NCBI RefSeq assembly: GCF_015244675.1
Contig: NZ_JABCQO010000003.1
Location: forward strand, 1-64,000
Reading direction: 5' to 3'
Length of the DNA stretch: 64,000 bases
Source: Gluconobacter cerevisiae
GTDB lineage: Bacteria; Pseudomonadota; Alphaproteobacteria; Acetobacterales; Acetobacteraceae
Shown: piece after piece, positions 1 through 64,000 of the stretch
Numbering within the stretch: the stretch's first letter is position 1
How the letters are laid out: each line of letters opens with the position of its first letter
The notes under the pieces: model-generated
The model's input: only the letters and a program-made list of their open reading frames with translations
Databases searched by the model: none
Told to the model about the DNA's origin: nothing
Position numbers and translations under genes: made by a program

Positions 1-89
1 CCGATCCGCTCAAAACGCAGATCAAAACCGACCCAAAGAACCGTCAATCAAAGCGCCCAAAAACTAAAATCACGGGCCAAGCACATCAA

Positions 90-656
90 TCAACGGTTCT
101 TCGATCCCTCCACCTGTATAGTTTTTGGTTTAAATTCCAGCGCAAGCGAGCGCGCAAAACCCCTGAGACCAAATTTGGTTGCACTATATACTGAACTTCC
201 CTGCAAGGGCATAACGCCTGCAATGGAATTAACAAATACAATATGCGCTTTGGGAGACAGGGCAGGAAGCAATTGACTGGTCATAAGTATTGGAGACGTC
301 AGATTGATTGTCGTCTGTTCTTCCAGACTAACCCGCGTGATATTTCCAGCCGACTCAGGCTGTATCTTTCCTGCACAATGAATCAGTAAGCCGATAGGTT
401 TTTTTCTTTGAAGAACCGCAGCACTAACAGTTTCCAGATCTACAGGCTGCGCGAGGTCACAGAAAATTGCCTCAAATCGTCCCTTCCTACTAGAAACCTG
501 TTCTTCAGCTTTGCCGGGCCGTCGTGTCAGAAGGAGAACATCCCAGCCTTGCTCCAGAAGAATCTCTGCAACCTCACACCCAATTCCGCCTGTTCCACCG
601 GTCATAACGGCAAATGACGGTATGGATGCTCTCTTTTTGAAGGAAAAAAAATTCAC
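90..656 (-). pseudogene. Short-chain dehydrogenase (SDR), C-terminally truncated
   Basis: Classical SDR: the NAD(P)-binding TGGTGGIG motif is near residue 19-26, an HCAGK segment stands in for the usual NNAG motif, and the catalytic YSATK tetrad element is near residue 159. The start is a GTG at 656; an ATG at 605 would cut away part of the Rossmann fold, so GTG is preferred. The frame stops at 188 residues, whereas the family is usually about 250. Just where a PGGxxTP-like segment should follow, the same strand in another frame reads TGGGIEEPLIDVLGP and then stops at position 70. I infer a small deletion or frameshift, so this is probably a decaying gene. It sits in AT-rich DNA unlike the rest of the window. 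Substrate unknown. Confidence 0.6.
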
Positions 657-1045
657 GTATTGTGCAAACCGGTCAGATTTGAGAGGGGCAGGGAATGCAT
701 GATGAGCTTCCTGAAAGAAACAACCGGATCTTCATAACGCGATAACCGGGTGCATCCTATGATTTTCTCATGATATGCAACGAAGAGAGTACAACGCTCT
801 AAATTTCAATTTATATACACAGTGATATGAAACAAAATCGCAGGATAAATAAGAAGATTGAACCTCAAGTATAGTAGAAGCCAGCAAGAATTATCCGGTC
901 TGGCAATGAGGCTTGTTATAATTTTATAATGGCAAAACCCGGCATCAGCTCTATCGGACGACCTGGCCCGTAGTCACCATCATTCAGGAACAACTTCTAT
1001 AATATTGATGCGCTCTTTTAATTTATTTTATTTTTTCAAAAGAAC
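657..1045. other. AT-rich intergenic strip, no gene seen
   Basis: About 390 bases between the truncated SDR and the 3' end of tRNA-Ser. It is clearly richer in A+T than the flanking operons and contains runs such as tttataatttt. I found no reading frame with a plausible ribosome binding site, no RNA gene and no obvious repeat. It looks like accessory DNA downstream of a tRNA gene. Confidence 0.6.
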
Positions 1046-1137
1046 TGGCGGAGGGGATGGGATTCGAACCCACGATACGACTTACATCGTATAACGGATT
1101 AGCAATCCGCCGCCTTCAGCCTCTCGGCCACCCCTCC
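1046..1137 (-). tRNA. tRNA-Ser (anticodon GCT)
   Basis: On the minus strand the acceptor arms GGAGGGG (1131-1137) and CCCCTCC (1050-1056) pair perfectly, followed by discriminator G and an encoded CCA (1046-1048). The anticodon stem-loop reads CGGATTGCTAATCCG, giving anticodon GCT for serine AGC/AGU codons. A long variable arm (ACGATGTAAGTCGT) and the T-loop GGTTCGAATCC are present, as expected of a class II tRNA. Length is 92 nt with CCA. Confidence 0.98.
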
Positions 1138-1171
1138 GCACTCTACGCGGTTCACACTGCGTATGTAGGAG

Positions 1172-1223
1172 TGTTCTTAGGGGGTAACCGCGGCGTGGTC
1201 AAACCCCCTAAGAACATTTTTTT
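1172..1223 (+). terminator. Perfect 13-bp hairpin with T7 on the plus strand
   Basis: TGTTCTTAGGGGG at 1172-1184 is the exact complement of CCCCCTAAGAACA at 1204-1216, with a 19-nt loop, and seven T follow on the plus strand at 1217-1223. That is an intrinsic terminator for plus-strand transcription. Both neighbours (gatB ending at 1228, tRNA-Ser starting at 1137) are on the minus strand, where the hairpin is preceded by A7 and lacks a U tail. It may stop antisense transcription into gatB or form a stable 3' end on the gatCAB message. Confidence 0.7.
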
Positions 1224-1227
1224 CGCC

Positions 1228-2685
1228 TTACTCTGAAAGAAGTTTTTTCAGAGTTTCGTTGACGAGGGCAGGGTTCCCCTTGCCCTTCATGGCTTTCATA
1301 GTCTGACCGACGAAGAAGCCAAAAAGCTTGTCCTTGCCGCTTTTATATTCTTCGACCTTGTCATTATTGGCCGCAAGAATTTCGCGAATGGAGCTTTCGA
1401 TGGCACCTGTATCCGTAACCTGACGGAGCCCCTTGCGCTCGACGATGGCAGAGGCAGAATCGCCCGTCTCGACCATGTCTTCCAAGACTTCCTTGGCAAT
1501 CTTGCCATTAATCGTGGAATTGGAAATCAGGCCCAGAAGCTCTCGCAGACCTTCCGCACTTACCGGGCTGTCCTCAATGGAACGGCCGGTGCGATTCAGG
1601 GCTGCGAAGAAGTCCCCCAACATCCAGTTGGCGGCGAGACGGGCGTCTGCACCGCGGGCCACAGTCTCGTAGAAGTCAGCGATCGCCTGCTCAACACACA
1701 GAACCGAAGACTCGTAGCGACTGACACCATATTCCTGTTCCAGACGTGCGCGCTTGGCTTCAGGCAGCTCAGGCAAAGCCGCCTTGAGTTCGTCAACCCA
1801 GCACTGTTCGATAACCAACGGCAGAAGGTCAGGGTCAGGGAAGTAGCGATAGTCGTGCGCATCTTCCTTGCTACGCAGAGAACGTGTTTCGCTCCGGACG
1901 TGATCGAACAGACGAGTCTCCTGATCGACGGTTCCACCAGCTTCCCAGACTTCGATCTGACGCTGCGCCTCAACCTCTATGGACATCATCACGAAGCGGA
2001 TCGAATTGACGTTCTTGATCTCGCAGCGCGTGCGATATTCCGTTTCACCCGGCTTACGGACCGACACGTTCACATCGGCACGCATGGAACCTTCTTCCAT
2101 ATTGCCGTCACAGGTGCCGATATAACGCAGGATCTGACGCAGCTTGCGCAGATAGGCTCCGGCTTCTTCAGGCGAACGGATGTCCGGTTCACTGACGATT
2201 TCCATCAGCGCGACGCCAGCACGGTTCAGGTCAATGAAAGAGCGTGTCGGGTCCTGATCGTGGATCGACTTGCCCGCATCCTGCTCAAGGTGCAGACGCG
2301 TCACACCGATTTCGCGCGTACTGCCATCTGCCAGATCAACAAGAACCTTGCCCTTGCCAATGATCGGGTGAGCGAACTGGCTGATCTGGTAGCCAGTAGG
2401 CAGATCGGCGTAAAAATAGTTCTTGCGATCAAATCGGCTGAACAGGTTGATTTCAGCTTCAAGCCCCAGACCCGTACGGACAGCCTGCGCTACGCATTCC
2501 TGATTTAGAACAGGCAGCATGCCGGGAAAGCCCGCATCGACAAGGCTGACATGCGTGTTCGGCTCGCCGCCATATTCCGCCGAAGCGCCGGAAAAGAGCT
2601 TGGCCTCACTGACGACCTGGGCGTGGACTTCAAGACCGACAACGATTTCCCATTCGCCGGTGTTGCCGGTGATACGATAGCTCAT
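1228..2685 (-). CDS. gatB: Aspartyl/glutamyl-tRNA amidotransferase subunit B
   Basis: GatB of the GatCAB complex, which converts Glu-tRNA(Gln), and in many bacteria Asp-tRNA(Asn), to the amidated form; GatB holds the kinase/transamidase site and binds the tRNA. The N-terminal VGLEVHAQ (about residues 16-23), the [14 protein letters not shown] segment near 90-103 and the family signature [15 protein letters not shown] near 151-165 are all clear. The C-terminal 150 residues form the YqeY-like helical tail. At 485 residues it is full length. The ATG overlaps the gatA stop by 4 bases (ATGA), implying translational coupling in a gatC-gatA-gatB operon read leftwards. Confidence 0.98.
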
Positions 2686-4169
2686 GCCGACACTCCTGCA
2701 TGAATGGTGGGTCTGTGATGAAACGCCGCCGCCTGTTCGATCGCATGACCGGCAGCAATCAGAGTTTCTTCATCAAAGAACCTGCCGATAAGCTGCAACC
2801 CAAGCGGCACACCGCGCGCGTCCAGACCAGCCGGAACGGACAGGGCAGGGACACCCGCCATGCTCGCCGGAACTGTAAAGACGTCATTGAGATACATCTG
2901 CACCGGATCGGTCGGCTTTTCGTCCTGTGCGAAAGCGCCGGAAGGTGCGGTCGGCGTCAGAAGAACGTCGACATTCTCGAAAGCTTTCAGGAAGTCCTGC
3001 TGAATCAGCGTCCGAACCTTCTGCGCGCGCAGGTAATAAGCATCGTAATAACCCGAAGACAGCACATGCGTGCCGATCAGGATGCGGCGCTTGACCTCTT
3101 CGCCAAAACCAGCGGCACGGCTGGCTTCATAGAGACCATCCAGCGAAGGTGCACTCACACGCTCACCGAAACGAACACCATCATAGCGCGCAAGATTCGA
3201 AGACGCTTCAGCAAGAGCCGCGATGTAATAGGTCGGAAGGCCGTATTTCGTGTGAGGCAGGGAAACCTCAACGATTTCCGCCCCAGCATCCCGTAGCCAG
3301 GTCATACCCTGCTGCCAGAACGCCTCGATTTCTGCGGGCATGCCGTCCACATGATATTCTTTAGGAATACCAACGCGCAGTCCTTTGACGCCACGCTTCA
3401 GAGCAGCTTCGTAGTTCGGAACAGGCGTATCAACACTCGTGGAATCGCGCGGATCGAAACCAGCCATCGATTCGAGCAGAATGGCGCAATCCTGAAGATT
3501 ACGGGCCATTGGGCCAGCCTGATCGAGCGAGCTTGCAAAAGCAATCGTCCCGAAACGCGAGCAGCGACCATAGGTCGGCTTGATGCCAGCAATACCCGTA
3601 AACGCTGCTGGCTGACGGATGGAACCACCCGTATCCGTGCCCGTCGCACCCAGAACAAGTCCGGCCGCAACCGCTGCAGCTGATCCACCCGAAGACCCAC
3701 CCGGAACCAGCTTGGCGTCAGAATCCTTGCGCTTCCATGGATTTTCGACCGGTCCAAACGCGGAGGTCAGATTGGCCGACCCCATGGCAAATTCATCAAG
3801 ATTCAGCTTGCCCAGAAAAACTGCGCCATCTTTGAGCAGATTGGCTGTAACCGTGCTTTCATAGGGCGGTACGAAGTTGCCAAGGATCTTGCTGGCCGCG
3901 GTGGTGCGGACGCCATTCGTGCAAAACAGGTCCTTGATGCCCAGCGGAATACCACACAGGCTGCCACCTTCGCCTTTGGCCAGAGCCGCGTCCGAAGCCT
4001 TGGCGGCTTCCCGGGCCTGATCGGGCGTGCGGGTGATGAAGCTGTTGAGCTGACCGTCCAGACGATCGATCGCGTCAATATGAGCGTTCGTCAGTTCGAC
4101 TGCGGATATTTTGCGCGCCTTGAGCGCGTCCCGAGCCGAAGCAAGCGTGAAATCGTGAATGCCGGACAT
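2682..4169 (-). CDS. gatA: Aspartyl/glutamyl-tRNA amidotransferase subunit A
   Basis: Amidase-signature subunit that hydrolyses glutamine and channels ammonia to GatB. The Ser-cisSer-Lys machinery is intact: Lys79 in GIPLGIKD, Ser159 in [10 protein letters not shown] and the nucleophile Ser183 in DTGGSIRQP. The 24-residue spacing between the two serines equals that of characterised GatA proteins. Length 495 aa is normal. It is the middle gene of the operon, overlapping the gatC stop by one base (TAATG) and gatB by four. Confidence 0.98.
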
Positions 4170-4456
4170 TATTCTACCACCTTCGGTACCGTGAAGAACG
4201 GACCTTCCCGTTCGGGAGCATTGGCCAGAACCTTGTCACGGCAATCGCCATCCGTGACCCGATCTTCCCGCAGGCGGGGCTTTGCCAGACCTGTGCCAAT
4301 CATCGGGTCAACGCCCGTGACATCCACTTCCTTGAGCTGTTCCACCCAGTCAATGATGGAGCCCATATCCTGACCGAGAGTTTCAACCTCTTCGGGTCTG
4401 AGACCGATCCTCGCCAGTCTGGCGATGCGCGTAACCGTTTTCGCGTCGAGCGACAT
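4169..4456 (-). CDS. gatC: Aspartyl/glutamyl-tRNA amidotransferase subunit C
   Basis: Small belt subunit that stabilises GatA and GatB. The 95-residue protein has the typical N-terminal [16 protein letters not shown] helix and the C-terminal [11 protein letters not shown] segment that wraps around GatA. First gene of gatCAB; its start at 4456 lies 69 bp from the divergent ruvX start, so promoters for both directions must fit in that gap. The amidotransferase operon suggests that Gln-tRNA and/or Asn-tRNA are made indirectly in this organism. Confidence 0.96.
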
Positions 4457-4525
4457 GAATATTCCTGAACAAGAGGAAATTTTATGGTGGCTTTTCAGCC
4501 TTCAGGGGGATCATAACGCCGTGCT

Positions 4526-5008
4526 ATGCCCCTGTTCAATCCACATGATCTCCGTAATCTCGTTCAATCCGGTCAGCGCATCCTCGGGCTAGACCCCGGA
4601 TCGAAAACCATCGGCGTCGCGCTGACGGATGTTTCGCTCATGCTGGCCTCCCCCTTGATCGGCCTCAAGCGCAGAAAACTGGGAGGAAACGCCCAGGAAC
4701 TTGCCAAGATCGTACGCACTCAGGATGTCGGTGCTCTTGTTGTCGGATTGCCGCTTTCACTGGATGGATCTTTTGGCCCCGCAGCCCGTGCGGCCTCCGA
4801 CTGGACGCAGGCTCTGTCCGAACGTCTGGGGATTCCCGCAGGACTATGGGACGAACGCCTGTCCTCAAGTGCCGTGAACCGTTTCCTGATCCAGGATGCC
4901 GACATGACACGAGGGCGGCGGGCCGAAGTCGTCGACAAGATGGCCGCCGCCTACATGCTTCAGGGCTGGCTGGATGCCTCACGTCCTGAAGCACCGGAGT
5001 TTTTCTGA
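4526..5008 (+). CDS. ruvX: Putative pre-16S rRNA nuclease YqgF/RuvX
   Basis: RNase H-fold protein of the YqgF family, linked to 5' maturation of 16S rRNA and formerly proposed as a Holliday-junction resolvase. The first metal-binding aspartate is Asp23 in ILGLDPGSKTIGVALTD; the second strand motif VVGLPLSLDGSFG and the later WDERLSSSAVNRFL follow in family order. 160 aa, slightly longer than E. coli YqgF because of an N-terminal extension. Divergent from gatC. Confidence 0.93.
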   Translation: MPLFNPHDLRNLVQSGQRILGLDPGSKTIGVALTDVSLMLASPLIGLKRRKLGGNAQELAKIVRTQDVGALVVGLPLSLDGSFGPAARAASDWTQALSERLGIPAGLWDERLSSSAVNRFLIQDADMTRGRRAEVVDKMAAAYMLQGWLDASRPEAPEFF

Positions 5009-5027
5009 GCGGGGGAAGTTCTCCGCC

Positions 5028-5138
5028 TCAACTATTCCTGCTTTTCGCCAACGCGGAACGCCATGATGTATTGGCCAGAACACGGAACCACATTCGGGCC
5101 GTGAGTGCGCCGACGAGCAGGCAAAGCAGGAACTTCAT
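5028..5138 (-). CDS. Possible 36-residue membrane peptide
   Basis: ATG at 5138 is preceded by GGAG with 7-nt spacing (5146-5149), which is the main support. The peptide begins MKFLLCLLVGALTARMWFR: a short hydrophobic helix followed by a basic tail (RSALAKSRNS), the look of a single-span micro-membrane protein. It lies between ruvX and a tiny divergent lipoprotein gene. Function unknown. The gene is too short for coding statistics, so it could be spurious. Confidence 0.4.
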   Translation of the reverse strand: MKFLLCLLVGALTARMWFRVLANTSWRSALAKSRNS

Positions 5139-5226
5139 GATTTTTCTCCATTCATGAAGCATAAAACGAACCAGATTGGTCCGGGTTCTTTGACGGACAG
5201 TTTCAAAGTGTAAGGTGTGCTGAGAA

Positions 5227-5376
5227 ATGATGTTCCGCGCGTCGATCTTGATATTTTTTCTGGGACTTTCCGCCTGTGTCCACAACCCTGATGACGGCGG
5301 AACATCCGTCACCCGACATCATTCATCCCATCATGGAGCCTATGCCGGAGCAGGGGGTGGCTGGTCGGGGTTCTGA
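5227..5376 (+). CDS. 49-residue lipoprotein
   Basis: The frame starts ATGATG at 5227 and encodes a signal peptide with a clean lipobox, LIFFLGLSAC, so Cys17 would be lipidated. The mature part is only 32 residues, rich in His and Gly (TRHHSSHHGAYAGAGGGW). An AAGGTG stretch lies about 10 nt upstream. It ends one base before the stop of the convergent transglycosylase gene. Such tiny lipoproteins are often missed by gene callers. The role is unknown; the His pairs might bind metal, but that is speculation. Confidence 0.6.
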   Translation: MMFRASILIFFLGLSACVHNPDDGGTSVTRHHSSHHGAYAGAGGGWSGF

Positions 5377-6213
5377 TCAGCGCTGACGCCAGGCAAGCCG
5401 GATCGGCATGGCACGATAGGATGCGAGATCCCGTCCGCCATGCACCGGAAAAGCGCTTCCGCCCTGACCGACTGCGTGATGGATAATGCGGGGCGGTGGC
5501 GCATAGGACACCATGTGAACAGACGGCATGGCTTCCACCCGCGGCGTCGGCCGTTCAGAAAATCCGGATTGCCTGTTCAGAGCAAAATAAGGGGCAGGCC
5601 TGGCGGCTGGAAGCATGGCCTGAAGACCGGACGCTGTCATGACGACCTGTGGAAGGAAATCGGGAGGTCGGTAACTGTCGGGTTGTCCGTTCCAGATGGC
5701 CAGCACATGCCGGGCATAGTCGGCACCCAGAGCTGGCGTGAGAGAGTGATAGGCTGCCGTCGCGGCTGGCCAGCCCTGAAGCTGATGATGCAGTCCGGAT
5801 AGGAAACGGGCACCGTAGCGGGCATTGCTGAACGGATCGAAAGCATCTTCAAGCGAAAAAAAAGCGTCCGGATGATGGTGCAGGTTGATCTGCATGCAGC
5901 CTACATCAATCGAAATGATGCCGTGGGCCTGAAAATCCCGCACCGCCGCAATGGCTTCGTCCTTGCTCTCGTAGAAATACCCTTTTCCGGCCGCATTGAC
6001 GGTCCAGGGCCAGGCAATGGTCGCCGAACCATTCGGGTCCCGCCGCCCGCTCTCCACACGGCTGATGGCATCTAAAAGACGAGGCGGAATCCCTGCCTGC
6101 TGTTCGGCAGCCTGCACCGCCGTTTTACAGACAGAAGAAACATCAAAAGCCTTCGCAACCGGCACACCGGAGAGCGTCATGGCAGCAGCAAGAAAACGAA
6201 CTTTCCCAATCAT
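5377..6213 (-). CDS. Secreted lytic transglycosylase, SLT domain
   Basis: Peptidoglycan-cleaving lysozyme-like protein. The ATG at 6213 is chosen because it gives a signal peptide (MIGKVRFLAAAMTLSGVPVAKA) directly before the mature enzyme; upstream starts would only add a non-secretory stretch overlapping the aminopeptidase gene. The catalytic Glu is Glu54 in AISRVESGR; AWPWTVNAAGKGYFYESK and SIDVGCMQINLHHHP are typical of the small SLT proteins related to VirB1. A Pro/Ala-rich tail of about 80 residues follows. 278 aa. It starts 50 bp after the aminopeptidase stop and may be co-transcribed with it. Confidence 0.85.
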   Translation of the reverse strand: MIGKVRFLAAAMTLSGVPVAKAFDVSSVCKTAVQAAEQQAGIPPRLLDAISRVESGRRDPNGSATIAWPWTVNAAGKGYFYESKDEAIAAVRDFQAHGIISIDVGCMQINLHHHPDAFFSLEDAFDPFSNARYGARFLSGLHHQLQGWPAATAAYHSLTPALGADYARHVLAIWNGQPDSYRPPDFLPQVVMTASGLQAMLPAARPAPYFALNRQSGFSERPTPRVEAMPSVHMVSYAPPPRIIHHAVGQGGSAFPVHGGRDLASYRAMPIRLAWRQR

Positions 6214-6262
6214 TTTTCTATTTATGATCGGGAAAGGTAAAAAAACGGTTATGCCTGCAACT

Positions 6263-8044
6263 TTACCGAACGAGCGGTTTGCAGGCCTCCGCCAGCCACT
6301 CTGCGACTTCTGGTTCGACATGCAGTGAGACCCGCGCCTGAACCTCCGCATGATATGCATTCAGCCAGTTCAACTCGGCATCATTTAAAAGCGCCACATC
6401 AATCAGCTTACGATCAATCGGCGTGTAGCTGAGGATTTCGAACTCCAGAAACGCGCCCTTGCTGCCCTTGAACGAAGATGGGCGCACCAGCATCAGATTC
6501 TCGATCCGGATTCCGTACTGCCCCGGCTCGTAATATCCCGGCTCGTTGGAAACAATCATGCCTGCTTCAAGTGCAACAGGTCGTGGCGCAGGGGAGATAT
6601 TCTGCGGTCCTTCATGAACGGACAGATAGCTTCCGATGCCATGTCCAGTCCCATGATCGTAGTCCATCCCGACCTGCCACAGGGCTGCGCGTGCCAGAAC
6701 ATCCAGCCTGTGTCCGGTCGTGCCGGGCGGAAAACGGATGCGGGAAAGGGCGATATTGCCCTTCAGGACACGCGTGAACGCTTCCCGCACATTGGCTGGT
6801 GGCTCCTGATCCCCGACCCAGAGCGTACGGGTAATATCCGTCGTGCCGAACGGATACTGACCACCGCTGTCGATCAGATAGACGCTGCCGGCTTCCAGAA
6901 CCCGATCATGACCGACCTGCGCCCGATAATGCGGGAAAGCACCATTCGGCCCGACCGCGGAAATGGCATCGAAGCTCTGCTCCCGATAATCATTGGAGCG
7001 GGCACGCAGACCATCCAGCCTCGTGACGAGATCCGTCTCGTGCTGGCCGATTCCTGAGACCGTCAGAGAATACAGGAAGCGGGCCATTGCAACGCCGTCA
7101 TGGGCATGGGCCTGACGCGCGCCCTCCTGCTCAACACTGTTCTTGATCGCTTTTGGAAGCGTGCAGGGGTCCGTTCCGTCCACAACCGTCGCACCGCCTG
7201 CCTGAAGCGTGGTGTGAAACCACACAGCTGTCGAAACGGGGTCCACGCGCACCGTTTTCCCCTTGAGGGTCTCAAGGCGCATTGCCAGCTCCGCAGGGGC
7301 ATGAACTGTCACACCCGAACCACAGACCTCCATCACATCCGCCGACAGACGCTCCGACGAAACGAACCATTCAGCTGTTCCGTCAGCGTGCAGGATTGCA
7401 TAACCATGCGCGACAGGCGTGAGGGGAACATCGCTGCCACGAATATTCAGCAGCCAGGCCAGCGAGGTGCAGTCTGCGATGATGGCGGCATCGTGCCCGG
7501 CCCGGATCAGGGCCTGTCCCAGACGCAGGCGCTTGTCGGAACTGCTTTCCCCGGAAAATTCCAAAGGCTGCGACATGATCTGACTGGCAGGGTCCTCTGG
7601 ACGGTCTGCCCAAGCCTGATCGATCGGATTATACGCCAGCGCGACAAGTTCAACACCCGGCGTTTGCCATGACGCCAGCATGGACTGGCTGACCAGACGC
7701 GGATCATAGCCGATTCTTAACCCGTTCGCATGCTCCGCCAGCCAGTCGGAAAGCGGTTCCAGCGAAATATGCCGACGCTCCCACAGATCATGCGGAACCT
7801 GCTCTTCCAACTGCACCGTATAACGCCCGTCGGAAAATACTGCGGCCACGTTCGGCAGAATAGCCGCAAGGCCAGCGCTTCCCGTAAAGCCTGTCAGCCA
7901 GGCCAGACGCTCTGCACAGGGGGCAACATACTCGCCCAGATATTCATCCCCACGCGGAATGATGAAACCGTCAACACACAGTGCTTTGCAGGCTGGGCGA
8001 ACAAGGGCAGGACGCTCGTTGAGCGGGATTGAGGACAGGGTCAT
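6263..8044 (-). CDS. pepP: Xaa-Pro aminopeptidase, M24 family
   Basis: Aminopeptidase P-like metallopeptidase removing N-terminal residues that precede proline; probably cytoplasmic, as no signal peptide is visible. Two creatinase-like N-terminal domains (about 1-310) precede the pita-bread catalytic domain, whose metal ligands can be read: the Asp pair in YLIDSGGQYPFGTTDITRT, His in GTGHGIGSYLSVHEGP and Glu residues in SNEPGYYEPG and YGIRIEN. 593 aa, the length of the long eukaryote-like and alphaproteobacterial forms. Its ATG overlaps the GNAT stop by 4 bases. The symbol follows common usage. Confidence 0.93.
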   Translation of the reverse strand: MTLSSIPLNERPALVRPACKALCVDGFIIPRGDEYLGEYVAPCAERLAWLTGFTGSAGLAAILPNVAAVFSDGRYTVQLEEQVPHDLWERRHISLEPLSDWLAEHANGLRIGYDPRLVSQSMLASWQTPGVELVALAYNPIDQAWADRPEDPASQIMSQPLEFSGESSSDKRLRLGQALIRAGHDAAIIADCTSLAWLLNIRGSDVPLTPVAHGYAILHADGTAEWFVSSERLSADVMEVCGSGVTVHAPAELAMRLETLKGKTVRVDPVSTAVWFHTTLQAGGATVVDGTDPCTLPKAIKNSVEQEGARQAHAHDGVAMARFLYSLTVSGIGQHETDLVTRLDGLRARSNDYREQSFDAISAVGPNGAFPHYRAQVGHDRVLEAGSVYLIDSGGQYPFGTTDITRTLWVGDQEPPANVREAFTRVLKGNIALSRIRFPPGTTGHRLDVLARAALWQVGMDYDHGTGHGIGSYLSVHEGPQNISPAPRPVALEAGMIVSNEPGYYEPGQYGIRIENLMLVRPSSFKGSKGAFLEFEILSYTPIDRKLIDVALLNDAELNWLNAYHAEVQARVSLHVEPEVAEWLAEACKPLVR

Positions 8045-8586
8045 GAAAAGTCCTTTTCCACAGAAGACATATCGTCGAGGCAGAGTGTCATAAACAGCAG
8101 ATCAAGCCAGCGGGCATGCTTGCGCCCCACCTGTGGGAGCATGCCACAGGTCTGGAAGCCAAAATCGCGATGCATCGCAACGGACGCAACATTATCCGCC
8201 GTGATCCCAGCCACCAAGACGTGAAATCCAGCATGTTTTGCATGCTCAATCAGAGCAAGCAGAAGAGCGCGGCCAATGCCCCGACGCTGATACAGAGGTG
8301 AAACGTAAACCGAGTGTTCAACTGTACGGGCATAGCCTTCATAAGATCTGAAAGACCCGTAAGAGCCATATCCCGTCACTTCGCCAGCCACATCGACGGC
8401 AACAAGAACGGGATATCCGTGCGCCAGCCTGTCCTCGAACCACTGACGCCTCTGCTCCAGCGTAAAGGGGGTCGTGATCCAGAGCGCATCGGTATGCTCG
8501 ATGGCATCATTGGTAATCCACAGAATCGCTGGAAGATCGCCCTGACTGGCGTTCCGAATCACCGGCAATGCCCGCGGCGCGTTCAT
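8041..8586 (-). CDS. GNAT N-acetyltransferase, phosphinothricin-type
   Basis: Gcn5-related acetyltransferase with the acetyl-CoA binding motif A at QRRGIGRALLLALIEHA (about residues 100-116) and the preceding VEHSVYVSPLY strand. The layout, including the SYGSFRSYEGYARTVEHSVYV run, matches the Pat/Bar subfamily, which N-acetylates phosphinothricin, methionine sulfoximine or related amino acids. The natural substrate cannot be told from sequence. 181 aa. Translationally coupled on both sides in the run uvrD-prmA-GNAT-pepP: one base overlaps prmA and four overlap pepP. Confidence 0.88.
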   Translation of the reverse strand: MNAPRALPVIRNASQGDLPAILWITNDAIEHTDALWITTPFTLEQRRQWFEDRLAHGYPVLVAVDVAGEVTGYGSYGSFRSYEGYARTVEHSVYVSPLYQRRGIGRALLLALIEHAKHAGFHVLVAGITADNVASVAMHRDFGFQTCGMLPQVGRKHARWLDLLFMTLCLDDMSSVEKDFS

Positions 8587-9494
8587 CAGCGGCGGCGACG
8601 CAGGATCAGCGTGGCCCAGTCGCCCTCACGCAAAATACGCTCCAGAACGAGACCCTGCCGCTGATGCGCCACCAGAACCATCCGCGCCTGACTGTAAAGC
8701 AGTCCGGCCAGAATGGCGGTCCCGTTCGGCGCAAGATTCAACGCCAGAGACTGCGCCATCCGACACAGTGGGCGGGCGAGAATATTGGCGAAAACCAGAT
8801 CATACGGTGCTTTGGCGCGCACGGCCTCGGTTTGCCAGCCATTGCCAAAACGGCAGTCCAGCAGATTGCCCTGACCGTTCAGCCGCGCGTTGAGCTTGGC
8901 CGTCCGGACGGACCAAGGCTCGATATCGACCGCCAGAACCGGACGATGCAGCAGCTTCGCCGCCGCCATGGCCAGAATACCGGACCCACATCCCATATCC
9001 AGAATACGCTGCGGCTTGCGATACGCCACCATCTCCAGAGCCCGCAGACAGCCGCGTGTGGAGCCATGCTCGCCCGAACCGAAGGCAATTCCCGCATCCA
9101 GTGTAATCGTCAGACGGGACTGATCCGGCGCGCCATGCAGATGAGTGCCACGAATGGCGAAGCGCTTGCCCACATTCTGTTGCGGAAAAGACTCATAGGT
9201 CCGGGCCAGCCAGCCTTCGGATTCGGTCGGGGTCCGTTCAAGTTCAGCCTCACAGCCGGTCAGCAGCCGCGCGACCGCCAGAGCGTTTTCGAGCTCGTCT
9301 TCCTTGAACCCCGTGTCCTTCACGCCTTCCACGCGCCAGTATTTCTGCGCGTCGTCGGCTTCAAAAATGCCTACCGTCTCGCAGGCGCACATGAGCGCCT
9401 GCTCGAACAGGGGAACAAAAGGCTCTTCAACCGTGATGGACAGGGTTTCGAGCGCACTGGCATGGCGACGGCCAATGCTGCGGGGTGCCATCAC
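8586..9494 (-). CDS. prmA: Ribosomal protein L11 methyltransferase
   Basis: SAM-dependent enzyme that trimethylates ribosomal protein L11. Diagnostic are AFGSGEHGSTRGCL (about 137-150, the PrmA version of AFGTGxHxTT) followed by SAM motif I ILDMGCGSGILAMAA (164-178) and the later DLVFANILARPL. The N-terminal 80 residues correspond to the L11-recognition domain. 302 aa is normal. The start is ATGATG overlapping the helicase stop. Confidence 0.93.
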   Translation of the reverse strand: MMAPRSIGRRHASALETLSITVEEPFVPLFEQALMCACETVGIFEADDAQKYWRVEGVKDTGFKEDELENALAVARLLTGCEAELERTPTESEGWLARTYESFPQQNVGKRFAIRGTHLHGAPDQSRLTITLDAGIAFGSGEHGSTRGCLRALEMVAYRKPQRILDMGCGSGILAMAAAKLLHRPVLAVDIEPWSVRTAKLNARLNGQGNLLDCRFGNGWQTEAVRAKAPYDLVFANILARPLCRMAQSLALNLAPNGTAILAGLLYSQARMVLVAHQRQGLVLERILREGDWATLILRRRR

Positions 9495-11713
9495 GATCTG
9501 ATCTCCACAAAGTTTGACATGACGCGCTTGACGCCACCGTTTTCAAAATTGATTTGCAACTGCGGCCCATCGGCACCGATAACCGTGCCTTCACCGAACC
9601 TGTGATGAAAAACCGTCGCCCCGATCGCGACGGTCGGCTCCGGCTTCACGTCATGAAGTTTCGGGCGAGGGGCGCTGAACCCTGACGGACGTGTGCTGGT
9701 GAGTGGCCCGGACGCGAACATGGAGGGTGCCGCCGCAGCCTGACGACGCGTCTCGAACGCCTGTCCATTCATCTGAACATGTTCGGACGGAATTTCCTCG
9801 ATGAAGCGGCTTGGCATTGAAGACTGCCAGTTCGCATAAATGCGTCGGCTGGCCGCATGCAGCACGATGGCCCGACGCCGCGCCCGCGTCAGGCCGACAT
9901 AAGCGAGTCGGCGCTCTTCCTCCAGCGCCCGGTTTCCACCTTCATCCAGCGACCGCTGGGACGGGAACACGCCTTCCTCCCAGCCCGGCAAGAACACCGT
10001 GTCAAACTCCAGCCCTTTGGCGCCGTGCAACGTCATGAGGCTGACCTTGTCGTCGGACGTCTCACTCTCCGTGTCCATGACAAGCGCGACGTGCTCCAGA
10101 AAGCCCTGAAGCGTTCCGAATTCGCCAATCGCGCGCAGAAGCTCGCGGATATTGTCCAAACGGCCCGGAGCCTCAACGGAACGGTCGTCCCGCCACATCT
10201 GAAGATAACCGCTGTCTTCAAGAAGCTGCTCGGCCGCAACGACGTGACCTTCAGTCTCCAGTGTGGCCTTGGCCCGCTGGAACGCGGCCATCAGCCCGCC
10301 CAGCGCCTCTTTGGACTTACCTTTGAGCAATCCTTCCTGAAGCTGCCAGTTCACCGCCGCCGTCAGCGGGCCGGGGAGGGCCCGTGCCTGAACATGCAGC
10401 TTCTGCACCGCCACTGCACCCACACCCCGTTTCGGAACATTGATGATTCGCTCGAACGCCAGATCATCCGCAGGCTGCGACAGGACGCGCAGATAGGCCA
10501 GACAATCCCGGATCTCAGCACGTTCGTAAAATCGCAGCCCGCCCACAACGCGATACGGAATCCCGATGAGCATCAGCCGTTCTTCAAACGGCCGCGTCTG
10601 GAACCCGGCTCGCATCAGAATGGCGATTTCCGAAAGCGGATGACCGTCAGCGCGCAGGCGCTCGATAGCACCACTTACGATTCGCGCTTCCTCGTCCGAA
10701 TCACGAACGCCGATGATCTGAACCTTCTCGCCGTCCGCATCCTCACGGCCCGGCCGCAACGTCTTGCCCAACCGTCCCTCATTATGAGCGATCAGCCCGG
10801 CAGCGGCAGCGAGGATCTGTGCTGTCGAGCGGTAATTGCGCTCCAGACGCACCACTTCCGCACCGGGAAAATCCTTTTCGAATCGCAGGATGTTCTCAAC
10901 TTCCGCCCCGCGCCAGGAATAGATCGACTGGTCGTCATCCCCCACGCAGGCAATGTTGGACGGTCCATGCTCGCGCTTCGCCAGCAGACGCAGCCACAGA
11001 TACTGAACGGTATTGGTATCCTGATACTCGTCTACGAGGATGTAGCGAAAACTCCGATGATACTGCGCCAGCACATTGGGCTGGTTCCGCAGGATCTCCG
11101 TCATGTGCAACATCAGATCGCCGAAATCACACGTGTTGAGCGCAATCAGACGTTCCTGATACGCTCGGTAGATCGCCAGCGCATGACCATTGGCAAAATC
11201 GGAATCTTCCGCCGGTGTCACCCGGTCGGACGTTAGACCGCGATCTTTCCAGCGCTGGATGATGCCCATGAGCTGGTTCGGCGGCCAGCGTTTGGTATCG
11301 ATCTTCCAAGGGTCCATGACCTGCTTGAGCAGGCGGATCTGATCGTCTGTGTCGAGAATATTGAAGCTGCTGGTCAGCCCCACATATTCCGCATGTCGCC
11401 GCAGCATCCGCGCGCAAATCGCATGAAACGTCCCCAGCCACAGCCCTTCCGCAGGCTCACCCAGAATCGCGCTGACACGCTCGCGCATTTCACGAGCGGC
11501 CTTGTTCGTGAAGGTCACGGCCAGAATCTGGCTCGGATAAGCGCGTCCGGTCAGGAGAATATGTGCAAAGCGCGTCGTCAGAACGCGCGTTTTGCCCGTT
11601 CCCGCACCCGCCAGAATGAGGAGCGGGCCTTCGGTCGTCTCGATGGCGCGTCTCTGCTCCGGGTTGAGACGGGAGAGATACTCGGGTGTGGGGGAAGGAA
11701 GGTCTTGCGGCAC
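9491..11713 (-). CDS. uvrD: UvrD/PcrA-type 3'-5' DNA helicase
   Basis: Superfamily 1A helicase for nucleotide excision and mismatch repair and for removal of proteins from DNA. All helicase motifs are in order: Q-motif and Walker A (LNPEQRRAIE, LAGAGTGKT), DEYQDTN (motif II), GDDDQSIYSWRGA (III), VRLERNYRS (IV), SLMTLHGAKGLEFD (V) and VGLTRARRRAIV (VI). The frame is open upstream to 11932, but homology begins just before LNPEQ. I favour the GTG at 11713 (MPQDLPSP...; GGGAGG nearby but very close), with ATG 11797 as the alternative; the latter would overlap the divergent radC-like gene. 740 aa from GTG. A C-terminal Tudor-like tail (GATVFHHRFGEGTVIG) is typical. Confidence 0.93.
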   Translation of the reverse strand: MPQDLPSPTPEYLSRLNPEQRRAIETTEGPLLILAGAGTGKTRVLTTRFAHILLTGRAYPSQILAVTFTNKAAREMRERVSAILGEPAEGLWLGTFHAICARMLRRHAEYVGLTSSFNILDTDDQIRLLKQVMDPWKIDTKRWPPNQLMGIIQRWKDRGLTSDRVTPAEDSDFANGHALAIYRAYQERLIALNTCDFGDLMLHMTEILRNQPNVLAQYHRSFRYILVDEYQDTNTVQYLWLRLLAKREHGPSNIACVGDDDQSIYSWRGAEVENILRFEKDFPGAEVVRLERNYRSTAQILAAAAGLIAHNEGRLGKTLRPGREDADGEKVQIIGVRDSDEEARIVSGAIERLRADGHPLSEIAILMRAGFQTRPFEERLMLIGIPYRVVGGLRFYERAEIRDCLAYLRVLSQPADDLAFERIINVPKRGVGAVAVQKLHVQARALPGPLTAAVNWQLQEGLLKGKSKEALGGLMAAFQRAKATLETEGHVVAAEQLLEDSGYLQMWRDDRSVEAPGRLDNIRELLRAIGEFGTLQGFLEHVALVMDTESETSDDKVSLMTLHGAKGLEFDTVFLPGWEEGVFPSQRSLDEGGNRALEEERRLAYVGLTRARRRAIVLHAASRRIYANWQSSMPSRFIEEIPSEHVQMNGQAFETRRQAAAAPSMFASGPLTSTRPSGFSAPRPKLHDVKPEPTVAIGATVFHHRFGEGTVIGADGPQLQINFENGGVKRVMSNFVEIRS

Positions 11714-11740
11714 CCTCCCGATATAGAGTGAGATACCGTC

Positions 11741-12430
11741 ATGGCCAACACCTATCCCCGGATCGATCTGACACGCGGCACCGGTCCACAGGGACATCGG
11801 GCGAGAATGCGTGCACGCGTGCTGAACACGGGTGCGAGCACGCTGGCAGACTATGAAATTCTGGAAATGCTTCTTTTCGCCGGTGTGCCCCGCAAAGATA
11901 CGAAGCCACTCGCCAAAGGACTGATCGGACATTTCGGCAGTCTGGTCGAGGTCTTTCGCGCTCCAACGCAGGCCCTACGAGCAGCGGGCCTGAAAGACGA
12001 CGCCATCCGTGTCCTGCGCCTCCCCGGCGTTGCAGCGGAGCGGCTGGCGTCTTCGGAACAGCGCGAACGTCCGATGCTGAGCAACTGGGATCAACTCGTA
12101 ACCTATCTCGATCAGGCGCTTGAGGGAGGGATATCAGGACAGTTCCGGCTACTCTATCTCGACAACCGTAATCGCCTTCTGGCGGATGAGGCGGCACCCG
12201 ACGCCGATACGCCAACCAAACGCAACCGCGCCATCGCCATCAGGGCACTTGCATTGCACGCCACAGCCCTGATTGGGTTTTACGTCCATCCAACAGAGCG
12301 TCCCGAAGATCTATCACAGGCGGCCAGACAGCTGGATTTTGCAATGCGCCCCCTGTCCATCACACTTCATGATGTGCTCATCACAGGCGAGGGGCCACCC
12401 TCCAGCATGCGTCAGGGAGGGTTACTGTAA
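11741..12430 (+). CDS. RadC-family protein with ruined JAMM site
   Basis: First of two adjacent RadC-like genes. The N-terminal helix-hairpin-helix part is recognisable (ADYEILEMLLFAGVPRKDTKPLAK; LKDDAIRVLRLPG). In the C-terminal JAB/MPN domain the metal-binding HxHPSGDP block of RadC is replaced by FYVHPTERPEDLS: the first His is Tyr and the Ser/Asp ligands are gone, as is the TVNHTPVYPRE segment. So the fold is probably kept without metalloprotease-like chemistry. 229 aa. The last base of its stop is immediately followed by the ATG of the intact paralogue. Divergent from uvrD. Confidence 0.85.
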   Translation: MANTYPRIDLTRGTGPQGHRARMRARVLNTGASTLADYEILEMLLFAGVPRKDTKPLAKGLIGHFGSLVEVFRAPTQALRAAGLKDDAIRVLRLPGVAAERLASSEQRERPMLSNWDQLVTYLDQALEGGISGQFRLLYLDNRNRLLADEAAPDADTPTKRNRAIAIRALALHATALIGFYVHPTERPEDLSQAARQLDFAMRPLSITLHDVLITGEGPPSSMRQGGLL

Positions 12431-13177
12431 ATGGAGAGCGAAACGAGCGGCTTTTCGGATGGCATGGTGGGTCTGTCATCGGCCGATCTGAGACAGATCA
12501 CTACCCTGACCGAGACACCCTCAAAACTTGAACCGCCGCTCGCTCTTCTGACGGGCCGCGGGCGCCATCTCGACGATGAGACCCTGCTGCATCTGATGAC
12601 CGTCCTGTTCACCGGACGTGAGGAGGGCAGCGCCGAACTTTCACGTACGCTCTTTACCCGTTTTGGATCGCTAGCTGCCGTTCTCTCAGCAAGCAATCGC
12701 GAACTTGAAGGCATCACGAATATGGGCACGCATATGGCGCCTATGATTCGCCTCCTTCAGGAAGCGGCACTTCGATATAACCGCGCGCGCCTTCCGCCTG
12801 AAGACGTGCTCGATAGCGAACAGAAACTGCTCGATTATCTCACAGCCCGTCTGGCGCGGGAAAATATCGAGCAGTTCCGAATTCTGTTTCTGAACGAAAA
12901 GAACAGTCTGATCGCTGACGAGGCTCAGGCCAGAGGCACGGTGAACCATACGCCCGTCTATCCACGCGAAGTTGCGCGACGCGCCGTTGAAGTCGGCGCC
13001 AACGCACTTGTTCTGGTCCACAACCATCCAAGCGGCGACCCCACCCCCTCAGAAGCCGACCTTCAGATGACCATGCAGGTTCAGGCCGCGCTGGATGTGG
13101 TCGGCGTCACGATCGCGGACCATTTCATCATCGGCAACGGCCGCCACACCAGTTTCCGGCGTAGCAACCTGCTCTAA
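12431..13177 (+). CDS. radC: RadC-family protein (intact JAMM motif)
   Basis: Full RadC domain set: an N-terminal UPF0758/HhH region (LDDETLLHLMTVLFTGREEG) and a C-terminal JAB/MPN domain with GTVNHTPVYPRE followed by VLVHNHPSGDPTPSEAD, the complete E...HxHP...SxxD metal site. RadC was once linked to recombination repair; its true role is unsettled, and relatives are common on mobile elements. 248 aa. Zero-gap junction with the degenerate copy upstream suggests coupled expression and possibly a hetero-oligomer. Its 3' end faces purK. Confidence 0.93.
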   Translation: MESETSGFSDGMVGLSSADLRQITTLTETPSKLEPPLALLTGRGRHLDDETLLHLMTVLFTGREEGSAELSRTLFTRFGSLAAVLSASNRELEGITNMGTHMAPMIRLLQEAALRYNRARLPPEDVLDSEQKLLDYLTARLARENIEQFRILFLNEKNSLIADEAQARGTVNHTPVYPREVARRAVEVGANALVLVHNHPSGDPTPSEADLQMTMQVQAALDVVGVTIADHFIIGNGRHTSFRRSNLL

Positions 13178-13183
13178 AACTTC

Positions 13184-14308
13184 TCAGCCCCGAGGCGGCA
13201 GAAGCCCTTCGAGGGCCAGTTCTCCGGGAAGGACGCCTCGCGGGAAAATGGTGTTTACATGGCCCATTTTCCGCCCCTCACGCGCCTCCGACTTTCCATA
13301 AAGATGGAGCGACGCCCCATCCGTCGCCAGAATGGCCGGAACACGTGCCATGTCTTCCGGACCGATCAGATTGTGCATAATCGCATCGGAATGGCGACGC
13401 GCAGGCGGCAGGGGAAGCCCTGTAACCGCACGAACATGCATCTCGAACTGATCGACCAGACACGCATCCATGGTCCAGTGACCGGAATTGTGCGGGCGAG
13501 GGGCAATCTCGTTCACCATGAGGCTTCCATCCGCCGCATGGAACATTTCCACGCCCATGATCCCAACCAGACCCAATGCTTCTGCAATCTGGGCCGCCAT
13601 ATCCTGGGCCTGTCGCGCAATATCGGGCATGACGCGGGCAGGCGCGAGCGTCACATCCAGAATACCGTTCCGGTGACGATTTTCAACCGTATCGAAACAG
13701 CGCACGGTCCCGTCCAGAGCCCGCACAACCATCACACTGAGCTCACGCTCGAAATCGATCATCTTCTCCGCAACAAGCGGGTAGGGAAGGTCTTCCAGAG
13801 CAGCAAGGGCCTCGACATCCGGCACGCGGAACTGCCCCTTGCCGTCGTAACCAAAGCGCGTGGTCTTGAGGATCAGAGGAAAACCCAGTGTTTCCAGCTC
13901 AGGCAGATCCTCCGGGCCATTGACCGCACGCCATGGCGCAAGGCTGACACCAATTCCGGACAGCCGCGTCTTTTCCGCAATCCGGTCCTGACTGATCCGA
14001 AGAATGTCACCTCCCGGACGCACCGGACGGCGTTTTTCCAGAAGCGCCAGACCCTCGGCATTGATGTTCTCGAATTCGAACGTCACCACATCGCAACGCG
14101 AGGCAAAATCCTCAAGCGTGGCAGGGTCGTCATAGGCCCCAACAGTAACGGAAGCAGCGACTTCTGTGGCCGGGCTCGGGAACTCCGGGCTCAGAACATG
14201 CACATGATAGCCGAGTTTTGATGCAGCGACGGCAGACATGCGACCAAGCTGTCCACCACCAATGATCCCGATCGTACTGCCGGGCGCAAAAATGTCCTGT
14301 GTGTTCAT
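13184..14308 (-). CDS. purK: N5-carboxyaminoimidazole ribonucleotide synthase
   Basis: ATP-grasp enzyme of purine synthesis that carboxylates AIR to N5-CAIR. It begins with the dinucleotide-like [11 protein letters not shown] (13-23); [17 protein letters not shown] is the ATP-binding loop and [17 protein letters not shown] the catalytic signature. 374 aa, normal. It overlaps purE by 4 bases, forming the classical purEK pair. Confidence 0.97.
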
Positions 14309-14829
14309 TCGACAGGAACGTCCGCCACCGCAGCCGTCTGCGTCGCCCGCCAGGCATCCAGACGCGCCATGACCTGCCCATCGGAAACCGAGAGGATCGA
14401 CGCGGCCAGAAGCCCCGCATTGATCGCACCGGCCTTACCGATCGCCAGCGTACCGACTGGAACGCCACCGGGCATCTGGACGATGGAAAGCAGACTGTCC
14501 TGACCGTTCAGCGCCCGGCTCTGGACCGGAACACCGAGCACAGGAACGCTTGTCCAGGCTGCGCACATTCCCGGAAGATGCGCAGCTCCACCAGCACCCG
14601 CAATAATGACGTGCAGTCCACGCCGACGTGCCGTCTTGGCGTATTCCACCAGACGATCCGGAGTACGGTGTGCAGAAACGATCCGTCGTTCATGGGCAAT
14701 GCCCAGATCGTCGAGGATGTCGCAGGCGTGACGCATGGTGTCCCAGTCGGACTGGCTTCCCATGATGACGCCAACGCGGACAGGCACGTCGTCCTGAAGG
14801 GTTTCGTCGGCGGAGAGGATCTGGCTCAT
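14305..14829 (-). CDS. purE: N5-CAIR mutase
   Basis: Class I PurE, which moves the carboxyl group of N5-CAIR to C4 in purine synthesis. The substrate loop [13 protein letters not shown] (about 19-31) and the second signature [14 protein letters not shown] are intact, as is the SAHRTPDRL catalytic segment. 174 aa. Coupled to purK downstream (4-base overlap) and directly abutting the DUF465 gene upstream. Confidence 0.97.
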
Positions 14830-15030
14830 TCAGGCAATATTATCCGGGATGAGACGGGTCTCGATCCACGAAATCTCATCTTTGAGCTGAAGCTTGCGCT
14901 TTTTAAGACGCTGAAGCTGAAGCTGGTTGAGGGGATGATGGACGAGACGCTCGATGACGGTATCCAGATCACGATGCTCGCTGCGCAGTTCGTGCAGACG
15001 TTTCAGCATGGCATTGTCGTCAGTCATCAT
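14830..15030 (-). CDS. DUF465 (YdcH-like) small coiled-coil protein
   Basis: A 66-residue protein when read from ATGATG at 15030. The body is an amphipathic helix pair, RLHELRSEHRDLDTVIERL then LQRLKKRKLQLKDEI, the hallmark of DUF465. The frame is open further up, but those residues have no family character. It abuts purE without a gap and so is probably co-transcribed. DUF465 proteins are widespread in Proteobacteria and have no firm function. Confidence 0.85.
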   Translation of the reverse strand: MMTDDNAMLKRLHELRSEHRDLDTVIERLVHHPLNQLQLQRLKKRKLQLKDEISWIETRLIPDNIA

Positions 15031-15149
15031 GGCATCCGGTCCCGGAGAACAGTCAGGCATTGTGGAGAGACTGATTCTTTCCACTCTTTCCAATGCAGTA
15101 TCATGCCTGAAGGGCACCGGACCAGTACCCGTCAGGCATTCATCCCGGA

Positions 15150-15734
15150 TCAGGCGTGACTGTCGCTGTCCGGCACATAGGCTTCCACGACCGGCAGGGC
15201 ATGACCCTCACGCGCCAGTCGATCATTCGCAGACGTAACGGCGGCATGAAGATCGGTCTGAGTGCACAGACCGAGGATCACGGGGTCGCGCGGCTTGATG
15301 TTGGCGCTATTCCAATGCTGGCGATCGCGGACCTTGATGATGGTATCCTTGGTCGTGCCGAGCAGCTTGACAATCTGGGCTTCGGAAAGCTGCGGAAACT
15401 GGCGCAGAACGAACGCGATGGCGTCCGGACGGTCATTACGCTTGGCCACAGGGGTGTAGCGCGCGCCCTTGGCACGGCGTTTGACGGGGCTGGCCGTCGG
15501 CATGATCTTCAGGCGCGCATTGGTATCTTTTTCGCAGCGCTTGATTTCAGCTTCGGCAAGCTGGTGGTTTTTGACCGGGTCGTAGCCGTTGATTCCGGCC
15601 GCAACTTCGCCGTCTGCAATCGCCTGAACTTCAAGCGGGTGCATGCCACAGAATTCTGCGATCTGGGTAAAGGTCAGGCCGGTTTTCTCGATCAGCCAGA
15701 CGGCCGTCGCCTTGGGCATCAAAGGCAGGGTCAT
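15150..15734 (-). CDS. DUF1013 protein, TrcR-like cell-cycle regulator
   Basis: The ATG at 15734 follows AAGGA at good spacing, which decides the start over a longer open frame. The sequence MTLPLMPKATAVWLIEKTGL, GYDPVKNHQLAEAEIKRCE and later LLGTTKDTIIKVRDRQHWN is the pattern of DUF1013, an alphaproteobacterial family. The Caulobacter member, TrcR, is an RNA-polymerase-associated cell-cycle regulator. Two helix-turn-helix-like segments (FTQIAEFCGMHPLEVQAI; LSEAQIVKLLGTTKDTI) are visible. 194 aa. Role here by homology only. Confidence 0.85.
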   Translation of the reverse strand: MTLPLMPKATAVWLIEKTGLTFTQIAEFCGMHPLEVQAIADGEVAAGINGYDPVKNHQLAEAEIKRCEKDTNARLKIMPTASPVKRRAKGARYTPVAKRNDRPDAIAFVLRQFPQLSEAQIVKLLGTTKDTIIKVRDRQHWNSANIKPRDPVILGLCTQTDLHAAVTSANDRLAREGHALPVVEAYVPDSDSHA

Positions 15735-15910
15735 GTCGATGCGTTCCTTGCTGGGACACGGATGGAGCCGGCTTCCGCAGGCACCGATCGGGCGTATCCG
15801 GCGAGGAAACAATCCCGCCCGGGATATGATCGCGGCACCTGCTGGATGCTCTGCGATAATGCAGACGGGTATGGGCCACCAAAGCCTCGATGGTCAAGCA
15901 CCAAAACGGA

Positions 15911-15935
15911 AAGGCGTGCTTTTAGGGCACACCTT
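15911..15935 (-). terminator. Probable terminator of hsp20
   Basis: AAGGCGTGC (15911-15919) and GCACACCTT (15927-15935) pair over 9 positions with one G-T wobble and a 7-nt loop, right after the hsp20 stop. The following minus-strand bases include a short T run (TCCGTTTT), so the signal is moderate. Confidence 0.5.
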
Positions 15936-15943
15936 CCCTGCGC

Positions 15944-16402
15944 TTATGCGGTGTAAACCGTTCCAGACGGGGCGGTCTGCCCCGTTCCGCTCCGAACCGG
16001 AATACGACGCGGTCTGGCAGCCTCCGGCACGACCTGCCGGACCATGATGGACAGCAGCCCATTCACCAGATCCGCCTGATCGATTTCCGTATGGTCCGCC
16101 AGCACGAAACGGCGCTCGAACGCCCGCGTAGCGATACCGCGATGCAGCCATTCCCGGTCACGACTGTTCTCGGGAACGCTTCCGCGTACGACAAGCGTAT
16201 TGTCTTCCTGAACGACGTCCACATCTTCAGGCCGGAAGCCCGCAAGAGCCATCGTCAGGACGTAGTTCGTCTCGCCGGTTTTTTCGATATTGTAAGGGGG
16301 GTAACTTGGAAGGGCCTGGGCATTGGCAACATTGCCAGCCATCGTGGCCAGTCGGTCAAAGCCGATCGCGCTGCGAAACAGCGGCGTAAAGTCGTAAGTC
16401 AT
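15944..16402 (-). CDS. Small heat shock protein Hsp20
   Basis: ATP-independent holdase of the IbpA/HspA type. The alpha-crystallin domain runs from about residue 35 to 130: YPPYNIEKTGETNYVLTMAL, then the A-G-doublet region IATRAFERRFVLADH with its NGLLSIMV strand. The C-terminal I-x-I/V element is IPV. 152 aa. AGGAGG lies 5 nt before the ATG. A heat-shock promoter and a possible SD-masking hairpin are listed separately. Confidence 0.95.
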   Translation of the reverse strand: MTYDFTPLFRSAIGFDRLATMAGNVANAQALPSYPPYNIEKTGETNYVLTMALAGFRPEDVDVVQEDNTLVVRGSVPENSRDREWLHRGIATRAFERRFVLADHTEIDQADLVNGLLSIMVRQVVPEAARPRRIPVRSGTGQTAPSGTVYTA

Positions 16403-16407
16403 TGAAA

Positions 16408-16424
16408 CCTCCTTCTGGCAGGAA
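16408..16424 (-). promoter_or_regulatory. Possible SD-masking RNA thermometer hairpin
   Basis: In the hsp20 leader, TTCCT (complement of 16420-16424) can pair with AGGAG of the AGGAGG Shine-Dalgarno (complement of 16408-16413) around a 6-nt loop, giving a weak 5-bp hairpin that would melt with heat. Small heat-shock genes of alphaproteobacteria often carry such ROSE or fourU-like thermometers. Inferred from local pairing only. Confidence 0.4.
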
Positions 16425-16504
16425 TCATCTGGCGCATTTCCCTGTATGGCAAAATGCTATGGTCAAACCAGCCACGACCCGAACGGCATCGCGGCTGATT
16501 CTCC

Positions 16505-16533
16505 AGATAGGTTCCGACCTGCCCGCCTTCAAG
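16505..16533 (-). promoter_or_regulatory. RpoH (sigma-32) type promoter of hsp20
   Basis: On the minus strand CTTGAA (complement of 16528-16533), a 16-nt spacer and CCTATCT (complement of 16505-16511) match the alphaproteobacterial RpoH consensus CTTGAn-N16-18-CnTATnT. Predicted transcription start near 16498 gives a leader of about 95 nt to the hsp20 ATG. The fit is strong and the gene is an expected target. Confidence 0.75.
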
Positions 16534-16558
16534 AGAAAGCGGGAGGAGGGGCACCGAA

Positions 16559-16786
16559 TTACTTCGTGCGCGTACCGATGCCTGCAAAGCGCTTGTTGAA
16601 CTTTGCAACCTGGCCTCCGGTATCCATCATACGCTGGACGCCCGTCCAGGCCGGATGGGACTTCGGATCAACGTCGAGACGCAGCGTCGCGCCTGCTTCA
16701 CCGTAGCAGGAATGCGTCTTGTATTCGGTCCCGTCGGTCATGATGACGGTGATCTCGTGGTAGTCAGGATGGATGCCGGATTTCAT
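16559..16786 (-). CDS. rpmE: 50S ribosomal protein L31
   Basis: A 75-residue L31, read from the ATG at 16786 that follows GGAGA. Features: [12 protein letters not shown] at the start, [13 protein letters not shown], the conserved [20 protein letters not shown] end. The four zinc-binding cysteines of the C+ form are absent; only Cys27 remains, so this is the zinc-independent C- form usual in alphaproteobacteria. Confidence 0.97.
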
Positions 16787-16974
16787 GAATGTCTCTCCAT
16801 AAAGAAAGCTCCGATGCCGACCGGAGCGAATCATCAGGCGCGTATAACGGAAACCGCTTCTGGATGAAAGTGGCCTTTACTGGATCATGTGAGTCCGTTT
16901 ATCCCTTGCAATGAAAGCGGGCTCGAATGTCAGGCCTGCAACCGTGCCTTCACGGATCTCAAGAAAGGTTTGAT

Positions 16975-17433
16975 ATGAGCGAGACCAAACACACCCTGCA
17001 CGCCCCGGGCTGGATGAGCGATTTTCAGAAGTTCATCATGCGTGGCAATGTTCTCGACCTCGCCGTCGGTGTCGTGATCGGTGCATCGTTCAGTGCGATC
17101 GTCGGCAGTGCGGTCAAGGATGTCATGACACCGTTCATCGGCCTTCTCACCGGCGGCGTCGACTTCTCGAACCTGTTCATCACCCTTAAGGGGCCGGTCA
17201 AGGACACACTTTCCGAAGCCCAGAAGGCCGGAGCAGTGACCGTGAATATCGGTCTGTTCCTGAATTCCGTCATCCAGTTCCTGATCGTTGCATTCTTCAT
17301 CTTCTGGCTGACCCGCATCCTCAGCAAGCTGAGCCGCAAACAGGCAGAAGCACCTGCCGCTCCGCCAGCACCGACCAAGGAAGAAGTTCTTCTCACGGAA
17401 ATCCGCGACCTGCTGGCGCAGAAAAACGCCTGA
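16975..17433 (+). CDS. mscL: Large-conductance mechanosensitive channel
   Basis: MscL, the pentameric emergency valve that opens under hypo-osmotic shock. ATG at 16975 follows AAAGG. The signature FIMRGNVLDLAVGVVIGASF forms the N-terminal amphipathic helix and TM1; IGLFLNSVIQFLIVAFFIFWL is TM2; a charged C-terminal helix (EEVLLTEIRDLLAQKNA) follows. 152 aa. Its stop shares a base with the ATG of the next lipoprotein gene (TGATG). Confidence 0.97.
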   Translation: MSETKHTLHAPGWMSDFQKFIMRGNVLDLAVGVVIGASFSAIVGSAVKDVMTPFIGLLTGGVDFSNLFITLKGPVKDTLSEAQKAGAVTVNIGLFLNSVIQFLIVAFFIFWLTRILSKLSRKQAEAPAAPPAPTKEEVLLTEIRDLLAQKNA

Positions 17434-17825
17434 TGACAGCCATGAAGGTTTCCCGCCCCGCAGTCTGGCGTTCTGCGACGGCTCTGCTTGTAGCGGGAGG
17501 CTTTCTGGCCGGATGCGCGGCACGCCCTGAAATGACGGGACTGCCGCCATCCCCCAATTCCCGACTTTATGCGTATCTGATTGCGCATGGCATGGCCCGG
17601 GGGGCAGTCATGACCGGACAGATAGGCCCGGAAGAACTGCCCCGACTGGTTACTCTGGACAAGGCCGCGCAGCAAGCAACCCTGAACGCTTTGAAGCTGC
17701 AAAGCTCGTCCGCAAACCGGCAGGCTGATCAGGCGCTCTCCAGTCTTCTGGCAGATCTGCCACAAAAAGCTCTTTCCATGACGGACCATCCGTCAGAGCA
17801 GACACAAAAAAACCGGCTCCCCTGA
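17433..17825 (+). CDS. Hypothetical lipoprotein
   Basis: The N-terminus is a lipoprotein signal with lipobox FLAGC (Cys28), followed by a 100-residue mature domain of helical, Ala/Gln-rich character (LDKAAQQATLNALKLQSSS). No family recognised. The overlap with mscL suggests they are translated together. The last codons run into a bidirectional terminator. A second in-frame ATG (M4) is also possible as the start. Confidence 0.75.
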   Translation: MTAMKVSRPAVWRSATALLVAGGFLAGCAARPEMTGLPPSPNSRLYAYLIAHGMARGAVMTGQIGPEELPRLVTLDKAAQQATLNALKLQSSSANRQADQALSSLLADLPQKALSMTDHPSEQTQKNRLP

Positions 17826-17842
17826 GGGACGCCGGTTTTTTT
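17806..17842. terminator. Bidirectional terminator between lipoprotein gene and secF
   Basis: AAAAAAACCGGC (17806-17817) and GCCGGTTTTTTT (17831-17842) are exact complements around a 13-nt loop, with T7 tails in both directions. It serves the convergent lipoprotein (plus) and secF (minus) transcripts and overlaps the last codons of the former. Confidence 0.92.
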
Positions 17843-17862
17843 GTATGACGGATCAGGTCGTA

Positions 17863-18801
17863 TCAGCCTGCATTCGTTTCCTTGCGTAACCGCTTCTCGC
17901 CCATCAAAAGTAGAAGCGGCGCCGCGATGAAGATCGACGAGGACGTACCCACAACAATCCCGAACAGCATGACGGTGGCAAAACCGGTCAGGGTGCTTCC
18001 CCCGAACAGCGCCAGGGGCAGGGCTGCCAGAAAGACCGTCATGGACGTGCCAAGCGTACGGTTCAGTGTCTCGTTAATGGACAGGTCCAGCAACTCCCGC
18101 AGCGGCATCGTCCGATACTTGCGCAGGTTTTCGCGGATACGGTCGTAAACCACAACCTTGTCGTTCGTGGAATAGCCCAGGATCGTCAGAAGAGCCGCAA
18201 CCATCACAAGATCGAACTCAAAGCGCGTGATGGCCAGAAAACCGATCGTCTTGGTCAGATCAAGGATGAGCGTCACCACGGCACTGATGGCAAACTCACG
18301 CTCGAAGCGAACCCAGATATAGACCAGAATCATCGCAAGGCTGAAGCCGAGCGCCAGCAGGCCGTCGCGAAACAGTTCGGACGATACCGAAGCCCCCACG
18401 GCATCGGCACGCAGAACCTGTGTGCCCGGTTCGGCAGCCGATATGGCGTTCTTGACACCATCGACCAGCTTCTGGGTCTGCGCCTCACGATCTGCCCCTT
18501 CGGGCGCATTGATCGAAATCCGAACATCACGCGGCGACCCGAACGCCTGCACGGCGTCCGGATGAATACCGGCATGGTCCAGCGCGGCCCGCAGCTTGCC
18601 GAAATCGGCAGGGCCGGGGGTCTGGGCTTCCACAATGATGCCACCGCGGAAATCCAGCCCAAGCTTCAGACCAGGCTGGAAGAACAGGATGACGGAAGCA
18701 ATGGACAGGACCGCCGAAACGATCAACCCCATGTGACGGCCGCGCATGAAATTGATGCGCCGATCGTCACGGACAAAACGGAAAAGAGGACGTGACAGCA
18801 T
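17863..18801 (-). CDS. secF: Protein translocase subunit SecF
   Basis: Membrane partner of SecD that uses the proton gradient to complete preprotein translocation. The ATG at 18801 lies 5 bp after the secD stop. Six transmembrane segments are visible, the first at MGLIVSAVLSIASVILFF, then the periplasmic P-domain starting LGLDFRGGI, and the later TNDKVVVYDRIREN and NETLNRTLGTSMT signatures. 312 aa, standard. Confidence 0.97.
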   Translation of the reverse strand: MLSRPLFRFVRDDRRINFMRGRHMGLIVSAVLSIASVILFFQPGLKLGLDFRGGIIVEAQTPGPADFGKLRAALDHAGIHPDAVQAFGSPRDVRISINAPEGADREAQTQKLVDGVKNAISAAEPGTQVLRADAVGASVSSELFRDGLLALGFSLAMILVYIWVRFEREFAISAVVTLILDLTKTIGFLAITRFEFDLVMVAALLTILGYSTNDKVVVYDRIRENLRKYRTMPLRELLDLSINETLNRTLGTSMTVFLAALPLALFGGSTLTGFATVMLFGIVVGTSSSIFIAAPLLLLMGEKRLRKETNAG

Positions 18802-18806
18802 GACGA

Positions 18807-20351
18807 TCAGACCGGAAGTTCTTTGGGACGGGCGAGGGCGTACCACCGCACGACCAGAAGGCGTGACAGCAGGAGGGTCGTAAAGAGGGTCGTGACGATA
18901 CCAATAGTGATCGTCAGGGCGAAGTTGCGGACAGGCCCCGTTCCGAACACGAAGAGCATGACATGTGCAAGAAACGCCGTGGCATTACTGTCGATGATCG
19001 TGCCGGTCGCGCGGTCAAAACCCGCTTGAAGCGCTTGAAGCGGACCCCGGCCGCGCTTCACTTCCTCGCGGATACGCTCGTTGATCAGGATATTTGCATC
19101 AACGGCCATACCCAAAGTTAGCAGCATACCGGCCATACCCGGCAGGGTCAGTGTCGCCTGAAACAGCGACAGGATACCAACCATCAGGATCAGGTTCGCA
19201 AAGAGCGCGATATCGGCATACAGACCAAAGCGACCGTAAAACAGCACCATGAACACGATGACCAGCAGCAGGCCAGTCAGCAGGCTGATAATACCGGCAC
19301 GAATGGACGCAGCACCAAGGCTCGGGCCAATCGTGCGCTGCTCGACCACAGACAGCGGAGCAGGCAGCGCACCAGCGCGCAACAGCAGCGCCAGATCTGA
19401 CGCACTGCGCGCATTGAATCCCCCCGTGATCTGACCGTTTCCGGCCGTGATCGGGCTGATGATGTTCGGGGCCTCAATAACCTTGTTGTCCAGAACGATC
19501 GCAAAGCGCTTGCCGACATTGGCTCGCGTGACATTCGCAAACGCCGTCGCACCCGCACTGTTGAGTTGGAACGTCACAGCCCAGCCACCGCTCTGCTGAT
19601 CGATCACCGCACCGGCATTCGTCAGATCCGTGCCGTCGACATCGACATGATCCTGCACTGCCACCTGCGTATGCATGCTCTCGTCTTCAAGCATCGTGGA
19701 GCCGGGGCTCGCAACGCTCGGGTTCGGAGCCAGCAGACGGAAGGTCAGGCGTGCCGTCGTGCCCAGCAGGCTCTTGATCCGCTCCGGGTCGCTGACACCC
19801 GGAAGCTCGACAACAATCCGGTCGTCACCTTCACGCGCAATACTCGGATCAATCGCACCCGTCGCATCGATACGACGGCGAACGATCTCGATGGACTGCG
19901 CAACAGCCTCACGCGCCCGGGCCAGCATCGCCTCATGCTGAAGCGTCAGAACGATCCGCCCGTCTTTTTCGGACGTCGTGAATTCGTTCGGCACCACGGG
20001 CGGCAGGGACTGCATGGCTTTGAGCGCCGCAGCACGCTCGGCATCCGAACGCGGCGCAAAGCTCAGGCTCGCAGACGCATCATCACGGACGAAATCCCGA
20101 TACCCGAGGGAGTGATCCAGAAGGGTCTGGCGCACCTGATCCTGAAGGGATTGCAGACGGTCGTGCTCAAGGGATTTCAGATCGAGCTGAAGGAGAAGGT
20201 AGGACCCACCCCGCAGATCGAGCCCCAGATGGATCTGCCGCCAGGGCAGGGACGGCGTGGGAGAACGCAGGAAGTTGGGCAGACACAGGAGCACGCCAAT
20301 CAGGCAGATGCCTGCGACGCCCAGCAGTCTGAGCCGGCTATAATACATCAT
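18807..20351 (-). CDS. secD: Protein translocase subunit SecD
   Basis: SecD has the N-terminal membrane helix (LLGVAGICLIGVLLCLP), the LGLDLRGGSYLLLQLD strand, a large periplasmic domain and five C-terminal helices with GMAVDANILINERIREE and DSNATAFLAHVMLF, the proton-pathway signature. 514 aa. It forms an operon with secF. The usual upstream partner yajC is not here; instead an oxidoreductase gene diverges at 20508. Confidence 0.97.
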   Translation of the reverse strand: MMYYSRLRLLGVAGICLIGVLLCLPNFLRSPTPSLPWRQIHLGLDLRGGSYLLLQLDLKSLEHDRLQSLQDQVRQTLLDHSLGYRDFVRDDASASLSFAPRSDAERAAALKAMQSLPPVVPNEFTTSEKDGRIVLTLQHEAMLARAREAVAQSIEIVRRRIDATGAIDPSIAREGDDRIVVELPGVSDPERIKSLLGTTARLTFRLLAPNPSVASPGSTMLEDESMHTQVAVQDHVDVDGTDLTNAGAVIDQQSGGWAVTFQLNSAGATAFANVTRANVGKRFAIVLDNKVIEAPNIISPITAGNGQITGGFNARSASDLALLLRAGALPAPLSVVEQRTIGPSLGAASIRAGIISLLTGLLLVIVFMVLFYGRFGLYADIALFANLILMVGILSLFQATLTLPGMAGMLLTLGMAVDANILINERIREEVKRGRGPLQALQAGFDRATGTIIDSNATAFLAHVMLFVFGTGPVRNFALTITIGIVTTLFTTLLLSRLLVVRWYALARPKELPV

Positions 20352-20507
20352 ATCAGATCGAGACGTCCTCGGCGGATTTGGACAGATCGTTTTTCAGATC
20401 ATTTTCTGGCCGGGACCATGCCGTTTCCGCCATGCCGATGCAACCTTTTGCCTGTTTGGGCGCGCACGACCTTCCCGGAAAACAGCGTGCCTGATAAGCG
20501 TACCTGC

Positions 20508-21503
20508 ATGAATACAACGCAGCAGCTTCGTGTCGGCATCGTCGGTGCCGGTCATTTCGGACGGTTTCACGCTCTCAAATCCGCAGCAAACCCGGCGGAG
20601 CAGCTAGTCGCCCTTTACGATCCAGATCCGGCCCGTGCAGCAGTTGTGGCATCGGAAGCTCGTTGCGGAATTGCCACAAGCTACGAAAATCTTCTTGAAC
20701 AGGTTGATGCTGTCATTATCGCAGCGCCGGCGGAATATCATTTCCGCCTGACCAGTCAGGCTCTCAGGGCAGGACGACATGTTCTGGTCGAAAAACCGAT
20801 CGCCGCCAAACTGGACGAGGCATATGCCCTCGCCAAACTGGCAGAACAGACCGGAAAAATCCTTCAGGTCGGCCACCTTCTGCGTTATTCCGCCGAACAT
20901 CACGCCATCACTGAACGGATCAAGGCCCCCCTCTACATCGAAGCAACCCGCATTGCCCCATACAAGTCCCGCGGGACGGACGTTTCGGTCATTCTTGACC
21001 TCATGATCCATGACCTGGATCTCGTTCTGGCGATCGTGGACAGCCCCATCGCGGAAATCGATGCACTGGGAGCGGCTGTTTCGAGCGCACATGAAGACAT
21101 TGCCAACGCCCGCGTCAGATTTGAAAACGGGTGCGTGGCCACCATCACCGCGAGCCGGATTTCCTTGAAAACAGAACGCCGTATGCGGCTATTCTCACAG
21201 AACGGATATCTTTCTGCCGACTTCATGGGGCGAAAACTGAGCTTCATTGGTCGTGACCGAGGAATGCCGCTTCCGGGCACAGGAGGCTTTCGCCGCGAAG
21301 CCATAAGCTGGAAAGATCATGACAATCTGGCTGCAGAACATGAAGCCTTCGCTGCTTCATGCCTTTACGGCTCCCCCGTTCTGGTCGATGCACAAGCGGG
21401 GATCAGGGCTTTGGACGCTGCCATTAGAGTCACGGATAGCATCAAGCGTTCGAGACAGATGATGGAGCTTTCCGGCCTGATTCCCGCCACATCAAAAGTC
21501 TAA
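20508..21503 (+). CDS. Gfo/Idh/MocA-family dehydrogenase
   Basis: NAD(P)-dependent sugar or sugar-nucleotide dehydrogenase. ATG 20508 opens directly into the Rossmann motif VGIVGAGHFGRFHA; the EKP motif (HVLVEKPIAA) near residue 100 binds cofactor and substrate, and LDLMIHDLDLVLAI carries the usual catalytic Asp/His. 331 aa. The last motif resembles UDP-GlcNAc 3-dehydrogenases (GnnA-like), but the substrate is uncertain. The frame is open far upstream over secD; that part is a shadow. Confidence 0.88.
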   Translation: MNTTQQLRVGIVGAGHFGRFHALKSAANPAEQLVALYDPDPARAAVVASEARCGIATSYENLLEQVDAVIIAAPAEYHFRLTSQALRAGRHVLVEKPIAAKLDEAYALAKLAEQTGKILQVGHLLRYSAEHHAITERIKAPLYIEATRIAPYKSRGTDVSVILDLMIHDLDLVLAIVDSPIAEIDALGAAVSSAHEDIANARVRFENGCVATITASRISLKTERRMRLFSQNGYLSADFMGRKLSFIGRDRGMPLPGTGGFRREAISWKDHDNLAAEHEAFAASCLYGSPVLVDAQAGIRALDAAIRVTDSIKRSRQMMELSGLIPATSKV

Positions 21504-21546
21504 AAGACTTCTTTCAAATCACTGATTTTCAAGAAGTTCTTTTTTC
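21502..21546. terminator. Bidirectional terminator between dehydrogenase and uup
   Basis: AAAAGACTTCTT (21502-21513) pairs with AAGAAGTTCTTTT (21531-21543) with one bulged base and a 17-nt loop; A-rich on the left and T-rich on the right, it can terminate both convergent genes. It includes the last codons of uup. Confidence 0.65.
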
Positions 21547-23327
21547 ATTTCCAGTTCGAGCCACTCCTCCTCCGATTGGGTCAATTCCTTCTCGGCAGCT
21601 TCCAGATGCTGTGTGGTTTTCTCGAATTTTGCAAAATCCCGGCTATAAAGCGCCGGATCTGCGAGAACATCGCGATAGGTCTGAATCTTCTTTTCCAGAT
21701 CAGCCACTTTCTTTGGAAGCAGATCCAGCGCACGTTTGTCGTTATAGCTAAGCTTCTTCGCCTTTTTATCTGTTTTTAAAGCAGATTTTGGCGCGATCTC
21801 CTCTGCGCCCGAAGAGGAGATTTCACGCCCTGCCGGAGCTTCTCCACGCTGGATCAGCATATCCGAATAGCCGCCCGCATATTCGATCCACTCACCGCCA
21901 CCATCTGACACCAGAACCGAACTCGCAACTCGATCCAGAAAATCACGATCATGGCTTACCAGCAGGACCGTACCCGCATAATCGGCCAGCATATCCTGAA
22001 GAAGATCCAGCGTTTCCAGATCGAGATCGTTCGTCGGCTCATCAAGTACCATGAGGCTCGACGGCTTGGCCAGCGCGCAGGCCAGCGCCAGCCGACCGCG
22101 CTCTCCCCCTGAGAGTTTTCCTACCGGGGTGCGAGCCTGTTCAGGACGGAACAGGAAGTCTTTCATATACCCGATGACATGGCGCTTTTCGTCGCCGACC
22201 TGCACCATATCTCCACTGCCACCAGCGAGGGTCTCGGCCAGCGTCTTCGTTGGATCGAGGCTTTCCCGCTGCTGATCCAGCGTCACCATAGCCACGGAAG
22301 GCCCCATCTTGATGGTGCCGGATTGCGGCTCCATCTTCCCAGTCAAAAGACGCAAAAGCGTTGTTTTTCCTGCGCCGTTCGCTCCCACCAGACCCAGCCG
22401 ATCACCACGCAGAATTCTCAGATCGAGATCCCTGACGATGGCCCGATCATCATAGGCCCAGTTGACGCCTTCTGCTGCAATCGTGATCTTGCCTGCGCTT
22501 TCGGCATCAGTCGCCGCCATCCGTAGCGTGCCCTTGTTGCGGGAGGCAAGCTCACGACGCTGCGCCCGAAGCGCTGCCAATTCTCCGACACGGCGGACAT
22601 TGCGCTTGCGGCGCGCCGTGACGCCGTAAATCATCCAGTCTTCTTCCCGCGCGATCTGTCGGTCCAGTTTATGTGCATCGCGCTCCTGCTGCTCCAGAAC
22701 CTCGTCGCGCCAGGTTTCATAGCGCGCAAACCCCTGATCAAGCCGCCGCGTCACACCATTTTCCAACCAGACGACGCTGCGAGACAAAGTCTCCAGCAGA
22801 CGACGGTCATGACTGATGACGATCATCGCGCAACGGGAAGCAGAAAGCTCTTTTTCCAGCCACGTAATGGACGGAAGGTCCAGATGGTTGGTTGGCTCGT
22901 CAAGCAGTAGCAGATCAGGTTCGGCAGCAAGAGCACGGGCGAGGGCGCAACGTCGCACTTCACCACCAGAAAGACTCTGACAACCTTCCTCTCCCGTCAT
23001 CCCGAGTTCCGCCAGCATGGAGCGCGCTCGATAGGCCTCGGTCTCGTCCAGACCTTCGGACGCATAATCGAATGTTGTGGCGTAGCGCGAAAGATCCGGC
23101 TCCTGCGCCAGATAATGGACCTTTGTGCCGGGCTGCACGAAACGCTTTCCGGAATCCGCGACGATATCGCCTGAAGCGATCTTCAGCAGCGTGGATTTTC
23201 CGGAACCATTCCGACCGACAAGGCAAATGCGCTCACCGGGCAGGACAGCAAACTCCGCACCATCAAGGAGCGGACGTCCACCAAGAGTAAACGTAATGTT
23301 CTGAAGAGAGAGGATGGGTGCCGACAT
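21519..23327 (-). CDS. uup: ABC-F ATPase Uup
   Basis: Soluble ABC-F protein with two ATPase domains and no membrane part, acting on ribosomes or branched DNA. Walker A motifs GRNGSGKST (about 38-46) and GANGAGKTT, signatures LSGGEVRR and LSGGERGR, and Walker B LLLLDEPTNHLD and LMVLDEPTNDLD are all intact. The last 75 residues (LSYNDKRALDLLPKKVADLE onward) are the coiled-coil DNA-binding tail specific to Uup. 602 aa. Confidence 0.94.
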   Translation of the reverse strand: MSAPILSLQNITFTLGGRPLLDGAEFAVLPGERICLVGRNGSGKSTLLKIASGDIVADSGKRFVQPGTKVHYLAQEPDLSRYATTFDYASEGLDETEAYRARSMLAELGMTGEEGCQSLSGGEVRRCALARALAAEPDLLLLDEPTNHLDLPSITWLEKELSASRCAMIVISHDRRLLETLSRSVVWLENGVTRRLDQGFARYETWRDEVLEQQERDAHKLDRQIAREEDWMIYGVTARRKRNVRRVGELAALRAQRRELASRNKGTLRMAATDAESAGKITIAAEGVNWAYDDRAIVRDLDLRILRGDRLGLVGANGAGKTTLLRLLTGKMEPQSGTIKMGPSVAMVTLDQQRESLDPTKTLAETLAGGSGDMVQVGDEKRHVIGYMKDFLFRPEQARTPVGKLSGGERGRLALACALAKPSSLMVLDEPTNDLDLETLDLLQDMLADYAGTVLLVSHDRDFLDRVASSVLVSDGGGEWIEYAGGYSDMLIQRGEAPAGREISSSGAEEIAPKSALKTDKKAKKLSYNDKRALDLLPKKVADLEKKIQTYRDVLADPALYSRDFAKFEKTTQHLEAAEKELTQSEEEWLELEMKKELLENQ

Positions 23328-23392
23328 GGCTCCCTATGTGTCGCAGCGGAGCACCCGCCGCAAGCCACCCCGCTCCAAATTAAATTATGCCC

Positions 23393-24133
23393 TCAGACGG
23401 GCGTAACCCCACCCGTGACAGCCTGGTAGGTCGCAACAGCCAGTGTCATGGGCTCGAACGGCTTCGTGATGACGAAGGACGGCTCCTGCGTTTCACCTGT
23501 GAGCAAGCGCTCTGGATAGGCCGTAACGAAAATAACCGGCGCTTCATGGGTCCGCAGGATACGCCCTACAGCCTGCATGCCGTCACCGCCGCCGCCGAGA
23601 TTAATGTCTGCAAGAATGAGGCCGGGTTTCGTTTTTGCTGCCAATGCGACGGCATCGGCCTCGGTATGCGCGACACCTGCAATTTTGTGGCCACAGCGTT
23701 CGACCAAATCCTGAATATCCATGGCGATGATTGGTTCGTCTTCGATAATCAGAACGCTGGTCTGCGCAATTTCCTGAAGTCCTTCACGGGCTTTATTGAG
23801 TTCAGCCGCCGCCTGTTCGTCGGTCATCCCCAAAGCATGTGCACTGGAAGCCAGTGATTGTTCTTCAAGGGATGTCAGCAGAAGAAGAGCGCGCTGACGC
23901 AGTGGCATACCGATGTTGGCATCCGCACCATGCCGTTTCATGAATGCACTTACCAGCAGACCGTAGAGAGCCTGTCGCGCAGAAAGATCACTCCTGCGTG
24001 AACTGTCCACCAATTCTTTTAAAGCAATAGCTACGAGTTGATCGCCCGTTTTCTGATCACCAATCAAGGCGCGGGCAAAGCGACGGGCGTAGGGAAGCGC
24101 CTTGACGAGTTCCTGACGTGCCGGATCGGTCAT
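23393..24133 (-). CDS. phyR: General stress response regulator PhyR
   Basis: Anti-anti-sigma factor: when phosphorylated, its sigma-like domain titrates NepR and frees EcfG. Residues 1-125 are a sigma2/sigma4-like domain (LPYARRFARALIGDQKTGDQLV); residues 126-246 are a receiver with acidic pair Glu131/Asp132, phospho-acceptor Asp176 (LILADINLG), Thr204 (VIFVTAYPERLLTGE, a phrase typical of PhyR) and Lys224. 246 aa. It diverges from ecfG1 across 136 bp, with nepR and the kinase close by, which makes the assignment firm. Confidence 0.95.
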   Translation of the reverse strand: MTDPARQELVKALPYARRFARALIGDQKTGDQLVAIALKELVDSSRRSDLSARQALYGLLVSAFMKRHGADANIGMPLRQRALLLLTSLEEQSLASSAHALGMTDEQAAAELNKAREGLQEIAQTSVLIIEDEPIIAMDIQDLVERCGHKIAGVAHTEADAVALAAKTKPGLILADINLGGGGDGMQAVGRILRTHEAPVIFVTAYPERLLTGETQEPSFVITKPFEPMTLAVATYQAVTGGVTPV

Positions 24134-24269
24134 GTGTCGCTGGCCCCCTGAAAAGATATCTGTTGATCCATCCCGATCGGATGCATCCTGTTATGAAGGT
24201 TGAATAACCATGACACGATGACCAATCTGCGTATAGTCTCCGTGACTGCGCGGCCATCTGGAATGTCGC

Positions 24270-24875
24270 GTGAAGGATTTTCTTCTGAGCACATCCGCAT
24301 CCGACGGGCATTCGCCAGGCCTGCCGCCTCAAAAAACGAACTTTCATCGTGACCTGCTTCAGGCTCTCCCGGATCTGAGAGGTTTCGCACGTTTTCTGAC
24401 GCGGGATATAAGCGCAGCCGATGATCTGGTTCAGGACACGATTGTCCGCGCACTGGCTTCTCAGGATCAATTCCAGCAAGGGACTGTCCTGAAAGCGTGG
24501 CTGTTCACAATTCAGAGAAACGCTTTTTACGAGCAGACACGTCGACGCAGCCGCGAACAGGAAATCATGCTCGATATCGAACTCGACATGCAGCCATCAA
24601 CCGCCGCCCCGTCTCGCCAGAGCGCCCGCGATGCTGTTCAGGACCTGGGAGAGCTTTTGTGGAAACTTCCGGATTTACTGCGTGAGGCATTGATCCTCGT
24701 TGGGGGGCAGGAACTCTCTTATGAAGATGCAGCCCGGGTCTGCGATGTGCCCGCCGGGACAATGAAGGCGCGCGTTTCCCGCGCCCGCGCCCAACTCGCA
24801 GAACTGGCCGTCATATCGTCCTCCATCTCAGGAGAAAGTGCCGAAAAAATATCGCCGGAATCCCGGGCTTTTTAG
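24270..24875 (+). CDS. EcfG-type sigma factor, copy 1
   Basis: RNA polymerase sigma factor of the ECF15/EcfG group. Region 2: LPDLRGFARFLTRDISAADDLVQDTIVRAL, with WLFTIQRNAFYEQTRRR for -10 contact; region 4: LPDLLREALILVGGQELSYE followed by VPAGTMKARVSRARAQL. It starts at GTG 24270 with a longer, less ordered N-terminus (about 28 residues) than copy 2. 201 aa. It faces phyR and is followed 103 bp later by a second EcfG-like gene. Confidence 0.92.
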   Translation: MKDFLLSTSASDGHSPGLPPQKTNFHRDLLQALPDLRGFARFLTRDISAADDLVQDTIVRALASQDQFQQGTVLKAWLFTIQRNAFYEQTRRRSREQEIMLDIELDMQPSTAAPSRQSARDAVQDLGELLWKLPDLLREALILVGGQELSYEDAARVCDVPAGTMKARVSRARAQLAELAVISSSISGESAEKISPESRAF

Positions 24876-24978
24876 AGTAATTTCTTTGTCTTCAAATTTT
24901 TTTTCGTCCGGATGCAACATTTTCGATCAACCATTCATTGATCTCCTGAAAACAGAGTGAAATTCAGGAGTCAGTTCC

Positions 24979-25554
24979 ATGACGTTCCACGATCAGGTCA
25001 TTGCCATTCTTCCGAAGCTGCGTGTTCAGGCTCTTTCTCTGACCCGCAACCGGGCTGCCGCCGAAGATCTCGTACAGGACGCCGTGTGCAACGCTCTGGC
25101 CGCACAGAACAGCTTCATTCCCGGCACGAATTTTTCGGCCTGGATGCACCGCATTCTGCGCAACCGCTTTATTTCCGATCTTCGCAAGCGCCGCGAGACA
25201 ACTGATATTGACGATGTACCCGCTTCGTCCTTCGCCAGCCCGGCAACCCATGAAGACAATCTCGCCCTGAAGGATCTGTCGATGGCGCTGTCCCGCCTTC
25301 CGTCCGACCAGCGTGAAGCGCTTGTCATGGTCGTGATTCAGGGCATGAGCTACGAAGAACTGGCTGAAGCAACGGATTGCGCCGTTGGTACGGCAAAAAG
25401 CCGTGTCTTCCGTGCACGTCGTCAGCTGGAAGCCTGGATGAGTGGAGACCTTCCGGCGAATGACAAGCTTCGCGTAAAGGTCAAGGCGCTGCGCGATGCC
25501 ATGGATGCCCGTAGCCGTGCCGGGCGGCCGTGCGACGATCTCATGCTGTCCTGA
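24979..25554 (+). CDS. EcfG-type sigma factor, copy 2
   Basis: Second EcfG-like sigma. Region 2: LPKLRVQALSLTRNRAAAEDLVQDAV and WMHRILRNRFISDLRKRRE; region 4: LPSDQREALVMVVIQGMSYEELAEATDCAVGTAKSRVFRAR. 191 aa. The AGGAGTCAGTTCC stretch before the ATG provides a ribosome binding site. It differs enough from copy 1 to be an old duplication. The nepR gene follows after 167 bp. Either sigma could be the main NepR partner; copy 2 has the more canonical sigma2 sequence. Confidence 0.92.
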   Translation: MTFHDQVIAILPKLRVQALSLTRNRAAAEDLVQDAVCNALAAQNSFIPGTNFSAWMHRILRNRFISDLRKRRETTDIDDVPASSFASPATHEDNLALKDLSMALSRLPSDQREALVMVVIQGMSYEELAEATDCAVGTAKSRVFRARRQLEAWMSGDLPANDKLRVKVKALRDAMDARSRAGRPCDDLMLS

Positions 25555-25561
25555 CCCTGAT

Positions 25562-25678
25562 ATCCGCAATAAAACATCCCAATCCATTGCGGATTGGAAG
25601 CAATTGCAGAAAACGCTCTGTTTTCGTAAGACTGTTTCTGGCAGTTCATCCCGCAACGGTTTCTTAAAAGAAAACCGT
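25562..25678 (+). promoter_or_regulatory. Structured leader between ecfG2 and nepR
   Basis: Several inverted repeats crowd this spacer. ATCCGCAAT (25562-25570) pairs with ATTGCGGAT (25586-25594), and overlapping it CCAATCC (25579-25585) pairs with GGATTGG (25591-25597), so the two hairpins exclude each other. GAAAAC/GTTTTC at 25609-25625 and AACGGTTTCTT/AAGAAAACCGT at 25655-25678 follow. This arrangement could attenuate or process the message before nepR. No rho-independent T tail is convincing. Confidence 0.4.
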
Positions 25679-25721
25679 AGTTCGCGCCATAATCAGTATC
25701 AGGAAGGTTCGGGACCAGCCA

Positions 25722-25895
25722 ATGACCGCAGGAGACAAGCGGAAGTCTTCAGTCGAGGATACCAGGGCAGAAAATCAAGAATCGCCCTTTGGTATCTGGC
25801 TGAGCCGAGGCCTACATCAGCTTTTTGATGATGTAGCAAACGAGCCGATTCCCGATGAGCTTCTCCGACTGATCGAGGAAGATCGAAACAAGTGA
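25722..25895 (+). CDS. nepR: Anti-sigma factor NepR
   Basis: 57-residue protein whose C-terminal half, GLHQLFDDVANEPIPDELLRLIEE, carries the NepR signature (LyxxVxxEPIPDxLlxLi) that binds both EcfG and phosphorylated PhyR. The N-terminal half is charged and disordered, as usual. Its stop overlaps the GTG of the kinase gene by 4 bases (GTGA), so the two are translationally coupled. The gene is short and easily missed. Normally nepR precedes ecfG; here it lies behind two sigma genes. Confidence 0.92.
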   Translation: MTAGDKRKSSVEDTRAENQESPFGIWLSRGLHQLFDDVANEPIPDELLRLIEEDRNK

Positions 25896-27766
25896 CTGTT
25901 ATCCGGTCTGGTTCTCCAGACCTGAAGCCGCGACGCTGGCACCGTCTGTTTCACAGGCGCAGTGCTCTGCGTCATATCCGGATGCTCGACACAGTCGGCG
26001 CCCGGGTCATGGCGTTGATCGTCGCCACCACTCTTCCTCTCGCAATCATCGCATCCATGCTTGCCTGGCACAGCTACCAGCAGAATGTTGGTAACAGTGC
26101 CCTGCGTACCGAACGCGATACACAGCTCGCGATTTCGGAAATCACAACAGATCTGGATCAAACCCATACGCTTCTGGATATGTTGGCTGACGGCGATATC
26201 TCATCAGGGAATGCGCTACGGGAATTCGCACTCGTCCAGACCGTTTCCCAGCACCATTACTGTCTGTTGATGCTGACAGATGTAGAAGGGCGACCATCGG
26301 TTGTACTACCTTCTCCTTCGACGCAGGATCCGGCAATCTGTCACTCTCAGGAACACACATCATCGTCGATGATGTCTGCTTCGGCCAAGCTTCCCGTTGT
26401 CGGGATTGACGTCCTGAAGGGAGACAGGGGCCCCCTCCTGAAATTTGTTGTTCCCATTCTCAATAACAACTCTGTTTCTGGTTACATCATTGCCGTTCGA
26501 ACTCTGGGTTGGCAGCGAAGTCGTTTGCCAAAAGGCGACAGTCGCCTTCTTCTCGGGACAGACAATCATTCCCAGCATTTTCTGGCGATGCCGGATGGTT
26601 CTCTCTTTTCGCTTTTTCCGGACCGTCCCGTCGCAGCAAAACTGCCCTCAAAAGCAATGGCCCGTCTCGAACGGGATATCGCCTCCCTGAGCCAGCATGA
26701 TGTCTTTACGAGTCAGGGCATCACATATGCCTTCCAGAACGCTTACGGACCGGTCAGCCTGATTGTCGTCACCGAACGGACTGCCGAGGAAAGTCACGCC
26801 CTCAATATCTTTCTGATCCGGGTCAGCCTGATTGTTGGTCTGCTCGTGCTGGAACTGCTGGGCGTTGCATTGGGTGCAAGCATCTTTCTGGTCGCCCCTC
26901 TCGAAAAACTTGCGCTTGCCGTTGCGGACTGGAGGAGGGGTGCACTATTCGCCCCCAGAAACAATCATTCGATTCCTCTTGAAATCCGACATCTGGAAAA
27001 AGCTTTCCTGCGCGCCACACGTCGATTGACCCAGCATGAAAAGGATCTGGAACAATCCGCCCGGAATCAGGACATGCTGATCCGGGAGATCCATCACCGC
27101 GTGAAAAACAACCTGCAGGTCGTAGCATCCCTACTCAACCTTCAGGCAAGCCGCATCCGGTCGCATGAAGCCCGCGAAGAATTCCGTCTCGTGCGTGACA
27201 GAGTAAGGGCGCTCGCGACCCTGCACCGCTACCTTTATTCAGAAAGCGGTCTTTCGGCGCTGGACGTCCAGAGCTTCCTTGAAGAGCTCTGCAGCATTCT
27301 ACTGTCGGCCAACAGCATGAATGCCCAGACCCGTATCCGACTTCGACTCGATATCGAACACGTCCTGATCTCGCCCGATCAAGCCGTACCGATTGCGCTC
27401 ATCGTAACCGAAGTCCTCAGCAACGCCCTGCGATATGCGTTCCCTGGCGAACGGGCAGGGCATATCATGATTGCCCTTCACAAGGTCGTCCCGGCAGATC
27501 CTGAAAAAGAAGGACTTGTGGAGCTAAAACTGGGTGATGACGGTATTGGCATTGATGCCGGTCAGGCCAGCGAGTCCCGGACTCGCAGGGAAGGGATCGG
27601 AATGCAGCTCATTCGCGGTTTTGCCCGGCAAATCAATGCGGACATGACGGTTAGCAATGAAAACGGAACCTGGTATACTCTGCGCTTTATTCCAGAACGT
27701 CCGTCTCTTACGGCACTCGCCATGGCGCGCAAGGCCATTAGTCATGAAGAAGACTCGGCACGGTAA
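25892..27766 (+). CDS. HisKA_2-family membrane sensor kinase (PhyK-like)
   Basis: Likely kinase for PhyR. Two transmembrane helices (about 36-58 and 306-334) flank a 245-residue periplasmic sensor domain of CHASE-like layout. A HAMP-like linker leads to the HisKA_2 box IREIHHRVKNNLQVVASLLNLQ with phospho-acceptor His401; the ATPase domain has VLSNALRYAFPG (N box), DDGIGID and GIGMQLIRGFA (G boxes). 624 aa from a GTG at 25892 coupled to nepR. The HRxKNN form of the histidine box is the one known to feed PhyR. The signal sensed is unknown. Confidence 0.9.
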   Translation: MTVIRSGSPDLKPRRWHRLFHRRSALRHIRMLDTVGARVMALIVATTLPLAIIASMLAWHSYQQNVGNSALRTERDTQLAISEITTDLDQTHTLLDMLADGDISSGNALREFALVQTVSQHHYCLLMLTDVEGRPSVVLPSPSTQDPAICHSQEHTSSSMMSASAKLPVVGIDVLKGDRGPLLKFVVPILNNNSVSGYIIAVRTLGWQRSRLPKGDSRLLLGTDNHSQHFLAMPDGSLFSLFPDRPVAAKLPSKAMARLERDIASLSQHDVFTSQGITYAFQNAYGPVSLIVVTERTAEESHALNIFLIRVSLIVGLLVLELLGVALGASIFLVAPLEKLALAVADWRRGALFAPRNNHSIPLEIRHLEKAFLRATRRLTQHEKDLEQSARNQDMLIREIHHRVKNNLQVVASLLNLQASRIRSHEAREEFRLVRDRVRALATLHRYLYSESGLSALDVQSFLEELCSILLSANSMNAQTRIRLRLDIEHVLISPDQAVPIALIVTEVLSNALRYAFPGERAGHIMIALHKVVPADPEKEGLVELKLGDDGIGIDAGQASESRTRREGIGMQLIRGFARQINADMTVSNENGTWYTLRFIPERPSLTALAMARKAISHEEDSAR

Positions 27767-27878
27767 CTACGTAACAGCCGCAGGTTTCGCTTACAAAATC
27801 ACAAAAAACTCTAAATAAGCAGCAAGAATTGCCTGAGGCACTGTCTTGTCGAGCCTTTGCGACCTATATGCAGGGGTC

Positions 27879-29564
27879 ATGAAGGCCGACAAGACAATCG
27901 CAAAAGCGTGGGTAAAGGCACAGGGACGCGCAAGTCGCTCCCGAACCTCTGTCGTAGTATGTTTAGGTTTGCTCTCAACCCTGTTGGGACTCTTGCAGGC
28001 CTGGGCGCTGGCACGAACACTCGCCTCCGTGCTGACGCACGACACAGACAGCATCGGACCGGCGATTGCCGTCTTCCTTCTCGCGTGCCTCCTCAGAGTC
28101 ATTCTCTCAACGGTGCAGGAGATGACGGCCGTATCCGCCGGAATTCAGGGTCGTCGCCGTTTGCGCAAAGAAGTGCTGGACCGTATCCTCAATGAAGGAC
28201 CGGCTCTTCTGCGCCGTCATCATAGCGCAGCCATCGCCGCCACGCTGGTTGACCGGATCGAAGCACTCGACGGTTATTTCGCGCGCTGGCTGCCTGCCTC
28301 ATCGCTCTGGTTGATCTCTCAATGGCTGGTCGTGATCGCAGTTTACGTCGAGAACCATCAGGCAGGTCTGATTCTTGCCGCATGTTGCGCTGTACTTCCC
28401 ATTTTTCAGGCCGTCTTCGGAATCGCCACAGCTGTGGCATCCCGCAAACAGTTTCTGGCCATGACACGCCTTCAGACACGTTTTCTGGACCGTGTGAAAG
28501 GGATTGCGACCATCGTTCTCTCAGGCGGAACCGAACGGGAGGCACAGGCCCTGGCGAAAAGCGCCGATGATCTTCGTCAACGCACCATGAAAGTCCTGCG
28601 GATCGCCTTTCTCGCCTCTGCCACCACGGATGTGGCCATGGTCGTAGCACTCGTGCTGATCGTCGTGACGCAGGCCCACACCCTCATGGGACATCCGTCC
28701 AACGCCGTCCTGACCAGAGCGCTCTACGCCGTTCTTCTGGTTCCTGAAGCATTTGCCTCGTTCCGTGCACTTTCAGCGGCCTATCAGGACCGCGCGCACG
28801 CTACCGCCGCCGCAGAAGCCATGCATGAACTTGCTCCGCTAACCGAACGGACGGTCGCCACCTCTGATATCCTCCATGCCGACGGCGGCATTTCGGTCAC
28901 GGCAGAGAACGTCTCTTTTGCATGGGATGAACAGCGCGGCACGGTCATTCACGATATCAGCTTCGCTCTTGCCGCAGGCGAAACGCTCATTCTGGAAGGC
29001 GCATCCGGAGCAGGGAAATCCACACTTCTGGAACTGCTGCTCGGCTTTGTCGCACCCTCACAGGGACGCATCCTGTTTGATGGGCAGGACATGCAGGATT
29101 TTTCTCCACGACAGGTTTCCTCCCTGATCAGCTGGATCGGTCAAAAGCCTGTTCTGTTTGCCGGGACCATCCGCGAGAACATCCTGTTCGCCAAGCCTGA
29201 CGCGACGACAGACGAACTGGATCACGCCATTTCCGCCGCTGCGGTCGATCACTATCTGTCATCGCTGCCAGACGGTCTGGAAACACGCATCGGCGAGGGC
29301 GGGTTCGGCCTTTCTGGCGGTCAGGCGCAACGCATTGCCATTGCCCGCGCCTATCTCAAGAACTCGCCGCTTTTGCTGCTGGATGAGCCAACATCCCATC
29401 TTGACCCGAAAACCGAGGCCGGCATTCTCGCAAGCCTGAAAGAACTGGCAAAGGGCCGGACTGTCATTCTTTGCAGCCATTCTGCACAGGCCAGACAGTT
29501 TCAGGGACGTCGCCTTGTCCTTGATGGTGGCCGTGCCATCGCCTTTACGGGAGAAGCCGCATGA
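27879..29564 (+). CDS. cydD: Thiol exporter ABC half-transporter CydD
   Basis: With CydC forms the heterodimeric exporter of cysteine/glutathione needed for assembly of cytochrome bd and periplasmic cytochromes. Six membrane segments occupy residues 1-320; the ATPase has Walker A GASGAGKST, signature FGLSGGQAQRIAIARA and Walker B LLLLDEPTSHLD. ATG 27879 after AGGGG is preferred to an upstream TTG. 561 aa. It overlaps cydC by 4 bases. No cydAB oxidase genes are adjacent. Confidence 0.93.
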   Translation: MKADKTIAKAWVKAQGRASRSRTSVVVCLGLLSTLLGLLQAWALARTLASVLTHDTDSIGPAIAVFLLACLLRVILSTVQEMTAVSAGIQGRRRLRKEVLDRILNEGPALLRRHHSAAIAATLVDRIEALDGYFARWLPASSLWLISQWLVVIAVYVENHQAGLILAACCAVLPIFQAVFGIATAVASRKQFLAMTRLQTRFLDRVKGIATIVLSGGTEREAQALAKSADDLRQRTMKVLRIAFLASATTDVAMVVALVLIVVTQAHTLMGHPSNAVLTRALYAVLLVPEAFASFRALSAAYQDRAHATAAAEAMHELAPLTERTVATSDILHADGGISVTAENVSFAWDEQRGTVIHDISFALAAGETLILEGASGAGKSTLLELLLGFVAPSQGRILFDGQDMQDFSPRQVSSLISWIGQKPVLFAGTIRENILFAKPDATTDELDHAISAAAVDHYLSSLPDGLETRIGEGGFGLSGGQAQRIAIARAYLKNSPLLLLDEPTSHLDPKTEAGILASLKELAKGRTVILCSHSAQARQFQGRRLVLDGGRAIAFTGEAA

Positions 29565-31243
29565 GCGCCCCGCTGCCCTCGAACCCGATCCGGGAAACAC
29601 ACAGCGAAATGGCGCTTTCCCGAATCCTTCAGGTCTGGCGTCCGCAATATACGCGCCTCATCACAGGCATCGTCATTGCCGAACTCGCGGTATGTGCGGG
29701 ACTGGCTCTGATGGGGCAGGCGGGTGGTCGGCTGGCGGGGGCCGCGATTGGCGTTGGGGCTGCCTATCTCCTTTTGCGCCTGTCCGGCGCCGCCCAGATC
29801 GTCCTGCGCTATGTGGAGCGTCTGTATACCCATGACGCCATGTTTCGCGCTCTGGCGGATCTGCGGGTCTGGTTCTATCGCAAACTCGCTGGTGGCGCGG
29901 CGGCAGGACTAGGCTTCCAGCGTTCAGGAGACCTGTTGTCCCGCCTGGTGTCCGACGTCCAGACGCTCGACAACCTGTATCTGCGAATTTTTGTGCCGCT
30001 GGTTTCAGCGCTGCTGACGCTTCCGATCGCTACGATCGTCTGGATGAAGGCAGGAACACAGGCCGGGCTGCTGACAGGCGCACTGTTTGCCGTCCTTGCC
30101 TTCGTTCTGCCGCTGATGGGCGCGCACCTGTCCAAGCGCTTCGGACCGGACATCCTGCATGCGGAATCCGAACTTCGAATTGCGGCACTGGACCTCACCT
30201 CGGGCCTCCGCGAAGCACGGGCGTTCGGTGCGGAAGACGTCCTCGCCGCCGTCGTTACGGAGCGGCAGGAAACCCTTTTCAAGACCCAACGCCGTCAGCA
30301 GACCCGCATGGCACTCATGCAGGGTTTTGCAGGCCTCATCGCCAAAGGCGGTATCGCCATCATCCTGTGCGCAGTAGCCGGAATCTTATTCCCGCAGGCG
30401 CCGGCAGTCGCTGGCCTTACTGCGCTTTTTGTTGCGATCACCGCCCTCGAAGGCGTGACAGGTCTGGCGCGAGCCGGTCTGCTGAGCGGACAGGTCAAGC
30501 ACGCGGCACAGCGGATTGTCGAGATTGCCGATAAGGCTCCTCCGGCTCCAGAAGGCAATGCGCCACTCCCGGCTGGACGGGATCTGCGTCTCGAAAACGT
30601 GACGTTCAGCTGGACACCGGATCGGGCGCCGATCTTCCACAATCTGAGCCTGACCCTGCGTCAGGGTGAGCGCGTGGCACTGATCGGGTCTTCCGGAGCT
30701 GGAAAATCCAGTCTGGCCGCGCTGATCCTCAAGGCCACATCTCCCGCTCAGGGCCAGATCCTGCTGGGCGGGACTGACATCAACACCCTGCGCGACAGCG
30801 ATCTCCGCGCCCAGATCGCATGGCTGTCACAGGCCAGTCATCTGTTTGATGATACGGTCCGCGGCAATCTCCTTCTGGGCCGGGAAGATATTTCCGAAGA
30901 AGCCCTCTGGACGGCTCTGGAACAGGCCCGGATCGCGGATGTCGTTCGCAGCCTACCTGACGGACTTGAGACATGGATCGGCGAAGGCGGCTCGAAACTT
31001 TCAGGCGGACAGGGGCGCCGTATTGCTCTGGCGCGCGTCCTGTTGTCCGATGCGCCCATTCTCGTTCTTGACGAACCGGCAACGGGGCTGGACGCCGATA
31101 CCGAGCGCGCGTTTCTCGAAACGCTCAATAACGCGACCGAAGGGCGAAGCGTCCTGCTGATCGCACATCGTCTGACAGGCGTGGAAAAACTTGACCGCAT
31201 CTGGCGCCTGGAAGACGGACAGGTTATTTCCAGTGCATGCTGA
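29561..31243 (+). CDS. cydC: Thiol exporter ABC half-transporter CydC
   Basis: Second half of the CydDC exporter. Membrane domain to about residue 320, starting with LITGIVIAELAVCAGLALMG; ATPase with GSSGAGKSS (Walker A), KLSGGQGRRIALARV (signature), ILVLDEPATGLD (Walker B) and LIAHRLTG (switch His). 560 aa. Coupled to cydD by an ATGA overlap. The pair is complete, with intact motifs in both subunits. Confidence 0.93.
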   Translation: MSAPLPSNPIRETHSEMALSRILQVWRPQYTRLITGIVIAELAVCAGLALMGQAGGRLAGAAIGVGAAYLLLRLSGAAQIVLRYVERLYTHDAMFRALADLRVWFYRKLAGGAAAGLGFQRSGDLLSRLVSDVQTLDNLYLRIFVPLVSALLTLPIATIVWMKAGTQAGLLTGALFAVLAFVLPLMGAHLSKRFGPDILHAESELRIAALDLTSGLREARAFGAEDVLAAVVTERQETLFKTQRRQQTRMALMQGFAGLIAKGGIAIILCAVAGILFPQAPAVAGLTALFVAITALEGVTGLARAGLLSGQVKHAAQRIVEIADKAPPAPEGNAPLPAGRDLRLENVTFSWTPDRAPIFHNLSLTLRQGERVALIGSSGAGKSSLAALILKATSPAQGQILLGGTDINTLRDSDLRAQIAWLSQASHLFDDTVRGNLLLGREDISEEALWTALEQARIADVVRSLPDGLETWIGEGGSKLSGGQGRRIALARVLLSDAPILVLDEPATGLDADTERAFLETLNNATEGRSVLLIAHRLTGVEKLDRIWRLEDGQVISSAC

Positions 31244-31297
31244 ACGGCGCACGCCGACCCAGCTTCACACCTTTCCATCCTGACAGGACGCTACGCC

Positions 31298-31705
31298 ATG
31301 GCACGTTTCCTCTCCCTCATCCGCATCGCGGCCCCGGTTTTCGTTCTGTCAGCTACGCTGGCAGGGTGTGCCGAACAACCTACCCGCGACAGCTACGTCG
31401 TTTTCTTTGACCGTGAATCCGTCACACTCAGTCCCGTCGCACAGGCTGTCGTCACCAAGGCCGCCACAGCAGCCCGTGCCGAACATGCCACGGTCGTTCG
31501 CGTTTCCGGCTCAGCGGGAGTGAATGGTGATGCCGCAGTCCTGAAGGAACTGGCCACGAGCCGTGCACAGGTTGTTGCCACACAGCTCAGCAATGACGGC
31601 ATCAACGGCGCCAAGATCGAAATGACGCCGTACACGCCGAGCCAGCTTGAAGACTCACACGTGGCGCTGCGCCGCGTTTCCATCACCATCGTTCCGGGTC
31701 TCTGA
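31298..31705 (+). CDS. OmpA-like lipoprotein
   Basis: Signal peptide with lipobox TLAGC (Cys24), then an OmpA-C-like peptidoglycan-binding domain: YVVFFDRESVTLSPVAQAVV begins the fold (compare VyFdfdsaeL in OmpA), and ATSRAQVVATQLSNDGI is its helical part. It is short (135 aa) and lacks the usual D and R pair in clear form, so peptidoglycan binding is uncertain. Lies 54 bp after cydC and 13 bp before recQ. Confidence 0.78.
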   Translation: MARFLSLIRIAAPVFVLSATLAGCAEQPTRDSYVVFFDRESVTLSPVAQAVVTKAATAARAEHATVVRVSGSAGVNGDAAVLKELATSRAQVVATQLSNDGINGAKIEMTPYTPSQLEDSHVALRRVSITIVPGL

Positions 31706-31718
31706 TCCGGAAGCAGAA

Positions 31719-33587
31719 ATGACGCAATCGCAGACCACGTCTTCCGACGAAACAGGTGTCGGCACAGCCCTGACGCCTGAAGAGGTTCTGGCGGAAATCT
31801 TCGGATTTTCGGGTTTTCGTGGCCTCCAGAAAGACGCCGTCGAAACGGTCATGCGAGGCGAAGACGTTCTCGTCCTGATGCCGACCGGCGGCGGCAAGAG
31901 CTTGTGCTATCAGGTTCCTGCGCTCTGCCGGGAAGGCATGGGTCTCGTCATTTCACCCCTGATCGCCCTGATGGACGATCAGGTTGCCGGGCTGCGACAG
32001 CTTGGAGTTCGGGCCGCCGCCCTGCATTCCGGGCTTGAACCGGATGAACGCGAACAGCTCCAGAGCGATCTGCGCAACAACCGGATCGACATTCTCTATA
32101 TTTCTCCCGAACGGCTGCTTCAGCCTTCCACAGCGAATTTCCTTTCAAAACGTCAGATCTCGCTGATCGCCATTGACGAAGCACACTGCATTTCGGCCTG
32201 GGGGCATGAGTTCCGTCCGGAATACCGCGCACTTGCCAGCCTGCCTGAAATGTTTCCAGATGTTCCCCGTATTGCCCTGACGGCCACAGCCGATCCGCGA
32301 ACACGCGACGATATTCTGAACGCATTGGGCATGCCTGAAGCACAGGTTCTGATGGCGAGTTTCCATCGCCCCAACCTGATTGTGGAGGCGCGCGCCAAAG
32401 CCAGCGAAAGCCGCCAGCTCCTCGAAACGTTGCAAAGCCACCGTGAAGGGGCCTCCATTGTCTATTGCGGCAGTCGCAACAAGACAGAGCGCGTCGCCAC
32501 AATGCTGCGCGACAAGGGACTGACAGCGCTGCCGTTTCACGCAGGCCTGTCCGCCATGGAAAAACGCGCCACCCTGATGCGTTTCCGCTCCGGCGAGGAA
32601 ATGGTGATTGTCGCGACCATCGCCTTCGGCATGGGCATCGACCGGCCCGACGTGCGCTGCGTCGTTCATCTGGACATGCCCTCATCGCCGGAAGCGTATT
32701 ACCAGCAGATCGGACGGGCAGGGCGCGACGGCGAACCTTCCGACACGCTCCTGCTTTATGGCGGTGAGGACATGGCGCGGGCACGATACTGGCTTGAACA
32801 GTCCAGCGCTCCCGACAACGAAAAGCGCGTGATGCAGGCCCGGCTGGAAAGCATGATCGCGCTTACGGAAACCACGGGCTGCCGTACCCAGGCGCTGCTT
32901 GCCTGCTTTGGGGAAAATCTTCCCCAGCCCTGTGGCCATTGCGACAACTGTATCAATCCGGTCTCGACTTTCGACGGAACACAGGCCGCCCAGAAAGTCC
33001 TCTCCGCGATCTACCGCACCGATCAGCGTCTTGGCGCGATCCAGCTCTCCAACATTCTGCGCGGTAAGACCAACGAAACCATTGAACGCAATGCCTACCA
33101 GCATCTCTCGGTGTTCGGAATCGGCAAGGACCATAGCGAACAGTGGTGGCGTGCCGTCATTCGACAACTGATCGCACGCGGCGCCATACGGATGCACGGC
33201 GAATATGGCAGCCTGGCCCTCCAGAGCGAGATTGCCCGCCCGATCCTGCGCGGTGAGGAACGTGTCGCGCTCAGGCTTGAAGCCAAAGCCGCCCTGACTG
33301 CCAGCGCGGGCTCTGACGGCAATACGGAAAACGATCGCCTCTTAGCGGATGAAAAACCGTATTTCGATGCCCTGCGACAGTGGCGTCTGTCCGAAGCGCG
33401 GGAGCAGGAAATCCCGCCTTATGTCATTTTCCACGATTCCGTCCTGCGAGATATCGCCCGCGAGCAGCCGGATAGCCGGGACGGTCTGGGCTGCATCAAG
33501 GGGGTCGGCGCCTCAAAACTGGACCGTTACGGAACTGCCGTGCTGACCGTTCTGCGGGAAATCCGCGAGCCTGCCTCAGCCCACTGA
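31719..33587 (+). CDS. recQ: ATP-dependent DNA helicase RecQ
   Basis: 3'-5' RecQ helicase in recombination and repair. Motifs: ALTPEEVLAEIFGFSGFRGLQ (motif 0), MPTGGGKSLCYQ (Walker A), IDEAHCISAWGHEFRPEY (II plus aromatic-rich loop), QQIGRAGRDGEPS (VI), zinc site CRTQALLACFGE...CGHCDNC, winged helix, and a C-terminal HRDC domain (PPYVIFHDSVLRDIA). ATG 31719 is the sensible start; the frame is open further up into the lipoprotein gene. 622 aa. Confidence 0.96.
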   Translation: MTQSQTTSSDETGVGTALTPEEVLAEIFGFSGFRGLQKDAVETVMRGEDVLVLMPTGGGKSLCYQVPALCREGMGLVISPLIALMDDQVAGLRQLGVRAAALHSGLEPDEREQLQSDLRNNRIDILYISPERLLQPSTANFLSKRQISLIAIDEAHCISAWGHEFRPEYRALASLPEMFPDVPRIALTATADPRTRDDILNALGMPEAQVLMASFHRPNLIVEARAKASESRQLLETLQSHREGASIVYCGSRNKTERVATMLRDKGLTALPFHAGLSAMEKRATLMRFRSGEEMVIVATIAFGMGIDRPDVRCVVHLDMPSSPEAYYQQIGRAGRDGEPSDTLLLYGGEDMARARYWLEQSSAPDNEKRVMQARLESMIALTETTGCRTQALLACFGENLPQPCGHCDNCINPVSTFDGTQAAQKVLSAIYRTDQRLGAIQLSNILRGKTNETIERNAYQHLSVFGIGKDHSEQWWRAVIRQLIARGAIRMHGEYGSLALQSEIARPILRGEERVALRLEAKAALTASAGSDGNTENDRLLADEKPYFDALRQWRLSEAREQEIPPYVIFHDSVLRDIAREQPDSRDGLGCIKGVGASKLDRYGTAVLTVLREIREPASAH

Positions 33588-33591
33588 AAAC

Positions 33592-34083
33592 TCAGTCGTG
33601 AGTCAGTTCGTCAGGCCCCGTCACGGTGAAACTGACGGTGATGCTGCCTGCATTCAGAATATCGAACGTAAAGGGCACCTTGCTCCCCACAGCAGGCATC
33701 TGCCGAATGCCCATACACATCATGTGATAGCCCGAGCGCGGGAAAATCATCGTGGAGTCGTGAGGCAGAGCCAGATGGGTAAAGAGGTCATTTGCCCCTT
33801 CGGTCTGCTGCTGGTTCGTATGATGCGCAACCACGTTCTCACAGAGCGGAGACGAAATCCCCTTCAGGAGATGGTCGACGCCGTCATCGTTGCGAATCGT
33901 GAAATAACCCGCTCCACGGTTTGGAAAATATGCTGAGGGGCGGAATGTCCCGTCCAGAACCACGACCCGCTGTGCATCATGAGCAACATCCGGCGGCGGC
34001 ACAGCCCCCGAAGGAGACTGCTGAGCCAATGCCTGGGACGCAGAGAAAACAAAGAGGGCGGTCAGGACAGATACCCGTTTCAA
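33592..34083 (-). CDS. PCu(A)C-type periplasmic copper chaperone
   Basis: Secreted protein (signal MKRVSVLTALFVFSASQALA) of the DUF461/PCu(A)C family, which delivers Cu(I) to the Cu(A) centre of terminal oxidases. The ligand-rich strand HDSTMIFPRSGYHMMCMG gives the His/Met set expected, with an extra Cys. 163 aa. Convergent with recQ, no oxidase genes adjacent. Relevant to acetic acid bacteria, which rely heavily on copper/haem terminal oxidases. Confidence 0.88.
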   Translation of the reverse strand: MKRVSVLTALFVFSASQALAQQSPSGAVPPPDVAHDAQRVVVLDGTFRPSAYFPNRGAGYFTIRNDDGVDHLLKGISSPLCENVVAHHTNQQQTEGANDLFTHLALPHDSTMIFPRSGYHMMCMGIRQMPAVGSKVPFTFDILNAGSITVSFTVTGPDELTHD

Positions 34084-34201
34084 CGACAGTCTCCCGGTAG
34101 TTTAAGTCTCATGCAAGGCCCCGTTTGGGCCAGAACGCATCATCCGGTAAAGTGCGCCCACTTACCCGGCCCCGACAAGGCCCGAACTCTCAGGATCGCG
34201 A

Positions 34202-34702
34202 ATGCGTTGCCCTTTTTGTGGACATGACGACACCCAGGTCAAGGACAGCCGGTCCACGGAAGACGGCATTGCCATCCGTCGCCGGCGCGTCTGTTCGGCA
34301 TGCACGCAGCGCTTTACGACCGTCGAGCGCGTTCAGCTCCGCGAACTCTCCGTCACCAAAGCAGACGGTCGGCGCGTTCCTTTCGACCGGGACAAGCTGG
34401 CACGTTCCATTCGGGTCGCCCTGCGTAAACGCCCGGTTCCCGAAGAACGTCAGGAACAACTGGTCAACGGACTGGTCCGACAGCTTGAAGCTTCGGGAGA
34501 GCATGAAGTTTCTTCCCATCGCATCGGTCAGCTTGCGATGGACGCATTGCGCGAAGTGGACGGAGTGGCCTATGTCCGCTTCACCAGCGTCTACCGCGAC
34601 TTCCGCGAGGTCGAAGCGTTCTCGAAAATCCTCGCCGACATGAAACCCATTCCCGGGGAAACGGACGCACCGTCCCCCGACGACTCCCAGGAGACACCAT
34701 GA
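34202..34702 (+). CDS. nrdR: Transcriptional repressor NrdR
   Basis: Represses ribonucleotide reductase genes in response to ATP/dATP. The zinc ribbon [17 protein letters not shown]...CSACTQRF supplies four cysteines, and an ATP-cone follows ([20 protein letters not shown]). 166 aa. Its stop overlaps nusB (ATGA). In many alphaproteobacteria nrdR is followed by riboflavin genes before nusB; they are missing here. Confidence 0.97.
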
Positions 34703-35184
34703 CCGTTACCGACGCCCCCGCCACCAACCCGACGCGCCGGAGCCGGACCATTGCCCGCGTCGCAGCCGTTCAGGCGCTGTTCCAGTGCGAACAGTCCGGC
34801 GACACGGCGGAAACCGTCATCAGCCAGTTCATCCGCCATCGCCGCGTCAGCTCCACGGCTTTATTCGAAGACGGTCATATTCCCGATGCCGACCTAAAAC
34901 TGTTTCAGGAAATCGTCCTTGGCGTCACCCGCCGACAGGACGACATCGACGCGAAGTTGAGCGGCGTCCTGCCCGAACAGTGGCCACTCCCGCGTCTGGA
35001 CCCCGTCCTGCGCGCGCTGCTGCGTGGTGCCGTTTTCGAACTGATCGGTACGGACACTCCGGACCGGATCATCATCAACGAATATCTTGACGTCGCTCAC
35101 GGCTTCTTCTCCGGCGACGAACCCAAGATGGTCAACGGCATCCTCGATACAATCAGCCGCAGCGGTAATGACGGCAACGCCTGA
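34699..35184 (+). CDS. nusB: Transcription antitermination factor NusB
   Basis: Pairs with NusE (S10) in rRNA antitermination. [20 protein letters not shown] near the N-terminus and the C-terminal [19 protein letters not shown] and [27 protein letters not shown] are the family's two signatures. 161 aa. Middle gene of nrdR-nusB-thiL. Confidence 0.97.
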
Positions 35185-35187
35185 TCC

Positions 35188-36165
35188 ATGACGGGCAGAT
35201 CGGACTCCGAAAACGCCGGATCAGGCGAGTTCAGCTTCATCGCCCGTCATTTCCGGCCTCTCGCCGGAGCAGAAGCCCTCGACCTGCGGGATGACTGCGC
35301 ATTGATGCGCTGTCCCGACGGCGAGGAATTTGCCATCTCGACCGACACCATGGTCGAAAATGTCCATTTCCTTCCGGACGACCCGCCAGAAACCCTCGGT
35401 CGCAAGCTGCTTCGCTGCAACCTGTCCGATCTGGCGGCCATGGGGGCACGACCTCATGCCTATACGTTGAACGTAACTGTCCCACGCGGAGGCCGACACG
35501 ACGACAACTGGTTTGCTGCGTTTTCGCGCGGCCTCGCGGAAGACCAGAAGCGCTACGACGTACATCTGATCGGCGGCGATACGACTTCGATTTCCGGGCC
35601 ATTGGTCCTGTCCGCCACCGTATTCGGACTTCTCAGACAGAACCGTGCCCTTCGCCGCAACGGGGCCAGAGCAGGCGACGATATCTGGGTCACAGGTACG
35701 ATCGGAGATGCCGTTCTAGGGCTGATGGTTCTTCAGGGTAAACTGGAAGACACTTCGGGTTTTCTGGCCGAGCGATACCATCTGCCTCAGCCCAGAACAG
35801 GTTTAAAACTTCACCGCATCGTCAGCGCGGCCATGGATATCTCAGACGGTCTCATTCAGGACTGCGGTCATATCGCAGCAGAATCCGGTGTCCAGCTTGT
35901 TCTCAATGCTAAAGACGTTCCGGTCTCGGAGGCGGCTGCCTCGCTCGGACAGACCTTGCTCATGCAACGCCTGAGTGGCGGCGACGATTACGAGCTGCTT
36001 CTCACATGCCCGCCCGAACGGTCACACGCGCTTCAGTCTGCATGCCAGGATGCCGGCATCCCGGTTCATCGTATTGGTCAGGTGCAAACAGGACGCGGTG
36101 TCAGGCTTCTGGACGCGACAGGACGGGATATTGTTCTCGAACAGGGCGGCTGGCAGCATTTCTAA
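35188..36165 (+). CDS. thiL: Thiamine-monophosphate kinase
   Basis: Makes thiamine diphosphate from the monophosphate. GEFSFIARHFRPL at the start, DDCALMRCPDG (ATP and Mg site), DTMVENVHFLPDDPP and LSDLAAMGARPHAYTLNVTVPR are characteristic; the C-terminal half has MDISDGLIQDCGHIA. 325 aa. Follows nusB by 3 bp, the usual neighbour. Confidence 0.96.
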   Translation: MTGRSDSENAGSGEFSFIARHFRPLAGAEALDLRDDCALMRCPDGEEFAISTDTMVENVHFLPDDPPETLGRKLLRCNLSDLAAMGARPHAYTLNVTVPRGGRHDDNWFAAFSRGLAEDQKRYDVHLIGGDTTSISGPLVLSATVFGLLRQNRALRRNGARAGDDIWVTGTIGDAVLGLMVLQGKLEDTSGFLAERYHLPQPRTGLKLHRIVSAAMDISDGLIQDCGHIAAESGVQLVLNAKDVPVSEAAASLGQTLLMQRLSGGDDYELLLTCPPERSHALQSACQDAGIPVHRIGQVQTGRGVRLLDATGRDIVLEQGGWQHF

Positions 36166-36176
36166 CCCCGCCCTGT

Positions 36177-36200
36177 AAAAATCCGGCTTTCAGGCCGGAT
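36177..36200 (-). terminator. Terminator of the YghO-like gene
   Basis: ATCCGGC (36181-36187) and GCCGGAT (36194-36200) pair with a 6-nt loop; on the minus strand the stem is followed by TTTTTAC. It overlaps the stop codon region of the minus-strand gene and sits 11 bp past thiL. Confidence 0.7.
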
Positions 36201-37383
36201 CGTCGATCTGCCGTTCATAGAGCCGATAGCGCTTGTATGGCTCGGGTACGATGCTTTCCGCCAGATTGCGCATGTTGGAATCAGACGCCTGAATCCAGCC
36301 CAGCTCCACCCAGGAATAGGGCAGGGACTTACGGCGACGCATCAGCTCGGCAATCGCCAGTGAAGGCACAAGTGCCCCCAGAACGGTGCCGCGCAGACGC
36401 TGCGTCACGCCGAGCAGAATGACACGGGCCGAATGAAAGCGATGCGTCGTCAGTCGGGCCGCAAGCTTTACCCAGCCCAAAGGTGAGGGGGAGCCACCAA
36501 GATCACCGGCAATATCATAAAGATTAGGAACCACCAGCGCCATTGCAACGGGCTCGCCGTCCTGATCGATCTGGACGTAATGTTCGGGGCGAAGAACAGG
36601 AGCAAGCTGCTTGATCATGGCCTTCATTTCGTAATCCTGAAGCGGCACGAAATTGAACTTGTCGCTCCAGGCATCATTGTAAAGCTGGCGCAGGATCTCG
36701 CCCTGTTCGGCAATCTGCTTCTTAGACAGGCGCCTGATAGCGATGGAACCGAGTCGGCCTTCACCAATCTGAAGATCTCCCGGAACCTTGAAACGCGCCT
36801 CTGTCTTGTCATCAAGATCAAGCTTGTAGCTGACCAGATCCTCAACCGGCTTGTAACCTGCATCTTCAACAAGTTTGCCCATAAGGCGAGGATGCCAGGG
36901 CATCGCGACCATCAGAGGCTGATCCTGCCCCTCGACCATCAGGCCGGATTCGCCGTTGCCGCTCAGTGTCACCGGCCCGCGCATTGTCTGCATGCCTTGA
37001 AGACGCAGCCAGTTCCGGGCCGTCTCCAGCAGTGCGCTGACAACGCTCCCTTCAGGAACAGCATCAAGCGCGCCGAAACAACCGATTTTCATACCCCAGT
37101 GCTCAATGGCACGATGGTCCACGATTGCCGCAATGCGCCCCACAGCCGTGTTTCCACGCCACGCCAGAAAATAGCGGATGCTCGCATGGCGGAAAATCGG
37201 CGCTTTTTTCGGATTCAGTAGATCATCCTGTTCCATGTCGAAAGCCGGAACAAAACCGGCCATTCCGGCATAAATACGACGTGGCAGCGTCGTGAACAGT
37301 TTGAGATCAGCCCGTGTCGTCACTGGCCGGACCACAAGATCATCATGTGGCGCAGGGATGTCAGTCCTGTCGGGCAGTGTCAT
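36190..37383 (-). CDS. YghO-like GNAT-fold acyltransferase
   Basis: 397-residue protein from ATG 37383. It has the pattern of the YghO-like GNAT superfamily group: LPRRIYAGMAGFVPAFDMEQ, NPKKAPIFRHASIRYFLAWR, AVGRIAAIVDH, CFGALDAV, MRGPVTLSGNGESGLMVEG. The first part is a divergent GNAT fold; the C-terminal half carries a second GNAT-like domain. The bacterial ceramide synthase described in Caulobacter is a GNAT-fold acyltransferase, and acetic acid bacteria make sphingolipids, so an acyltransferase role in lipids is possible. That is inference; substrate unknown. Divergent from an SDR gene. Confidence 0.65.
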   Translation of the reverse strand: MTLPDRTDIPAPHDDLVVRPVTTRADLKLFTTLPRRIYAGMAGFVPAFDMEQDDLLNPKKAPIFRHASIRYFLAWRGNTAVGRIAAIVDHRAIEHWGMKIGCFGALDAVPEGSVVSALLETARNWLRLQGMQTMRGPVTLSGNGESGLMVEGQDQPLMVAMPWHPRLMGKLVEDAGYKPVEDLVSYKLDLDDKTEARFKVPGDLQIGEGRLGSIAIRRLSKKQIAEQGEILRQLYNDAWSDKFNFVPLQDYEMKAMIKQLAPVLRPEHYVQIDQDGEPVAMALVVPNLYDIAGDLGGSPSPLGWVKLAARLTTHRFHSARVILLGVTQRLRGTVLGALVPSLAIAELMRRRKSLPYSWVELGWIQASDSNMRNLAESIVPEPYKRYRLYERQIDDPA

Positions 37384-37522
37384 AATGGCAGGTGAACCTC
37401 TGATCGAAAAAAACATCCCGTCCAGCGGGGTGATGTGCCAGTACGGCACGGGGTCGCATCTTGTTGCATGGGAGGGCTATACCCTTCCAGCCCCGATCCG
37501 ACCACGAATAAAGCGGTTTTCC

Positions 37523-38326
37523 ATGCCAGAGACTTCTGTTTCCTCTTACAACACCCCGTTTCACGTTCTCATTACCGGCGGATCGAGCGGTATAGGCGCC
37601 GCTCTTGCGCTCCACTACGCCCGTCCAGGAACGCATCTGACGCTCTGGGGCCGTAATCCCGAACGGCTTGAAGACGTCGCCACACAGGTGGTCCGCAGAG
37701 GAGCTTCGGCAGGCATCCTGTCCCTCGATCTGTGCCGCACTGACGACGCCTTGGCTGCTTTGCGCAAAGCGGACGATGAGCGGAAAATCGACATCCTGAT
37801 TCTGGGAGCCGGGCTGGGCGATATCCGCCCCGAAGGCGCCCTGACGGAAACAGCCGAACAGGTCCATGACATCTCTCTCGTCAACTTCACGACCCCTGCA
37901 ACCCTCGCCACCGAGATGGCCTCACGCATGGCTGTCCGCAAAGAAGGCCGGATCGCGCTGGTAGGGTCTGTCGCCGCTTTCCATGATCTTCCGATTGCTA
38001 CGGCCTATAGTGGCTCAAAAGCTGGTCTGGCCCGCTTCAGCACAGCCCTGCACGCTGCCATGACCCCGCATCATGTCTCAGTGACGCTGATCTCCCCGGG
38101 CTATGTCGACACACCAATGAGCCAGCGTCTCGAAGGAGCGCGGCCTTTCCTCGTATCTTCTCAACGCGCAGCACGCATGATCGCCCGCGCGATTGGGCAG
38201 GGAAGGGCGCATCTTCTTTTTCCGTGGCCTTTCGCCATCGCCCGGTTCCTTGAAATGCTCGTGCCACGCGCCATCGTTCACAGACTTCTGCGGACCGCAG
38301 AAGTCCGACAGCGCCCAACTCACTGA
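37523..38326 (+). CDS. SDR-family oxidoreductase
   Basis: Classical short-chain dehydrogenase, 267 aa: VLITGGSSGIGAALALHYA (TGxxxGIG cofactor loop), LGAGLGD in place of NNAG, catalytic Ser in LVGSVAAF, and YSGSK (Tyr/Lys). ISPGYVDTPMSQ follows. The C-terminal 45 residues (LLFPWPFAIARFLEMLVPRAI) are hydrophobic and probably touch the membrane, as in SDRs acting on lipids such as ketosphinganine reductases. Divergent from the YghO-like gene. ATG 37523 gives the proper N-terminus; the upstream open frame overlaps the neighbour. Confidence 0.85.
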   Translation: MPETSVSSYNTPFHVLITGGSSGIGAALALHYARPGTHLTLWGRNPERLEDVATQVVRRGASAGILSLDLCRTDDALAALRKADDERKIDILILGAGLGDIRPEGALTETAEQVHDISLVNFTTPATLATEMASRMAVRKEGRIALVGSVAAFHDLPIATAYSGSKAGLARFSTALHAAMTPHHVSVTLISPGYVDTPMSQRLEGARPFLVSSQRAARMIARAIGQGRAHLLFPWPFAIARFLEMLVPRAIVHRLLRTAEVRQRPTH

Positions 38327-38437
38327 ATTACGACTTCCATCACATCCGGAACTTGACGCGGCAGAACCGGTAGGCAACTGCTGCACATGGAAAAAGCGCG
38401 GGCCGCCGGCCAGCATCGCCAGAGGATTTGAGGTGCC

Positions 38438-39406
38438 ATGAGGGAAATCGTCGCCGTCGATATTGGTGGAACGCACGCACGTTTTGCAATCGCGACCATC
38501 GAGGATGGCAAGGTCATCACATTAGGTGAGGCCACGACATTGAAATGTGCGGAACATGGTAGTCTGGCGCTGGCCTGGGAAACATTCGGCCGATCCCTGA
38601 ACCGCGAACTGCCGCGCGAAGCCGGTATCGCAGTCGCCTGTCCGGTCAGCGGAGAAATTCTCAAACTAACCAACAATCCTTGGGTCATTCAGCCCAGCCA
38701 GCTCTCGGCGCGCCTGCATCTCGACAATTTCGTACTGGTCAATGATTTCGGCGCTGTGGCCCATGCCGTGGCACAGGTCGATTCATCCTACATGAAACAT
38801 CTGTGTGGACCGGACGTCGACCTTCCGACCGAAGGTGCCATCACTATTGTAGGGCCGGGAACCGGGCTTGGAGCGGCGTGCCTCCTGCGCCGCAATGACC
38901 GGTATTTCGTGATGGAAACCGAGGGTGGTCATCTGGACTATCCTCCTCTCGACGAGTTGGAAGACAAGATTCTTAAAGCCCTGCGTCTGCGCTTTCGTCG
39001 CGTTTCCGCAGAACGGATCGTATCAGGTCCGGGACTGACCAATCTGTATGAAGTGATTGCGGAAATGCAGGGCTGGCCTATCACCCTGCGTGATAACCGG
39101 ACCCTGTGGCAAAACGCGCTCGACGGGTCAGATACCGTGGCCGTTGCCGCGCTGGAGCGATTCTGCCTGAGTCTGGGCGCCGTCTCCGGCGATCTGGCTC
39201 TGGCTCACGGAGCACGCGGCGTTGTCATTGGGGGCGGATTGGGCCTGCGTCTTGCGGACAGCCTCGGCCATTCCGGATTCGCAGAACGCTTCGTCGCGAA
39301 AGGTCGCTTTGAAACCATGATGACCGAAATGCCGGTCAAGATCATTACTCACCCTCAGCCCGGCCTGTTCGGAGCGGCTGCCGCATACGCAGAAGCCCAT
39401 CCGTAA
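38438..39406 (+). CDS. glk: Glucokinase
   Basis: ROK-independent bacterial glucokinase (PF02685 type) that phosphorylates glucose with ATP. VDIGGTHARFAIATI (7-21) is the phosphate-1 loop, FVLVNDFGAVAHAV contains the catalytic Asp, GPGTGLGAACLL the phosphate-2 loop, and ETEGGHLDYPP the glucose-binding GHxD/E. 322 aa. RBS GAGG precedes ATG. In Gluconobacter most glucose is oxidised in the periplasm, and this enzyme feeds the internal pentose phosphate route. Confidence 0.95.
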   Translation: MREIVAVDIGGTHARFAIATIEDGKVITLGEATTLKCAEHGSLALAWETFGRSLNRELPREAGIAVACPVSGEILKLTNNPWVIQPSQLSARLHLDNFVLVNDFGAVAHAVAQVDSSYMKHLCGPDVDLPTEGAITIVGPGTGLGAACLLRRNDRYFVMETEGGHLDYPPLDELEDKILKALRLRFRRVSAERIVSGPGLTNLYEVIAEMQGWPITLRDNRTLWQNALDGSDTVAVAALERFCLSLGAVSGDLALAHGARGVVIGGGLGLRLADSLGHSGFAERFVAKGRFETMMTEMPVKIITHPQPGLFGAAAAYAEAHP

Positions 39407-39723
39407 TACGCCGATATTTTGGATTTCCGGAGATTATCTCTGGAAATCCAATAAATTGCGATTTTTTTAAGAAATCACTTAAATCTATATAGGATTTCGT
39501 ACGCAGATTTGAAATAAAAGGTTCAAAAAACCTTCTGGTGTTGAGGTACTCCCTGTAATTCCATCTCCCCTATACTGACTAGCATAATGCCTGACCCATC
39601 GTGGCAGGACCTCAGCTTACGATAACAGACGCAAAGGCAGGCAGGACCGTCTGGAACAGGGTTGTCCAGTCCATTTCAGTTTTCCATTTCAATATGAGAT
39701 GTTCAGTGTGTTGGCAGACTGTT
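39407..39723. other. Intergenic strip between glk and the phage-like cassette
   Basis: About 316 bases. It begins with the hairpin listed separately, then turns AT-rich (gatttttttaag, aaatctatatagg). I see no gene with a ribosome binding site. No copy of the tRNA-Cys 3' end that could mark an attachment site is visible. Confidence 0.6.
39419..39451 (+). terminator. Hairpin downstream of glk
   Basis: TTGGATTTCCGGAGA (39419-39433) and TCTCTGGAAATCCAA (39437-39451) pair over 15 positions with one wobble and a 3-nt loop. A T7 run follows about 10 nt later, so this is a plausible but not textbook terminator; it could equally be a palindromic operator. Confidence 0.55.
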
Positions 39724-40359
39724 TTACCAGCCGGTCTGCCAGGGCAGACGGCCTATTTTGCCGCTCGCGATGCAGTAATACATGTAATCTGCGTCAAAAT
39801 AGAACCGGCCTGCGGTGCAGGCTGCTGACGAACTGGCAGGTGTTTCCTGTCGGCGAACCGTCAAAGCTCCGTCCATGCTCAGGCCAGCATTTTTCAGATT
39901 GAACACCGGGTTTGCGCCGTTCCCGTCATCCAGATAGCCGAACCCGATATTCGTTCCATTGCCGTTGCTCATGGTGAGCATTCCGCCCAGGGCGAGCGCG
40001 TTATAACCCTGATAATTCCAGGGCGTGATCGTTACAGCCCCTCCATTCGCTTCAAACGTGCACCCGGTCGTTGAGCAGAACGTCCCCGAGGATCCGCTGC
40101 CTGATCCGCCGCCTGATCCGTTGGCGGCAATAGCCGCATTGACCCATGCCGTTGTCGCCACCTGCCGGGAATTATTCCCGGCCCCCAGATCCGGAAACAG
40201 CACCATGCCGCTGAAGGTGACATTGCCGTTGACGGTCCCGTACAGGGTGGGATCGTAAATGTCCCACTGGGCGATGGCGTGTGCGCTGGTGTCAGCGAAA
40301 CAGTCGCCAGTCCCCATGAAAGCCACCAGAGCAGCAAGAGAAAAAAGAACCCGTCTCAT
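39724..40359 (-). CDS. Secreted tail-fibre-like protein
   Basis: 211 aa from ATG 40359. It starts with a signal peptide (MRRVLFSLAALVAFMGTG...CFA), then SGMVLFPDLGAGNNSRQVATTAWVNAAIAAN, where NNSRQVATTAWVN is the common phage tail-fibre segment (compare NDTQVATTAFV), then a GSGGGSGSGSS linker and a Gly-rich beta domain. Phage structural proteins do not normally carry Sec signals, so this is odd: either a chance hydrophobic start or an exported derivative. It follows the tailspike gene by 11 bp on the same strand. Confidence 0.65.
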   Translation of the reverse strand: MRRVLFSLAALVAFMGTGDCFADTSAHAIAQWDIYDPTLYGTVNGNVTFSGMVLFPDLGAGNNSRQVATTAWVNAAIAANGSGGGSGSGSSGTFCSTTGCTFEANGGAVTITPWNYQGYNALALGGMLTMSNGNGTNIGFGYLDDGNGANPVFNLKNAGLSMDGALTVRRQETPASSSAACTAGRFYFDADYMYYCIASGKIGRLPWQTGW

Positions 40360-40370
40360 CTTTGGCGTCC

Positions 40371-43217
40371 TCAATACAGATTGGCGGTTACAGCGCCGAT
40401 ATAGAAGGTGCATTTCGGAAGGGATTCCGTGTCCAGGATCAGCGCGATATGCGTGGCGAATGCGGGCGCACCGGCTCCTGTCGCATCCGGAGAAAGCGGA
40501 TCGGGGCTTACGGGGATGCCCAGATATCCTGGTGACGTCCCATGAGAGAGCCATTTGGTATAACCGGCTTTCGGAACGTGGATATCGTCCTCTCCGCAGA
40601 ACAGATTGGCCCCGCCAAAAGTGGCCCTCCCGAACTGGTCCGACCCGATCACCTGCACAAAGAACGTGCGGAAATACAGAACCGCCAGATCCGCATCGTC
40701 TGTGGGCATGACGTCATTGGCTGAAACGGCTCCCGTCGACAGGTCGTAAGGGAACAGGACGTTGAGCGTGATGTTCCCGGACTGGTATTTCTCAATCGGG
40801 ACGCAGATGACGATCCTGTCGTTCCGGCTCTGCCCCTGCGTCTGAACCTTGAGGGACGCCGGATAGCCGTTGAACATGTAGTCCGTCGACAGTGCGGCGC
40901 TGGCCCCCTGGGACGTCCATTGGTCAATGCCCGCAACCTCCTCGGAATACAGACCGCCCGTCAGCCCGACGCCTCCATTCAGCGCCAGGACGCTTTTTGA
41001 TTGCGGAATGAAGAACCCGGCCAGACCCAGCGGATCAGAGGTCCAGTTGTTGTAAGTTCCGACATTGGCGTTGCCCGTGTTGTCAGACGTCCGGATCTTA
41101 AGCTGCCCCGGCCCACGCAAAGCCCTGCCGTCCGTACAGGTCAGATTGTAAAGCTGCGTCTCATGGAAAATCATCTGGGACATGTTGGTTTCGAGAAAGA
41201 CCGGTGGACCGGGGAAGTCCGCGTGATTGCCTGCCCCGAGGAACATGCCGCCGTGGCATATGATCGCACCGCTGCCTTTGCAGTGATAAAGCGGCTTGTC
41301 GTAGGCAGATGGCCCCATCATTTCCATGTGGCAGCCATGGGTCTCGATGCGTCCGGTATTATTGATGATGCACTGGTCCGAATAATCCAGCGACGTGCCG
41401 TAGAAGGTAAATTCACCGCCGCCCGGATTATTGATGATGCAGGCAGAGTTCCCCAGACTTCCGCCGTACCATCTGTAGTTTTCACCGGCGTTGATACTGC
41501 CCAACAGGAACTGCACACAGATCCCGCAGTCCCCGACTGAAAAATCCCAGTATTCTGACAGATACGCGCCGCTGCCGTAGTTGATGCCAATGCCGAATGA
41601 ATTGACGCTGCCTGTCTGAAAACTCTGGACGGTCCCGTCTATGTTTTCATACGAATTGTACCAGATACCGGTGATGCCTGAATTTCTTCCCGGACCGTTG
41701 ATGGCGAACCCCTTGGTCAGCAGCCCCAGAGGATAGTGTGAGGTCGACCCGTCCCGCGTGGAGAGAACAGCCGTATTCCGGTTCAGCTTCGTCACCGAGA
41801 ACCGGGTGAATGTGGCGTTTACATACCCCGACACGGACACGACCACGAACTGCGTACTGTCTTCGGGGACATACAGCGGCACGGAAATCGAGCCTGTCAC
41901 CGGGACGTCAGACAGATTGGCTATGATGACGCTCGGACCCTGCATGACCCAGCTGGACTGTCCCGATCCGGGGCTGCCGCTGTTGATGCCCAGACCGATG
42001 CTGCCCGGCTGACTGTTCAGCATGGCATACGACCCGCCGAGCGTGCAGGAATACTCGATCTCGAACGTATATGCCCCCTTGGGGAGCGTCAGCTTCTGCC
42101 CGAACTGGTTCCAGTGCCCGGTTGCCGTGGACATGTTGTTGTTGTCAGAAGCGGCAATCGTCGCGGTGGTGTTGGACAGGGTGTAGGTGCCGGTGCGACC
42201 CGTCCCGGTGCCGAAGCCCGTGATCGTGGTCTGCGTGCCGAGTTTCCACTGCGAATCATACAGAGGATCCCCGACCTTGATGTCAGGGTTGCCCGTCATA
42301 GCCGTCACGGTCAGGACGCCGCCCGAGACGGACCCCGTGATCTGGGTTGCGTTCGGTGGATCGGTATAGACCGCCATACCCTTCTCGAAGACGACATCCG
42401 TGATCTGGGCAGGGGAATAGATCGACGCATTGACGAACGCGCCGCTGGCATTGCCGGTCGCAAACGTGGGATCGTCAACATACTCCACAACCGTGTTCAC
42501 GGCCTTCAGCGCCGTAAAATCCAGGATGGAGTTCGTGAAATCCCCGAAGGACGTCCCCGAAATCCAGATCAGGGGATTGTCGTCCAGCGCAACCGCGTCA
42601 TTGCACATGATGTAATGAAGCGCAGGCGAGCTGATGCCCTGGCCGGAATTGCAGACGGTCTGGATGGCGACGAAATCGAACTCCTGATCCAGACTGTAGG
42701 CAATCGGAAAGACTGCCTGCGCCTCGGCCAGCGTTGAAAAATAGCCGGACAGTCTGTGACTGTTCCCGTCACCAACGGCACCGAACCATTGCGGATTGAG
42801 CCCGCCCTGATAGACGCGGCGATACGTGGTCCCGCCAGCCGTCACGATAACGGTCCCGAAATCCGACGCACCCGCCCCCGGAGACCGGATGAAGAGGCCT
42901 GCCGCGCCGCGTCTCAGATCCGTGCCGTCCCAGGACGTCAGCATGACCGCAGCCGGCGATGTTCTGAGCGCCAGAAACTCCGCGATCGAGGCCACGCTGG
43001 ACCGAATGCTGGAAGCCAGCACGTCCGCAACACTTACCCCATCAAGCGTGCTGGCCGCATCGATCGCGCCGGACTGGATCGACTGGTGGATCGACTGCCC
43101 ACCATCTGCATCCACCTTGTTGCCAAGGGCTGCGGCAACCTGTGTCGACTTGACCAGATCGGCCAGAATCCCTGTGTCGATCACGGACTTCCAGGGCGGC
43201 GTGAAATTCTGAACCAT
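40371..43217 (-). CDS. Phage tailspike-like beta-helix protein
   Basis: 948 aa. The N-terminal 130 residues are Ala/Ser-rich and probably form a virion-binding and trimeric region. GGLNPQWFGAVGDGNSHR near residue 138 is the entry phrase of pectate-lyase-like, right-handed beta-helix tailspikes (WFGAxGDG). The middle is built of short strands with Asn/Gly turns (GGSLGNSACIINNPGGGEFT, YGTSLDYSDQCIINNTGRIE), as in parallel beta-helices. Such proteins bind and often cleave surface polysaccharide. No catalytic residues can be assigned. It is coupled to the endolysin gene by a TGATG overlap. Confidence 0.7.
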   Translation of the reverse strand: MVQNFTPPWKSVIDTGILADLVKSTQVAAALGNKVDADGGQSIHQSIQSGAIDAASTLDGVSVADVLASSIRSSVASIAEFLALRTSPAAVMLTSWDGTDLRRGAAGLFIRSPGAGASDFGTVIVTAGGTTYRRVYQGGLNPQWFGAVGDGNSHRLSGYFSTLAEAQAVFPIAYSLDQEFDFVAIQTVCNSGQGISSPALHYIMCNDAVALDDNPLIWISGTSFGDFTNSILDFTALKAVNTVVEYVDDPTFATGNASGAFVNASIYSPAQITDVVFEKGMAVYTDPPNATQITGSVSGGVLTVTAMTGNPDIKVGDPLYDSQWKLGTQTTITGFGTGTGRTGTYTLSNTTATIAASDNNNMSTATGHWNQFGQKLTLPKGAYTFEIEYSCTLGGSYAMLNSQPGSIGLGINSGSPGSGQSSWVMQGPSVIIANLSDVPVTGSISVPLYVPEDSTQFVVVSVSGYVNATFTRFSVTKLNRNTAVLSTRDGSTSHYPLGLLTKGFAINGPGRNSGITGIWYNSYENIDGTVQSFQTGSVNSFGIGINYGSGAYLSEYWDFSVGDCGICVQFLLGSINAGENYRWYGGSLGNSACIINNPGGGEFTFYGTSLDYSDQCIINNTGRIETHGCHMEMMGPSAYDKPLYHCKGSGAIICHGGMFLGAGNHADFPGPPVFLETNMSQMIFHETQLYNLTCTDGRALRGPGQLKIRTSDNTGNANVGTYNNWTSDPLGLAGFFIPQSKSVLALNGGVGLTGGLYSEEVAGIDQWTSQGASAALSTDYMFNGYPASLKVQTQGQSRNDRIVICVPIEKYQSGNITLNVLFPYDLSTGAVSANDVMPTDDADLAVLYFRTFFVQVIGSDQFGRATFGGANLFCGEDDIHVPKAGYTKWLSHGTSPGYLGIPVSPDPLSPDATGAGAPAFATHIALILDTESLPKCTFYIGAVTANLY

Positions 43218-43720
43218 CAGACGATCCTGTTTTTCAGTGTCAGGGGAGAAGGGAGTCCAAGAAAGAGCGCGCGCTCATGCGTGCGGCGGATCTTCAGGCC
43301 GGGCAGTTCGACCAGCTGGCCACGCACGGTGGCCTTGTCCCAGCGCAGCAGCTCGTCGGCCGCGCCGGCATAGTCTGAGGCATTCAGTTTGCGCAGCAGG
43401 GTCGAGCTTTCGACGGCGGCGGTCCCGACATTGTATTGCCAGGACAGCAGGGCCGCGCGCTGGACGTCCGACAGCGCCACCCGGACCAGACGGGACAGCG
43501 CCGCATCGAGCGCCGTTACGGTCTGGAGCAGGAGGCTGTCAGCGGTTGCCTGATCGATGGGAGCAGTCCGGGCTGTGATGGGCTGTCCGTTAGTCAGCCA
43601 GCGGCTGCCATACCCGATCGTCCAGTACCCGGCCGGACAGACATAGGGCGTTGCGCAAAAGCCCTCGAACCCCGGCCGCCGCAGCAGCGCCGTGGCCAGA
43701 ACGATGGCAGTGTCATGCAT
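43217..43720 (-). CDS. Phage-type endolysin, GH24 lysozyme
   Basis: T4-lysozyme-family muramidase, 167 aa. The catalytic pattern E-8aa-D/C-5aa-T of phage GH24 enzymes is met: Glu19 (GFEGF), Cys28 (VCPAGYW) and Thr34 (WTIGYGS), so this is the Cys variant rather than the Asp one. AALLSWQYNVGTAAVESSTLLRKLN is the C-terminal lobe signature. There is no SAR or signal-peptide helix, so release would need a holin, and none is seen here. First gene of the phage-like cassette. Confidence 0.88.
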   Translation of the reverse strand: MHDTAIVLATALLRRPGFEGFCATPYVCPAGYWTIGYGSRWLTNGQPITARTAPIDQATADSLLLQTVTALDAALSRLVRVALSDVQRAALLSWQYNVGTAAVESSTLLRKLNASDYAGAADELLRWDKATVRGQLVELPGLKIRRTHERALFLGLPSPLTLKNRIV

Positions 43721-43732
43721 GGGGATTTTCCA

Positions 43733-43762
43733 TAAAAAAAGCCGCCCGGTTGGGGCGGCTTT
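43733..43762 (-). terminator. Minus-strand terminator upstream of the endolysin
   Basis: AAAGCCGCCC (43738-43747) and GGGCGGCTTT (43753-43762) form a 10-bp stem with a 5-nt loop. Read on the minus strand it is followed by TTTTTTT. It lies 13 bp in front of the endolysin start and ends any transcript coming from the tRNA-Cys side. Confidence 0.85.
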
Positions 43763-44211
43763 GGCAAAGAAAGTTTTGGAAAAGGGCGGGTCTAATGCCT
43801 CACCAAAGTAAATTTTTCTAATTATTAGATAGAGATTTAATTTAAAATTTACTCAAATCCTATTTTACAGTAGCCATATTATTGGATGAATGCAATAGAT
43901 TTTTAAACGAATAATATTCGTCTTGCGTAAATCTTGACCAATTTTTAGATAGCGTTCGACGCAATTGGCTTCCTAGCAAAGGGAAGCCGCGTTAGTTTTT
44001 TAATTCCGTGCTTTGACAGAGCGATGGAAAAACCATCCAAGCAACCCCCAGCTACAATGTCCGATTTCGAAAGAAAATGACAGAAGGGGAAAGGACTTGG
44101 TTTGAGGTAATTATCATCATTCACCAGACAATCTGATGGCGGACTGGCGGAACAGGATGTGGCCATATTTCAGGCCGCAAAACCAAATCCGTAATTTTGT
44201 AAAATTGTCTC
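43763..44211. other. AT-rich intergenic region on the 3' side of tRNA-Cys
   Basis: About 450 bases, very AT-rich between 43805 and 43945 (aatttttctaattattagat, aaaatttactc). A 73-codon minus frame (43945-44166) has no recognisable product or good ribosome binding site. No integrase, repeat or RNA gene is visible. It is probably a scar of mobile DNA between tRNA-Cys and the phage cassette, and must hold the promoter for the cassette if it has one. Confidence 0.55.
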
Positions 44212-44285
44212 TGGAGGTCCGGGCGGGAATCGAACCCACATACGCGGATTTGCAGTCCGCTACATCACCATTCTGCCACCGGACC
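44212..44285 (-). tRNA. tRNA-Cys (anticodon GCA)
   Basis: On the minus strand GGTCCGG (44279-44285) pairs with CCGGACC (44216-44222), discriminator T, encoded CCA (44212-44214). Anticodon loop CGGACTGCAAATCCG gives GCA. T arm GGGTTCGATTCCC is canonical. Length 74 nt with CCA. Confidence 0.98.
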
Positions 44286-44441
44286 TCGACGGAGACAAGC
44301 GCTATATCTCTCTTAGCGCCCGAAGGGTCAAGACCGATAATTGATCTTCAGAAGGATTTTTCTTCTGCTCCCGAACAGGCTATTAAGAACTGATTCACAT
44401 AACACTGTGATATAGTGCAGACTTCAAAAGCAGGAATTCTC

Positions 44442-45899
44442 ATGACTTCAGGGTGCAATAGCGCGACGAAACTGACGACTCCTCTTGGGTTGGGTCTGCT
44501 GTCGCTTCTCCTGAGTGGAACTGCTCTTGCCCAAAAATATGATGGCAGCGGTTCACCGAATTTTATTCCGCACACGCTGCAAGAAGCCCTCTCAACAGCG
44601 TATCTGACCAATCCGACGCTTCGGGAAGAACGGGCCCATCTGCGAGCAACAGATGAACAGGTTCCCACCGCACTTTCAGGCTGGCGTCCGACCGTTCAGA
44701 CGGGCATGAATCTGACTTATTATGATGGAAGTACAAATTACGCTTCAAGCGGCGGCTATCTCGGCAGTTCCCGGCGCTATCAAACGCCCGGATATACGGG
44801 AAGCGTCACCATTACCCAGCCGCTCTATCAGGGTGGAAAAACAGTTGCTGGCGTACACGCCGCAACCAACCAAATCATGGCAGAACGCGCCCATCTGATC
44901 CAGACGGAGCAGGACGTCTTTACTAACGTTGTCAACGCCTATGTCGGCATTATTGAAGACGAACAGCTATTACAGATCGCAATTAACAACGAACACGTCC
45001 TGCAGCAACAGGTTGAGGCAACCCAGGAGCGTTTTCACGTTGGTGAAATTACCCGGACCGACGTCGCACAGGCACAAGCAGCTCTCGCCAGCGCTACTGC
45101 CGAACGGCAACAGGCCGAAGGAACCCTCCAAAGCGCTCAGGCAACCTATTTGCAAGTCGTCGGAATCGCAGCGTATCCAAACCTGGAGCCGCCTCAGCCG
45201 CTGAATCTTCCTGTTCACAGTGAGCAGGAAGCCGTTGCCATCGCCGTGCAGAACAACCCTCAAGTCGTGAACGCGCTTTTTGCTGAAGCTCAACGCAAAG
45301 ACAACGTGTCCGTCCAGATTTCGCAGATCATGCCAAAGGTCTCTGCAAGCCTGAACTACCAGCACGCTGTCAATCAAGGATACGGCAACTCCCTTCAGGA
45401 TAATAAATTCGGCGAAATCGAATTTTCCATTCCTCTGTATCAAGGAGGTTCGGAATACGCCGCAATCCGAGGAGCACGTCAGGATGCACAGGCTGCCCAT
45501 CGGGAAGTCGACGTACAGCGCAGAACAGCCCTTCAGAAAGCAGCGTCAAGCTGGCAGCAGATGGTGGCTTACAAACAGTCCATTTCCAGTGATCGCATGG
45601 CCATTTCCGCAAACGTGATTGCACTCGATGGTGTGGAACGACAGGCACTTGTCGGAACAAGCACTACGCTCGCGGTTCTCCAGCAACAGCAAACTCTGCT
45701 GCAATCCCAGAGAACACTTGTTCAGCACCTTTCGAACCTTGTCACGTCTTCCTACGCGGTTGCAGCCTCGATTGGCCGATTGACAGCGGTAGACCTCAAA
45801 CTGGGTGTCCCGCTTTATGATGAAAAAGCTTATTATAACGCGGTCAAGAATAAGCTGTGGGGTATGAACGACTACGCCATCAATCAGCCTGGCCGATAA
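44442..45899 (+). CDS. tolC: TolC-family outer membrane channel
   Basis: Outer membrane exit duct for type I secretion or RND efflux. ATG 44442 follows AGGA and gives a signal peptide ending SLLLSGTALAQ. The two OEP repeats are visible: TLQEALSTAYLTNPTLREERA with LRATDEQVPTALSGWRPTV, and the second half starting around EEAVAIAVQNNPQVVNALFAEA; both have long alpha-hairpin segments rich in Gln/Ala. 485 aa. It precedes popZ-like and valS, the order typical of alphaproteobacteria. Confidence 0.93.
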   Translation: MTSGCNSATKLTTPLGLGLLSLLLSGTALAQKYDGSGSPNFIPHTLQEALSTAYLTNPTLREERAHLRATDEQVPTALSGWRPTVQTGMNLTYYDGSTNYASSGGYLGSSRRYQTPGYTGSVTITQPLYQGGKTVAGVHAATNQIMAERAHLIQTEQDVFTNVVNAYVGIIEDEQLLQIAINNEHVLQQQVEATQERFHVGEITRTDVAQAQAALASATAERQQAEGTLQSAQATYLQVVGIAAYPNLEPPQPLNLPVHSEQEAVAIAVQNNPQVVNALFAEAQRKDNVSVQISQIMPKVSASLNYQHAVNQGYGNSLQDNKFGEIEFSIPLYQGGSEYAAIRGARQDAQAAHREVDVQRRTALQKAASSWQQMVAYKQSISSDRMAISANVIALDGVERQALVGTSTTLAVLQQQQTLLQSQRTLVQHLSNLVTSSYAVAASIGRLTAVDLKLGVPLYDEKAYYNAVKNKLWGMNDYAINQPGR

Positions 45900-45911
45900 T
45901 TTTCAAACAAA

Positions 45912-46457
45912 ATGGAATATCCGAAATCTATGACTTCTTCTGATTTGAACCAGCATGAACAACACGACGGCGAAGCCATGACGGACGTTCTGAGTTCCAT
46001 TAGGCGCATTCTTCATGACGATCCCACTCCGGCGGCGGCATCTGAGGGCACACAGGACAGCACACACCAAGGAGAAGAACTGACACTCGACAGTTCCATG
46101 ATGGTGGCGTCTCCATCACCTTCTGTAACGACCGTTCCCATTTCAACAGCCACTCCTTCAACGGCAGAAGCGACGACTGCAGTTCATACAGAAAGCGAGC
46201 AGAACCGGAATGACCTTATGAATGCCCAGACGGTCGCAGCGGCGGAACGCTCTCTTGATGAGCTTCATGCCGCATTCAGCGGCACGATTCCTCTGGCATC
46301 AGATACAGTCATCAGTCGCGGAAGCGGCCTGACGATCGAAGATATGGTTCGTAGCGAAGTTCGTAGCATGGTCCGGACATGGCTGGACGCCCACTTGCCG
46401 TCGCTGGTTGAAATTCTTGTCCGTGCAGAAATTGCCCGTCTGCGTCCGCGGGAGTAA
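45912..46457 (+). CDS. popZ: PopZ-like polar organising protein (DUF2497)
   Basis: 181 aa (175 if the in-frame ATG at 45930 is used; neither has a strong RBS). The N-terminal helix MTDVLSSIRRILHDDP matches the partner-binding helix of PopZ; the C-terminal IEDMVRSEVRSMVRTWLDAHLPSLVEILVRAEIARL is the DUF2497 oligomerisation region. In Caulobacter PopZ forms the polar microdomain that anchors ParB/centromere. The linker here is Ser/Thr-rich (SPSPSVTTVPISTATPSTAE) instead of the Pro/Glu/Asp-rich Caulobacter linker. Placement between tolC and valS supports the call. Confidence 0.85.
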   Translation: MEYPKSMTSSDLNQHEQHDGEAMTDVLSSIRRILHDDPTPAAASEGTQDSTHQGEELTLDSSMMVASPSPSVTTVPISTATPSTAEATTAVHTESEQNRNDLMNAQTVAAAERSLDELHAAFSGTIPLASDTVISRGSGLTIEDMVRSEVRSMVRTWLDAHLPSLVEILVRAEIARLRPRE

Positions 46458-46512
46458 GAAGGACGGTGGAAGAGCATTCTTCCACCTGCTGTACTGACTG
46501 TCCTGGATAACC

Positions 46513-49179
46513 ATGCTCGAAAAAAGCTTCGTCCCCGCCGACCATGAAAATGCCCTCTATGACGCGTGGGAGAAAAGCGGCGCTTTCCGGGCTCACCCTG
46601 ACAGACCCGGTGAGCCTTTTTCGATCATGTTTCCCCCGCCAAACGTCACCGGAACACTTCACCTCGGGCATTCACTGAACTTCGTCCTTCAGGACATGCT
46701 GATCCGCTGGAAACGTCAGGAAGGCTTCAATGTCCTCTGGCAACCCGGAACAGACCATGCCGGCATTGCGACGCAGATGGTTGTCGAGCGTGCTCTCGAC
46801 AAAGAAGGCACCAGCAGAACCGCTCTGGGACGCGAAGGTTTTCTTGAACGTGTCTGGGACTGGAAACAGGAATATGGCGGGACCATCGTCCAGCAGCTTC
46901 GCAAACTTGGCGCTTCGGCGGATTGGGAGCGTGAGCGTTTCACAATGGACGAGGGACTATCCCGCGCGGTCCGTAAGGTTTTCGTCACCCTTTACAAGGA
47001 AGGGCTGATTTACCGGGATCGACGACTGGTCAACTGGGACCCGAAATTCCGCTCTGCCATATCGGATCTGGAAGTGGAGAACCACGAGACTAAAGGGTCC
47101 ATGTGGTACATCCGCTACCCGCTGGAAGACGGCCGGGCCATCACTGTCGCCACGACGCGCCCGGAAACAATGCTCGGTGACGTCGCAGTCGCGGTTCATC
47201 CTGAGGACGAACGCTACGCCGACATGATCGGGAAAACGGTGATTCTGCCGCTGACAGGACGCTGCATTCCCGTTGTTGCCGATCTGCATTCCGATCCGGA
47301 AAAAGGCACAGGTGCCGTCAAGATCACGCCAGCCCATGATTTCAACGATTTTGAAGTCGGCAAACGTCACAATCTGCCAACCCCGACAGTTCTCGATGAA
47401 ACCGCCTGTCTGTGGATTGAAGAAATCCGCCCTGAACTCCGGGATATCGAAGGTCTCTCTTCGCTCGCATTTGTCGAAACCCTGCACGGTCTGAGCCGTG
47501 AAGAGGGCCGCAAACAGGTCGTTGCCGAGCTTGAACGGCTGGAATGGCTGGAAAAGGTCGAACCCCACAAACTACAGGTTCCCCATGCAGAACGTGGCGG
47601 CGCCATTGTTGAGCCGCGCTTGACGCTTCAGTGGTACTGCGATGCGAAGACGCTCTCTGGCCCTGCAGTAGAAGCGGTCGAAAGCGGGAAAATCACTTTC
47701 GAACCCCGCCAGTGGGAAAACACATTCCATGCCTGGATGCGCGACATCCAACCCTGGTGCATCAGCCGCCAGCTTTGGTGGGGACATCGCATCCCGGCAT
47801 GGTATGGCACGGACGGTAAGGTTTACGTTGCTGAAAATGAGCAGGAAGCTCAGGCTCAGGCCGGTGAGGGCGTGGCGCTCTCACAGGATGAAGACGTTCT
47901 GGACACCTGGTTCAGTTCCGCGCTCTGGCCGTTCACCACGCTCGGCTGGCCTGACAAGACGGAAGAACTGGCGCGCTATTATCCGACCAGTGTGCTCGTC
48001 ACAGGCTTTGACATCATTTTCTTCTGGGTCGCCCGGATGATGATGATGGGGCTGCATTTCATGGACGATGTTCCGTTTCGGACTGTCCTGATTCATGGGC
48101 TGGTCCGGGACGAAAAAGGACAGAAAATGTCCAAGTCCAAAGGTAATGGTCTAGACCCGCTGGATCTCGTTGCCGAATTCGGGGCGGATGCGACGCGCCT
48201 TGCGATCTGTGCGGGGACAGGGCCGGGACGGGACATCAAGCTTGGGCGCAAGCGGGTTGAGGAACATCGCGCATTCATTACAAAACTCTGGAATGCTGCG
48301 CGCTTCCTTGAAATGAATGGGGCGACACCAACGGAAGGCTTCGATCCGGCCAGCGTCAAGAGTGCGCTTGGGCGCTGGATCCTGACGGAAGCCAACGATG
48401 CGGTGGCTGAAGCAGGGCGCGCGCTTTCGGCCTATCGTTTCGATGAATATGCCAATTGCTGCTACCGTTTCGTCTGGAGCCGGTTCTGTGACTGGTTCGT
48501 GGAATTCTCGAAGCCTGTCTTTGCTGCGGAGAACGCGGAAACCATCGAACTCCGGGCTGTCAGCGCACATGTTCTCGGGCTGATCCTGCGCCTGATGCAG
48601 CCGGTTATTCCGTTCGTGACGGCTACGCTGTGGAAGGAACTGGGCTATGCCGGGGCTTTCGAAGAGAGCCGCTGGCCGGAACCCATGCAGGTTGATCGGG
48701 CAGATAAAGCCCGTTCGGAGTTGGACTGGGTTATTCGCCTGATCAGTGATGTGCGGACCGTACGCTCGGAAATGAACATCCCGCCATCACAAAAAGCACC
48801 GTTGCTTCTGCGGGATGCGACTGCGGAAAATCTGGGCCGTGCGCAGACATGGGCGGAAGCCATTGGCCGAATGGCACGGGTTTCGGAAGTTGGAGTTGTG
48901 GGAGAGGATGCGCACCGTAATGCGGCGCAGATCGTTCTCGACGAAGCCACTGTTTTCATTCCGCTCGAGGGGCTGATTGATCTGGATGCGGAGCGGGCGC
49001 GTCTCGCCAAGGAAGCGACCCGGATCGAAGGCGAAATTCTCAAAGTGACACGCAAGCTGGACAATGCGGACTTCATCGCTCGCGCCAAACCGGAGGTGGT
49101 GGAAGAAAACAGAGACCGTCTGACGTCATTCCAGAGCGATCTGGCTCGCCTCAAAGCGGCTCTGGGGCGCCTTGCCTGA
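46513..49179 (+). CDS. valS: Valyl-tRNA synthetase
   Basis: Class Ia synthetase charging tRNA-Val. The HIGH motif is HLGHS (about 51-55) in PPPNVTGTLHLGHSLN; KMSKS is at 538-542 (QKMSKSKGNGLDP). The CP1 editing domain holds TTRPETMLGDVAVAVHP and the C-terminus is the coiled coil seen in ValS (ARLAKEATRIEGEILKVTRKL). 888 aa. Its last codons overlap the TTG start of the next gene. Confidence 0.98.
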   Translation: MLEKSFVPADHENALYDAWEKSGAFRAHPDRPGEPFSIMFPPPNVTGTLHLGHSLNFVLQDMLIRWKRQEGFNVLWQPGTDHAGIATQMVVERALDKEGTSRTALGREGFLERVWDWKQEYGGTIVQQLRKLGASADWERERFTMDEGLSRAVRKVFVTLYKEGLIYRDRRLVNWDPKFRSAISDLEVENHETKGSMWYIRYPLEDGRAITVATTRPETMLGDVAVAVHPEDERYADMIGKTVILPLTGRCIPVVADLHSDPEKGTGAVKITPAHDFNDFEVGKRHNLPTPTVLDETACLWIEEIRPELRDIEGLSSLAFVETLHGLSREEGRKQVVAELERLEWLEKVEPHKLQVPHAERGGAIVEPRLTLQWYCDAKTLSGPAVEAVESGKITFEPRQWENTFHAWMRDIQPWCISRQLWWGHRIPAWYGTDGKVYVAENEQEAQAQAGEGVALSQDEDVLDTWFSSALWPFTTLGWPDKTEELARYYPTSVLVTGFDIIFFWVARMMMMGLHFMDDVPFRTVLIHGLVRDEKGQKMSKSKGNGLDPLDLVAEFGADATRLAICAGTGPGRDIKLGRKRVEEHRAFITKLWNAARFLEMNGATPTEGFDPASVKSALGRWILTEANDAVAEAGRALSAYRFDEYANCCYRFVWSRFCDWFVEFSKPVFAAENAETIELRAVSAHVLGLILRLMQPVIPFVTATLWKELGYAGAFEESRWPEPMQVDRADKARSELDWVIRLISDVRTVRSEMNIPPSQKAPLLLRDATAENLGRAQTWAEAIGRMARVSEVGVVGEDAHRNAAQIVLDEATVFIPLEGLIDLDAERARLAKEATRIEGEILKVTRKLDNADFIARAKPEVVEENRDRLTSFQSDLARLKAALGRLA

Positions 49180-50053
49180 CTTCAGAACATCCGTCAGCCT
49201 TGGTGCCGTCATTCTTGCCGTTATGGCGGGAATGGCCGCAGCGAGACCGCTGCCGGAAGGGCGAAGCCTTGAGCATGCCGCCATAGCGGGCGAGCATCTT
49301 GATGTTTCGGTCTTCAAACCCGCATCTTGCACGATCAGGGCGATCCTGATCGTGCTGGCAGGCAAAGAGCGCGATAGCGCGACGTATCGCGACAACACTA
49401 TTCCGCTGGCCAGACATGAATGCAGTCTGGTGTTCGCGCCCAATTTTCCCTTATCGCGATTTCCCGTCCAGCAATATCAGCGGGGAGGATTTCCGGTTTT
49501 GTCACAGAGGGCGGCTCCAGCTTCCCTGTACATGAAACCGCTGGAGCAGTGGGCTCGCAGCGTTGCCGAGGAACCGCATCTTCCGATTATTCTGATAGGA
49601 CATTCCGCAGGGGCACAATATCTGGAGCGGGTCGAAGCGTATGTTCCTGGCGAGGAGGTCATGACGGTCATCATGAATCCTGCCACCTATGTCGAACCGG
49701 AGACGGAGACACCTGTTCCGTACGGATTTCATAACTGGCCTGAACCAGCCAGTCTTCCGGACCTTAAGCGCTATCTCTCACGGAATATCGCAATTATTCT
49801 GGGTGCAGAGGATACCACACCTTCGCTACCGGGAGAGCGCGTTCCCGACGCTGCGGGGCAGGGCCGAAACCATCTTGAACGCGGACAATGGGCTTATGCC
49901 CAGGGCCGCGAACAGGCTGAGAGGCTCAATGTTCCCTTTGGCTGGACGATTACGCTCGTTCCGGCGACGGGTCATGTTGCATCCAAGATGCTGGCGTCCG
50001 CGGAGTTGCAGGACGCCGTTGAGACCGCAATCAGGTCCGCGTCTTCACGATGA
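49172..50053 (+). CDS. Secreted alpha/beta hydrolase
   Basis: Alpha/beta-hydrolase fold with nucleophile elbow GHSAG (Ser145) and a late His in [10 protein letters not shown]; Asp probably in LGAEDTTPS. The TTG at 49172 is chosen because it alone gives a complete signal peptide (ending VMAGMAAA); it overlaps the valS stop. 293 aa. Substrate unknown. The 3' end overlaps that of the convergent ilvD by 23 bp. Confidence 0.78.
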
Positions 50054-51887
50054 TCTGAGACAGATCACGGACGGCGCCATGCGCTGCACTCGTGGTCATG
50101 GCAGCATAGGCCTGAAGGGCTTTTGAAACGACGCGCTCGCGATCGGGCTTCCACGCATTTGCGCCACGCGCGTTCATCCGCTCCCGCCGATCAGCGAGAT
50201 CGGCATCTGCAACAGCGAGATACAGGCCGCGGTTGGGAATGTCGATCTCGATGCGGTCGCCGTCTTCGACCAGTCCGATCAGGCCACCTTCGGCAGCTTC
50301 CGGGGACATGTGTCCGATGGACAGGCCCGAGCTTCCGCCTGAGAAGCGGCCATCCGTAATCAGAGCGCAGACTTTGCCGAGGCCCTTCGATTTCAGATAG
50401 CTCGTCGGGTACAGCATTTCCTGCATCCCTGGTCCGCCCTTGGGGCCTTCGTAGCGGATAACCACGACATCTCCGGCCACGATGCGGTTGCCGAGAATGG
50501 CCGCCACGGCATCGTCCTGACTTTCGAACACGCGCGCTGTTCCCGTGAAAGTCAGGATGCTGGCTTCAACGCCTGCCGTTTTGACGATGGCGCCATCTTC
50601 GGCGAGGTTACCGTAGAGCACGGCCAGGCCGCCATCCTGCGAGAAGGCGTGGGCCTTATCACGCAGGACACCGGCTTCACGATCCTGATCCAGTTCGTGA
50701 TAGCGGCTGGATTGCGAGAAGGCGTGGACGGTGCGGACATTGCCGGGAGCAGCCTTGAACAGATGGGCGGCTTCCGCATTTCCGTTCAGAATATCCCATT
50801 TTTTCAGCGCATCGCCGAGCGTGGGCGCGTGGACGGTCGGGACGCTTGTGTCGATCAGACCCGCACGATTCAGCTCCCCCAGAATGGCAGGGATACCACC
50901 AGCACGATGCACGTCTTCCATGTGCACGTCGTTCTTGGCGGGAGCGACCTTGCACAGATTGGGCACACCGCGCGACAGGCGGTCGATGTCGTGCATGTGG
51001 AAGTCAACGCCCCCTTCGCTGGCAGCAGCCAGAAGATGCAGGACCGTGTTGGTCGAACCGCCCATGGCGATATCGAGCGTCATGGCGTTCTCGAAAGCCG
51101 CGCGGGTTGCGATACTGCGGGGCAGGGCGGAGGCGTCGTCCTGTTCGTACCAGCGACGTGCCAGTTCCACGACCAGACGGCCAGCGCTCAGGAACAGCTC
51201 GCGACGGTCGCTGTGTGTGGCGAGAAGCGAGCCATTTCCGGGAAGGGACAGGCCCAGCGCTTCGGTCAGACAGTTCATGGAATTGGCAGTGAACATGCCC
51301 GAACAGGAGCCGCAGGTCGGGCAGGCGGAGCGTTCGATCTGTTCTGACTCGCTGTCAGAAACGGCTGGATCGGCAGCCGCGACCATCGAGTCAACAAGAT
51401 CCAGCTTGCGTGTCACACCTGGACCGTTGATCTTTCCCGCTTCCATCGGGCCACCGGAGACGAACACGACGGGGATGTTCAGGCGCATGGACGCCATCAG
51501 CATGCCCGGCGTGATCTTGTCGCAGTTGCTGATGCAGACAATGGCATCTGCGCAATGGGCGTTGACCATGTATTCCACGGAATCCGCGATCAATTCGCGC
51601 GAAGGCAGGGAATACAGCATTCCGCCATGACCCATCGCGATGCCGTCGTCGACTGCGATCGTGTTGAATTCCTTGGCAATTCCGCCCACTTCCTCGATCG
51701 CGGATGCCACCAGACTGCCCATGTCTTTCAGATGGACATGGCCGGGGACGAACTGCGTAAAGGAATTGGCTATGGCGATAATGGGCTTGCCGAAATCGCC
51801 ATCCTTCATGCCCGTCGCCCGCCAAAGCGCACGGGCGCCAGCCATGTTGCGACCGTGAGTGGTGGTGCGGGAGCGATAGGCGGGCAT
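50031..51887 (-). CDS. ilvD: Dihydroxy-acid dehydratase
   Basis: Fe-S enzyme of branched-chain amino acid and pantothenate synthesis, making 2-oxo acids from dihydroxy acids. ATG 51887 ([20 protein letters not shown]) equals the usual N-terminus; an ATG 15 bases earlier is possible. Cluster cysteines lie in [14 protein letters not shown] and [31 protein letters not shown] is the C-terminal signature. 618 aa, standard. Its 3' end overlaps that of the convergent hydrolase gene. Confidence 0.97.
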
Positions 51888-52039
51888 GGAGCAGACTTTC
51901 ATGACGGAAGAAGGCCCTGATCCATAGCGAATCAGACGCACAGAAGCCAGTGCAGGAAAGATATGAAAACCGAGGGGTGCTCCTCTTGCCCGAAAGTCTC
52001 CGTCCGGTCCAAACTCGCAACAAAGATCAGGAGCCTTTT

Positions 52040-53983
52040 GTGAGACGTCATTTTCTGAGCCTCGGTACAGCTCTGGCTGCAACCTGCCTGTGTGCAGCAC
52101 AAGCCGCCGAACCCACTTCCAGCCTGCCAGTCACGCCCGACATGATCCAGACCGGCAGCGATATTCCTGCCCATTTGAACATGCCTGCAATCGAGCGTGA
52201 CTACATCAAACGCGACGTCATGATTCCGATGCGCGACGGTATCAAGCTCCATACCGTCATCGTCATTCCCAAAGACGCCAAAAACGCTCCGATACTGCTG
52301 ACTCGTACGCCTTATAATGCCAGCAGGCGTACTGGGCGGGATTCCGATATACGCACCATGCGCGAACTCCTGCCCCAGGGAGACGACGTGTTTGTGGATG
52401 GTGGATATATCCGCGTGTTTCAGGATATCCGGGGCAAATACGGCTCACAGGGTGATTACATCATGACCCGCCCGCCCATCGGTCCGCTGAACCCGACGAA
52501 AACGGATGATACGACCGACGCGTGGGATACGGTCGACTGGCTGGTCAAGAACGTGCCGCAGGGGAATGGCCGCGTCGGCATGACCGGATCGTCCTATGAG
52601 GGCTGGACGGTCGTCATGGCGCTGTTGGACCCGCATCCGGCCCTGAAGGTTGCCTCTCCGGAAAGCCCGATGGCTGATGGCTGGATGGGCGATGACTGGT
52701 TCCATTACGGCGCATTCCGCCAGCCCAGTCTGGATTATTTTGCAGGGCAGATGGCGGCCGCGGGCTCTGGCGTTTCGATCGACCGCCCTGATGAGGACGA
52801 CTACACGACGCTCCTTGCGGATGTTTCCACAGGCAATTTCGCGACGAAAGCCGGGCTGGACCAGTTTCCCTGGTGGCGCCGCATGAAAGCGCATCCGGCT
52901 TATGATGCTTTCTGGCAGGATCAGGCGCTGGATCAGCTGATCGTGAAAAAGCCGCTCAAGGTTCCGACCATCTGGGAACAGGGGCTGTGGGATCAGGAAG
53001 ACATGTGGGGGGCGATCCATTCCTGGATGAACCTCAAGGCGCACCACACGCAGGTTCCGAACATTCTCGTCATGGGGCCGTGGCGCCATAGCGGCGTGAA
53101 CTATGACGGCTCCACGCTTGGTCCGCTGCGTTTCAATGGCGATACGGCGCTGTGGTATCGTGCCAATGTCATGCGTCCGTTCTTTGATCATTACCTGAAG
53201 AACGCGCCCGATCCGCATCTGGACGAAGCCATCATTTACAATACCGGCGAGAACCACTGGGATCACTTCCGCAACTGGCTGAACGACTGCGGCACGTCCT
53301 GCATGCAGAAGGGTGAGCGTCTGTATCTCCAGCCTGATCATGGTCTTGCGTTCAAGCGGACGCTGCCCGGAACGGACAGCTATGTGGCCGATCCGGCGCA
53401 TCCGGTGCCGTTTGTCGAGCGTCCCTACATGATGGACGGAGATCCGCGCTGGAAGCCCTGGCTTGTGTCCGATCAGCGCTTTGCCGAAAGCCGCCCGGAT
53501 GTCCTGACCTACGAGACCCCCGTTCTCGATGCGCCGGTGCGGGTTTCGGGCGTGCCGACGGCGGATCTGTTCGCTTCGACCACCGGAACGGATGCGGACT
53601 GGGTCGTGAAGATTATCGACGTCCAGCCCGGTCATACGCCGGACAATCCCAAAATGGGCGGGTATGAGCTGTCGATGTCCATGGATATTTTCCGGGGCCG
53701 CTACCGGCAGAACTTTGCTCATCCTTCCGCCATTCCGGCGGGACAGGTGCAGGAATACCACTTCACGCTTCCGGCCATGAACCATGTGTTCCTCAAGGGG
53801 CACCGGATCATGATCCAGATCCAGTCGAGCTGGTTCCCGCTCTACGATCGCAATCCCCAGACCTTCGTGCCGAACATTTTCGACGCCAAGGCGCCGGATT
53901 ACCGTGCGGCCACACAGACCATCCACCGGGGCGGCGATCATGCCAGCGCCGTTTGGCTCCCGGTCGTCACGGCAGCACCGTAA
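52040..53983 (+). CDS. Alpha-amino acid ester hydrolase (CocE/X-Pro family)
   Basis: Secreted serine hydrolase of the CocE/NonD/S15 group. GTG 52040 follows AGGAG and gives signal peptide [22 protein letters not shown]. Nucleophile Ser185 (GSSYEGW), Asp318 (WDQED) and His350 (GPWRHSG) have spacings of 133 and 32, as in Acetobacter turbidans AEH. An acidic cluster Asp219, Glu320, Asp321, which binds the alpha-amino group in that enzyme class, is also present. Known AEHs acylate beta-lactam nuclei with amino acid esters; the natural substrate is unknown. 647 aa. A terminator follows. Confidence 0.88.
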
Positions 53984-54012
53984 TTCATTCAGCAAACTCG
54001 TCAGACAGGTTC

Positions 54013-54042
54013 GGCCTCCCCATATGGGGAGGCTGTCCTTTT
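54013..54042 (+). terminator. Terminator after the ester hydrolase
   Basis: GCCTCCCC (54014-54021) and GGGGAGGC (54026-54033) pair around ATAT, followed by tgtcctttt. It separates the hydrolase from msrA. Confidence 0.8.
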
Positions 54043-54056
54043 AACGGAGCATCATC

Positions 54057-54611
54057 ATGACGACCCCGTCTTCCAACCTGTCCTCCACTCTCCTTGGCGC
54101 AGGCTGCTTCTGGTGCGTCGAGGCTGTCTTTACGGGCCTGCGCGGCATTATCTCGGCTGAGCCGGGCTACGCTGGTGGCAGTGTTGAAAACCCGAGCTAT
54201 AAAGACGTCTGCACGGGGCGGACAGGCCATGCCGAAGTTGTGAAAGTCGTGTTCGATCCGGCTGAAATCGGTTTGGAGGACGTACTACGCGTGTTTTTCA
54301 CGACCCATGATCCCACACAGCTCAACCGTCAGGGCAACGATATCGGTACGCAGTATCGGTCCGTTATTTTTGGCGATGCCGCCCAGCAGGACACTGCCAG
54401 CAAAGTTCTGGATGAAATTACTGCGGAAGGTCTGTGGCCAGAGCCGATCGTCACCTCCATTGAAGGTCCGGCCCATTTCTGGCCCGCTGAGGAAGAGCAT
54501 CACGATTATTTCGCCCGCAACCCGCAGACAGCCTATTGCGCGGCCGTCGTAGCGCCCAAGGTTGCCAAGGCACGCAAGCTCTATCGGGATCGTCTCAAAC
54601 AACCGGACTGA
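54057..54611 (+). CDS. msrA: Peptide methionine sulfoxide reductase MsrA
   Basis: Reduces methionine-S-sulfoxide in proteins. Active-site GAGCFWCVEAVF with catalytic Cys17 and a second Cys20 (GCFWC rather than the commoner GCFWG); GYAGGSVENPSYKDVCTGRTGHAEVV carries the conserved substrate pocket and DPTQLNRQGNDIGTQYRS the signature. 184 aa. Short leader after the preceding terminator, with its own promoter presumably inside it. Confidence 0.96.
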   Translation: MTTPSSNLSSTLLGAGCFWCVEAVFTGLRGIISAEPGYAGGSVENPSYKDVCTGRTGHAEVVKVVFDPAEIGLEDVLRVFFTTHDPTQLNRQGNDIGTQYRSVIFGDAAQQDTASKVLDEITAEGLWPEPIVTSIEGPAHFWPAEEEHHDYFARNPQTAYCAAVVAPKVAKARKLYRDRLKQPD

Positions 54612-54662
54612 CAGGCGCGGGGTGCTTTGTCATGGAGAGTTTTTCGGATAACGTGACAAACC

Positions 54663-56045
54663 ATGACAGAAACTCCCGTCTTTCCCACGCTCCGCACCCG
54701 TCAGGCCCGTTACGCAGCGGGCGTGGCACTCCGCAAAACCGTCAAGCGCAGCAGCCACGCGCTCTGGGTGCCTCCAGCCAAACGGCCTGATCCGATCGGG
54801 ATTCTGCTGGAGCAGGGGAAGAGCCGGATTGCGGACCTGCTTCCCATCCGCCATCAGCGCATGAAAGCCTCGCCGTTCGCCTTCCTGCGCGGGGCAGCGG
54901 CGATTATGGCTTCGGACCTGTCCTTTACGCCCGCAACCGGCATACGCGTTCAGTCCTGTGGGGACTGCCATCTCGATAATTTCGGTTGCTATCCGTCTCC
55001 GGAAGGGCTGCCGGTTTTCGATATCAATGATTTCGACGAGACGGCACCTGCGACATTTGAGTGGGATCTCAAACGTCTGGCAACCAGTCTTGTGCTGGCT
55101 GGACGCGAGGCGTCCCTATCTGAGAAAAACTGTCGTCGTCTGGCCGTTTCTGCCGTCCGGCAGTATGTCGAAGAAATTGCGCGTCTGTCGGAATTGACGC
55201 CACTTCAGGCCTGGAATGTGCGGATTGATCTGCGTGCGGTCATAGACGGTATCAAGGACGATACGACGCGCACGGGTATGATGGAGAAAATCCAGTCACA
55301 ACTTAGGGCCATTTCCGGTCATTTCGGGATGATTGACCCCAAATCCTCGGTGCGTCTGAAGGAGCACCCGCCCTTCGTCACGCGCCTGCCGCAGCATAAC
55401 GATATCGTCCGTGGGGCCTTTGCCCGCTATGTCAGCGACCTGCCGCCCGAGCGCAGGATTGTTCTGGAACGCTATGCGTTGCAGGATGTGCTGTTCAAGG
55501 TCGTTGGGGTTGGCAGCGTTGGGACGTTCTGTGCGCTCGGGCTGTTCACCACGGCAGATCATGAGCCGTTGATCCTTCAGATAAAGGAAGCCCAGACATC
55601 CGTACTCGAACCCTTCCAGGGCACTGTGGATCTTCCCAATCACGGGGAGCGCGTCGTGACGGGGCAGCGTATCATGCAGGCCAGTTCGGATACGTTTCTG
55701 GGCTGGACCCAGACCACTGGCAAGCACACGACGGCCCAGACGGGCCGCAAGGCTGGCGGCGGCCGGGACTTTTATGTCCGTCAGACAAAGGATGTGCGTC
55801 TGGCCATGATCGGCGAGAAAATCGAGAACGCTCTTCTGCCCGAATATGCGGCGTTATGCGGGCGGACACTGGGGCGCTCACATGGTCGGTCCGCCGATCT
55901 TTCCCTGTTGGCGGGTTATCTGGGGAAGGGCCAGTCCTTTGCCCGTGCTATCGCTGATTTTGCGGTTCTTTACGCCGATCAGAGCGAAAAGGACTGGAAA
56001 GCCTTTACGCAGGCGATTGCGGACAAACGCGTCTGCTGTGCCTGA
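54663..56045 (+). CDS. DUF2252 protein
   Basis: 460 aa. HQRMKASPFAFLRGAAAIMA, CGDCHLDNFGCYPSPEG, DINDFDETAPATFEWDLKRL and the late ALCGRTLGRSHGRSAD are the hallmarks of DUF2252, which has a kinase-like fold (the CHLDNFG and DFDE segments recall the catalytic loop and Mg loop of aminoglycoside phosphotransferases). Biochemical role unknown. Convergent with the ABC ATPase gene. Confidence 0.85.
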   Translation: MTETPVFPTLRTRQARYAAGVALRKTVKRSSHALWVPPAKRPDPIGILLEQGKSRIADLLPIRHQRMKASPFAFLRGAAAIMASDLSFTPATGIRVQSCGDCHLDNFGCYPSPEGLPVFDINDFDETAPATFEWDLKRLATSLVLAGREASLSEKNCRRLAVSAVRQYVEEIARLSELTPLQAWNVRIDLRAVIDGIKDDTTRTGMMEKIQSQLRAISGHFGMIDPKSSVRLKEHPPFVTRLPQHNDIVRGAFARYVSDLPPERRIVLERYALQDVLFKVVGVGSVGTFCALGLFTTADHEPLILQIKEAQTSVLEPFQGTVDLPNHGERVVTGQRIMQASSDTFLGWTQTTGKHTTAQTGRKAGGGRDFYVRQTKDVRLAMIGEKIENALLPEYAALCGRTLGRSHGRSADLSLLAGYLGKGQSFARAIADFAVLYADQSEKDWKAFTQAIADKRVCCA

Positions 56046-56054
56046 GGTTGAGGC

Positions 56055-57368
56055 TTACTCCTCGTTTTCCAGATGGAAGCGGTCGGACTCCTCGTCGTAA
56101 TCGAAGAGTTCGGCATAACGGGCCCAGCCGATCGCTGTGGTGAGGGTCTGTCGCGCGTAATCGGGCGACATGCTCTCTTCCATCGCTTTGCGGAAACGCG
56201 CGGCGTCCACGACATGGCTTGAACGCTCATCCAGCGTGCCGCGGATGGAGCGGAGCAGGGGCAGGTGATGGAGCAGTGCGGTCCGCATCAGGTCCTTGCG
56301 GGTGTCAGAATCGCCTTCGACGAACGCCTGACCATCGGGCGTAAGCAGGATGTCGCCATCTTCCAGTTCTGCCAGTTCCAGAAGCTGGAGCGATTCCCCG
56401 AGCGGCAGCAGGTCATCGAGCGTCATCTGAAGCCGCTGCGCCAGTTCGGGGAGATCCGCACGGCCGGACAGAGGCTCGCCTTGCAGAACTTCCATCAGCC
56501 CCACCAAAACCTCCACTGCCAGATCGGGCAGGACGATGGAGAAGGGCGGCAGACTCTCACCGGAGCCTGAATGCGACTGAACCAGCTCCGCTTCAGACAC
56601 GATCGGGGCACGACGGGTCATGAGGGTGTAGATCTGGTCCACAAAGCGGCGGAAATCTTCGTCCTCGCGATTGCGCGGATGGGGAAAGGGCACAGCAATT
56701 TCATGCGTGACGCGGCCGGGGCTGGAGGAGAAAATGAGAATGCGGTCGCACATCAGGACGGCTTCCTCAATCCCGTGCGTCGCCAGAAGCATGGCCTTGA
56801 GGGGCAGGCGCTTTTCGTCCCATAGTTCGATCAGATCGGTACGGAGGTTTTCCGCACTCAGCATGTCCAGCGCCGAAAACGGCTCGTCCAGCAGCAACAG
56901 CGACGGCTGAAGGGCCAGTGCGCGGGCAAAGGAGACGCGCTGGCTGAGGGCGTCTGACAGTTCTTTAGGGTAGGCGTTTTCGTAGCCTTCAAGCCCCATG
57001 ACCGCGATAGCAGCGTCCGTCATGGCTTCGCGTTCTGCCTTGGGCAGACGGCGCATTTCCAGACCCAGAGCCACGTTCTGCCGCAGCGTCAGCCAGGGAA
57101 AGAGCGCACCGGACTGAAAGACAGTCGCCACGCCATCCAGCGGGCCGGTCACGGGCGCGTCCTGCCAGAGCACCTCTCCCGACATTGGCGGCGTGAGTCC
57201 GGCCATGATCCGCAGCAAAGAGGATTTCCCGGATCCTGAACGTCCGAGAAGGCCGAGGATTTCTCCGGCTCTCACATCGAAGCTGATGTGATCCAGCACG
57301 ACCAGATCCGTACTGCTTTCCTTGAGATAGGTCTGGCGACATTCGCGAAGGGACAGGAGGGATTTCAT
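56055..57368 (-). CDS. ABC importer ATPase with AAA-associated C-terminal domain
   Basis: NitT/TauT-like ATPase, 437 aa. Walker A GRSGSGKSS (42-50), Q loop FQSGALFPWL, Walker B LLLLDEPFSALD (157-168) and switch His in LATHGIEEA are intact, but the signature reads LSDALSQR (137-144) instead of LSGGMSQR, losing both glycines. After residue 250 comes the AAA-associated domain (EVLVGLMEVLQGEPLSGRADLPELAQRLQM) found fused in this subfamily. It pairs with the double permease 38 bp upstream. No substrate-binding protein is encoded nearby. Confidence 0.88.
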   Translation of the reverse strand: MKSLLSLRECRQTYLKESSTDLVVLDHISFDVRAGEILGLLGRSGSGKSSLLRIMAGLTPPMSGEVLWQDAPVTGPLDGVATVFQSGALFPWLTLRQNVALGLEMRRLPKAEREAMTDAAIAVMGLEGYENAYPKELSDALSQRVSFARALALQPSLLLLDEPFSALDMLSAENLRTDLIELWDEKRLPLKAMLLATHGIEEAVLMCDRILIFSSSPGRVTHEIAVPFPHPRNREDEDFRRFVDQIYTLMTRRAPIVSEAELVQSHSGSGESLPPFSIVLPDLAVEVLVGLMEVLQGEPLSGRADLPELAQRLQMTLDDLLPLGESLQLLELAELEDGDILLTPDGQAFVEGDSDTRKDLMRTALLHHLPLLRSIRGTLDERSSHVVDAARFRKAMEESMSPDYARQTLTTAIGWARYAELFDYDEESDRFHLENEE

Positions 57369-57406
57369 GGATCTGGAATTTCAGCCTGAGGTTCAAAGGG
57401 TATATT

Positions 57407-59050
57407 TCAGAGAGTATATTTTTGGGCCGCATTCACGGCGAGAGGTTGCAGGATCAGACGGTCGAGCAGCATGGACAGCAGCGTCAGCAGCATCAGGGCA
57501 AGGATCTGTGCGCCCAAGGCACCGCCGAGCACTTCGGACAGCAGGGTGGCGCCCAGACCGCTATCGGATGGGACGAAAGCCTCCGCCACCATCACAGCGT
57601 TCCAGACCGGCACCACGGCCGTCAACAGACCGCCGCAGAGTTCGGGAGCGATGGCGGGCAGGAGCAGTCTGCGCCACAGGAGGAACCCTCGCAGCCTCAA
57701 TCCCGCCGCGACCTGACGTAGCCCTGAAGGAATAGCCTTTGCCGCGTCCAGAACCACGATCCCGACCAGCCAGTGCGCGCCCAGAAAAAGCAGCACAACT
57801 GCGGAATTGAGCCCCAGTTCCCGACACAGCGGATAGAGCAGGACGGCCGGGAAGAGTCCACAGGCCGCAACGGCACTCCGGCACAGATTCCGCAACGCGG
57901 GTTTGCGTTCGCTGATCAGAAGACCCAGCGGCACCCAGATCAGAATGCAGAGAACAAGTGTTTCGCAGACATGCGACAGTGTCAGAATGCTTTCCACGAG
58001 GTCTGATGGAACAAGCCGCAGCAGACCGGCATGGTAGATCGCATACACCAACAGAAGCAGCGAGATGATCGGAAGGATCGCGCTCGGGAACTCGCGGGAA
58101 GCCACGTCCTGCCCGGGAAGAATGCATCGGGCACGCCCGATCCGCCAGTTTCCGATCCAGGCAAGAGCCTCGCCCAGTGTTCCGCTGAGCCAGAGCATCG
58201 GTTTTGTCCGCCGCCAGAGCGTCAGCAGCCAGGACTGGGGGCGAGGACGTTCCTCCAGAGGGCCTTCCGGCCGGTAACGCTGCGCCCAGCCCAGAACCGG
58301 ACGCATGACGGCCTGATCGACAAGGAGAATCAACAGGAGAATGAGGAGCGAGATTTCAACAATTCTGAGCGGGTGATGATCCAGCATGGCGTGGAGGACT
58401 ATTGCGCCACATCCTCTGTCCGTACGATGGCTCATCAGCATCATCAGACCTTCCGCAGCCAGAAGGCGCACCCAGAACGCCGGCATGGCCTGCATGGCCC
58501 TGAACGTTGTCAGCGGCACTGCAACGGGAATTTGCAGGCGCCAGAAACGCTGCCACCCCGTCATCCGCAGGCCGGTCGCTACCTCGTCGAGGGCGGGTGG
58601 GAGCGTATCTTCCGCATCCAGAACAGCCGTGACGATCCGCCAGATCATGCTGGAGGCCGCAACCAGAACGATGGTCACGGATGCTGGAAAAACAGCCGCA
58701 CAGATCCCGATCAGACCAAGACCCGGAACTGCTCGGGCGACCGAAAGAGCGGGGATCAGGAAAGCCCTGAAGCGCGGCCACTGACACGCGGCTCCGGATA
58801 CCAGCAGAGAGATAACCACAACGGTCATGAGCGACAGAGCGACATGCAGCAGGGTCAGGGCTGCGGCGCTCCAGACGCCAACAGAGACGCCCGGCAACGC
58901 CCCCGACACGACAGGCACAGCTGGGGCATGTCGGACAACAAGGAGCGCAACTGCGGTTACACAGAACAGGATCGAAAGCTCGACGCCGCTCATGCGCTGG
59001 CGCCAGCGATGCATGATCCGCAGGGGCATGGCCATCGGGCTGCCCGTCAT
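57407..59050 (-). CDS. ABC importer permease, two fused halves
   Basis: 547 aa with about 12 membrane helices. Two permease cores are fused: EAA-loop equivalents EVATGLRMTGWQRFWRLQIP (first half) and QVAAGLRLRGFLLWRRLLLP (second half) are each followed by helices typical of binding-protein-dependent permeases. Fused permeases go with AAA-associated ATPases, as here. The substrate is unknown; nitrate, sulfonate or metal-like ligands are common for relatives. Start could be the M at residue 6. Confidence 0.85.
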   Translation of the reverse strand: MTGSPMAMPLRIMHRWRQRMSGVELSILFCVTAVALLVVRHAPAVPVVSGALPGVSVGVWSAAALTLLHVALSLMTVVVISLLVSGAACQWPRFRAFLIPALSVARAVPGLGLIGICAAVFPASVTIVLVAASSMIWRIVTAVLDAEDTLPPALDEVATGLRMTGWQRFWRLQIPVAVPLTTFRAMQAMPAFWVRLLAAEGLMMLMSHRTDRGCGAIVLHAMLDHHPLRIVEISLLILLLILLVDQAVMRPVLGWAQRYRPEGPLEERPRPQSWLLTLWRRTKPMLWLSGTLGEALAWIGNWRIGRARCILPGQDVASREFPSAILPIISLLLLVYAIYHAGLLRLVPSDLVESILTLSHVCETLVLCILIWVPLGLLISERKPALRNLCRSAVAACGLFPAVLLYPLCRELGLNSAVVLLFLGAHWLVGIVVLDAAKAIPSGLRQVAAGLRLRGFLLWRRLLLPAIAPELCGGLLTAVVPVWNAVMVAEAFVPSDSGLGATLLSEVLGGALGAQILALMLLTLLSMLLDRLILQPLAVNAAQKYTL

Positions 59051-59080
59051 GGTGCGTGCTGTCCTCGTTCCTGATGGAAA

Positions 59081-59105
59081 CCAGAGGTTAAAAAGAGACC
59101 TCTGG
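59081..59105. terminator. Hairpin between dut and the ABC operon
   Basis: CCAGAGGT (59081-59088) and ACCTCTGG (59098-59105) are exact complements with a 9-nt loop. On the minus strand it is followed by TTTCC, a weak tail; on the plus strand a T6 run starts 11 nt later. Likely ends the dut transcript. Confidence 0.45.
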
Positions 59106-59156
59106 AAGTCTCAAGTGTTTTTTGCATGCCAGGGGAATTTTGAGACCGTTAGGGGA

Positions 59157-59612
59157 TCAGTGGCCGGTGCTACCAAAACCGCTGTGACCCCGCGCGGTCT
59201 CGTCCAGCGTCTCGACTTCCGACCAACGCAGACGCGAAACGGGGGCGAGAACGCCCTGTGCGATCCGGGTACCACGTTCGACCGTAAAGGGTTCGGTGCC
59301 CGCGTTCATGACGATGATGCGAAGCTCGCCGCGATAGTCTTCGTCAATGGTGCCGGGGGAATTGGGCAGGGTAATGCCGTGCTTGAGCGCCAGCCCCGAG
59401 CGCGGACGGACCTGAAGCTCATAAGCAGGCGGCAGGGCAATGCACAGCCCGGTCGGCACAAGGACGCGCTCACCCGGAGCGATCGTCATGGGAGCGTCCA
59501 CAGCGGCCAGAAAGTCGAAGCCCGCAGCACCGGCAGTGGCGTAGGCAGGGAGGGGAAGTCCCTCGGAATGAGGCAGGCGCGTGATGCGCACATCAATCAG
59601 GTCTGTCGTCAT
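59157..59612 (-). CDS. dut: dUTP diphosphatase
   Basis: Trimeric dUTPase, making dUMP and keeping uracil out of DNA. Motifs: [13 protein letters not shown] (1), [10 protein letters not shown] (2), [20 protein letters not shown] (3), [10 protein letters not shown] (4) and [10 protein letters not shown] (5). 151 aa. It is the third gene of a ubiE-coaBC-dut run on the minus strand, separated from coaBC by 19 bp. Confidence 0.97.
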
Positions 59613-59631
59613 GACCCTGTCTTACCCCGGA

Positions 59632-60831
59632 TTATGCGCCCTGTGAAAGCGGGTTGGCGAAGAAGGCGACAATCCGTTCAACGAGCTGTTCCGCAACGTC
59701 TGTCTTGTCCATTTCCGGCCAGCTTTGCAGGCCATGATCGTCAATCAGGCTGACGGTATTACGCATGGCACCGAACACGCCATGACGGACATCATTGGCT
59801 ACCAGCCAGTCACATCCCTTGCGCAGACGCTTGGCCTGCGCGTTTTGCAGCACATCATCCGTTTCGGCCGCAAACCCGACAACAAGACGCGGGCGCTGGG
59901 ACGAGCGGCAGAGCGTCGCCAAAATATCGGGGTTCTCCACCAGTTCGAGCGTGGGGGGCCCGTCACCGTTCTTTTTGATCTTACCGGGGGCAATGTCTTT
60001 TGCGCGCCAGTCGCTGACGGCTGCCGTGCAGATTGCGGCGTCTACGGGTAGTGCGGCTTCACAGGCAGCGAGCATCTCACGCGCTGTCTGGACCGGAATG
60101 CGGTGTACGCCCTCCGGCACAGGGATCGAGACCGGACCGCTGACCAGCGTGACAGTCGCGCCACGTTTCGCCAGAGCTGCAGCAATGGCATAGCCCTGCC
60201 GTCCCGAGGAATGGTTTGACAGGAAGCGCACGGGATCGAGCGGCTCAACCGTTGGGCCTGCCGTCACCAGAACGTGACGACCGGACAGAGACCGATCCGG
60301 CGTTAGAAGACGCAGAATCGCATCGCGGATAACGGGAGGTTCGCTCAGACGTCCGGCACCGACTTCACCGCAGGCCATGCTGCCCACATCAGGGCCGATG
60401 ACGGAAACACCGCGTGCCTCCAGCAGCTTCAGATTGGCCTGTGTGGCGGGGTGCTCCCACATCCGCACATTCATAGCCGGAGCCAGCAGAATGGGGGACG
60501 TGGTCGCGAGAAGCAGTGTGGTCGGCAGATCATCCGCCAGCCCGTGGGCCATACGCGCCATGATGTTGGCTGTGGCGGGGCAGACAACGACCAGATCCGC
60601 GCTCCGGGCCAGTGCGATATGGCCGATTTCGCTTTCCTGCGTGGGTTCGAACAGCGTGTCATGAACACGCTCGCCCGCCAGCGTTTCAAGGCTGAGCGGC
60701 GTGACAAAGGCCTTGGCGGCTTCGGTCATGACCGGCGTGACGGCAATACCATCCGCCCGCAGCAGGCGCACGAGTTCGAGCGCCCGGAACGCCGCGATCC
60801 CTCCAGAGACGATCAGCAGGACGCGGCGCAT
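59632..60831 (-). CDS. coaBC: Bifunctional PPC decarboxylase / PPC synthetase
   Basis: Two steps of coenzyme A synthesis. Residues 1-180 form the FMN-dependent decarboxylase CoaC (VLLIVSGGIAAFRALELVRLL; catalytic APAMNVRMWEHPA; MACGEVGAGRLSEP with the flap Cys), and residues 190-399 the synthetase CoaB (HVLVTAGPTVEPLDPVRFLSNHSSGRQGYA; WLVANDV). ATG 60831 directly begins the CoaC fold. 399 aa. The start lies just 5 nt after the ubiE stop. Confidence 0.97.
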   Translation of the reverse strand: MRRVLLIVSGGIAAFRALELVRLLRADGIAVTPVMTEAAKAFVTPLSLETLAGERVHDTLFEPTQESEIGHIALARSADLVVVCPATANIMARMAHGLADDLPTTLLLATTSPILLAPAMNVRMWEHPATQANLKLLEARGVSVIGPDVGSMACGEVGAGRLSEPPVIRDAILRLLTPDRSLSGRHVLVTAGPTVEPLDPVRFLSNHSSGRQGYAIAAALAKRGATVTLVSGPVSIPVPEGVHRIPVQTAREMLAACEAALPVDAAICTAAVSDWRAKDIAPGKIKKNGDGPPTLELVENPDILATLCRSSQRPRLVVGFAAETDDVLQNAQAKRLRKGCDWLVANDVRHGVFGAMRNTVSLIDDHGLQSWPEMDKTDVAEQLVERIVAFFANPLSQGA

Positions 60832-60835
60832 GGTC

Positions 60836-61624
60836 TTACAGACGCCAGCCGGAATGGATGGCGGCGATACCACCTGACAAATTGCGGTACTGCACCTGCT
60901 CCAGCCCCGCATCCCGCATCATCTGGGCCAGCGTTTCCTGATCGGGGAACATACGGATGCTCTCGGCGAGATACTGGTAGCTCTCGGAATCCTTGGCGAT
61001 GATCTGTCCCATTTTAGGCAGAACCTGAAAGGACCAGAGATCGTAAATCGGTGCGAGGGCCGCAATCTCGACCTGTGAAAATTCGAGGCAGAAGAAGCGT
61101 CCGCCCGGTTTGAGGACACGCCGTGCTTCACGCAGAACTGCCGACTTGTCTGTGCAGTTGCGCAGGCCAAAGGCAATCGTCACGCGATCGACGGAACAGT
61201 CGGGCAGGGGGATGGCTTCCGCGTCCACGACACAGACCTCGATCTTGCCGATCAGCCCGGCCTTGATGGCGCGGTCACGCCCGACGGACAGCATGGCCGC
61301 ATTGATATCGGACAGGATGGCCGGGCCACCACCGGCACGCAGCCAACCAAACGTGATGTCACCCGTACCACCCGCCAGATCCAGCAGCTTCATATTGGGG
61401 CGCGGGTTGAGCATCCCAACGAAAATGCGCTTCCAGACGCGGTGAATTCCCAGCGACATCACGTCATTCATGATGTCATATTTCCCGGCGACGCTCTCGA
61501 ACACCTCCCGGACCATCGTCTTTTTCTGGCCACGCGGGACATTGCGGTAGCCGAAATCGATGGTGTCCTCGGCTTGTGCGGAGGACTGGGAGGGCGAGGC
61601 GTTGTGTTCTGCGCTATCGGTCAT
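60836..61624 (-). CDS. ubiE: Ubiquinone biosynthesis C-methyltransferase UbiE
   Basis: SAM-dependent C-methylation of the quinone ring. FESVAGKYDIMNDVMSLGIHRVWKR is the N-terminal signature, LLDLAGGTGDITF the SAM motif, RVTIAFGLRNCTDK the second UbiE signature. ATG 61624 is used (262 aa); the frame is open upstream over mutM but has no family character. Acetic acid bacteria use ubiquinone as electron carrier for periplasmic dehydrogenases. Divergent from mutM across 30 bp. Confidence 0.96.
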   Translation of the reverse strand: MTDSAEHNASPSQSSAQAEDTIDFGYRNVPRGQKKTMVREVFESVAGKYDIMNDVMSLGIHRVWKRIFVGMLNPRPNMKLLDLAGGTGDITFGWLRAGGGPAILSDINAAMLSVGRDRAIKAGLIGKIEVCVVDAEAIPLPDCSVDRVTIAFGLRNCTDKSAVLREARRVLKPGGRFFCLEFSQVEIAALAPIYDLWSFQVLPKMGQIIAKDSESYQYLAESIRMFPDQETLAQMMRDAGLEQVQYRNLSGGIAAIHSGWRL

Positions 61625-61654
61625 GGGGCAATCGATATATCGTTGAGGCCAGCC

Positions 61655-62488
61655 ATGCCAGAGCTTCCAGAAGTCGAAACTATCATGCGCGGGTTTCGTG
61701 ATGCCTTCGAAGGGCATCGAATCAGCCATGTTTCCGTCAACCGCCCCGATCTTCGATGGCCGTTTCCCGCAGATCTGCGGGAGAAGCTGGAAGGTCGGCG
61801 CGTTCTCTCGTTCCGCAGACGCGCGAAGTATATTCTCATGCGTCTTGAAGGCGGCTGGAGTATGCTGTTGCACTTAGGCATGTCGGGCCGACTCACGATC
61901 GGCAGGGCCGGGACGAACGCGACTCCACCAGCACATGAACATCTGGTTCTGGAGACGGACAGCGGTGCGCGGGCAGGGCTTGTCGACCCTCGACGCTTTG
62001 GCAGCGTCGATCTTGTCCGCACAGATGGGGAGGAGGATCATCGCCTTCTCGCTCATCTGGGACTGGAGCCGCTTTCCGACACCATGACCAGCCCCGCGCT
62101 GGCGAGCCTGTTTCGAGGCAGGCGTACACCGGTCAAGTCAGCTTTACTGGATCAAAAGCTGATTGCTGGTCTTGGCAATATTTATGTCTGCGAAGCCCTG
62201 TTTCGCTGCGGCATTCATCCCGAACGACAGGCCGGCACACTGACCGCCATCGAAACCCATGCTCTGTCAGAGGCCATTCCACAGATTCTGGAGCAGGCGA
62301 TCGCTTCCGGCGGGTCGTCTCTGCGCGACTATGTGCAGGCTGACGGTACCAAAGGCGGCTTTCAGGACCTGCATCTTGTCTATGGACGGGAAGGGGAGCC
62401 CTGTCCGAATTGTGGAGACACCAGTCCGATCCAGCGCATCACGCAGTCCGGACGTTCGACGTTCTTCTGCCCGACCTGTCAGAAATAA
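61655..62488 (+). CDS. mutM: Formamidopyrimidine-DNA glycosylase
   Basis: Removes 8-oxoguanine and FaPy. After Met removal the N-terminal PELPEVETIMRGF provides catalytic Pro and Glu; KYILMRLEGGWSMLLHLGMSG carries Lys and the void-filling region; LDQKLIAGLGNIYVCEALF is the H2TH; the C-terminal zinc finger CPNCGDTSPIQRITQSGRST...CPTCQK ends the 277-residue protein. ATG 61655 is fixed by PELPEVE. Confidence 0.98.
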   Translation: MPELPEVETIMRGFRDAFEGHRISHVSVNRPDLRWPFPADLREKLEGRRVLSFRRRAKYILMRLEGGWSMLLHLGMSGRLTIGRAGTNATPPAHEHLVLETDSGARAGLVDPRRFGSVDLVRTDGEEDHRLLAHLGLEPLSDTMTSPALASLFRGRRTPVKSALLDQKLIAGLGNIYVCEALFRCGIHPERQAGTLTAIETHALSEAIPQILEQAIASGGSSLRDYVQADGTKGGFQDLHLVYGREGEPCPNCGDTSPIQRITQSGRSTFFCPTCQK

Positions 62489-62624
62489 CTGCAGAGGGAA
62501 GCGGGGGCGGAAAGATGCCCCCATCCTGTGTAAAATGTGCAAAACGCTTGACGAGACCCGTCAGAGGGGAGTAGAGGGCGCCAACCATTTACGCGACCAA
62601 AACGCAAAGTGAACCGAAAGATCC

Positions 62625-62894
62625 ATGGCAAACACAGCTTCTGCCCGTAAGCGCATCCGTCAGAATGAACGTCGCCGTGAGCGCAACGTCGCCCGCATGT
62701 CCCGTATGCGTACGTTCATCAAGAAGGTCGAACTCGCCATCCAGTCCGGCGACAAGTCCGCTGCTGCGGAAGCCTTCAAGGTTGCACAGCCGGAAATGCA
62801 GCGCGCAGCAGGCAAGGGCGTGATCGCAAAGAACACGATCAGCCGCAAGCTGTCCCGTCTGTCCGCCCGCGTGAAGGCTCTGGCAACCGCCTGA
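62625..62894 (+). CDS. rpsT: 30S ribosomal protein S20
   Basis: 89-residue helical, basic protein: [21 protein letters not shown] and the C-terminal [26 protein letters not shown] are classical S20. It binds 16S rRNA early in assembly. Located 136 bp after mutM and before dnaA, a usual alphaproteobacterial position, and followed by a strong terminator. Confidence 0.98.
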
Positions 62895-62917
62895 GCTTCA
62901 CCTTCGGGTTGGAATTG

Positions 62918-62954
62918 AAGAACGCGCTCCCCTCCAGGAGCGCGTTCTTTTTTG
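62918..62954 (+). terminator. Intrinsic terminator of rpsT
   Basis: AAGAACGCGCTCC (62918-62930) and GGAGCGCGTTCTT (62937-62949) are perfect complements with a 6-nt loop, followed by a T run. It isolates dnaA from rpsT. Confidence 0.93.
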
Positions 62955-63229
62955 ACTGCACCCCAGAACTTTTCCCCGAGCGTCTGACTTTGGGTTGCTT
63001 ATGAGGAACACCCTCATGACATCCCGCTGAACCCTTCGTGTTCCAGCTTGCTTCGGGCAGTGCGGACGCCTATCCTGAGCGTTCGACAAAAAAGTATCGG
63101 ATGTCTGGCTCTCCGGAAATTTTCCTGCGTTCCTGCTGCGGATTTTCTGTCGAGAGCACAACCGCCCTGCGCGCAGGGACCAACAACTGATGCCCGCGTG
63201 CTGCGGGAATGGATATGAAAGGGGGTACA

Positions 63230-64000
63230 ATGGTGGAAAACGCTCAGTATCTGGACGCCAGCGCCTCCGCCCCCGGTTCGACGACATCGCTTGAGACCGC
63301 CTGGGTCCGCGTTCGTGAGAAACTGAAGAGTGAGGTTGGCGAGGTCGAATACCGGACATGGCTCCGGCAGATCGTTCTGGGGCCACTCGACGAAGATGAA
63401 CTAACTCTCTATCTGCCCACGCGATTCCTGCGCGACTGGGTTCGCAGTCAGTATGAAGAGCGCCTTCAGACGCTTTGGCGGACTGAACGCGAAGACATCA
63501 AGGGCGTGGAACTTCAGGTCAAGCGCGGACTGCCCGAAGTCGCGGCAGACGATGCCGAAGACGCGGACGACGCGGCAAGCCTCTCCAGCGAAACTGCGCC
63601 GCAAACCATTGTGTCCGAGAGTCGGAGCGATCTGGCTGTACCGCTTGATCCGCGCTTCACGTTCGATACTTTCATCGTCGGCAAGCCGAACGAATTCGCC
63701 TATGCCTGTGCGCGCCGAGTGGCCGAGAAGCCATCAAGCCCCGGCTTCAACCCGCTATTCCTGTATGGTGGTGTCGGACTGGGTAAAACGCATCTGATGC
63801 ACGCCATCGGTACGGAGCTGACTCGCACCGGCAAGGTTTCCGTGGCTTATATGTCTGCGGAAAAGTTCATGTACCGCTTCATCGCGGCGATCCGTTCGCA
63901 GTCCACGATGGAATTCAAGGAACAGCTCCGGTCCGTTGACGTGCTGATGATCGACGATCTTCAGTTCCTGATCGGCAAGGACAATACGCAGGAAGAATTC
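63230..64000 (+). CDS. dnaA: Chromosomal replication initiator DnaA (5' part, cut by window end)
   Basis: Starts at ATG 63230 after AAAGGGGG; an in-frame ATG at 63215 is possible but lies on the wrong side of that RBS. Domain I begins LETAWVRVREKLKSEVGEVE; the linker is Glu/Asp/Ala-rich; domain III has TFDTFIVGKPNEFAYACARRVAE, Walker A YGGVGLGKTH (about 178-187) and Walker B VLMIDDLQFL (about 238-247). 257 codons lie in the window; the rest, including the DNA-binding domain, is outside. The 260 bp leader after the rpsT terminator shows no consensus DnaA box (TTATCCACA). Confidence 0.97.
   Translation, partial: MVENAQYLDASASAPGSTTSLETAWVRVREKLKSEVGEVEYRTWLRQIVLGPLDEDELTLYLPTRFLRDWVRSQYEERLQTLWRTEREDIKGVELQVKRGLPEVAADDAEDADDAASLSSETAPQTIVSESRSDLAVPLDPRFTFDTFIVGKPNEFAYACARRVAEKPSSPGFNPLFLYGGVGLGKTHLMHAIGTELTRTGKVSVAYMSAEKFMYRFIAAIRSQSTMEFKEQLRSVDVLMIDDLQFLIGKDNTQEEF

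Follow-up and report, generated by a model that had tools for sequence, protein, structure and literature searches.

Genes and proteins of the locus

The window, a 64,000-nucleotide stretch of Gluconobacter cerevisiae DNA, includes a general stress locus in which ORF calls placed phyR divergent from ecfG1, ecfG2, nepR and a sensor kinase gene (Table 1). This order had been proposed in a sequence-only reading of the same DNA and was confirmed; the ORFs are real and correctly placed, and their identities are beyond chance. Also confirmed was the location of nepR downstream of two sigma factor genes and overlapping the kinase gene; its stop and the kinase start share 4 bp, GTGA. ORF starts were assigned mechanically (longest ORF), which leaves every overlap uncertain unless it is an exact stop/start one.

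Table 1. Genes and candidate promoter elements of the general stress locus
Feature	Position	Strand	Description	Evidence
phyR	23393..24133	-	246 aa, sigma-like domain (short) and receiver	Profile matches, structure comparison
Candidate sigma-70-like promoter for ecfG1	24210..24237	+	ATGACA-16-TATAGT	Pattern scan, 10/12 positions
ecfG1	24285..24875	+	EcfG-line sigma; probable CTG start; longest ORF from GTG 24270	
ECF-type promoter-like element upstream of ecfG2	24912..24939	+	ATGCAAC-N17-CATT	Conservation across loci
ecfG2	24979..25554	+	Deep sister line of EcfG, slow-evolving	Sigma70_r4_2 62 bits
nepR	25722..25895	+	Anti-sigma factor, 57 aa	PF18557 match
HisKA_2 sensor kinase	25892..27766	+	GTG start	PF07568 85 bits, PF02518 37.5 bits

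In profile searches PhyR scored above the cut-offs of NF006623 (277 bits), PF22029 (46 bits) and PF00072 (51 bits), and it has the sigma-like domain joined to a receiver that characterizes this family. In a comparison with the PhyR structure 3n0r, some 18 residues found no match in the region that separates one half of the sigma-like domain from the other. Both sigma factors exceeded the Sigma70_r2 and Sigma70_r4_2 cut-offs, and the solved structure closest to both in sequence is 5uxx (E ~1e-33). NepR is a short protein with the NepR motif that passed PF18557 (32 bits, cut-off 25.7) and stayed below the NCBIfam equivalog NF051865 (27 vs 100 bits); its best solved relative by sequence is 3t0y, 'NepR' (E 8e-5). 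The kinase combines a HisKA_2 domain with an ATPase domain, as expected of the HWE/HisKA_2 class, and its 285 C-terminal residues resemble PhyK with 146 bits, far below the equivalog cut-off of 750.

Distribution of the two-sigma layout

Among 120 phyR loci sampled across 116 Acetobacteraceae genomes (the family set), 89 have the layout phyR / ecfG1-ecfG2-nepR, as do 2 of 23 loci elsewhere in the class. The textbook order nepR-ecfG, by which a canonical GSR locus is recognized and which the sequence of this locus does not show, is rarer in the family (10/120). In a set of named loci, which shares some genomes with the family set, phyR, ecfG1, ecfG2 and nepR were all present in 70 of 80. The locus had been described as unusual; this is correct with respect to the textbook order but not within the Acetobacteraceae, where the two-sigma layout is the commonest among the sampled genomes having the switch and no local oddity. 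In all three tested genomes where the ecfG2 site lacks both phyR and ecfG1, these two genes were found together elsewhere. Through relocations and losses nepR remains beside ecfG2, not ecfG1.

Two sigma lines

The two genes had been read as two EcfG sigma factors. Two EcfG-like sigmas are indeed present, but the common label hides two anciently different lines. EcfG1 clustered with the canonical EcfGs (97/94), which places it among them, and formed its own clade including two outside rows (96/83). The EcfG2 clade (96/89) is sister to the sampled EcfGs, and lies with them in a larger group set off from other ECFs (99/93). The tree quoted was built from 15 + 15 random EcfG1 and EcfG2 rows and those of the window, after three long-branch EcfG1 rows were removed; the set from which the random rows were drawn, itself used for another tree, comprised every third EcfG1 and EcfG2 row, those of the window, and all canonical and class rows. 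The separation of the lines rules out a recent tandem duplication as the origin of the pair. EcfG1 passed PF22029 (52 bits, cut-off 27) and EcfG2 did not (23.6).

Both sigmas are under purifying selection, with a median dN of 0.0235 for the slow ecfG2 vs 0.128 for the fast ecfG1. Within EcfG1 the DNA-recognition region is kept (81% mean identity) but the linker is not (20%). EcfG1 was lost at least three separate times; EcfG2 is retained and EcfG1 gone in five named Gluconacetobacter and in the genomes G028, G115, G175 and G020. The ecfG1 start is probably the CTG listed in Table 1. AAGGA followed by N7 or N8 and an in-frame CTG occurs there in 15 of 15 named Gluconobacter, and five of them lack GTG or ATG at the position where the longest ORF begins; in two of these five there is no ATG, GTG or TTG anywhere ahead of the EcfG1 sigma domain.

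Promoter elements

ATGCAAC-N17-CATT precedes ecfG2 in 64 of the 80 named loci vs 0.7 expected from shuffles which, here and for the canonical sites below, keep base composition only and not dinucleotides. The pattern was defined after viewing the Gluconobacter alignment, so that the count outside this genus, 49/65 named loci, is the fairer one. With the pattern slightly widened, 71 of the 96 EcfG2 genes in the family set had a match.

One explanation, which we consider unlikely, is a hierarchy in which transcription from the ecfG2-nepR-kinase promoter depends on constitutive EcfG1 and no other sigma; as a working precedent, EcfG2 of Sphingopyxis granuli TFA is described as driving nepR2-ecfG1 (PMC7083833, PMC8103513). 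The element is missing in 5/5 named Gluconacetobacter without EcfG1, as an EcfG1-driven promoter predicts, and is kept in three genomes with ecfG1 elsewhere, twice as GSAAC and once as a GCAGC variant. Conservation of the DNA-recognition region of EcfG1 over its linker also agrees with a hierarchy. Nonetheless, the five Gluconacetobacter losses probably belong to one clade and thus represent one event, in which a single deletion could have taken gene and element together. Furthermore, G028 and G115 retain the element with no EcfG1 anywhere in the genome; therefore, EcfG1 cannot be its sole user.

At its exact spacing, ATGCAAC-N17-CATT occurs once only in the 3.0-Mb genome, which is odd for the promoter of a global regulator unless its other promoters are looser.

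The canonical EcfG promoter, GGAAC-N16/17-CGTT, had no match in the 64-kb window. Canonical-type sites with [CG]GTT preceded 2 of 90 tandem-type phyR genes; canonical-type sites were also found between ecfG1 and ecfG2 in 3/90 tandem loci (0.4 expected) and between ecfG2 and nepR in 4/81 (0.1 expected). Genome-wide, canonical EcfG sites were not enriched (49 vs 39 in a reversed control), so no regulon was seen with them and they were dropped as a regulon guide. The sigma-70-like pattern before ecfG1 was at chance level (3 sites found vs 2.9 in shuffles), and an alignment of 12 Gluconobacter sequences shows the stretch that contains the candidate to be similar in most of them.

NepR, its sigma partner and the kinase

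In at least 14 of the 95 loci with both genes the ecfG2 stop shares 1 or 4 bp with the nepR start, and one genome (G088) has a natural in-frame EcfG2::NepR fusion. Because of these overlaps and the fusion, EcfG2 appears the likelier partner of NepR. Co-variation with NepR did not separate the sigmas (partial correlations of 0.21 for EcfG1 and 0.18 for EcfG2, from a mirror-tree analysis of the 67/120 loci with all six regions). It is quite improbable that EcfG1 is the true target of NepR and EcfG2 an ECF sigma outside the switch. The canonical grouping and PF22029 match, which EcfG1 has and EcfG2 lacks, argue for this assignment, but nepR accompanies ecfG2 in relocations and losses, the overlaps and the fusion join it to ecfG2, and 5uxx is still the best solved relative of EcfG2.

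A single NepR had been assumed, and a second nepR elsewhere would speak against it. The genome does hold a weak candidate, a 66-aa NepR-like ORF with 19.8 bits, below the cut-off; it adjoins arsenic-resistance and conjugation genes in a conjugative island and had no match among the known plasmids of PLSDB.

The exact 4-bp nepR/kinase overlap was found in 16 of 75 named loci having both genes. Within Gluconobacter it is kept in 12 of 14 loci with the kinase and absent in two; in G. frateurii and sp. Gdi the two genes lie +70 bp apart, and elsewhere their spacing varies between an overlap and +364 bp or more. The genome encodes two further HisKA_2-class kinases, and the mirror-tree analysis found no excess NepR-kinase co-variation (partial correlation 0.02). 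The least probable explanation, that of the sequence-only reading, is that the coupling, a real overlap common in Gluconobacter, sets a fixed NepR:kinase ratio while two sigmas compete for one NepR; a fixed ratio is not supported, given the loss of the overlap inside this genus, the variable spacing, the extra kinases and the missing co-variation, and the weak second NepR-like gene also counts against the proposal, although the two sigmas may compete for one NepR.

Interpretation

We favor, with moderate confidence, the explanation that this is a general stress locus in the usual Acetobacteraceae layout, with an EcfG2-NepR-PhyR switch, probably autoregulated, and EcfG1 as an accessory. The locus would consist of two facing modules, phyR with ecfG1 and ecfG2-nepR-kinase. 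By analogy with known PhyR-NepR-EcfG systems, NepR would hold EcfG2, and perhaps EcfG1 too, in unstressed cells; upon stress the kinase, probably with others, would phosphorylate PhyR, whose sigma-like domain would then remove NepR. The released EcfG2 may transcribe its regulon and, from ATGCAAC-N17-CATT, its own ecfG2-nepR unit, which would amplify the response and also produce the brake, NepR, that ends it. EcfG1 would be a dispensable accessory EcfG, probably constitutive at a low level.

A bolder and more tentative proposal is that the Acetobacteraceae run a second, deep GSR line (EcfG2-NepR-PhyR, with a promoter preference shifted to ATGCAAC-N17-CATT), and that the original EcfG1 may have been demoted to a primer or accessory sigma, started from CTG and weakly translated, which several lineages discarded.

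Acid, ethanol and heat are everyday conditions for acetic acid bacteria. Word searches of a literature collection found no paper naming EcfG together with acetic acid bacteria, and none naming NepR, EcfG and PhyR together with Acetobacteraceae. The conserved two-sigma layout and the natural loss of one sigma make the purpose of EcfG paralogues, a long-standing question, testable in Gluconobacter. The element ahead of ecfG2 provides a concrete promoter for testing and a seed for regulon finding.

Comparison with known systems

The canonical PhyR-NepR-EcfG locus is described with the usual order nepR then ecfG (PMC4814048, PMC8103513). The present locus shares with it a phyR divergent from the sigma/anti-sigma unit and a nearby kinase of the HWE/HisKA_2 class, but here nepR lies behind the sigmas, there are two sigma lines, the sigma-like domain of PhyR is shorter, and the motif ahead of the sigma gene is GCAAC...CATT rather than GGAAC...CGTT. 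As described for Sphingopyxis granuli TFA, two EcfG-type sigmas occur at one locus and there is a nepR-sigma unit with a 4-bp overlap. In that locus ecfG2 is divergent, nepR comes first and the consensus is GGAAC-N16-CGTT, whereas here the sigmas are collinear and nepR is last (PMC7083833). Paralogous EcfGs are also described in R. etli (EcfG1 and EcfG2) and M. extorquens (EcfG1-6), most of the six in the latter without detected NepR binding. The extra EcfGs of these two species are reported away from phyR (PMC3892343, PMC4814048); those of the Acetobacteraceae form a conserved tandem beside it.

Gene content of the locus and of the genome

The five open reading frames (ORFs) described in the sequence-only reading were found where it had placed them, with the expected domains, and the nepR stop and kinase start indeed share four bases. 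Sequence matches to solved structures were PhyR structures, 5uxx (both sigmas) and 3t0y (NepR); 5uxx, which the structure search labels only as "RNA polymerase sigma factor", is presumably a Bartonella EcfG-type sigma. The EcfG2 protein shares 99% identity with that of Gluconobacter kondonii NBRC 3266.

Positions of the locus genes and of a NepR-like ORF
Feature	Position	Strand	Basis
phyR	23393-24133	-	ORF and domain matches
ecfG1	within ORF 24270-24875		ORF and domain matches
ecfG2	24979-25554		ORF and domain matches
nepR	25722-25895		ORF and domain matches
HisKA_2 kinase	25892-27766		ORF and domain matches
NepR-like ORF, 66 aa	L179 6914-7114; contig 1 near 399,250	-	PF18557 19.8 bits, below cut-off

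A search of the genome (3.0 Mb, 40 contigs) with an EcfG1 profile gave no match at E<=1e-6 beyond the two sigmas encoded here. Four further matches to sigma region 4 of at least 20 bits were, by reading of their ORFs, two FecI-like proteins and two LuxR-type regulators. HisKA_2 exceeded the cut-off three times, in the window kinase and in two others (87 and 29 bits). The 87-bit kinase (locus L216, C2:120795) has a bacteriophytochrome-like N-terminus, as judged from its ORF, and is a possible further input to PhyR. For the earlier proposal that two EcfG proteins could compete for one NepR, a second nepR would count against it. A second NepR-like sequence does exist, but it is below the cut-off; this ORF and the window nepR were the only two matches. 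It is flanked by arsenic-resistance genes and TraG/T2SSE-type conjugation genes. Because it is identical (66/66) in another genus (L183) and has 55/66 identities in three more genomes (L180-L182), it is probably a mobile NepR.

Distribution of the tandem layout

The family search for PhyR was positive in 116 of 200 Acetobacteraceae genomes, and all 120 loci at E<=1e-40 were classified by their ORFs. The order sigma-sigma-nepR behind phyR was found in 89 and the canonical nepR-sigma order in 10, so the layout, first taken as unusual, is the prevailing one among the family loci sampled. EcfG2-nepR without EcfG1 was found in six loci, one (genome G018) carries the canonical pair on the opposite strand, and 14 are truncated at a contig end, split or deviate in some other way. 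Across the class, 22 of the 142 sampled genomes, counting that of the window, had PhyR; the 23 other loci were read as 12 canonical, two tandem (L169 and L171, from two different families) and nine other or partial.

A second, overlapping set comprised the best 80 loci among the EcfG2-profile matches listed, and is skewed towards EcfG2 and close relatives. In this named set, phyR, EcfG1, EcfG2 and nepR are all present in 70 loci; EcfG1 is absent in five, all Gluconacetobacter; four have EcfG2-nepR-kinase with phyR and EcfG1 out of reach, and one stops at a contig edge after EcfG2. Besides the tandem-type phyR locus, genomes G059 (L150 and L100) and G162 (L151 and L142) each carry another phyR, accompanied by a different nepR, so one cell may hold two switches.

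Two sigma lines and their modules

In a careful tree of 78 rows, EcfG1 clustered with ordinary EcfGs (support 97/94), and EcfG2 formed a sister line with the second sigma of the outside tandem loci L169 and L171 (96/89). The first sigma of those loci clustered with EcfG1 (96/83). Since both outside sigmas pair with the EcfG1 and EcfG2 lines, the two genes appear to be an old pair with a single history rather than the product of a local duplication. A quick tree placed EcfG1 with canonical EcfGs (94; EcfG1 clade, 97) and held EcfG2 weakly (49).

Compared with 15 named Gluconobacter (14 loci for the kinase), the window genes had a median dN of 0.0235 (ecfG2), 0.0595 (phyR), 0.0635 (nepR), 0.070 (kinase) and 0.128 (ecfG1), and every computable dN/dS was below 0.23.

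Three of the four loci that miss phyR and EcfG1 at the EcfG2 site were checked (A. conturbans, Acetobacter sp. UBA5411 and the L288 MAG, leaving aside the short contig L270), and in all three genomes both genes lie together elsewhere. Judged by the EcfG1 profile, EcfG1 is missing from the five Gluconacetobacter genomes, two of which carry another EcfG-like gene (104-107 bits) placed elsewhere in the tree, and from G028, G115, G175 and G020. G168 and G044, congeners of G028/G115 and G175, do have EcfG1, which makes three or more separate losses. EcfG2 and nepR, by gene order, stay together. At least 14 of 95 loci have 1 or 4 bp shared between the EcfG2 stop and the nepR start, and in G088 (L087 2829-3764) a single in-frame 311-aa protein joins both, in one genome and possibly through a sequencing error.

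The exact 4-bp nepR/kinase overlap occurs in 16 of the 75 named loci with both genes (12/14 in Gluconobacter); with mechanically assigned starts, the genes abut or overlap by any length in 43. The partial correlation of NepR was 0.02 with the kinase, 0.21 with EcfG1, 0.18 with EcfG2 and -0.15 with the PhyR sigma-like domain, a weakly informative comparison.

Start codon of ecfG1

All 15 named Gluconobacter, like the window (CTG 24285), have AAGGA with a CTG in frame 7 bases, in one case 8, further on. Five of the 15 lack a GTG or ATG in the codon directly before AAGGA. Among these, G. kanchanaburiensis and G. thailandicus have no in-frame ATG, GTG or TTG from the upstream stop to the sigma domain, G. 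frateurii has an ATG 6 bases after the CTG, and the other two have starts further upstream. The simplest reading is that ecfG1 probably starts at this CTG, which, if true, would keep EcfG1 low; species other than G. kanchanaburiensis and G. thailandicus could use a GTG or ATG instead.

Promoter-like sequences

The canonical EcfG pattern, GGAAC-N16/17-CGTT, has 49 sites in the genome versus 39 in a reversed control, and none within the 64-kb window. Relaxed to [CG]GTT, it stands before phyR in 7 of the 29 non-tandem loci, where 0.2 were expected. The tandem loci have it before phyR in 2 of 90 (0.3 expected), in the interval separating the two sigma genes in 3 of 90 (0.4) and in the ecfG2-nepR gap in 4 of 81 (0.1). 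Given these counts, a few tandem loci may use canonical-type sites. In the 167-bp ecfG2-nepR gap (25555-25721), blocks around CATTGCGGATTGG and TTTCGTAAGACTG are common to most aligned Gluconobacter, and the window has a near-palindrome, CGGTTTCTTAAAAGAAAACCG; these are a possible attenuator or internal promoter.

A different block, common to the aligned Gluconobacter, precedes ecfG2. G[GC]AAC-N15-18-C[GA]TT was found up to 220 bp upstream of ecfG2 in 64 of 80 named loci (15/15 Gluconobacter, 49/65 others); base shuffles predict 0.7. In the column table the block appears as ATGCAAC, 12 loose bases and CCGTTCATTG, giving GCAAC-N17-CATT. By eye, seven of the 16 misses, all Acetobacter, have GTAAC and four (L268, L269, L277, L288) GCAGC; the remaining five are the Gluconacetobacter without EcfG1. 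A slightly wider pattern matches before 71 of 96 family EcfG2 genes. In 795 kb of named loci, 56 of the sites matching TGCAAC-N16-18-C[AG]TT precede ecfG2 and 5 lie elsewhere; in the genome, TGCAAC-N14-16-TTCATT has two sites, one of them before ecfG2.

We prefer autoregulation, in which EcfG2 would drive its own gene from this element with possible help from EcfG1, because G028 and G115, without EcfG1, keep GCAAC-N17-CATT and G175 has, by eye, GCAAC-N16-CGTT; G020 has neither. EcfG1 as the user, a possible alternative, would account for the missing element in all five EcfG1-less Gluconacetobacter, but not for its retention in G028 and G115.

Relation to known systems

No paper was found joining NepR, EcfG and PhyR with Acetobacteraceae, or EcfG with "acetic acid bacteria", in a library with few subscription journals. 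The layout may already be shown in reviews, for example Staron and Mascher 2010 or Fiebig 2015. Two possible ECF sigmas are given for G. oxydans 621H in PMC5756330, whose main text lacks the terms "anti-sigma" and "stress response". Papers on other systems give nepR-ecfG as the usual order and describe paralogues (PMC8103513, PMC4814048), report multiple EcfGs in about half of genomes (PMC3892343), and present a nepR-ecfG unit under the control of a constitutive EcfG (PMC7083833).
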